Shown here piece after piece: positions 1 through 35,101 of a stretch of DNA of 35,101 nucleotides (position 1 is its first letter; each line of letters starts with the position of its first letter). The translations under genes were made by a program, and so were the position numbers. A model generated the notes under the pieces. It searched no databases. It was not told the DNA's origin and was given only the letters and a program-made list of their open reading frames with translations. The stretch lies in the NCBI GenBank assembly GCA_023265925.1, contig JAHFSD010000006.1, positions 1 to 35,101 of the forward strand, given 5' to 3'. This DNA comes from an archaeon (lineage in GTDB: Archaea; Nanobdellota; Nanobdellia; Woesearchaeales; GW2011-AR9).

Positions 1-53
1 CCTCGATTTTCTTCCTGGTCAGGCGCATAGGCAGCGGAGATAAGAGGGCGCTT

Positions 54-461
54 TTAAAGATTTCTGTTCTCTTTCTCTAACAGTTCATCCACTATTAACC
101 CTTTCCGCTTGGCCTGCTCCAGTGACACCGCCCATAAATTGCCGGTCCGTTCCAGGTCTTCCAGCAGCAGGAAATACCACGGCTCGCGGGGAAACCGCAC
201 CCCGATCCAGCTTTCTGCCCCAAATTTCTGCGAGAACGTTTTCAATTGTTCAATCTCTTCGTCAGGAAAATATTTCTTTTTGTCCTTGGTTACTTTGCAT
301 TCGATGGCCACTCGGCGCACCGCGTTCCCGGCCAAGATGTCCGGAGAAGGATAATGGGAGCTTCCTGAACCTGCAGACCTAATTGCCGACCAGCCCGCCT
401 GATGGAATAAGTGGATGAGCTCCCGTTCCCCCTTGATGCCTTTGGCTTTTTGCTGGATCAT
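54..461 (-). CDS. hjc: Holliday junction resolvase Hjc-like
   Basis: ORF with KGxxxERELIxLF...AIRSAGSG...PDILA...AIECKVTK, the archaeal Hjc nuclease pattern. Confidence 0.85.
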   Translation of the reverse strand: MIQQKAKGIKGERELIHLFHQAGWSAIRSAGSGSSHYPSPDILAGNAVRRVAIECKVTKDKKKYFPDEEIEQLKTFSQKFGAESWIGVRFPREPWYFLLLEDLERTGNLWAVSLEQAKRKGLIVDELLEKENRNL

Positions 462-563
462 GTTGTAAAGGAAAAGAATTTTCTATTTAAGGCATTCGGT
501 TTTAGGGCTCCATTAAAAAGCTTGTTAAGAAAACATGCCTGTTTTTGAATGAGACCCAAAAAT

Positions 564-572
564 CTTATAAAT
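564..572 (+). promoter_or_regulatory. TATA box (CTTATAAAT) for the 595 CDS, leaderless spacing
   Basis: TATA-like sequence about 25 nt upstream of the ATG at 595. Confidence 0.5.
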
Positions 573-594
573 CAGCCTGCCTTTTCAGTAGATT

Positions 595-1182
595 ATGACC
601 CAAGCACAAATCCTGCAGCACATCACTCAGGATACCCTAATCGGTGAGATTGTGGAGCAGCATCCCGAAGTTATTGAAACCCTGCTGAGTTATGGCGTTC
701 ATTGCATCGGCTGCCACGTTAGCCCCTATGAGCCGTTAGGCGATGGTTTCCGCAGCCACGGATTGAGTGAGGACGAAATTCAGGGTGCTATCAGGAAATT
801 AAATGAAATGGTGTTGAAAAGCAGTTCTCCGTCCACCTCCAATGGTTCACTTTCCTCTACTGCTGCTACTGTTCATGTTACCGACAAGGCTGCGGCGAAA
901 ATCAAAGAAACCTGCCAGAGCAACCATAAACAAGCCCTGCGTATCTCCGTGAAACCCGGCGGCTGTTCCGGCTTTTCCTACGCGATGGAACTGGATGATC
1001 AGGCTGACGAACAGGACGTCGTGATTGTTGAAAAAGGCGTTTCTGTGTATATCGATCAAGCCAGCATGGCGAAGTTGAATGGCGCCACGGTTGATTATGT
1101 GGAAAGCCTGCAGGCATCAGGATTTAAGATCAGCAATCCTGAAGCGAGCCACAGTTGCGGCTGCGGGAAGAGTTTTGGGTAA
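595..1182 (+). CDS. DUF1858 domain fused to an IscA/HesB-type A-type Fe-S carrier
   Basis: N-terminal ITQDTLIGEIVEQHPEVIETLLSYGVHCIGCHVSPYEPL (DUF1858-like), Ser/Thr-rich linker, then GGCSGFSY...SHSCGCGKSFG (IscA cysteines). Confidence 0.85.
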   Translation: MTQAQILQHITQDTLIGEIVEQHPEVIETLLSYGVHCIGCHVSPYEPLGDGFRSHGLSEDEIQGAIRKLNEMVLKSSSPSTSNGSLSSTAATVHVTDKAAAKIKETCQSNHKQALRISVKPGGCSGFSYAMELDDQADEQDVVIVEKGVSVYIDQASMAKLNGATVDYVESLQASGFKISNPEASHSCGCGKSFG

Positions 1183-1186
1183 TTCT

Positions 1187-2152
1187 ATGACGGTAGAAGA
1201 GGAATATCATTTAATTCAAGAGGGCGTTGGCCTCTTCGACTTCTCACTGGAAGGAAAAATTCTGGTCTCGGGAAAAGACCGGGGAGACTTTCTCAATGGG
1301 TTGGTATCCAATGATGTCAAAAATTTGCCGGTAAATACGGGAATGTTGGCCGCCTTTCTCGACAAGTTCGGAAAAATAATCTCAGACTGCCGCATCTTTA
1401 AGTTTGAAAAGCATCTTCTCCTCGTGCTTCCGTTCCTCCCGCGAAAGAAAATCCTGGAAAAATTACAGCAGGATGCTGCTCTCGTCGATGCTCGTGTGGA
1501 AGATCTTACACCCCAATATGCCCTGCTCAGTGTTCAGGGGAAGAAAGTCGATATTTTCCTAGAGGAATTGTCGGGAAAGACTATTCCTCTGTGGAGCTGC
1601 CTCCAGCAAGTTTTGGCCGATGTGGATGTTGCTATTCTCCGCCTGCCACGTTCCTCCGTTCCCAGTGTCGATCTGCTGATACCTACGTTGGCCTATAAAA
1701 ACATCTTAGCTTGGTTATTAGAGAAAGGAAAAAAGTATCAACTACAGAAAATGAATTATAAAACCTATGACCTCCTGCGGCTGGAAGCAGGAATTCCCTT
1801 ATTTGGCCTTGATTTTGACGAAACGACAATAGTGCCGGAAATCGGGGAAGAGGCGATCAGTTACACCAAGGGCTGTTATGTCGGGCAGGAAGTGGTGGCC
1901 AGAATAAAAAACGTGGGGAAGGGGATGACGGCAAAGAAATTGGTGAAGCTGGAAATGGTGAGCAGGAATCTGGTGGAGAAAGGAACGAAACTTTTTGCTG
2001 CTGGGCAGGAAATTGGTTGGGTGACCAGCAGTGCCTATTCGCCCGGATTACAGAAAGTGTTTGGGTTGGGGTTTGTGAAGAGAGGGTTTTATGACCAAGT
2101 GAGAGAAGTGGAAGTGGGAGAGAAGAGATTGAAAGCGATGGTAGTAAGTTAG
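1187..2152 (+). CDS. YgfZ/GcvT-like folate-binding protein (IBA57 type)
   Basis: YTKGCYVGQEVVARIKNVGK matches the YgfZ signature KGCYxGQE; internal ATG at 1187 is preferred because the track start at 1079 overlaps the IscA gene. Confidence 0.82.
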   Translation: MTVEEEYHLIQEGVGLFDFSLEGKILVSGKDRGDFLNGLVSNDVKNLPVNTGMLAAFLDKFGKIISDCRIFKFEKHLLLVLPFLPRKKILEKLQQDAALVDARVEDLTPQYALLSVQGKKVDIFLEELSGKTIPLWSCLQQVLADVDVAILRLPRSSVPSVDLLIPTLAYKNILAWLLEKGKKYQLQKMNYKTYDLLRLEAGIPLFGLDFDETTIVPEIGEEAISYTKGCYVGQEVVARIKNVGKGMTAKKLVKLEMVSRNLVEKGTKLFAAGQEIGWVTSSAYSPGLQKVFGLGFVKRGFYDQVREVEVGEKRLKAMVVS

Positions 2153-2163
2153 AAAAAGATAAA

Positions 2164-2265
2164 TGGACCTGCCGGGACTTCCAGGCTGCAATGAAGATTG
2201 CCTGCCGATCGAACCCGGACCTCATCGTTGCGAACGATGTATCGTAGCCGTTTGACTACAGGCCC
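2164..2265 (-). tRNA. tRNA-Ala (anticodon CGC) with a 30-nt T-loop intron (about 2178-2207)
   Basis: Acceptor GGGCCTG/CAGGTCC with the G3:U70 alanine identity pair, anticodon arm CATCG-TTCGCAA-CGATG, T-stem CCGGG/CCCGG; removing 30 nt restores T-loop TTCGATT; no encoded CCA. Confidence 0.85.
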
Positions 2266-2390
2266 ACTTTCTCTTAAGAAGGCGTTTTCTTTAAAAATGT
2301 TTTAGTTTTCTAATCCTTGGAAAGTTTTGTTATCAGTTGATACTTTTAATTATCCTGTAGATTGCTCTATCCGGTCATTTTTATAAGCTA

Positions 2391-2400
2391 AAATATATAA
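2391..2400 (+). promoter_or_regulatory. TATA box of alaS
   Basis: AAATATATAA about 24 nt upstream of the ATG at 2424. Confidence 0.5.
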
Positions 2401-2423
2401 ATCAAACCTCTTTCACCCAGCCC

Positions 2424-4172
2424 ATGAACGCCCCACAGCTCATCCAAAAATATCTGGACTTCTTTAAGAGCAAAGGTCACGCGGTCATCCCTTCCGCTTC
2501 TCTAATCCCCGCCAATGATGCTTCGGTCTTGTTCAATACGGCGGGGATGCAGCCGCTCGTGCCGTATTTAATGGGAGGGAAACATCCGCAAGGAACACGA
2601 CTGGTCAATGTGCAGAAGTGCCTTCGTACCGTAGATTTTGAAAATATTGGAGATAATACTCATCACACCTTCTTTCAGATGCTCGGCAACTGGTCGTTAG
2701 GTGATTATTTCAAGAAAGAAGCGATTGAATGGAGTTTTGAGTTTCTCACCAGCAGAAAATGGCTGGGAATTCCGGTGAGCAGGCTGGGCATCACGGTCTA
2801 TCAGGGCGATAAAGCTGTTCCGCGCGATGAAGAATCCTATGCCCGGTGGCGAAAGGCAGGCATTCCCGAAGAGAGAATCGCTTTTCAGGGGCAGGACAAT
2901 TTCTGGATTGCCGGGGAAACCGGGCCGTGCGGGCCATCAACAGAAATGTTTTATTGGATCGGGGAAGGGAACGCACCGGCAAAATTTGATCCGGCCGATG
3001 CCCGCTGGATGGAAATCTGGAATGATGTGTTCATGGCCTACAACAAAAAGGAAGATGGCACGGTCATTCCCCTCAAACAAAAAAATGTTGATACCGGGAT
3101 GGGCTTAGAGAGAACGTTAGCGGTCATTAACGGCAAGAAGAGCGCCTATGAAACCGATTTATTCCTGCCAGTCATTCAGAAAATTGAGCAGCTGAGCGGA
3201 AAGAAATATCGGAAAGAGCAGCGATCGATGCGCATTATTGCTGACCATCTTCGGGCGGCCGTGTTTATTCTCGGCGATGAGCAGGCCGTCCTGCCCTCGA
3301 ATGTGGACCGCGGCTATGTCTTACGCCGCCTGATCAGGAGAATCGTGCGCTACGGGAAAATGATCGGAATGCCCAGCCCGTTCACCGCGAAATTGGCGGA
3401 AGAAGTGGTGAAAGAATATAGTAGCTTCTATCCAGAATTGGAACGAAACCAGCAGCAGTTGTTCAGCGAATTGCCGAAAGAAGAAGATAAGTTTGAGCAG
3501 ACCCTGGAAAAGGGCCTGAAAGAATTGGAACGAATGGCCAACCAGGGCGATATTTCCGGCGTCAATGCCTTTCTGCTCTTCCAGAGTTATGGCTTCCCGC
3601 TGGAGATGACGGAGGAAATGGCCGCGGAGAAAGGAATCAAAGTGGATATAAAAGGGTTTCTGGCGGAATACGAGAAACACAAAGAACTATCCCGCCTGGG
3701 AGCAGAAAAAAAGTTTAAAGGCGGCTTAGCTGACACTTCCCCCCTCGTGGTCAGGATGCATACCGCCACCCATCTGCTCAATGAAGCCTTGCGCAAAGTT
3801 ATTTCTCCCGCCATTCATCAGCGGGGCAGCAACATTACGCCGGAACGACTGCGTTTTGACTTCAGTTTTGAGCGGAAATTGACCCCTGAGGAAATAAAGA
3901 AAGTGCAAGAGGAAGTGAATAGGGTGATCAAGGCCAACCTGACCGTCATCAGGAAAGAGCTGCCGTTCAAGGACGCCGAGAAATTGGGGGCGGAAAAGGA
4001 ATTCGGGCAGAAATATCCGGACAAAGTATCGGTTTATTTTGTGGGGGAGTATTCCAAGGAATTCTGTGGCGGGCCGCATGTGCAGCATACCAACGAAATC
4101 GGGAAGTTTAGGATTGTGAAGGAGGAATCCGTGGCCGCCGGGGTGAGAAGGATTAAGGCGGTGGTGGAATAA
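2424..4172 (+). CDS. alaS: Alanyl-tRNA synthetase, short form ending after the editing domain
   Basis: Catalytic core FFKSKGHAVIPSASLIP, MHTATHLLNEAL and CGGPHV editing motifs; ends at GVRRIKAVVE with no DHHA1/C-Ala domain. Confidence 0.95.
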   Translation: MNAPQLIQKYLDFFKSKGHAVIPSASLIPANDASVLFNTAGMQPLVPYLMGGKHPQGTRLVNVQKCLRTVDFENIGDNTHHTFFQMLGNWSLGDYFKKEAIEWSFEFLTSRKWLGIPVSRLGITVYQGDKAVPRDEESYARWRKAGIPEERIAFQGQDNFWIAGETGPCGPSTEMFYWIGEGNAPAKFDPADARWMEIWNDVFMAYNKKEDGTVIPLKQKNVDTGMGLERTLAVINGKKSAYETDLFLPVIQKIEQLSGKKYRKEQRSMRIIADHLRAAVFILGDEQAVLPSNVDRGYVLRRLIRRIVRYGKMIGMPSPFTAKLAEEVVKEYSSFYPELERNQQQLFSELPKEEDKFEQTLEKGLKELERMANQGDISGVNAFLLFQSYGFPLEMTEEMAAEKGIKVDIKGFLAEYEKHKELSRLGAEKKFKGGLADTSPLVVRMHTATHLLNEALRKVISPAIHQRGSNITPERLRFDFSFERKLTPEEIKKVQEEVNRVIKANLTVIRKELPFKDAEKLGAEKEFGQKYPDKVSVYFVGEYSKEFCGGPHVQHTNEIGKFRIVKEESVAAGVRRIKAVVE

Positions 4173-4197
4173 AGCAGAGTTAAGGTGGAAAGAAAAA

Positions 4198-4527
4198 TCA
4201 TATCCTTTCGTAGATAACTACGCGTGCTCCTAAGCTGGAGATCATGCTTGGAGTAGCGTAAGATATAACTTCTCCTATTTTTTGAGATGTAATAGGAAAG
4301 TCATATTTTTTACGATAGGTTCCCAATCCTGTTTTTACCATCTCTGATTTGGCGATAAGCAGAGCATTTTCATCAGGGCTAAAATAATCCGGCCTAAAGT
4401 TTGTAATTGCAGGTTCCCGACTAGGATGTAATGTTCTATGATCTGGAAGGGCAAAAACTAATTCTAACTCTCTTAACAGTTCTTTGATATCTGTTCGTTC
4501 ATTATTCATTTTTATCATTCCTATCAT
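4198..4527 (-). CDS. Hypothetical protein
   Basis: 109-aa ORF divergent from the TrmB-like gene; no family recognised; start may be the internal Met (MNNERTD). Confidence 0.5.
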   Translation of the reverse strand: MIGMIKMNNERTDIKELLRELELVFALPDHRTLHPSREPAITNFRPDYFSPDENALLIAKSEMVKTGLGTYRKKYDFPITSQKIGEVISYATPSMISSLGARVVIYERI

Positions 4528-4589
4528 TCCTATACTGTATATAAATATTATTCCTCCCCTACGGGGGAAGAATAGAAAGATTTAAATAC

Positions 4590-5366
4590 TTGGCCGATAG
4601 AAAAAGGATCATGGACCCTGAAATGATTCTCGAGGAGATAGGGCTGACTAGAAATGAAGTAAGGATTTATCTGGCGCTCTTGGAATTAGGCTCTACCACT
4701 TCGGGAGCGATTATAAAAAAGACCGGGATTCATACTTCTAAAGTTTATGATGGACTAGAACGACTTATCGAAAAGGGATTAGTCAGTTATGTGATTATCG
4801 CTGATACCAAACATTTTAAAGCGGTGAATCCGGAACGCTTGCTTGATTTCTTAGAGGAAAAGAAGAATAAAATCAGGCAGGAAGAAGAGCGTATTAAGAG
4901 TATTCTGCCGGAACTACGATTAAAACAGCAGTTGGTCGGGGACGATACGGAAGCGGAGATTTTTCGTGGCTGGAAAGGGCTCGAAACCGTCTATAAAATG
5001 TTGAGAGATACGCTGAAGAAAGGCGAGTTCAACTATGTTTTTGGAGCAAGCAAAGGTGAAGATAAAGAGCATGTTCGCATCTTCTTTACTAAACATCTTA
5101 AATTGCTGGCGCAGAAAAAAATCAAGCAAAAAATCATTTATAACGAATCAGCCCGAGGGAATATTCCTGAAAATCTGTGTTATCCTCAACTGTTCCAGGT
5201 GAGATATATGTCTAATATGACGCCGGCGGAAATCAATATCTGGGCTGACAAAGTTATGATTGTTATTTTGACAAGGAAGCCAACGGTTATTTTGCTGAGC
5301 AATAAGAACGTTGCCGACTCTTTCCGACAGTATTTTGAATTGATGTGGCAGATGGCCAAACCGTAA
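4590..5366 (+). CDS. TrmB-family transcriptional regulator
   Basis: IGLTRNEVRIYLALLELGSTTSGAIIKKTGIHTSKVYDGLERLIEKGLV winged helix followed by a TrmB-like C-terminal domain; start may be 4611. Confidence 0.85.
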   Translation: MADRKRIMDPEMILEEIGLTRNEVRIYLALLELGSTTSGAIIKKTGIHTSKVYDGLERLIEKGLVSYVIIADTKHFKAVNPERLLDFLEEKKNKIRQEEERIKSILPELRLKQQLVGDDTEAEIFRGWKGLETVYKMLRDTLKKGEFNYVFGASKGEDKEHVRIFFTKHLKLLAQKKIKQKIIYNESARGNIPENLCYPQLFQVRYMSNMTPAEINIWADKVMIVILTRKPTVILLSNKNVADSFRQYFELMWQMAKP

Positions 5367-5432
5367 TCGGGAGCCAGAATTACTATGTTCCACCAAAAAG
5401 TTTAAAGATGTGGTGTGTTTTAGATATTTCTG

Positions 5433-5678
5433 GTGATACCCATGTATCAAATCTTTCAAAAGGAAATAGACGAACAAGGGAGAGTTATCCTGCCGCGGGA
5501 ATGGCGGCAAGAGTTGAAAACTAAAAAAATAATTATTATCATGGAAGATCGGGTACTGAAAGTCTTAGCTGAACCACAACAGCTCAGTTCTTTCTTTGAT
5601 AAAGGCCGGAAGAGTACTTTAAAAGCCAATCCTTTTGAGAACTATGATGAATGCCTGGCCGAGGCTAGTTTACCATGA
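5433..5678 (+). CDS. AbrB/SpoVT-type antitoxin-like protein
   Basis: QKEIDEQGRVILPREWRQELKTKKIIIIMEDRVLKV swapped-hairpin motif; overlaps the PIN ORF by ATGA. Confidence 0.78.
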   Translation: MIPMYQIFQKEIDEQGRVILPREWRQELKTKKIIIIMEDRVLKVLAEPQQLSSFFDKGRKSTLKANPFENYDECLAEASLP

Positions 5679-5878
5679 AGTTTCTTGATGCTAACATACT
5701 TATTTATGCTTGTTTCGTACCCAGATCCACCTTAACTTCAAAAGAAAAATCTCTGAAGGAAAAAAGTCAGGCAATTCTCCGCCGGGTCGATGAAGGTGAA
5801 CCTGTAGCTATTTCAGAAATTTATACTTTCGATCGTGATTTCAAAAAGTTTTCGTGGATAAAGGTGGTGCAGAAGTGA
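5675..5878 (+). pseudogene. Internally shortened PIN-domain (VapC-like) ORF
   Basis: MKFLDANILIYACF N-terminus and TFDRDFKKFSWIKVV C-terminus retained, but only 67 aa; central PIN helices missing. Confidence 0.6.
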
Positions 5879-5949
5879 GGTGTCGTGAGAAAGATTAAAG
5901 CAGTGGTGGGGCAGAAAGTATTTAAAGACCATTTCTTTTACCTAAAATC

Positions 5950-6072
5950 ATGGTAATGACACTACATCAAAACAAAAATATCGAAGTGGTCGGCTCCATA
6001 ATCGCTTTGATTGGAATCATCCTCGCCTTCATTGGAATTGTCCTCCTCTTAATCAAAGTTCTCTTTAGCTGA
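5950..6072 (+). CDS. Small single-TM protein (40 aa), not in the ORF track
   Basis: ATG at 5950 to TGA at 6070-6072: MVMTLHQNKNIEVVGSIIALIGIILAFIGIVLLLIKVLFS; stop overlaps the MutY ATG (TGATG). Confidence 0.55.
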   Translation: MVMTLHQNKNIEVVGSIIALIGIILAFIGIVLLLIKVLFS

Positions 6073-7016
6073 TGATGCTCATTCACCTCTTCTTCAACCA
6101 AAAACTGCTCTCCTGGTATGCCCGGAACAAACGTTCCCTGCCCTGGCGCCATCATCCTACTCCTTACCATGTTCTCGTCTCCGAGATCATGCTGCAGCAG
6201 ACGCCAGTATCAAGAGTGCTGGTGAAATTTAAAGAATTTACAGAGAAATTTCCCACGTTACCCGATTTAGCCCGGGCTTCCAGGGCGGAGGTCATTCAGG
6301 CCTGGAGCGGGATGGGGTACAATAGGAGGGCCTTGTTACTACATAAATTTGCGCAAGTGGTTATCAAAAAAAAGGGCGGCATCATTCCCTATTCTCCAGA
6401 AACCTTACGAACCCTTCCTGGCATTGGGCCCTATACTGCCGGAGCGATCGCCAGTTTTGCTTACAACCAGCCGGAACCAGCTATTGACGTCAATGTCCGT
6501 CGTATCTATATGCGTTTCTTCCATGGAAAAGATCAAGGCCTGCCAATGGGGAAGAAAGAAGAACAACAATTATATCAGTTAGTGAAGAAAAGTATTCCTC
6601 TCAGAAAAAGCAACTTGCTGCATAATGCCCTGATGGATTTTGGCTCGCTGGTCTGCACACGGGATACACCTCAATGCGGAAGATGTCCCTTACAATCAAC
6701 CTGTGCGTTCTATCCCCTCTACCAACAACGTGGAGAAAAAATCTTGTTCCCACCACGGAAACGGCAGGAGCCGGGAGTTTATGAAAACGGCAAATTCGTC
6801 CCCAACCGTATTTTCCGGGGCAGGCTGGTGGAATGGGTGCGGAAGAACGAAAAGAAGGGGATACCATTAATGAAGTTGGGAAAAGCGATTAAGGAGGATT
6901 TTAAAGGTGCGGATAAGGAATGGATACTATCGCGGTGCGAACAACTGAGAAAGGACAGATTGGTAAATTATCATTTAACTAAAAAAAATATTAACCTCGA
7001 GCTAGCACGAGATTGA
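6072..7016 (+). CDS. mutY: A/G-specific adenine glycosylase (MutY-like HhH-GPD with Fe-S cluster)
   Basis: LPWRHHPTPYHVLVSEIMLQQTPVSRV, LPGIGPYTAGAIASFAY, PAIDVNVRRI, Cys cluster CTRDTPQCGRCPLQSTC. Confidence 0.87.
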   Translation: MMLIHLFFNQKLLSWYARNKRSLPWRHHPTPYHVLVSEIMLQQTPVSRVLVKFKEFTEKFPTLPDLARASRAEVIQAWSGMGYNRRALLLHKFAQVVIKKKGGIIPYSPETLRTLPGIGPYTAGAIASFAYNQPEPAIDVNVRRIYMRFFHGKDQGLPMGKKEEQQLYQLVKKSIPLRKSNLLHNALMDFGSLVCTRDTPQCGRCPLQSTCAFYPLYQQRGEKILFPPRKRQEPGVYENGKFVPNRIFRGRLVEWVRKNEKKGIPLMKLGKAIKEDFKGADKEWILSRCEQLRKDRLVNYHLTKKNINLELARD

Positions 7017-7063
7017 CGAAACCATTATATATCAATCTGTACAACTGTCTAAAAAATCATACC

Positions 7064-7492
7064 ATGAAACCCTTCCACAAATTCCTGGACCATACTGCTG
7101 ACGTCTTCTTTGTGGCTCGCGGCAACACGCTGCCAGAGCTGTTTGAACAATGCGCTTTCGCGGTGGAAGAAACGATGGTTAATATGGAGAAAGTAAAACA
7201 AAAAAGCCAGGAGAAAATTCTCGTGGAAGCCGACAAAGTGGACGGTCTCCTGTTTGATTTCCTGGACGAGCTGGTCTTTTTTAAGGATTATAAGCAGCTG
7301 GTCTTCAGTAAATTTGACCTGGAGATCAAGGAAGAGCCCGGGAAATATGCCCTGACCTGCCTGGCTTCCGGGGAGAAGATTGATTTTGCCCGTCATGAGC
7401 CCAAAGTGGATGTGAAAGCCATCACCCGGCACCTGTTTGAAGTCACGCATGATGCCAGGGGGTGGAAAGCACAGGTGCTGGTGGATATTTGA
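7064..7492 (+). CDS. Archease
   Basis: MKPFHKFLDHTADVFFVARG...VDGLLFDFLDELVFFKDYKQLVFSKF...VDVKAITRHLFEV; internal start preferred. Confidence 0.92.
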   Translation: MKPFHKFLDHTADVFFVARGNTLPELFEQCAFAVEETMVNMEKVKQKSQEKILVEADKVDGLLFDFLDELVFFKDYKQLVFSKFDLEIKEEPGKYALTCLASGEKIDFARHEPKVDVKAITRHLFEVTHDARGWKAQVLVDI

Positions 7493-7543
7493 GGTCTAAG
7501 TTCGGGGATCCTGTTTCATCATACTGAAATATTACTGTTTGTT

Positions 7544-8752
7544 TCACAACACAAAAAACAATATCACCGGCACGATCAGGCAGCCCATCAGGTGATTCTT
7601 CCCCACGCCCCAAGAGGAAACCACTAAGCCGATGGCTGTCGCTGTCAGCAGGATGGTCATCCCCAGCACACCGTCAAAATAAAATGCCAGGAGGGCAATA
7701 AAAATAATGATGCCCACAATCAATTTCTGATAATTCACCCTGACGATCCAGGTAGCAAACACTTTCGACAACTGTAAGGTCAGAATTGAGGCGAGACCGC
7801 CAACAACTAAAGCGACGCCGATAAACAACATCATTTCCGGAAAACCGATCTGTTCCAGCAGTTTATTGACAATGACAATGGCACCATTCCTGGACTTGTT
7901 TAAAGCATAGGCTGTGGCGATGGAGATCAGCATGTTAGCGGTGTTGATGCCGCCCACTAAACTCAAAAAACCTTCATCACCGATATCACCAACGACATTG
8001 GTGGCCACAATGGCGGCCTGCGACGAGCCAAACCCGGGCAGGAAGGCCGCGACAAAACCCATCCCCGTCGCTGCGGAGACCGATTTTACCGTATTTTTGG
8101 CAGAGATGGTTAAGGGCTTGTGGAAATCCTGTTGAGGAATGGACGATTTTTGCGACAAACTGACGGTGAGCAATGACAGGCCAAACAATCCTGACAATAA
8201 CGGAAATAACGGCTGCTTCAACGTCGGAATGCTGAACACCAGCAATCCTAAACTTCCCGACAATAAGAAAGCGGCCAATGCTTTCCACTGCTTTCCTTTC
8301 TCCCGGCCAATCATGAAAATCATGATCAGGACCAGCAGATAGCCCACGATGCTTTGCACGCCGGCACCCAGCCATTTCATGGCAACGATAAAAAGCGGGA
8401 ACAGCAGGATTCCCAGCAGCAAGCTTCCCAGCGAGCCAATTACCGTGTAGGTAATGGCATTATGTCCCTCACCTTTTAACAGCAGGCGATGCCCGGGAAG
8501 GACGTTGAGGGCTTGCGCCTCATCCGGTGCACCGAGATAAATGCTCGGCAGGGCATCCAAGAACGTGTGGGTGATCGCCAGGCTGATGATATAGACGCCC
8601 AGAACGACGGGAGAGGTGAGCTGCAGCAGGAACGGCGAGGATGACAGGACGAGCAGGGAGACTAAATTGACGTGGATGCCGGGCGTGATGCCGGTGATGA
8701 TGCCGGTAAGAATGCCCAGGAGCAGGCTGAGAAGGATTTCTAAAAAGGCCAT
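7544..8752 (-). CDS. TctA/DUF112-family archaeal membrane protein
   Basis: LLLGILTGIITGITPGIHVN...PGFGSSQAAIVATNV, multi-TM. Confidence 0.8.
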   Translation of the reverse strand: MAFLEILLSLLLGILTGIITGITPGIHVNLVSLLVLSSSPFLLQLTSPVVLGVYIISLAITHTFLDALPSIYLGAPDEAQALNVLPGHRLLLKGEGHNAITYTVIGSLGSLLLGILLFPLFIVAMKWLGAGVQSIVGYLLVLIMIFMIGREKGKQWKALAAFLLSGSLGLLVFSIPTLKQPLFPLLSGLFGLSLLTVSLSQKSSIPQQDFHKPLTISAKNTVKSVSAATGMGFVAAFLPGFGSSQAAIVATNVVGDIGDEGFLSLVGGINTANMLISIATAYALNKSRNGAIVIVNKLLEQIGFPEMMLFIGVALVVGGLASILTLQLSKVFATWIVRVNYQKLIVGIIIFIALLAFYFDGVLGMTILLTATAIGLVVSSWGVGKNHLMGCLIVPVILFFVL

Positions 8753-8821
8753 GTGCAGATGGCGGGGAGAAAAAGACTATTTATGGATTTGGGAGACAAA
8801 ACATGACTATCCCATCCTCAA

Positions 8822-8906
8822 CTTTTGCGTTTTGTATTTAAAATAGGCAAAAGCCTCGGAGGCCTACACTTTTGCACGAGCTATACTCCTATAACGCAAA
8901 AGTGTA
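8822..8906. promoter_or_regulatory. Four alternating CTTTTGC/GCAAAAG half-sites in a divergent intergenic region
   Basis: CTTTTGC 8822-8828, GCAAAAG 8847-8853, TACACTTTTGC 8865-8875, GCAAAAGTGTA 8896-8906; the last two form an 11-bp perfect inverted repeat. Confidence 0.55.
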
Positions 8907-8949
8907 AGCCGTCACAACCCTTTTATACTTCCTCCTCTTTAGCTAACCG

Positions 8950-9279
8950 ATGCCTACTCCCCCGGATGCCGTTAGGGATGCTGTCAAACAGAAAATCGTC
9001 CAATTGGTCAAGATGGGGGAAGTGGACGATGCCGCCCGTTTAGCTGAGTCAGAAGGGCTTCTGGAGGAAGCGGTGCAGTTGTACAAGCAAGCTCGCGATC
9101 ACCGCAGCCGGGGACGGGTTCTGGAGCGGCTGGGACAGTTCGAGAAAGCGTTGAAAGTGTACGAGGAAGGGCATCTCTATGAGCTGGCGGCGCAGTTGGC
9201 CGAAAAGCTGGGGCAGAAGGAGAAAGCCGCTGCGTTCTACACCAAGCACTGGAAAAGCCGGCCGCAGTTGCTGCGGTGA
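8950..9279 (+). CDS. TPR-like small repeat protein
   Basis: Helical repeats: DDAARLAESEGLLEEAVQLYKQA, FEKALKVYEEGHLYELAAQLAEKLGQKEKAAAFY. Confidence 0.65.
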   Translation: MPTPPDAVRDAVKQKIVQLVKMGEVDDAARLAESEGLLEEAVQLYKQARDHRSRGRVLERLGQFEKALKVYEEGHLYELAAQLAEKLGQKEKAAAFYTKHWKSRPQLLR

Positions 9280-9436
9280 TGGGGATCTTTTGACATTTTT
9301 CTCCGTAATACTTCAGATTGGTGAAGAGCTACTTTTCTCCGGCTGTGGGACAGAATTAATCTACCGTTTTCTTTGTAATTATAACGTATACCCTTCTTCT
9401 GAGGTATCTCCTGGGAACATCCGCTTTTCCAGAGGT

Positions 9437-9694
9437 CCCAATTGGGGTGACCACTCTTTCTAGAAATCCTTCTCAGCCTGTTCCCACCAATTATTTATTT
9501 GTTTGTTGGGTCTAAAACCCCACTGCTTGCAGTGAAATGAATAAATCTCCCAACAAACACAAGAAAACAAACAGCGATTTGTTTTCTGTGCAGACGGGAA
9601 AACTATCCCGTCTTGCACTAAAAATCCCCGCAGCTGTTTCCAACAGGAAACCCCGGAAACCGCAGTTTCCCGTGTGCTGCGATTGGGATTTTTA
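9437..9694. ncRNA. Hairpin-rich structured element A (candidate ncRNA or repeat)
   Basis: 11-bp stem 9500-9510/9549-9559, hairpin 9521-9534, 10-bp stem 9562-9571/9578-9587, 12-bp stem with one bulge 9588-9599/9606-9618, branched arm 9620-9628/9685-9693 enclosing two 6-bp hairpins. Confidence 0.5.
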
Positions 9695-9726
9695 ATTCTT
9701 CTTGCATCTTTATCAGAAAGCAAGAG

Positions 9727-9740
9727 AGTTTATATAAACT
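9727..9740. promoter_or_regulatory. 14-bp palindromic TATA element
   Basis: AGTTTATATAAACT is a perfect palindrome beside element A; candidate bidirectional promoter. Confidence 0.4.
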
Positions 9741-9859
9741 TTTCTTCAGATTATCTAAAGAAAACGGCCTTCCAGACCTATTGAAATCCATCGGTGGGGC
9801 AACTCTTCTCTTCACTTCCCCCCCACCTTGGTACTGCCAACCCCGGCGCCAAAAACTGT

Positions 9860-10165
9860 TTACAGCCGATACGGCTTTTCCCCAAACCGTTTCAGGCAGT
9901 CAATATACTCCGGTTTCTCCCAATGCCGGTTCCCGCAATCGCCAATCTCCAGGCAGCAGTACATCGTTGAACATTCATAGTGATCTTTGACTGGCTCGGA
10001 TTCACATAACTCCTGACACCACTCTTTTCCTTCCTTGCTTAAGATGTTGCCGGCTTTTTCCAGCTGTTGGTAATACTCCTCGCACATGCCGGGATAGGTT
10101 GGTGGGGAAGGAGGAGAAGGGGAACAATTGAGGAGTACTGTCAATGGTATTATTCGGGAGATCAT
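9860..10165 (-). CDS. Cys-rich putative lipoprotein or secreted small protein
   Basis: MISRIIPLTVLLNCSPSPPSPP...MCEEYYQQ...WCQELCESEPVKDHYECSTMYCCLEIGDC; start overlaps the Rpp30 stop (ATGA). Confidence 0.5.
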   Translation of the reverse strand: MISRIIPLTVLLNCSPSPPSPPTYPGMCEEYYQQLEKAGNILSKEGKEWCQELCESEPVKDHYECSTMYCCLEIGDCGNRHWEKPEYIDCLKRFGEKPYRL

Positions 10166-10710
10166 AGCACCAAATCCTGCTTTCCCTTTCCCCCTAACAC
10201 CTTCCAAAGGGCCAGCAGATCATGTGCTGCCCGCAATTCCCATTTATCCTGGGCAAAGGTGCTGAAGAACATCTTAACGTTGTATTTCTGGCAGAGCCCG
10301 ATGTTGAAGATCATTCTTCCCAGCAGCTGGGAGCGATCGCGGGCCTTCAGCAGGTCGCTGCCGGAGAAAGCCAGTATTTTTCCCTTGTCGGCCGCAATTT
10401 TGCAGACGATTTGATCCAGCCCGGCACGGGGATAGTGCAGCGCATCCTGGCCGTGGATCTGTTCCGCGCCAAGCACCATCTCGACCGGCGTTTTTTCCAG
10501 GACGAAACGCAGGAGTTCTTCCGACACTGGCTTATAGACCGTCAAGAGCTTCTGCTGCCGGGCTTGCTGAATCTGCTTCAGGGCTTCTTTGGCATTCTTT
10601 TCGGTGATGAGAGCAATATCGCGGTGGAGGAAGAGAGTGCGGGTAAAGCCTAGTTGTGTGCTAAGTTGCTCCAGTTCGGTGCTTTTAGGCAGTAAGATAA
10701 AGTTGTCCAT
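10162..10710 (-). CDS. RNase P protein component Rpp30-like
   Basis: MDNFILLPKSTELEQLSTQLGFTRTLFL...ILAFSGSDLLKARDRSQLLGRMIFNIGLCQKYNVKMFFSTFAQDKWELRAAHDLLAL; start at MDNFI preferred. Confidence 0.8.
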   Translation of the reverse strand: MDNFILLPKSTELEQLSTQLGFTRTLFLHRDIALITEKNAKEALKQIQQARQQKLLTVYKPVSEELLRFVLEKTPVEMVLGAEQIHGQDALHYPRAGLDQIVCKIAADKGKILAFSGSDLLKARDRSQLLGRMIFNIGLCQKYNVKMFFSTFAQDKWELRAAHDLLALWKVLGGKGKQDLVL

Positions 10711-10760
10711 CGTTGCCGAAAAGAGGGTGCTGTTTAAAAAAGGTTTGCCAGAGAGTATAA

Positions 10761-10976
10761 GGAAAGCTTGGAAATTGCTGGCTTCACGGGAAAACAAGTT
10801 TTCCGGGGTTTCCTGGCGGAAACGGCCAACAGGGAAGCTCGGCTACACGATTGCTTGCACCCTGTCGTCGTTGGAACGGAAAACCAACCGGAGATACAGC
10901 ACTGTTGCAGCGGTTATTCCAGCTGGTTTTCCGCCGAGCTTCCGGCCTGCCAGCAATTTCCCGGGAGCAGTTTTCC
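10761..10976. ncRNA. Hairpin-rich structured element B (candidate ncRNA or repeat)
   Basis: 13-bp perfect stem 10770-10782/10949-10961; inner 11-bp stem 10833-10843/10933-10943; CGGAAAACCA/TGGTTTTCCG 10877-10886/10924-10933; hairpins 10789-10804 and 10808-10823. Confidence 0.55.
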
Positions 10977-11070
10977 TTAGACGCCAGAGAAGTGAATTTC
11001 TCCGCAATCCTTATACAATACACGGCAAAATAGGAGCACACTTTGCCTTACTAGGAGACGAAGTGTAGCT

Positions 11071-11274
11071 ATGGAACTGGAAATTTTCATTGAACGGGAG
11101 AACCGCCGGGAAAAAGTTAATTTTTCCGGAAGAACGATAGGAGAACTTCTTAAGGAACTAAAGATCAATCCGGAAACGGTCATCACTGTCCGGAATAAGG
11201 AAGTGCTAACCGAGCAGGAAGCACTTCAGGATCAGGATAAAATTGAATTGCTCAGCGTCATTTCGGGAGGGTGA
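11071..11274 (+). CDS. Ubiquitin-like sulfur carrier (ThiS/MoaD/TtuB-like)
   Basis: 67-aa beta-grasp-like ORF ending in the diagnostic ...LLSVISGG. Confidence 0.87.
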   Translation: MELEIFIERENRREKVNFSGRTIGELLKELKINPETVITVRNKEVLTEQEALQDQDKIELLSVISGG

Positions 11275-11275
11275 G

Positions 11276-12208
11276 ATGACCTGCCACCACTGTCCTGAAA
11301 AATCGGTAATCTCTCTCCAGCATGGCGAGCTCTGTAAAAACCATTTCCTGTCCTACTTTGAGGAAAAGGTGTTCAAGACTATCAAAAAATACCATTTAAT
11401 TGGCCGAAAGGATAGTATCAGTGTCGCGGTCTCTGGGGGGAAGGATAGTCTCACAGTCTTATACCTGACCCGAAAATATCTGCGGGAAAATAACTTGGAA
11501 AATGAGCTGTTTGCCCTCGCCATTGATGAAGGCATCCACGATTACCGCTCCAAAACCCTGCAGGACCTGGACGTTTTTTGCGCTAAATATACTATCCCGG
11601 TAAAAGTGGTGAAAACGAAAGATGTTTTTGGGCATACGTTGGACGAAGCCTATCCGGTCGTCAATAAAGGCACTAAGAAAAAGCCCTGCAATGTCTGCGG
11701 AGTCTGGCGACGATATCTCCTCAATAAATATGCCCGTGAATTCGGAGCTACCAAAGTGATTACCGGCCATAACCTCGATGATGAAGCGCAGGCGATTGTG
11801 ATGAACTGGTTTAAAGCCAACACTAGCCTGGCCGCTCATCTTGGCCCGATTTCCGGCGTGGAAGACCATGAGTTGTTTGTGCCCAGAGTCAAGCCACTTT
11901 ATTTCTGCCCGGAAAAGGAAGTGCGCCTCTACGCCTTGCTCAAAGGCTTCCAGATCCAATTTGTGGAATGCCCCTATGCCCGCGCTGGCTACCGGGCGCA
12001 GATCCAGGACCTGTTGAACGATTTTGAACAGAAATATAAAGGAACGAAGCAAGGCATCATCAATTCATTTTTGGATATCCTGCCCCTGCTCAAAGAGCGG
12101 GAACGGCAGCAAAACCAGGAACAGATCCAGGAATGCCAGGAATGCGGTGAACCGGCTCACGGCAGAGTGTGCCAGGCCTGTAAAATTAAAGCTGTATTAG
12201 CGACATAA
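11276..12208 (+). CDS. tRNA 2-thiolation enzyme, TtuA/Ncs6-like
   Basis: MTCHHCPEK...CQECGEPAHGRVCQACK zinc motifs, PP-loop VAVSGGKDSLTVL, PCNVCGVWRRYLLN, ITGHNLDDEAQ. Confidence 0.88.
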   Translation: MTCHHCPEKSVISLQHGELCKNHFLSYFEEKVFKTIKKYHLIGRKDSISVAVSGGKDSLTVLYLTRKYLRENNLENELFALAIDEGIHDYRSKTLQDLDVFCAKYTIPVKVVKTKDVFGHTLDEAYPVVNKGTKKKPCNVCGVWRRYLLNKYAREFGATKVITGHNLDDEAQAIVMNWFKANTSLAAHLGPISGVEDHELFVPRVKPLYFCPEKEVRLYALLKGFQIQFVECPYARAGYRAQIQDLLNDFEQKYKGTKQGIINSFLDILPLLKERERQQNQEQIQECQECGEPAHGRVCQACKIKAVLAT

Positions 12209-12210
12209 CG

Positions 12211-13167
12211 ATGGAAAAATACTCCCGACAGATCATCCTGAAGGAAATCGGAACGGAAGGACAGAAGAAGTTACAGGAAGCGATAGTAGCAATTGTCGGC
12301 GTGGGGGCCCTGGGAACGGTTGCTGCGGAACTTCTGGCACGGGCTGGAGTGGGAAAGTTGCTGCTGATTGACCGGGATGTAGTCGAGGAAAGCAATTTGC
12401 CGCGGCAGATCTTGTTTATCGAGAATGATCTGGGCAGAAGTAAAGCGGTGGCGGGAAAAGAAAAGTTGGAAAAGATTAATTCCAGCATTAGTGTCGAAGC
12501 AGCGGCAATTCATCTCCATCCCAAAAATATTGATCTTCTTAATGCTTCCAACCTGATCCTGGACTGCACCGACAACCTGCAGACCCGTTTTCTCCTCAAC
12601 GACTACTGCGGGAAAAACCAAAAGCCCTGGATTTATGCTGCGGCCATCAGGACTCAGGGTTATGTCTTTCCCATTCTTCCGGGAAAACCGTGCCTGCGCT
12701 GCTTTATGAAACAAGAGACGGGAGAAACCTGTGACACGGTGGGCGTGCTCAATACTATTACTGCCTCAATAGCTTCTCTCCAAACGACCTTAGCGCTGAA
12801 AATGATCCTGGGCGAGGAAGTAAAGCCGCAGTTGTATCAGTATGATATCTGGAATCAGGAATTTAAAACTCTCGTCGTCAAGACCAATCCGGCCTGCCCA
12901 ACCTGCCAAGGGAATTATGAACGCCTTTACCAAGAGCAGGAAATCCGTTCCATCCAATTCTGTTCCACCGGGCGGTACCAGATCATGGGGAAGCCGCAAA
13001 ATCTGGGGGCAGTGCAACAACGCTGGGAAAAGATCGGGGTAGTAAGAAGAGAAAATGGATTGCTGCAATTCAGGAACCTTCTCCTCTTTGAAGACGGGCG
13101 GGCCGTGATTAAAGCAGATTCGGAACAGGAAGCCTGGGCGAGCTATTCGAAGTGGATAGGAAACTAA
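12211..13167 (+). CDS. E1-like adenylyltransferase (ThiF/MoeB/HesA family)
   Basis: YSRQIILKEIGTEGQKKLQEAIVAIVGVGALGTVAAELLARAGVGKLLLIDRDVVEESNLPRQ; DCTDNLQTRFLLND; CLRCF and CPTC pairs. Confidence 0.9.
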   Translation: MEKYSRQIILKEIGTEGQKKLQEAIVAIVGVGALGTVAAELLARAGVGKLLLIDRDVVEESNLPRQILFIENDLGRSKAVAGKEKLEKINSSISVEAAAIHLHPKNIDLLNASNLILDCTDNLQTRFLLNDYCGKNQKPWIYAAAIRTQGYVFPILPGKPCLRCFMKQETGETCDTVGVLNTITASIASLQTTLALKMILGEEVKPQLYQYDIWNQEFKTLVVKTNPACPTCQGNYERLYQEQEIRSIQFCSTGRYQIMGKPQNLGAVQQRWEKIGVVRRENGLLQFRNLLLFEDGRAVIKADSEQEAWASYSKWIGN

Positions 13168-13933
13168 AAGTAGCTAATTCCCGCCGGATTTGAGAAGCAG
13201 TATAGGCAATCAGGGGATGGAGGGTAAATTCAGCGTGCTGTTTTTTTCGCGGAAATGTTTCCCCCGTTACCAAAACGTTTCCAGGAAGAACTTGTCCCGA
13301 GACGGGCAAAGGCCGGGAACTAAACTGTTGAAGAAGAGAAAGATCCTTACTCTTTTTACTTATAGGGAGGAGAGAACAGCCCCGTTTCATCATCAATAAC
13401 CCGGCTAAGATGCTGGCCTCATTTTCCACGAGGAGCTGCACCGTCCCGCTGCTGCCGACGGGCAACCCGCCCGGCCCCGGAACGATTTCCGTGAATAGAT
13501 AGACCGCTTCCTGGTTAATTTCCAGGTGCAAAGTATGGCGGGGATTCTTATAATCAGCGGATAAAGCGGTATTTTGCTCGATGTATTGGCCAACTGCAGC
13601 ATTGACCTGAAAGGAGGTCAATGGAAATGTCTTATCGGAACGCTTGGTTTCGATTTTAAACGTGCCGGAAAATGATGTTGCTGCCTCTAATGTTTTTTCT
13701 TTAATTTTTTCGATATCTTTCTCTACCCGCCATGCTGGGGAATAGGAAATCAGGCCAAACACCCGCTGTAATTGCCGGTGTTCTGGAAAATACTCCAGCA
13801 GCAGCCGGCCCCGGGTAGAATGCACTTTCTTTCCGGTCATCCGCTCAATGTTCTGCCGCAGCTGCCGCTCAAAGGACGGCCTATTCCGGCCTTTCAGGAA
13901 CAATTCACCGTAACGCAGGAGGAGAGTGTCCAT
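13109..13933 (-). CDS. ThiI-like THUMP protein with degenerate or truncated PP-loop domain
   Basis: LLRYGELFLKGRNRPSFERQL; NPRHTLHLEINQEAVYLFTE; GLPVGSSGTVQLLVENEASILAGLLMMKRG in place of an SGGIDSP-type PP-loop. Confidence 0.78.
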   Translation of the reverse strand: MDTLLLRYGELFLKGRNRPSFERQLRQNIERMTGKKVHSTRGRLLLEYFPEHRQLQRVFGLISYSPAWRVEKDIEKIKEKTLEAATSFSGTFKIETKRSDKTFPLTSFQVNAAVGQYIEQNTALSADYKNPRHTLHLEINQEAVYLFTEIVPGPGGLPVGSSGTVQLLVENEASILAGLLMMKRGCSLLPISKKSKDLSLLQQFSSRPLPVSGQVLPGNVLVTGETFPRKKQHAEFTLHPLIAYTASQIRRELATFSFLSTSNSSPRLPVPNLL

Positions 13934-14067
13934 GGAACGCTAGATCTGGTGGTTTATTTAAAAAGATGAAGTCCAGAAAAGCACATTCTGCGTTTATAAA
14001 GCAAATGTTTAAATACTCCCCGCATATTTATAAAGCCACAACGCGGCAGCGCGCGGCGGGGGTTACC

Positions 14068-14637
14068 ATGGGAAAAGACCATAAGAAGGAAGGTAATAAG
14101 AAGGAAATTAAGATTGTCAATATCGTTGTTTCTACCGCTTTGGAGAAAGACATTCCGCTGGAAAAGATGGCGGCAACGCTGCCCAACACCGAATACAATC
14201 CGGAACAATTTCCCGGCTTAGTGCTGAGAATCAAGGATCCCAAAACGTCCGCATTGATTTTTTCCAGTGGGAAAGTGGTCTGTACTGGCGCTCGGACGTT
14301 GGCAGACGTGGATCGCAGCATCCAGAGCATCATCCGCAGCTTAAAGAAATTAAATATTCACGTCACCATTAAGCCGGAAATCACGGTGCAGAACATCGTT
14401 GCTTCCGGCAGCATCGGCATGGACTTAAATTTAAACATTCTGGGCATCAAACTGCCGCATACGGAATACGAGCCAGAACAGTTTCCCGGGTTAGTACATA
14501 AGTTAAAAGGGACTAACGCCACCTTCCTGCTCTTCAGCAACGGCAAGATTGTTTGTACGGGAACGAAAACCGAACAGCAAGTGCAGGACGCCACCGACAA
14601 GCTGATTGAGAACCTGAAGAAAGTGCTGAAGAAGTAG
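14068..14637 (+). CDS. tbp: TATA-box binding protein
   Basis: Two TBP repeats: TEYNPEQFPGLVLRIKDPKTSALIFSSGKVVCTGA and TEYEPEQFPGLVHKLKGTNATFLLFSNGKIVCTG; start at MGKDHKK preferred. Confidence 0.94.
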   Translation: MGKDHKKEGNKKEIKIVNIVVSTALEKDIPLEKMAATLPNTEYNPEQFPGLVLRIKDPKTSALIFSSGKVVCTGARTLADVDRSIQSIIRSLKKLNIHVTIKPEITVQNIVASGSIGMDLNLNILGIKLPHTEYEPEQFPGLVHKLKGTNATFLLFSNGKIVCTGTKTEQQVQDATDKLIENLKKVLKK

Positions 14638-14723
14638 AACGCTTGAATCGGTACTCACGTTTTCCACTACCTAAATCTTTAAAAACTAAACCTGCTCCTG
14701 CTGCCCGATAAAGAGGGGGCAGT

Positions 14724-17700
14724 ATGGAAGTGGATGAACAAATCAGGCTGTTTCGGGAATTCATTGAGCAGAATTATTACCCCCAGTTGCTGGAAGCCGT
14801 GCGGAAAGGCCAAAAATTCTTAGTTCTTGATTTCACCGAGCTGTTGCGGTTTAACACGGAACTGGCGGAAGAAACGCTGGAAATGCCCCTGGAGCTGCTG
14901 AAAGCGGCCGAACTGGCCGTGAAGGAATTTGAGCTTCCGGCGCCAGTGGATAAATTCACCGTCCGCTTACGGAACCTTCCGGCGTCACAGAAAATACAGA
15001 TCAATGAAATCCGCAGCAAGCACTTGAACAAATTCCTGTGGATGGAAGGAATCATCCGGCAGAAGTCTGACGTGCGCCCGCATGTCCTGGCCTCAAAATT
15101 TGAATGCTTGTCCTGTGGGACCATCATCACTATTTTCCAGTCCGATAAGCGCTACCGGCAGCCGACACGATGCAGCTGCGGCCGGGAACGAAAATTCAAG
15201 GAAATCTCCAAGGAGCTGATTGACGGGCAGGGCTTGGTCTTAGAAGAAGCGCCCGACGAGCTGGAAGGCTCACAGCCCAAACGCATTAATGCCTTTTTGA
15301 AGGATGATTTAGTCTCGCCCATCTCCGAACGGAAATGCAGCCCGGGATCGCGAGTGCGGTTATATGGCTGGGCGGTGGAAGTTCCCGTCGTCCTGCAAAA
15401 GGGCGGGCAGGCAACTAAATTTGACTTGATCATCGAAGCTAACTATATTGAGCCGACGCAGGAAGAAGATGTGGACATCCAGATCAATGAAGAGGAACTG
15501 GCAAAAATTAAAGAAATTGCTGCCAGGCCCAACGTTGTTTCCATACTGGCACAAAACATTGCCCCTTCCATCTACGGCCATGACAAAATCAAAGAAGCGT
15601 TAGTGTTGCAGCTGGCGGGCGGGTGTCGCAAAGTCCGGTCGGACGGCGTAACAACGAGGGGAGACATGCATTTATTATTAATTGGCGACCCTGGTTCCGC
15701 CAAAAGCCAGCTGCTCAAACGCATTTCCAAAATTGCGCCAAGGGCCAGATTTACCAGCGGGAAAGGCGCGACGGCCGTTGGTCTCTGCGTTGCTCCTGAT
15801 TCTTTGGTCATGACTAATCCGGGAATCCACAAAATTGAGTCATTCGTAAATCCTGTTTTGGAGAATAACAGCACAGTCCATGCCGAAGGCATTTGGAAGG
15901 CGAAACGAGTTCTCCCCAAAAAGATTCTTACTATCGATGAAAACCTGCAGATAAAACCGGTGCCGGTGAGCCAGTACTGGAAGCTGCAGGCGCCTCCGGT
16001 CATGATTGAGATCACCACCACTTCTGGAAGGAAGCTTACCGTCACGCCTCACACCAAATTGTTGACGATGCAGGAGGGAGACTTTCTCTGGAAGGAATCG
16101 GAAGAGTTTAGGATAGGAGAACATCTGGCGACGGCCCGGGAGACGAACGTGGAAGGCACTGCCGCGGTTCTTACCATCTCCCTTCTTCAATCCGACCCCA
16201 TTGTTTATTGTGATAAAAAAATACTTAAAGAGATGATTACTGCTCTTGCTGCCAAATACGGCACGAAAAGGGCAGCAGCTAAGAAACTGGGCTGGAACGA
16301 GAACTCTTTGTACCATTTCTGGGTTAAGGAAAGTGCCCGAAGCCACCCTAAACTACATCAAATACAGAAACTGGCCAAAGAATCAGGATCTGGCCTGGAA
16401 GCAGTAGCGAAGGCGATGAAAAGCTTTTCCCTGTACCGCGGTAAGAGAATTACCCTGCCTGTGCATCTCAATGAGCAGCTGCTCTATTTTGCGGGACTGG
16501 TGGCAGGAGACGGCGATATCAGTGGAAAAGGGAAGAATGTCGGCATTCGTTTTTCCAACTCTTCAGAACAGTTGATTGCCTCGTTCATCCAGCTCTCTAA
16601 GGAACTGTTTAATGTTACCTGTAATTATTCTTCGCATCACAGCTGGCAGCGGCCGGCTTCCGTCCGTTTCGGTTCCCTCTTAGTGGCAGAGATTCTTGAC
16701 TCCTTGGGAATTCCTCGCTCGCCCAAGTCGCACCGGATTGACCTCAGCGACACGCTGCTCCGTCTTCCGAACCAGCTCCTCAAGGAATATCTTAAAGGGT
16801 TATTTGACACTGACGGCAGTGTGGTGAAACAAGAACGGGGAAGCTCGTATGTAGAACTGGCAACGACCAGCGAGAAGCTTGCCAATAAATTGCCCCTGGC
16901 CCTTCTTCGTTTTGGCCTTGTCGCAAAGGTAAGAAAAAAAGATAAAGGTGGCACCATTGTAACTCCCCTGCGCACCATCACGCCGAAACATGACAAGTTT
17001 CAGATTGAAATCAAAGGGAGATATTATTTGGAGAAGTTCCAGCGGGAAATCGGGTTTAGCCAGACGGTGAAAATGGAGAAACTGCAGAGTGTTCTAAGCA
17101 AAATAACGAAATACGATACCAACATTGATGTGATTCCCACCATTCAGAAGAAAATATTTAGAATCTCCCAACGGTTAAAAATTTCGTCTCGCCAGCTGTT
17201 GGGGTATAAGCATTCCTATCATAATTTTCCCCGTAACTTCAGTACGCGTTACACACAACAACTAACCGAGCGGATTAAATGCCTGGCTCCTGAAGGAGAC
17301 GGAGGAGACAAAGAATTACCATCTCTTTCCCGCCTGGCGCACTCTTCCTTGTTCTGGGACAAAATTAAAGATATTGTTGCCCTACAACCAGCATATCCTT
17401 ACGTTTATGACTTAACCGTAGAAGGATCCCACAATTTCATTGTCAATGGTATCGTGGTTCATAATACTGCCAGTGTCGTCAAGGATGAATTCCTCGGCGG
17501 CTGGAGCCTGGAAGCAGGCACTTTAGTATTAGCCAACCATGGCTTTGGCATCATTGATGAAATGGACAAGATGGGAAAGGATGACCGTTCTGCTTTACAC
17601 GAAGCGATGGAGCAGCAGCAGGTCAGCATCAGTAAAGCGAACATCCAGGCCACGCTGCGTTGTGAAACGACCGTTATTGCCGCTGCCAACCCTAAAATGG

Positions 17701-18422
17701 GGCGGTTTGATCCCTATGACGATATTTACCGGCAGATTGACCTGCCGCCCACGCTGATTAACCGCTTTGACCTGATTTTTCCGATCATGGACCGGCCCAG
17801 CCGGGAACGGGATGAAGAGATGGCCGCCTTCATCCTGAACCTGCATCAGAATCCCTTGGCTGCCTCCTCAGAAATTCCCACAGATTTGTTTAAGAAATAT
17901 TTTACCTACATCCGGCAAAAGATCAATCCGCTGATGACTGATGAGGCCATTGAAGAATTGAAACAGTATTATGTAAGCATGCGCAGTTCCGGCATCACGG
18001 AGGGAGGCGTTTCCACTGTTCCCATTACTGCCCGGCAGCTGGAAGCCCTGGTGCGCTTGTCAGAAGCGGCGGCAAAAGTCCGCTTGTCTAAGACCGTTAC
18101 CAAACAAGATGCCCAAAAAGCTATTGAGATGATCGATTATTGCCTGAACCAGATCGCCAAGGACATCAAGACGGGAAAGATTGACATTGACAAGTTGACC
18201 AGTGGCATCACGGCAACACAACGCGGCACAATCAGCATGATCAAAGAGATCATTACCTCGCTGGAAGAGCAGATGGGCACGAAAATAATTCCCGTCGAGC
18301 AGATCGTGGAAGCGGCAGCGCAGAAGAATATCCATAAAGCCGATGCGGAAGACGTGTTGGAGAAGCTTCGCCGTTCGGGCGACATCTTTGAGCCCCGGCG
18401 GGGCTTTGTGCAGAAATTGTAA
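14724..18422 (+). CDS. mcm: Replicative DNA helicase MCM, intein-containing
   Basis: [34 protein letters not shown] | intein | [36 protein letters not shown]. Confidence 0.97.
   Translation: [1232 protein letters not shown]
15786..17465 (+). mobile_element. MCM intein (560 aa) with LAGLIDADG-type homing endonuclease
   Basis: Starts [11 protein letters not shown], ends [14 protein letters not shown] before +1 Thr; [14 protein letters not shown] and [11 protein letters not shown] motifs. Confidence 0.95.
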
Positions 18423-18432
18423 GTGTAGAAAC

Positions 18433-18588
18433 GTATGTGGAAAGCTGGCTTGGCCAATGTGCGAGCCGAGAACTGCCTTCGTTCATGAGAATTATCAAGG
18501 TGCTTTTCAGCGGGAAGAAATACTGGATTTGGACGATTGATGAAGCCAGAAAAGCACGAGGCTCGCGGCCCGCCAGCTTTCCACGTAC
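18433..18588 (+). ncRNA. Structured element C between mcm and RPA-like gene (candidate ncRNA or UTR structure)
   Basis: 17-bp stem 18433-18449/18572-18588 (one G.U), nested 7-bp GCGAGCC/GGCTCGC (18461-18467/18560-18566) and 9-bp GTGCTTTTC/GAAAAGCAC (18500-18508/18549-18557). Confidence 0.55.
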
Positions 18589-18617
18589 AAAGAAACTATA
18601 AAAAGAAATTGTAAATC

Positions 18618-19220
18618 ATGGCACCGGCAATGAAAGTGACGCTGGCGCAGATTCAGCGTGGCAGTTATGTCCTGGAAGAGAATGAGCCTGCGTACGTGCT
18701 GATGGAAGAGCAGCAGAAAATGTATCGTTGTAATGTCATTGCCACGGTGATTGCCAAGGAGGAAGTGGGCACGATGAGCAACCTGTTGCTGGATGACGGC
18801 ACGGGACAGGCTCTGCTGCGCTCTTTTGAACCATCAACGGTCATGGCCGCTCTCCAGCCCGGTGATGTTGTTCTGGTTATTGGCAAGGTGCGGGTGTTCA
18901 ACCGGGAGAAATATGTTTCTCCAGAGTTAGTTAAGAAAGTTCATCCCCTCTGGCTAAAAGTACGGGTGAAAGAATTAATACGAGTGGGAGAATTGCGCGG
19001 CCAGCAGGAAATGGTGGTGGAAGAAGTGGCTGGGGAAGAGGTGACCGGGAAAGAGCTGCCGGGAGGGGTGTTAGTGCAGCAGATCCGGGAGAGGGATCAG
19101 GGGCAGGGCGTTCTGATTGAGGAGTTAATCCTGTCTCCGGAAGCTGAAGAGGCAGTAGAAAAGCTGCTGCGGGAAGGGGTTATCTTCCAGAACCTGCCGG
19201 GAAGGGTGAAAGTGTTGTAG
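18618..19220 (+). CDS. OB-fold RPA-like single-strand-binding protein with C-terminal winged-helix-like region
   Basis: NVIATVIAKEEVGTMSNLLLDDGTGQALLRSF...LQPGDVVLVIGKVRVFNREKYVSPELVKKV. Confidence 0.78.
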   Translation: MAPAMKVTLAQIQRGSYVLEENEPAYVLMEEQQKMYRCNVIATVIAKEEVGTMSNLLLDDGTGQALLRSFEPSTVMAALQPGDVVLVIGKVRVFNREKYVSPELVKKVHPLWLKVRVKELIRVGELRGQQEMVVEEVAGEEVTGKELPGGVLVQQIRERDQGQGVLIEELILSPEAEEAVEKLLREGVIFQNLPGRVKVL

Positions 19221-19240
19221 GAAGTGGGAGGGCAGTTTCG

Positions 19241-20098
19241 TTACCCACTAAAAAAGAATGGCGTGACATACACTTCGGTCAAGGCTGCCACTAATAACAA
19301 TCCCAGGCTGATGAAGATCAGATCCAGCGTGTCAATAAGAATTTGCTCTTTCTGCAGATTATGCCTGACGATGGCAATGGAAATTATGCCGCCGGCCAGT
19401 CCCATCACAAAGTAGGCGGCCACTTCAAACACGCCATGGGTCATGTAACGGAAGAAGCTGAACGTCGTGGCACTAAAGTATGTGGATAACGACGCGGCTC
19501 CCACCGCCGAGGCTGTCTGGGCAATTTCCTGCTTCACCAGGTTGCCGATGGCCGTGGCAATGACGGAAGCGTTCCAGGTCAGGATAAAGATTGCGCCGGT
19601 GCCATACAGAAATGAAAAAATCAGGCAGAAAAACAGGACTTTCAGGTTGTTGGAAAGGATGCGTAAGAAGATGTCGAAACGGGTTATCCCTCCGGTCAGG
19701 TAACCGCGGATGTTTTCATTGACATTGATGATTGCTTTCTCCTGTAGGTTAAACACGGAATGGACAACGTTCTGGGGAAAGAAGATATAGGTAATCACCA
19801 GTGCAGTCGTAATACCCAAGAACAGGAACATCAGGTACGCCAATACTTTGGTATGCTCACGCAGCAGCTTTGATTCGTGCGTGTATTTCAAATCCAGTTT
19901 CTCTTCGTTCTGGATCGTGGTGAAGAACATTGGTAAAGCAGCTAGGACGATCAGGAAGACGGTTAAAATGGCGGCAACTTCTTTAAACACAAAATAAGCC
20001 AGCATTAATCCCACAAAAGAATAAATCATCCCCCCAAAGAACATCTCCCAGGGCTTCTTCTTAAGCTTGAATGGGTTAAACAGTGATTCTAAAACCAT
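19241..20098 (-). CDS. SpoIIM-like (stage II sporulation M family) membrane protein
   Basis: Multi-TM; FSFLYGTGAIFILTWNASVIATAIGNLV...YFVMGLAGGIISIAI pattern. Confidence 0.75.
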   Translation of the reverse strand: MVLESLFNPFKLKKKPWEMFFGGMIYSFVGLMLAYFVFKEVAAILTVFLIVLAALPMFFTTIQNEEKLDLKYTHESKLLREHTKVLAYLMFLFLGITTALVITYIFFPQNVVHSVFNLQEKAIINVNENIRGYLTGGITRFDIFLRILSNNLKVLFFCLIFSFLYGTGAIFILTWNASVIATAIGNLVKQEIAQTASAVGAASLSTYFSATTFSFFRYMTHGVFEVAAYFVMGLAGGIISIAIVRHNLQKEQILIDTLDLIFISLGLLLVAALTEVYVTPFFFSG

Positions 20099-20149
20099 TC
20101 GTGAAGGAGAGGCCGTGAGCTATTTAAACATTTCGAGTGTGAATATAAA

Positions 20150-20500
20150 ACACCATATTTTTACCATATAGTAAACAATCTAAAATTAATAAATAATAAC
20201 ATTAATAATAATAATATAAATAATAATGTAAAATTATATTTTTAGAGAGAGACCCCTTGATTTCGTATGGAGATGAGATAATATTTCTATTTATTTTTAT
20301 TAATATTTTTATATATAATATATGTTTCTATATAGAATAATAATGTATTTGTAGTTATGATAATAATAAAGAGGATAGGATATCTCTGTTATAATTCCAT
20401 CATCTTTATATAAAAGTATCAAAATCTTTTCCAGAGGAAACGGATATTCCAAAAAGAAACAAACAATTTCAAATAGAAAGTTCCAAAAGAAACAAAAGGG
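20150..20500. other. Candidate replication origin: AT-rich tract plus ORB-like repeats upstream of cdc6
   Basis: AT-rich 20150-20400; TTCCAGAGGAAAC 20429-20441, TTCCAAAAAGAAAC 20447-20460, TTCCAAAAGAAACAAAAGGG 20481-20500 resemble the ORB core TTCCAnnGGAAACnAAAGGG. Confidence 0.6.
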
Positions 20501-20508
20501 TGGCACAG

Positions 20509-21705
20509 ATGGGAGTAGAATCATTTTTTGAGCATTACCTTCAAAAAACCTCATTTTTTCAGGATAAATCCATTCTTTCCTCTTCTTATCTTCCCCCTGA
20601 AGTTCTCTACCGGGAAGAGCAGTTACGGGAAGTAGCCAACATCCTTGCACCTGCTTTAAAGCTGGAAAAACCTTCTAACTTGTTTATTTATGGTAAGACC
20701 GGAACCGGCAAGACTTTATCCATTAAATATATCTTAAAATCACTGATGGCCACGGCAGGGCAAAACAACATTCCACTAAAAGCGATTTACGTCAACTGTA
20801 AACTCAAACGGGTCGCCGATACTGAATATCGCTTGATTGCTCAACTTATTAAAGAATATGGTGAAGAAGTTCCCCCCACGGGCTTGCCTACCGACGAAGT
20901 TTATTCTGTTTTCTATCGGCTGATTGATAAAGAGAAACATGTTGCCCTCTTAGTCCTGGATGAAATTGATCAATTAACCAAAAAAATTGGTGATGAGATT
21001 CTCTATAATCTTACCCGCATCAACGCTGAATTAAAGAATTCAAAAATAAGCCTGGTCGGCATTTCCAACAATTTAGTCTTTTCGGAGAATCTTGATCCCC
21101 GTGTCAAAAGCAGCCTGTCAGAAGAAGAATTGATCTTTCCTCCTTACAACGCGGTGCAGATTCAGGATATTCTGCACCAGCGCGCGGTAATCGCCTTTCA
21201 GGCTGGGGCCTTACAGTCCGGCGTGATTGAAAAATGCGCTGCCTTTGCCGCTCGGGAACACGGCGATGTCCGGCGAGCCATTGACCTGTTGCGGGTTGCT
21301 GGAGAACTGGCTGAGCGTTGTGGTTCTGATACCCTGGAACTGGCCCATCTTGATGAAGCACAGCGAAAAGTGGAATCGGACAGTATCATTAACGCCGCCA
21401 TCACCCAGCCTAAGCAATTCCAGGCAGTGCTTTATGCCATTCTGCTGATTTCACCGCAGAAGCGAAACGTGTATACTGGTGAGATTTATGAGGTGTATAA
21501 AACCATTTGCCGGCAGTCAAAACTCAACGTTCTTACCCAGCGGCGCATCTCCGACATTCTGGCTGAATTTGACATGCTGGGCATCATCACTGCCCGGATA
21601 ATCTCCAAAGGACGGTATGGCCGCACCCGGGACATTGCCGTGACACTGGAAGGCAATCTCGTCTTAAAATTGAAAGAATTACTGGAAAAATCGTTGCAAG
21701 CCTAA
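20509..21705 (+). CDS. cdc6: Orc1/Cdc6 origin-binding initiator
   Basis: FIYGKTGTGKTLSIKYILK, LLVLDEIDQL, C-terminal winged helix; start ATG 20509 (or GTG 20500). Confidence 0.93.
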   Translation: MGVESFFEHYLQKTSFFQDKSILSSSYLPPEVLYREEQLREVANILAPALKLEKPSNLFIYGKTGTGKTLSIKYILKSLMATAGQNNIPLKAIYVNCKLKRVADTEYRLIAQLIKEYGEEVPPTGLPTDEVYSVFYRLIDKEKHVALLVLDEIDQLTKKIGDEILYNLTRINAELKNSKISLVGISNNLVFSENLDPRVKSSLSEEELIFPPYNAVQIQDILHQRAVIAFQAGALQSGVIEKCAAFAAREHGDVRRAIDLLRVAGELAERCGSDTLELAHLDEAQRKVESDSIINAAITQPKQFQAVLYAILLISPQKRNVYTGEIYEVYKTICRQSKLNVLTQRRISDILAEFDMLGIITARIISKGRYGRTRDIAVTLEGNLVLKLKELLEKSLQA

Positions 21706-21706
21706 C

Positions 21707-23482
21707 ATGGAGCCTGACATGGACAACCCCCAGGAATTAAACAATCCTCCGGAATTAATTCAGCAGATAATTCAGCAGATGTTTGAGCGCGGCATTCTCC
21801 TTAACCAGGAGATGGTCCGGCAGAACGTCCCCGCGTCGTTAGTGGATACAATAGAATCCGAAGCTGACCTGATCGTCTTGACGGCCGATTATGCTGTCGT
21901 TCTTACCCAACCGGCCAGTTTCGTTGATTGGTATGAAATTGACCGTGACCGTGTCCGGGCCGAGAAGTATCATGACGATGAACTTTATCAACGGCATCTG
22001 CAGGACTGGAAAAAAACAGCGGTGACAGCTTCAGCAGCATCTTCCACTGGCATTACTGCTACTGCCACTACATCCACTGCTACCATCACCACCCTGGAAA
22101 TGGAATTAAAAACAGCTGAACCGGAAGTCACGTTCTCACTCCTCCCACCAGCGGCCTATCCTGAAAACAGCCTGATCATGGAACAGTCGCGTTCTCTTTC
22201 CTTTCCCCTTTCCCTGCCAGAAAAGGTCACTATCTTCATTACCCCCAAAGCGGTAGCCCGGAAATATGAAGTGAAGGATTTTACTTCTTTATTCCTTTCC
22301 CGTTACCGCTACCTTTCCGGGTTGCTTCGCCACCGGCAGGAATTGATTTCAGCGCTGCCAATCAGCCGTCTCACGTCACTGAAAGAAAGGCAAACCGTTG
22401 CCTTGATTGCCATGGTCGCGGAGATCAAAACGACAAAAACCGGCAATACCCTGCTAACCCTGGAAGATCCTACCGGGCAGTTGCGCGCCCTGGTCTCCAA
22501 GGCAAAAGAAGAACTGTTGGCTGCGGCAAAAGACTTGGTACATGATGAAGTCATCGGCGTGGTCGGGACCTATTCTGACCAGATGCTGTTTGTGGATGCG
22601 CTGATCTGGCCCGACCTGCCGGTACTGGATCTTAAAAAGAATCCTGATGTTGACGAGTATGCCATTTTCCTCTCGGACATCCATGTTGGCTCCGCCCTGT
22701 TTCTCAAGGATGAGTTTGAAAAATTAGTGTTGTGGATCAACGGCCATATTGGCAACGACCAGCAACGGGAAATTGCTGAAAAAGTTAAGTATATCTTTAT
22801 TGCCGGCGATCTGGTGGACGGAGTAGGGATTTATCCCGCCCAGGAATCTGAGTTAGCGATCACCGACATTCACCGGCAATATCAGGAATTTACCCGGTTG
22901 ATCAAACGCTTCCCTCCCGATAAGCAGATCATTATCTGTCCGGGCAACCATGACGTCGTGCATTTAGCCGAGCCGCAGCCAGCGCTCTATCCGGACTATG
23001 CCGCGGAACTGTTGACGTTACCCCACGTCTTTCTGGTGCCTAATCCTTCCTGGATCACCATTGGAAAAACGAACACCTTTCCTGGCTTTGACGTGCTGCT
23101 CTACCATGGCTATTGTTTTGATTACTATGTTGCCAACGTCGAGTCAATCCGCGCCAATGGCGGCTACCGCCGCGCTGACTTAATCATGAAATTTTTACTG
23201 AAACGCCGTCACTTGGCGCCGTCATTTAAATCCACGCCGTATTATCCTGGCCAGGCTGATGACCCGCTGCTGATTCGCCAGGTGCCTGACTTTTTAGTGA
23301 CGGGGCATATCCATTATTCTCACATCAACAATTACAAGAGTGTCACCATGATCAGCGGCAGTTGCTGGCAGGGGAAGACGTCCTTTCAGGAAAAACTGGG
23401 ACATGACCCTGAACCGGCGCGCGTTCCCTGGGTTAACCTGCGCACGCGGGAGATGAAAATCCTGAAATTTGGTGCACTATGA
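21707..23482 (+). CDS. polB: DNA polymerase D small subunit DP1 (exonuclease)
   Basis: OB fold then LSDIHVGS, IAGDLVDGVG, CPGNHDVVH, VTGHIHY calcineurin-like motifs. Confidence 0.94.
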   Translation: MEPDMDNPQELNNPPELIQQIIQQMFERGILLNQEMVRQNVPASLVDTIESEADLIVLTADYAVVLTQPASFVDWYEIDRDRVRAEKYHDDELYQRHLQDWKKTAVTASAASSTGITATATTSTATITTLEMELKTAEPEVTFSLLPPAAYPENSLIMEQSRSLSFPLSLPEKVTIFITPKAVARKYEVKDFTSLFLSRYRYLSGLLRHRQELISALPISRLTSLKERQTVALIAMVAEIKTTKTGNTLLTLEDPTGQLRALVSKAKEELLAAAKDLVHDEVIGVVGTYSDQMLFVDALIWPDLPVLDLKKNPDVDEYAIFLSDIHVGSALFLKDEFEKLVLWINGHIGNDQQREIAEKVKYIFIAGDLVDGVGIYPAQESELAITDIHRQYQEFTRLIKRFPPDKQIIICPGNHDVVHLAEPQPALYPDYAAELLTLPHVFLVPNPSWITIGKTNTFPGFDVLLYHGYCFDYYVANVESIRANGGYRRADLIMKFLLKRRHLAPSFKSTPYYPGQADDPLLIRQVPDFLVTGHIHYSHINNYKSVTMISGSCWQGKTSFQEKLGHDPEPARVPWVNLRTREMKILKFGAL

Positions 23483-23506
23483 CTAGCTATAACTAATTAT
23501 AACTAA

Positions 23507-23599
23507 TAGCAAAACACATTAATAATGGAACAAATAGTGTGTTTTGCTAGGATAGTAAAGTGCCTATAAATCAGTTCCATTATTTGTGCACTTTACTAT
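23507..23599. repeat. Twin hairpins with complementary loops
   Basis: TAGCAAAACACA/TGTGTTTTGCTA (23507-23518/23538-23549), ATAGTAAAGTGC/GCACTTTACTAT (23552-23563/23588-23599), loops AATAATGGAAC (23521-23531) and GTTCCATTATT (23574-23584) perfectly complementary. Confidence 0.9.
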
Positions 23600-23619
23600 A
23601 ACGATAAGTAACTGTAACT

Positions 23620-26600
23620 ATGACTACTACTCCATCGCCAGCTTTTCTGTCACCCGTGGTTGCGGCTTCCCCTACCCTGCAGAACTACTTCCAGCGAATC
23701 AGGCAACAGGTGCAATCCTGCTATGATCGTGCGGCCCAGGCCCGGGCTCAGGGTCTTGACCCGGAACATCACGTTCCCATTCCCCTCGCTCAGGACATGG
23801 CCGAGCGTGTTGTGGGCCTGATTTCGGTCATCGCGCCTGCCGTTGTCAATTCACCCATCCGGCAACGCATCATGGACTTAGAGCAGCAGTATGGGCGGCT
23901 CGATTGGCGCGTCGGATTTGTCATTGCCGAAGAAATTGCTCAGGGAAAGCACTGCTCGTTTGCCAACCCGCTGGAAGCGGCAGAAGTGGGCATCCGCGTC
24001 GGGTTTGCTTATCTGACGTTAGGCATTGTCTCGGCTCCCCTGGAAGGGTTCATTGGGCTGAAAATCAAAAAAAGGAAAGATGGTCGGGAATATTTTGCCG
24101 CGCAGTATGCTGGCCCCATCCGGGGAGCAGGAGGAACTGCCGCTTCCCTTTCCGTCATTTTAACTGATTATGTCCGCCTGAAGTTGGGTTATGCTCCTTA
24201 TGATCCTGATGATGCTGAAATTAACCGCGCCGTGATGGAAGTGCAGGATTACCATGAGCGGGTCACTAACCTGCAGTATTTCCCTTCGGAAGAAGAGCTG
24301 CGTTTTCTGGTCTCGCATCTGCCCGTGGAAGTGGACGGCGATCCCACGGAACAGTTTGAGGTATCTAATTACAAGGACCTTCCCCGCATTGAAACGAACC
24401 TGATTCGCGGCGGCATTCCGTTAGTGTTAGCGGAAGGGCTCTGCCAGAAAGCGCCTAAACTCTGGAAACGCCTTTCCAAATGGGGGAAACAGCTTGGCCT
24501 GGAATGGGACTGGCTTCCTGAATTTATCCGGTTGAAGGAACGGATTCATGCCGCTCACGCTCCCAAAGAGAACGCCGGGGAAAAAAGAGTCCAGCCAAAC
24601 AATACATTCATCATGGACCTTGTTGCCGGCCGGCCAATTCTGACTCATCCGTTAGCAGTGGGCGGGTTGCGCCTGCGCTATGGAAGGACGAGGATGTCCG
24701 GCTTTTCAGCAGCAGCATTGAATCCAGTCACGTTGTTGGTGCTGGACAAGTACATTGCCATTGGCACGCAACTGAAGGTGGAACGGCCGGGAAAGGCAGC
24801 CTGTGTCACTATTTGCGACGTTATTGATGGCCCCATTGTCAAGCTGCGGGATGGTTCCGTTATCCATCTCAAGACGGAGATACAGGCAAAGCAGTATCTT
24901 GCTGAGATTGACGAAATTCTCTTTCTGGGCGACATCCTGTTTAATTACGGTGATTTCTCCGAAAACGGGCAAAGTTTAGTGCCCGCCGGGTACTGTCCGG
25001 AATGGTGGGTGGCAGAAGTCGAAAAGGCACAGCAGGAAAAATCACAGCAGGAGCAAGCCCATGTTATCGTTCCTCTTCCTGCGCATCCTCTCCCTGAGAA
25101 TCGCTTTCGTGACCTGTTACGTGATCCTTTTACCACGATTCCCACCTGGGAGGAAGCCACGCTGTTAAGCACCGAATGGCAAGTCCCACTTCATCCGGAA
25201 TACACTTTTTACTGGAAGTTAGCATCGGCAGAAGAATTGAACTTTCTCCGGCAGTGGCTGGCGGAAGGAAAATTAAAGAAAGACGAGCAGGGAATCAGTA
25301 AAATTATCCTTCCCTACTATTCTTCCCCGGAGGCTTCCCTGGAGACGCCGGCTCGGGGGAAGGCAGTTTTGGAGCAAATGGGCGTGCCGCATCTGGTGGT
25401 GAATAAGGAATGCGTTGTCCTGGAACGCCAGGAAGCTAACAGCCTGGCGTTCAGCCTGGGGTTTGACGACCAGAACAGCATGGAAACGATTACGGTTTTT
25501 AATGATGTTGCTAATAGTGCTACTAATGGTGTTGCTGTTTCCAATGGCGTCGCCCTGCGCACCGGGTTAGATGTCGTTTCCCGGCTCTGTCGCGTTCCTG
25601 TTCGCGACAAGGCAGGAACATTTGTTGGTGCCCGGATGGGCCGGCCGGAGAAAGCAAAAATGCGGCATTTGACCGGCTCGCCGCAGATGATGTTTCCCGT
25701 GGGAAATGAAGGTGATCGTCTCCGGAGTCTGCAGGCCGCGTTGGAAAAAGGTAAAGTCCATAGCACCTTTCCCCGATTTTACTGTCGGCAGTGCCAGCGC
25801 GAGATGATTTATCCCCGCTGTGAAGAGTGCGCTTCTCCGACGGAACAGCGGTACCATTGCCGCATCTGCGGCGATCTGGAGAAACAGCAATGCCGGCACG
25901 GGGCTGCCGCTCCCTACAAAACGACTGATGTAGATATCAACTATTATTTCACTAAGGCAAAAGAGCGGTTGGGTGAGAAATTTCCTCCCGACCTGATCAA
26001 AGGCATCCGCGGGACGTCCAACAAAGACCATGTCGTGGAACATCTGGCTAAAGGGATTCTGCGGGCAAAACATGGCATTTATGTCAATAAGGATGGCACG
26101 ACGAGGTACGATTGCACTGAGCTTCCGGCAACCCATTTCAAGCCGAAAGAGGTCAAAACCACGATTGTCAAATTAAAAGAGTTAGGGTATGAACAAGACA
26201 TTTACGGCCGGGAATTGGTGGAAGAAGATCAGTTATTAGAGTTACGGCCACAGGACATCATTCTTCCCGGGTTTGATTCCTTGGACGAGTCAGCCGGCCA
26301 GGTGTTAATGCGGGTAGCCCGGTTTGTGGATGATTTGCTGATTCGTTTTTATCATCTCCCGCCATTCTACAACCTGAAGAAAGAAGAAGATCTCGTCGGC
26401 CATTTGGTGATTGGCTTAGCGCCGCATATTTCTGCCGGGATGGTCGGCCGGATTATCGGTTTCTCCGAGACGCAAGGATTGCTGGCTCACCCACTCTATC
26501 ATGCCGGGATGAGAAGGGATGCCGATGGCGATGAAGCTGCCGTGATGCTGCTGCTGGACGCCTTGCTCAATTTTTCCCGGCGATTTCTTCCTAAAAGCAG

Positions 26601-27288
26601 AGGGTCAACCATGGATTCTCCTCTGGTGTTAACCTGCACGTTAAATCCGGCAGAAGTCGATGACCAGGTGCATGGGTTGGACGTTTCCTGGCGCTACCCT
26701 CTGGAATTATATGAAGCGGCGCTGGAAATGAACAAACCGTGGGATGTTCGTCATGGGCCGGAGCAGAAAAAAATCGAGCAGCTCGCGGACCGGTTAGGAA
26801 CGCCCTTTCAGTACGAAGGCATCGGCTTTACCCATCCCATCGACAATTTCAACAAGGGCGTGAAATGTTCTGCCTATAAGACCAAGCCTTCCATGGAAGA
26901 GAAGCTGCGGGGGCAGATGGAGATCGCCCGGAAAGTGCGGGCGGTGGACATGGATGACGTCGCTAAGTTAGTGATTCAGAAGCATTTCCTGAAAGACATT
27001 AAAGGCAACTTAAAGAAGTTTTCCATGCAGCAGTTCAGGTGCGTGAAATGCAACGAGAAGTACCGCCGCCCGCCGCTGGTGGGAAAGTGTCTGGCCTGCG
27101 GGAACAGGTTGCTGTTTACCATTACGGAAGGTTCCATCGTCAAGTATCTGGGCCCTTCGTTGATGTTATGCGAGAACTACGATTTTTCGCCGTATCTGAA
27201 ACAAGTGTTGGCCATCGCCAAGTTCAATGTTGATACCTTATTTGGCAAGGAAAAGGAGAAACAGGTGGGATTGGCAGCGTTTGTGTGA
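23620..27288 (+). CDS. polC: DNA polymerase D large subunit DP2 (no intein)
   Basis: [64 protein letters not shown], zinc motifs [16 protein letters not shown]. Confidence 0.97.
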   Translation: [1222 protein letters not shown]

Positions 27289-27660
27289 TATAAGCTACGC
27301 AGTTTACCATAATGTCACTAAATTAGCGCAATTGACTATATACGCCTTGAACGAAGCGAGAGTGCAACGGGGCAAGCGAAGCGTAGTGAATTTTTGCGCT
27401 ACTTTTTCGACGATAAAAGCATACCTCGACTTCTTAACGTGGTTGCCTTCGTTTAGCTAAAACGGAGAACGTACAAAATTGAAAACTTTGCCTAACATAT
27501 GCTAAACGATTCGCTCCGCTCTCCAGAATTTTTGATTACTCTCTAAACTAGGGAAACAATCTCTCAACGTACTTTAATCAGAACGTGGCCGCCTTTCTCC
27601 TCCTAACTGCTCGAACTCTTCCCGAGATAGACAAAAACTAACTGACGCCCGCCCCCGATG

Positions 27661-28680
27661 CTAGCCATAGGCCTCCCGCGCCAGCCGTTCCAGCTTCTCT
27701 TTATTCTTCCGCACGGGCGCTAGCAGAACATTGATTTCCCGGGCCACTGCCATCTTTAAGTCCAGGGGATGAAGCTGTTTCTGGACATAGAGATCCTCCA
27801 CTTGCTGGTAATTCGTAAAAGTAAGATTTCCTCCATACTTTGCCGGCCTCTCGATGATAAATTTCTCTTTATTATCTCCCTTGAGCACCATCAGCACATA
27901 TTTCAGGAAAGCTAACACGCCATTATCTTCCACAATCCCCTCTTCACAGTACGCCCCTTTAACTTTATCGACAACCGTTTTTTCATCATCCAGCAGGTCA
28001 ATCTTTGACTTGGGATCGGAAGCAGACATTTTCTTGCCCACCAGGCCGGGAATCAATGGAGTCATGAACTCGATCCGGCGCTGATAGCCCAGCCTTGGCA
28101 AGGTTTCCCGGGCAAACATCAGGATCTTGCGCTGGTCAATCCCGCCGTACTGCACGTCCACCTGCAGGTATTCTTCATCCAGCGCCTGCATTAAGGGATA
28201 GAGCAATCCGCCCAATTTAGGATTGTCGCCAAACTTCACGACTTCCGCAGCAGCTTTCCTGGCATCGTGGACGGTAGTAAACGTGGAAAGCTTGAGAAGA
28301 TCGAGATAATATTCTTTCTTGAGTTGAAAATCAGATCCTTTGATGAGCTGCACATTTTTGATGTCAGCACCGAGGGAAGAAAACATGGCCGGAATGATCT
28401 GGGCATAATAGTTATACCGCTTCTCTACCAGCGGCCAGGGCGTATTGTCCAGGGCGCCATGTAAATCGGCAAGCAGCACCTTGACCGTAAATCCTGCTTT
28501 TAAGAAATCGGCCATCTTCAGAACCCAGACATAGTAGCCGAGATGTGGCCGGCCGGTAATCGCGGTACCCAGATAGACTGCCGGCTTTTTCCTGGTTTTA
28601 AGGAGTGTGAGCAGCTCTTCCTCGGTCACGATTTCCTGGGTGTTGCGTTTCAGCAAGGCGAATTTTTGTTCCGGCGTCAT
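27661..28680 (-). CDS. tyrS: Tyrosyl-tRNA synthetase
   Basis: ITGRPHLGYYVWVLKMADFL, VDVQYGGIDQRKI, KKMSASDPKSKIDLLDD. Confidence 0.88.
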   Translation of the reverse strand: MTPEQKFALLKRNTQEIVTEEELLTLLKTRKKPAVYLGTAITGRPHLGYYVWVLKMADFLKAGFTVKVLLADLHGALDNTPWPLVEKRYNYYAQIIPAMFSSLGADIKNVQLIKGSDFQLKKEYYLDLLKLSTFTTVHDARKAAAEVVKFGDNPKLGGLLYPLMQALDEEYLQVDVQYGGIDQRKILMFARETLPRLGYQRRIEFMTPLIPGLVGKKMSASDPKSKIDLLDDEKTVVDKVKGAYCEEGIVEDNGVLAFLKYVLMVLKGDNKEKFIIERPAKYGGNLTFTNYQQVEDLYVQKQLHPLDLKMAVAREINVLLAPVRKNKEKLERLAREAYG

Positions 28681-28725
28681 GGTCTTGACGGGTAAGAATG
28701 GGGCCTGGTTTAAATAATTAATGGG

Positions 28726-28737
28726 AAAATATAAATA
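28726..28737 (+). promoter_or_regulatory. TATA box for HAD-RNase Z operon
   Basis: AAAATATAAATA about 25 nt upstream of GTG 28761. Confidence 0.5.
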
Positions 28738-28760
28738 CCCGCCCCTATAATGAGCTACCT

Positions 28761-29402
28761 GTGCAAGCTCTTATCTTTGACTTTTGGGGAACGCTGGTCG
28801 AGCAGGGCGTCCACAGCCCCTTGCTGCAGGCACAGGAAATACTAGACATCCGGCTGCCTTTCTCGCAGTATGTCGTGCGCATGGAAAAAGCCATGATGAC
28901 CCAACCGTTCCCGGAACTCAAGGAGGCTTTCGCCGCCGTCTGCCAGGAGTTCCGTAAAACTTGCGATGATCAGCAGCTGGAGCAACTCGTTGGGATGTGG
29001 AACAAAAGCTGGATGCTGGCCCAGCCCTATGAAGAGACACGGGAAATGCTGGAAGAACTGAAAAAGAAATATCGCCTGATCTTAGTATCGAACACGGACA
29101 ATATCTCAGTTTCCCGCGTGCTGGAAAAATTTAAACTCGAGACCTTTTTTGAACGGAAATTCCTGTCGTTTGAACTGGGAAAGTTAAAGACGGACCGCTC
29201 TTTTTTTGATTTCATCCTGGACGAGTGTAAGTTGGCGATTGAAGATTGCGTCATGATCGGCGACAGCCTGCCGAGCGACATCATGCCGGCCAAGAAGATC
29301 GGAATGAAAGCCGTGCTGGTGGACCGGAAAAACAAGCGGGATTTCAGCCCTAAAATCATCAACCTGCGGGAGTTGGAGCCCGTTATGGAGCAGGTGCTGT
29401 AA
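28761..29402 (+). CDS. HAD-superfamily hydrolase
   Basis: ALIFDFWGTLVEQG, LILVSNTDN, MIGDSLPSDIMPAKKIGMKAVLVDR; GTG start. Confidence 0.83.
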   Translation: MQALIFDFWGTLVEQGVHSPLLQAQEILDIRLPFSQYVVRMEKAMMTQPFPELKEAFAAVCQEFRKTCDDQQLEQLVGMWNKSWMLAQPYEETREMLEELKKKYRLILVSNTDNISVSRVLEKFKLETFFERKFLSFELGKLKTDRSFFDFILDECKLAIEDCVMIGDSLPSDIMPAKKIGMKAVLVDRKNKRDFSPKIINLRELEPVMEQVL

Positions 29403-30289
29403 TGGAAATCGTCTTTTTAGGCACGGGCAGCATGCAGCCGACCAAGCAGCGCAATCATTCGGCGATCCTGCTGTCGTACAAATCAGAAAACATCCTGATG
29501 GATTGTGGAGAAGGAACGCAGCGGCAGATGAGAATAGCTGGCCTCAAGCCCGCCAGAATTACCCGCCTGCTCATCAGTCACTGGCACGGCGATCACGTCT
29601 TTGGCCTTCCCGGCTTATTGAGCAGCATGGGCGCCGATCAGCCGGACAGCAAGCTGTTGATTTATGGCCCGGCCGGAAGCAGAAAGTACATTGAAAATAT
29701 GTTGAATGGTTTTGTCTGCAAGGACGTGATTGATTTTGAAATTCACGAAGTCAAGACGGGAAAGATCATTGACCACCCTGATTTCATCGTGGAGGCGCAG
29801 GCGCTGAAACACTCCTCGCCCTGTTATGGCTATGCTTTCATCGAGAAAGATAAACTCAAGATTGATATTGCCCAAGCCCGGAAGTTCGGTTTAGCAGGGC
29901 CAATTTTAGGGCAGATTCAGCAGGGCAAAGATGTTGAATGGAAAGGGAAGAAAATTAAAGCGAAAGATGTGACGTATATCCAGAAAGGAAAGAAAGTGAG
30001 TTACATTGCCGACACCATGTCCTGTGAGGGAGCGAATGCTTTAGCGAAAGATGCTGACCTGCTGATTTCCGAAGGGACCCATCTCGATGAATTGAAGGAA
30101 AAGACGGAGAAATACATGCATCTGACGGTGAAGCAGGCTGCGCTGATCGCCTCGGAAAACAATGCTAAGAAGCTGATTGTCACTCACCTCAGCCAGCGTT
30201 ATAAAAGCCCGCTGGAGACGGCCGAGGAAGCCCGGACGTATTTTCCCAACAGCCTGGTGGCGGAAGATTTTATGAAGGTGACGGTTTAA
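29402..30289 (+). CDS. rnz: Ribonuclease Z
   Basis: MEIVFLGTGSMQPTKQRNHSAIL, DCGEGTQRQM, ISHWHGDHVFGLPGLLSSM. Confidence 0.94.
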   Translation: MEIVFLGTGSMQPTKQRNHSAILLSYKSENILMDCGEGTQRQMRIAGLKPARITRLLISHWHGDHVFGLPGLLSSMGADQPDSKLLIYGPAGSRKYIENMLNGFVCKDVIDFEIHEVKTGKIIDHPDFIVEAQALKHSSPCYGYAFIEKDKLKIDIAQARKFGLAGPILGQIQQGKDVEWKGKKIKAKDVTYIQKGKKVSYIADTMSCEGANALAKDADLLISEGTHLDELKEKTEKYMHLTVKQAALIASENNAKKLIVTHLSQRYKSPLETAEEARTYFPNSLVAEDFMKVTV

Positions 30290-30318
30290 ATATTTAAAAT
30301 GCTTATCAACGTCAACTC

Positions 30319-30660
30319 TCAGCTTCCCACGCCAATCAGTACAATCCCCAGAATAATTCCCAGTAAACCGATCCATTTCCACTTGTTCATCTTCTCGCCC
30401 AGGTACTTGATGGAAAACACGGTTGTCCAGATGTAGCTCATGGACACTAACGGATAGACCACGCTTAATTCCTCAAATCTCAGGACAAAAACATAGAGCA
30501 GCACGGACAGGGCATACAATACCAGTCCACCCCAGAGATACGAGCTGCGGCATAGGCGGAAAAAAGAGTATTTATTAGCGCCCATCTTCACGACCAGGTT
30601 ACCCAGTGAGCCGATCACCGCTCCAAAGAATATTATGGGGATAGTAATGGGATTAACCAT
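30319..30660 (-). CDS. Small EamA/SMR-like half-transporter
   Basis: About 4 TM, LRFEELSVVYPLVSMSYIWTTVFSIKYLGEKMNKWKWIGLLGIILGIVLIG. Confidence 0.7.
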   Translation of the reverse strand: MVNPITIPIIFFGAVIGSLGNLVVKMGANKYSFFRLCRSSYLWGGLVLYALSVLLYVFVLRFEELSVVYPLVSMSYIWTTVFSIKYLGEKMNKWKWIGLLGIILGIVLIGVGS

Positions 30661-31150
30661 TGCTTGCCTCCACCGAACTTTCGGCTGGAACAGGCCCAGG
30701 CCTGGAACTCCCATACCCCAGGATGGTGACAGCGAGAAGAATGACGGCGACGCCAGCCCATTTCCAGGCGTTCATCACGTCCGTTGGAAACAGGCGGGGG
30801 GAAATCAGGCTGACCCAGATGTAGCTCGTTGCCGCTACAGGATAGACGATGCTCAGTTCGCCTTTCCGTAAGGCGAGAATCATTAGGGCTGCCCCGATCC
30901 CATAGGACACAAAGCCCAGCAGAAAAGGAGCATTAAGGAAGGTTATGAACTCACTGAAATCAATTGTCTTCATGCCCCATTTCCATAACAGCTGCCCGCC
31001 GGAGGTGAACAGCGTGCAGAAGGCCATCAGCAGGACTGCTTTCAGCTGGGTCTGATGGTGGAGTGGATGAGTTTGTATATTTGTTTGTATCAGTCGCTGA
31101 TGAGGTGGACGAATCGGTGGAGCTGGTTGAGAGGGTTGAAGTTCTTCCAT
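30653..31150 (-). CDS. Small EamA/SMR-like half-transporter with Pro/Gln-rich N-terminus
   Basis: LRKGELSIVYPVAATSYIWVSLISPRLFPTDVMNAWKWAGVAVILLAVTILGYG; overlaps the partner by 8 bp. Confidence 0.7.
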   Translation of the reverse strand: MEELQPSQPAPPIRPPHQRLIQTNIQTHPLHHQTQLKAVLLMAFCTLFTSGGQLLWKWGMKTIDFSEFITFLNAPFLLGFVSYGIGAALMILALRKGELSIVYPVAATSYIWVSLISPRLFPTDVMNAWKWAGVAVILLAVTILGYGSSRPGPVPAESSVEASNG

Positions 31151-31171
31151 GATTCTACTCCTTGAGCAAAT

Positions 31172-32767
31172 TTACTCTTTAAGCAGGATTTCAACGATGG
31201 CCGCATAGGCCGGCCGGGCAATCAGCACGCCAAAGGTTAACCCGGCAATCGTCGTAAAAGCAAACCCTTTTAACAAGCCTGCTCCGGCAAACCATAATGG
31301 GATCATCCCTGAAGATGTGGTGAGGTAGGCACCAATCACAATGGCCATGGCATTCTTGATACGGCGCTTCCAGTCGCCGACAGTTTCTCTTTTCAGAGTT
31401 TCATCGGTGATAATGACCAGATGATCGACTCCCGTCCCGACCATGATGATAATGCCGGCAATCGCCGCCAAATCCAGGTTCCAGCCGACCAAAGCAGCAA
31501 AGCCCAGGACTAAAATGATCTCAGAAATCAACGTTAAGATCATCGGCACGACAATCCTGATTTTTTGATAGCGAATCAACACGACCACAATCACCGCTAA
31601 TAAAGCAATTGCTCCCACCAGCACTACATTCTGCAAAAATTCCTGTCCCAGGGAGGGCGAGATGGTATCCAGCTTGACGATGTTTAGTTTGGTGGGGAGG
31701 CTCCCGGTAATGATGATTGTCTGCAGCCGTTTCATGTTCTGCAGGGCGGTGGTGACGGCTTCGGCCTGCGTCGTTCCTGTTCCCGAGCCGGAAATCTGGA
31801 TGTTGGTGGTTGCCCGTCCTTTCAGTTCCGCGCCAATCCGCAGCCGATCAACTTCTTTGTCGTCAAGAACCATGGCAAGGTCCTCGCTTAAGTAAGCATT
31901 ATTTCCTTCCCGCAGCACCTGCAGATTCTTAGTTAAGGCCGCTTGCCGTTCCGCCGCTTCCGGGCTTACTGTGATCGTAAAGAAAAAGCCGCAGGCATAA
32001 CCTCCAGAAACCTGGCCGCAGCCGGAACGGGGATCAATGCCGGCACAGTCGGCACTCCTGCAGACATAGGTAATATCTTTCTTTCCGCCAAAAAAGACCG
32101 TTTCGTTACCGATCCTGGCTTCAAATTTTCCCTGGCGGGCCAATAAATCTTTCACTTCTTCTTCAGTGACGCCGGCAATTTCAATCAAAATAAAATCCTG
32201 CCCGCCAAGATCAGCTGCGGCGCGGATAACCACATCACTTAATCCATAGACGTTCAGCCGCTCCTGGAGATTGGCAATGGTAATATCCAAATCATCTTTA
32301 GAAATTGGTTCTGCGGGCTGCAAGAGCACCCGAGTTCCGCCTTCCAGATCCAATCCTTTGCGGAGATTAGAGCTGGGCGCTTCATACACGTTCAGGCCCA
32401 AATCAACTTTTTCCGATCCAGCCGTGGTCTGTTGATTTGCGGTGGTAAGCAGGCTATATATTTTTTTGTTCGTTTCGATGCGGACCGTACGATTTCCCTC
32501 AAGGCTAGATTGAAGTTGATAGTATTCTTCCACGGAATTAATTTTCTCTCCATTGAGCGAGAGAATACGTTCCTTGTGCAGCGGCGTTAATTTTGGTGAG
32601 GGATTTGGAATGCCGGCATTCACAGCGGAAGAATTGGTTAGGACATTTCTAATCGTCACTCCTTCCGTGCCAAAAATCTGTGGCTGGATGGCCACGACCG
32701 CAAAAACGAGGAAGATGACCAGGAGAAGAACTTTCCAGTTAGTGAATAATTGTTTGAGTCTGCTCAT
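31172..32767 (-). CDS. secD: Protein-export membrane protein SecD
   Basis: LRKGLDLEGGTRVLLQP, LGQEFLQNVVLVGAIALLAVIVVVLIRY, AAIAGIIIMVGTGVDHLVIITDE. Confidence 0.93.
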   Translation of the reverse strand: MSRLKQLFTNWKVLLLVIFLVFAVVAIQPQIFGTEGVTIRNVLTNSSAVNAGIPNPSPKLTPLHKERILSLNGEKINSVEEYYQLQSSLEGNRTVRIETNKKIYSLLTTANQQTTAGSEKVDLGLNVYEAPSSNLRKGLDLEGGTRVLLQPAEPISKDDLDITIANLQERLNVYGLSDVVIRAAADLGGQDFILIEIAGVTEEEVKDLLARQGKFEARIGNETVFFGGKKDITYVCRSADCAGIDPRSGCGQVSGGYACGFFFTITVSPEAAERQAALTKNLQVLREGNNAYLSEDLAMVLDDKEVDRLRIGAELKGRATTNIQISGSGTGTTQAEAVTTALQNMKRLQTIIITGSLPTKLNIVKLDTISPSLGQEFLQNVVLVGAIALLAVIVVVLIRYQKIRIVVPMILTLISEIILVLGFAALVGWNLDLAAIAGIIIMVGTGVDHLVIITDETLKRETVGDWKRRIKNAMAIVIGAYLTTSSGMIPLWFAGAGLLKGFAFTTIAGLTFGVLIARPAYAAIVEILLKE

Positions 32768-33648
32768 TTCTTTTTCCTCTCTAGGTATAAGCGTAACATC
32801 CCTACATTCTGGATCCAGGTCATGACCATGTCCACCAGCAATCCAATCAGCAGGATCAGCATGATCTGTTTGATGACTTCGCTTTCCACCAGGAACAACG
32901 TCACGATAACTGCAGCGAGAGTTGTCCAGGTCATCGTCATGCCCGTCTTAATGGCGCCATAAATTCTCTCCATTACCGTTCCTTCCTGCCGCTTCAGCAC
33001 TCTTGAGGTCAGCAGTATGTCGGTATCGACCGAATAGCCGATCAGCATCAGGAAGGCCGCTACGCCTGATGTGCTCAGTTTTTCCCCGGTGAGATTGAAG
33101 ATAGCTAACGTGACCACAATATCAGAAAAAGCAGCCGCAATCACCGCGGCGCTGGGAATCAGCGTGCGGAAATAGATGAATACCACCATCCCCATCAGGA
33201 TGAAAGCAATGATTAACGCCTTAAACGTCTGGCGGAAGAAACTTTCTCCCAATGATGAACCGACGATTTCGATGCTGTACTGCCCTTCCTGCAAAGGCAC
33301 TTTTTCACGAATGATGCTGAGGAGAGCAGTAATTTCTTCATTCTGCTGTGCGCCGGAATCAATCGCTATCCCAATTGTTTGCCCGGCAGCGCTTAATGTC
33401 CGGATATCAAAGTCCGCCTGGGGGAATTTCCCCTGCAGGAACGTTTCCAGTTCGGCTGGGGGAATGGTGGGAACAAAGGTTAACGTGATGGTCGAACCGC
33501 CTTTCAGGCTGATGCCTTTATGCACAAAGTCGCCGGTGGCGGCATATTGGATGCCAATCAGCAGCAGGGCGAGAACGACCAAGGCCAAGGGAAAAATGAG
33601 AAGGAGCTTATACTTCTGTTCGTAGATTTCCTTTAGTTTAGTCTTCAT
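32764..33648 (-). CDS. secF: Protein-export membrane protein SecF
   Basis: KGISLKGGSTITLTF, FIYFRTLIPSAAVIAAAFSDIVVTLAIFNLTGEKLSTSGVAAFLMLIGYSVDTDILLTSRVLK; start at MKTKLKEIYEQKYK preferred. Confidence 0.92.
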   Translation of the reverse strand: MKTKLKEIYEQKYKLLLIFPLALVVLALLLIGIQYAATGDFVHKGISLKGGSTITLTFVPTIPPAELETFLQGKFPQADFDIRTLSAAGQTIGIAIDSGAQQNEEITALLSIIREKVPLQEGQYSIEIVGSSLGESFFRQTFKALIIAFILMGMVVFIYFRTLIPSAAVIAAAFSDIVVTLAIFNLTGEKLSTSGVAAFLMLIGYSVDTDILLTSRVLKRQEGTVMERIYGAIKTGMTMTWTTLAAVIVTLFLVESEVIKQIMLILLIGLLVDMVMTWIQNVGMLRLYLERKKK

Positions 33649-33732
33649 TACCAGCCTCGTGAGGTGGCGGAGAGTGGCGGATATATAAAGATTATCAGTA
33701 AGGTTTATATAGGTTCTTTTGTTTGCTTTCTT

Positions 33733-33760
33733 TATAATCATATAATTATAATCATATAAT
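33733..33760. repeat. Perfect 14-bp tandem repeat TATAATCATATAAT x2 in divergent promoter
   Basis: TATAATCATATAAT at 33733-33746 and 33747-33760. Confidence 0.85.
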
Positions 33761-33792
33761 CAATTACGTATAATCAAACGAGGTGAGTCATC

Positions 33793-34131
33793 ATGGATAA
33801 AAAAGGGCAGGGTATTTCTATCAATGTAATTATAGTAGCAGTAATCGCCTTAGTGGTCCTGGTAGTCTTAGTCGCCATCTTCACGGGCCGGATCGCGATC
33901 TTCCAGCGCGGCGTAGGCGATGTCAACGAACGATTGACCAGCCTGAAAGTGCAGTACGGTGATTGTCATCCAACCCTGACACAGGAAATTGCCTTTAAAG
34001 CAGAGTTTGCCAAAGCGGACAGTACTGCCGCCCGGCAGGCAGTCGAGGATACGTTGATGGCCGAAATCAACCGCTGCAAATTCAGCAGCGATAAAAGCGG
34101 CTGCGAAGCTGCCGGCTGTAAATGGAGTTAA
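33793..34131 (+). CDS. Archaeal type IV pilin-like small protein
   Basis: MDKKGQGISINVIIVAVIALVVLVVLVAIFTGRI (class III-like signal/TM) and Cys-containing C-terminus. Confidence 0.65.
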   Translation: MDKKGQGISINVIIVAVIALVVLVVLVAIFTGRIAIFQRGVGDVNERLTSLKVQYGDCHPTLTQEIAFKAEFAKADSTAARQAVEDTLMAEINRCKFSSDKSGCEAAGCKWS

Positions 34132-34176
34132 TGAAGTTAATTGATTTAATAGAGTCAATGGACTTAATAGAGTTAA
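34123..34176. repeat. Three imperfect 18-bp tandem repeats
   Basis: TGGAGTTAATGAAGTTAA / TTGATTTAATAGAGTCAA / TGGACTTAATAGAGTTAA. Confidence 0.8.
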
Positions 34177-34200
34177 ACGAACGATGAATTGAGGAAGGAT

Positions 34201-34512
34201 ATGAAAAAAGGGGATGCTAATATCTGGTGGATTATCATTGGAGCAGTGATTGCTTTAGTGGTATTAGTGGTGATCATGCTCATCTTCACGGGAAGGGCCG
34301 GAAAGTTAAGCGGTGGCATTGCCGAATGTGAAGGAAAAGGAGGAGCCTGTGTCAGCACGTCCCTGTGCCCGAAGAATACCTTGTACTCCTCGGCCTTTGA
34401 CTGCACGGGAGGAAAACGCTGTTGTGTGGGAACTCCCAAAGCCTGTCCCAATGGACAAGGGGATTGTGGCTCAGGTGAAATTTGTCAGGAAGGATACTGT
34501 TTTGCCTCATGA
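34201..34512 (+). CDS. Pilin-like TM protein with 10-Cys ectodomain
   Basis: MKKGDANIWWIIIGAVIALVVLVVIMLIFTGRAGKL then CEGKGGACVSTSLCPKN...CTGGKRCCVGTPKACPNGQGDCGSGEICQEGYC. Confidence 0.65.
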   Translation: MKKGDANIWWIIIGAVIALVVLVVIMLIFTGRAGKLSGGIAECEGKGGACVSTSLCPKNTLYSSAFDCTGGKRCCVGTPKACPNGQGDCGSGEICQEGYCFAS

Positions 34513-34655
34513 AACATGGTTTCCGATGCGCGTTTAACAAAAAAGGAGTTGACTGGGCTAGTCCGGAAACGTTAGTGACGATTCTGTTAGCCATTCTGTT
34601 GGGGATGGTGCTGCTGTATTTTGTCTGGAAGAAGTTGGGAGGGCTGAAGCCATGA
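34509..34655 (+). CDS. Small single-TM protein (48 aa), not in ORF track
   Basis: MKHGFRCAFNKKGVDWASPETLVTILLAILLGMVLLYFVWKKLGGLKP; ATGA overlap at both ends. Confidence 0.6.
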   Translation: MKHGFRCAFNKKGVDWASPETLVTILLAILLGMVLLYFVWKKLGGLKP

Positions 34656-34858
34656 CTATCTTTTCAGGGAAAAAAGGCGTGCAAAAAATACTGTCTATTT
34701 TTTGGGCCATTTTTCCAGCTGGGAAAAAAGGCATGGAAATGTGGCAGTTGGTGTTACTCATTCTGGCCATTATCTTATTCTTATTCCTGCTGATCTGGTA
34801 TGGCGCGTTGGGTAGCGAGATCAATATCTTGTTGGATAAATGGGGGGAGTTATTCTAA
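34652..34858 (+). CDS. Small single-TM protein
   Basis: 68 aa, MWQLVLLILAIILFLFLLIWYGALG; coupled by ATGA to the previous ORF. Confidence 0.58.
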   Translation: MTIFSGKKGVQKILSIFWAIFPAGKKGMEMWQLVLLILAIILFLFLLIWYGALGSEINILLDKWGELF

Positions 34859-34859
34859 C

Positions 34860-35101
34860 ATGGAAGCGGTCAATAAGCTCGTTGCCTATGTCATTCCCAT
34901 TGTAGTATTGATATTGCTGGTAGTTTATTTTTATGGTGGCAGCGGGGCGTTCGGCAAGGTCAAAGATGTTTTTAACAAGACCAAGTCTTATCTGCCGGAT
35001 GTCTCTCTTGGTGCCGAGAAATTATCGGCGGAAAAACCGACTATTCCACCTAAACAGGAAAAAGCCTTACGATTGTTAATCACCTCTATGGAAAGTATGC
35101 T
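34860..35101 (+). CDS. Membrane-anchored protein, truncated by window end
   Basis: MEAVNKLVAYVIPIVVLILLVVYFYGGSGAFGKVKDVFNKTKSYLPDVSLGAEKLSAEKPTIPPKQ..., open to 35101. Confidence 0.6.
   Translation, partial: MEAVNKLVAYVIPIVVLILLVVYFYGGSGAFGKVKDVFNKTKSYLPDVSLGAEKLSAEKPTIPPKQEKALRLLITSMESM

Follow-up and report, generated by a model that had tools for sequence, protein, structure and literature searches.

The twin hairpins that lie between the genes for the two subunits of PolD in the window (the whole 35,101-nt stretch of archaeal DNA that was analysed) are, very probably, one copy of a non-autonomous, hairpin-ended mobile element of about 92 bp, which resembles the MITEs and the REPINs and would be moved in trans. 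The element is dispersed over its host genome and over related genomes, where it has inserted mostly between genes and has duplicated 3 bp of its target; its stems covary, it belongs to a set of subfamilies, and elements of this kind are nested within one another. It is also possible, although we place this well short of an even chance, that Woesearchaeota-type archaea have here a novel transposition system, whose enzyme reads twin-hairpin ends (in cruciform or single-stranded form), makes a 3-bp TWA duplication, takes its specificity from the loop motif, and serves about a dozen subfamilies whose halves can be exchanged.

The element runs from TAG to CTA over 92 bp, at positions 23507-23598 of the forward strand, on which all of the following features are also read; its limits were set by the repeat copies, their flanks, and the evidence of insertion. 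Hairpin 1 (23507-23549) consists of the arms 23507-23518 and 23538-23549 around the loop 23519-23537, and hairpin 2 (23552-23599) consists of the arms 23552-23563 and 23588-23599 around the loop 23564-23587. Between them is the junction GG (23550-23551), at which other hairpin elements are inserted in composite copies elsewhere. Both direct reading of the sequence and a repeat finder show that stem 1 is perfect over 12 bp, extending to 15 columns at 93%, and that stem 2 pairs in 12/12 positions. The loop-1 motif AATAATGGAAC (23521-23531; subfamily consensus AATWATNGAAC) recurs inverted as the loop-2 motif GTTCCATTATT (23574-23584), and the two are perfect 11-nt complements. The two perfect 12-bp hairpins, the 2-nt spacer, and the 11-nt complementary loops are thus exactly where the earlier note had placed them. 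There is also an end-to-end inverted repeat (23506-23531 / 23574-23599; 26 nt, 77% complementary), which includes both loop motifs and suggests that the complementarity of the loops is part of a larger symmetry. The fold has a z-score of -5.7 as DNA and -5.8 as RNA against dinucleotide shuffles, and none of 200 shuffles matched the fold of the twin hairpins. In a scan of 420 kb by geometry only, 23 twin hairpins were returned where block-shuffled sequence gave 4.

About nine intact copies are present in the host genome, with 87-97% identity and on both strands, together with several interrupted copies; when the host copies are aligned, the identity ends at TAA on the left and at TAA on the right. 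A DNA search of 60 relatives found copies in six. With a covariance model built from twelve twin hairpins, matches were obtained in 23/51 genomes of the family (19/36 genera) and in 32/147 genomes sampled from the order, that of the Woesearchaeota-type archaea (29/123 genera); because the near-palindromic element is matched on both strands, the numbers of matches amount to as much as twice the copy number. One relative (G021) has five copies that are identical from TAG to CTA, which are signs of very recent movement. In a set of 60 copies, 55 are not covered by an open reading frame of at least 80 codons, and in about ten the TWA overlaps the end of the flanking gene by exactly that trinucleotide. 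The copies elsewhere sit between unrelated genes, and a blastn search of plasmid and phage collections gave no match to the element.

Two copies of the trinucleotide TAA, recognised from the flanks and from the comparison of copies, border the element at 23504-23506 and 23599-23601. The single clean pair of an empty and a filled site comes from contig 52 of genome G000, where one copy interrupts another dispersed repeat of which uninterrupted versions exist in the same genome. The filled site reads GATTTGGGCGA-TAA-(TAG...CTA, 92 bp)-TAA-ACTCATC and the empty site reads GATTTGGGCGA-CAA-ACTCATC (GGGCGA-TAA versus GGGCGA-CAA on the left). In a census of the flanks of the 60 copies, aligned by the model, the trinucleotides were TAA/TAA in 49 and TTA/TTA in 7; in other words, an identical TWA flanks 56/60 copies, the remaining four depart on one side only, and mixtures of TAA and TTA do not occur (Fisher 4e-9). 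Three genomes each have a TTA/TTA copy with a TAA/TAA sister of 97-99% identity, and because such near-identical sister copies differ in their flanks, the trinucleotide must be supplied by the target and not by the element. The TAACTA-rich repeats flanking the hairpins, which the earlier note had pointed out, are missing from other copies and are local target sequence. It should be mentioned that the element is oriented with respect to its target: read from hairpin 1 to hairpin 2, the 60 copies show 49 TAA and 7 TTA, a bias that is unexpected for a simple symmetric double-strand transposase. In other subfamilies, the ends show just TA, and no 3-bp duplication is evident.

At the present site, the element begins 21 nt past DP1 (PolD small subunit; 21707-23482, forward strand, PF04042) and ends 18 nt ahead of DP2 (PolD large subunit; 23620-27288, forward strand, PF03833/PF24844/PF24846). 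The identities of these codirectional genes were confirmed by Pfam, and the named relatives of DP2 are archaeal metagenome-assembled genomes (MAGs), one of which is labelled Candidatus Woesearchaeota. The loci around the start of DP2 were read in 29 other genomes. One contig, that of the sister species, ends at the junction; in the other 28 genomes the junction could be read, and the element is missing from this orthologous site in all of them. When 92 + 3 bases are subtracted from the window, coordinate arithmetic leaves a DP1-DP2 spacer of 42 nt, which agrees with most relatives, whose spacers are short or absent (almost nil in L057). In G021 (L059) and in JAGVMW (L056, JAGVMW010000081.1), the spacer holds different, unrelated nested hairpins, and for this reason it looks like a tolerated insertion spot that has been used as if repeatedly. 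The right arm CTTTACTATAA, which precedes the start of DP2 by about 20-30 nt, could serve as a TATA box.

The stems are kept as pairs with many compensatory changes. In the twelve-sequence alignment, 10/24 stem pairs have changed on both sides, which is far above shuffles and slid controls, and a larger alignment of 53 distinct rows contains 1217 cells with a Watson-Crick pair, of which 115 are alternative pairs, versus 18 G.T and 19 A.C cells. Because the two kinds of mispair are equally rare, whereas an RNA made from one strand would favour G.U, the structure appears to be maintained at the level of DNA. The loops behave differently: the loop-loop helix is not maintained, pair 21-78 being broken in 8/12 aligned sequences, and within the subfamily the exact complement is 4-13 nt long (median 6) and is 5 nt or shorter in 21/49 copies. 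What is conserved in the loops is the consensus of each, namely inverted copies of one motif (AATWATNGAAC), and the loops look complementary because this subfamily motif is repeated in them in inverted form. Only between subfamilies do both loops change together (permutation p ~0.001 for the seven subfamilies that geometry alone had revealed; p 5e-5 for nineteen, a set that includes those found by the model and is therefore partly biased by it). A kissing interaction accounts for this pattern less well than do recognition motifs carried in inverted ends.

Searches by model and by geometry revealed about a dozen subfamilies that are unrelated in sequence and have a common twin-hairpin plan, with stems of ~12 bp, loops of ~18 and ~23 nt, and a junction of 0-3 nt. 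The loop pairs of other subfamilies are, for example, TATACAAA/TTTGTATA, AATTATGTTA/TAACATAATT, TGAGCAA/TTGCTCA, and TTTCGAA/TTCGAAA. Halves are exchanged between subfamilies: the copy at L177:13467 combines halves from two of them, and L124 and L128 do likewise. Some copies have other twin hairpins inserted into their junction or loops, in G000 (C52, C54, C47, and C16), and similarly nested ones occur in G026, G028, G071, and G117; two of the nested insertions have duplications, TTC/TTC and TAC/TAC. Some loci are composites built like Russian dolls, up to several levels deep, with unrelated hairpins in the loops and the junction (L016/L022 on G000 contig 54, L018 on contig 45, L020 on contig 47, and L014 on contig 52). 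Two copies with a single hairpin, L205 and L207, were considered as the mobile unit and rejected; as they finish with the right end of hairpin 2, they seem to have arisen by deletion from the right arm of one hairpin to that of the other.

The element inserts at TWA (TAA/TTA), for the most part in intergenic DNA, with duplication of these 3 bp. It is an imperfect inverted repeat, each half of which folds as a hairpin; in this subfamily, both ends start with TAGYAAA, and each hairpin loop bears an inverted copy of the subfamily-specific motif AATWATNGAAC. In the mechanism proposed here, an enzyme supplied in trans would recognise the two ends, either as hairpin shapes or as terminal inverted repeats, and would insert the element with a 3-nt stagger; it may or may not read the hairpins as folded DNA. 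As for the source of such an enzyme, Y1_Tnp (PF01797) is absent from the host and from six copy-bearing genomes (G001, G014, G015, G021, G068, and G071), with Y1 transposases present in 19/51 genomes of the family, and DDE_Tnp_1 (PF01609) is absent from the host, G001, G015, G068, and G071. In ten genomes tested, including the host, DDE_Tnp_4 (PF13359) gave no match over the curated cut-off, and the TnpB zinc domain was found in none of the ten genomes tested for it. The few transposase families tested (Y1, DDE_1, DDE_4, and TnpB) thus include none common to all copy-rich genomes, and the absences in the host are those of a MAG that is 86% complete. A search by end motif of 51 draft genomes turned up no larger, autonomous element whose ends match. 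In G014, an IS5-like gene was considered as the mover and was discarded, its ends being unrelated to those of the element.

The location between two codirectional genes and the stable predicted RNA fold would suit a conserved cis-acting RNA that controlled DP2 by means of kissing loops or of an alternative pairing, or else a separate small RNA, as the earlier note had proposed. We regard this as very improbable, because 28 relatives have the DP1-DP2 junction without the element and copies elsewhere lie between unrelated genes, because the mispairs are strand-symmetric and lack the excess of G.U that selection on RNA would give, and because the loop-loop helix is broken in most of the aligned sequences and short in most copies; Rfam, too, gave one sub-threshold chance match and no family at threshold. 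No more credible is a paired operator or nucleoid site, bound by protein and spread by recombination instead of transposition. The symmetric TAGYAAA...TTTRCTA motifs and the conserved inverted loop motifs are what such a site would be expected to have, but insertion has been precise and has duplicated 3 bp at numerous unrelated sites, and the presence of the element is patchy between genera, both of which argue against it. The idea in the earlier note that this DNA might be a paired site, both stems sharing the pattern TAGYAAA...TTTRCTA, comes close to the reading we favour if the site is taken as one of recognition.

The other two alternatives concern the manner of movement and the meaning of the hairpins. 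To our knowledge, transposition of single-stranded DNA by Y1 enzymes produces no target duplication, and the flanking trinucleotide here is both duplicated and derived from the target. This observation, together with the lack of Y1_Tnp in the host and the six copy-bearing genomes, makes it improbable that the element consists of two inverted hairpin units of REP/REPIN type, moved as single-stranded DNA by a RAYT-like Y1 transposase, even though the target is strongly oriented and Y1 transposases occur in other genomes of the family. The REPINs share with it the topology, an alternative fold as one long hairpin, compensatory changes in the stems, and intergenic dispersal (PMC3116915). A less remote alternative, which we still consider unlikely, is that the perfect stems are a mutational by-product of template switching at quasi-palindromes and that the element is a transposon with short terminal inverted repeats, in which the hairpins play no role; this would change the meaning of the hairpins and not the mobility. 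In its favour, stem changes are nearly all from one Watson-Crick pair to another with few intermediates, and in one copy (L054) the flank has become a 15-nt near-palindrome of that copy's loop. Against it, the twin geometry is kept across many subfamilies with unrelated stems, for which palindrome correction alone is insufficient. The reading we prefer remains that of a hairpin-ended mobile element moved in trans.

Several other features were seen in the course of this analysis. In L054 (G021:C11:50815), which is half an element, the flank and the element's own loop sequence together make a 14/15-nt palindrome that resembles a template-switch scar. The gap between MCM and the next gene holds a second dispersed repeat, of ~155 bp (18431-18588 of the window), which forms a long nested hairpin; in its copies L173, L175, and L176 the inner cassette is kept, and some outer arms are different yet self-complementary. 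The MCM helicase gene (14724-18422) has an intein with LAGLIDADG domains (PF14890, PF14528). At and immediately behind the DP2 stop (27287-27344) are the arms GCTACGCAGTTTACCATAA and TTAGCGCAATTGACTATA, which belong to two further hairpin elements that recur elsewhere in the genome. Two long inverted repeats are also present in the window: 9633-9674 / 10785-10826 (42 nt, 81%, ~1.1 kb apart) and 8719-8747 / 9456-9484 (29 nt, 93%, ~0.7 kb apart).

An abundant and structurally well-defined superfamily of hairpin-ended mobile elements spans a large order of small-genome archaea without a recognised mover. It offers a tractable way of searching for a new transposase and of asking if the substrate is a DNA hairpin or a linear inverted repeat. 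There is a warning in it as well: where intergenic twin hairpins covary in genomes of this kind, one should look for repeated copies before naming them regulatory RNAs.

We found no description of these elements in the open-access literature that was searched; the closest kinds are the prokaryotic MITEs, the REPINs, and the double-hairpin elements of mitochondria. Like MITEs, the element is short, AT-rich, non-coding, multicopy, and intergenic, with terminal inverted repeats, a target duplication, and a stable predicted fold; specifically, it has 92 bp, inverted ends of 26 nt at 77%, about nine intact copies, and a duplicated target. Unlike in MITEs, each half is a near-perfect hairpin with covarying stems, the halves are interchangeable between subfamilies, the elements nest in one another's loops, and no parental autonomous element was found in the 51 draft genomes. 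Among the MITEs, the Tourist-like ones (PIF/Harbinger-IS5 group) make a 3-bp target duplication of TAA/TTA, and the TWA duplication of the present element is of this kind, but the host has neither DDE_Tnp_4 nor DDE_Tnp_1, and the ends of the IS5-like element of G014 are unrelated. The Correia elements of Neisseria, ~100-150 bp long and situated near genes, have inverted ends of ~26 bp starting with TATAG; likened by description, they agree in size, inverted ends, and proximity to genes, whereas they belong to a different domain of life and duplicate TA, and we know of no twin hairpin in them. The REPINs and BIMEs are doublets of REP sequences with RAYT transposases, and they likewise have two inverted hairpin modules totalling ~100 nt, compensatory changes, both a long-hairpin and a two-hairpin fold, and extragenic dispersal (PMC3116915); the present element differs by its 3-bp TWA duplication and by the absence of a Y1/RAYT gene from the host and several copy-bearing relatives. 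Finally, the mitochondrial DNA of Allomyces has double-hairpin elements (Paquin et al. 2000, cited in PMC7218506), which are described by the citing paper as likewise two adjacent hairpins, optional at their sites and with mobility inferred; compared by that description, the present element is archaeal, has ~92 bp and a defined TWA duplication, and bears inverted motifs in its loops.
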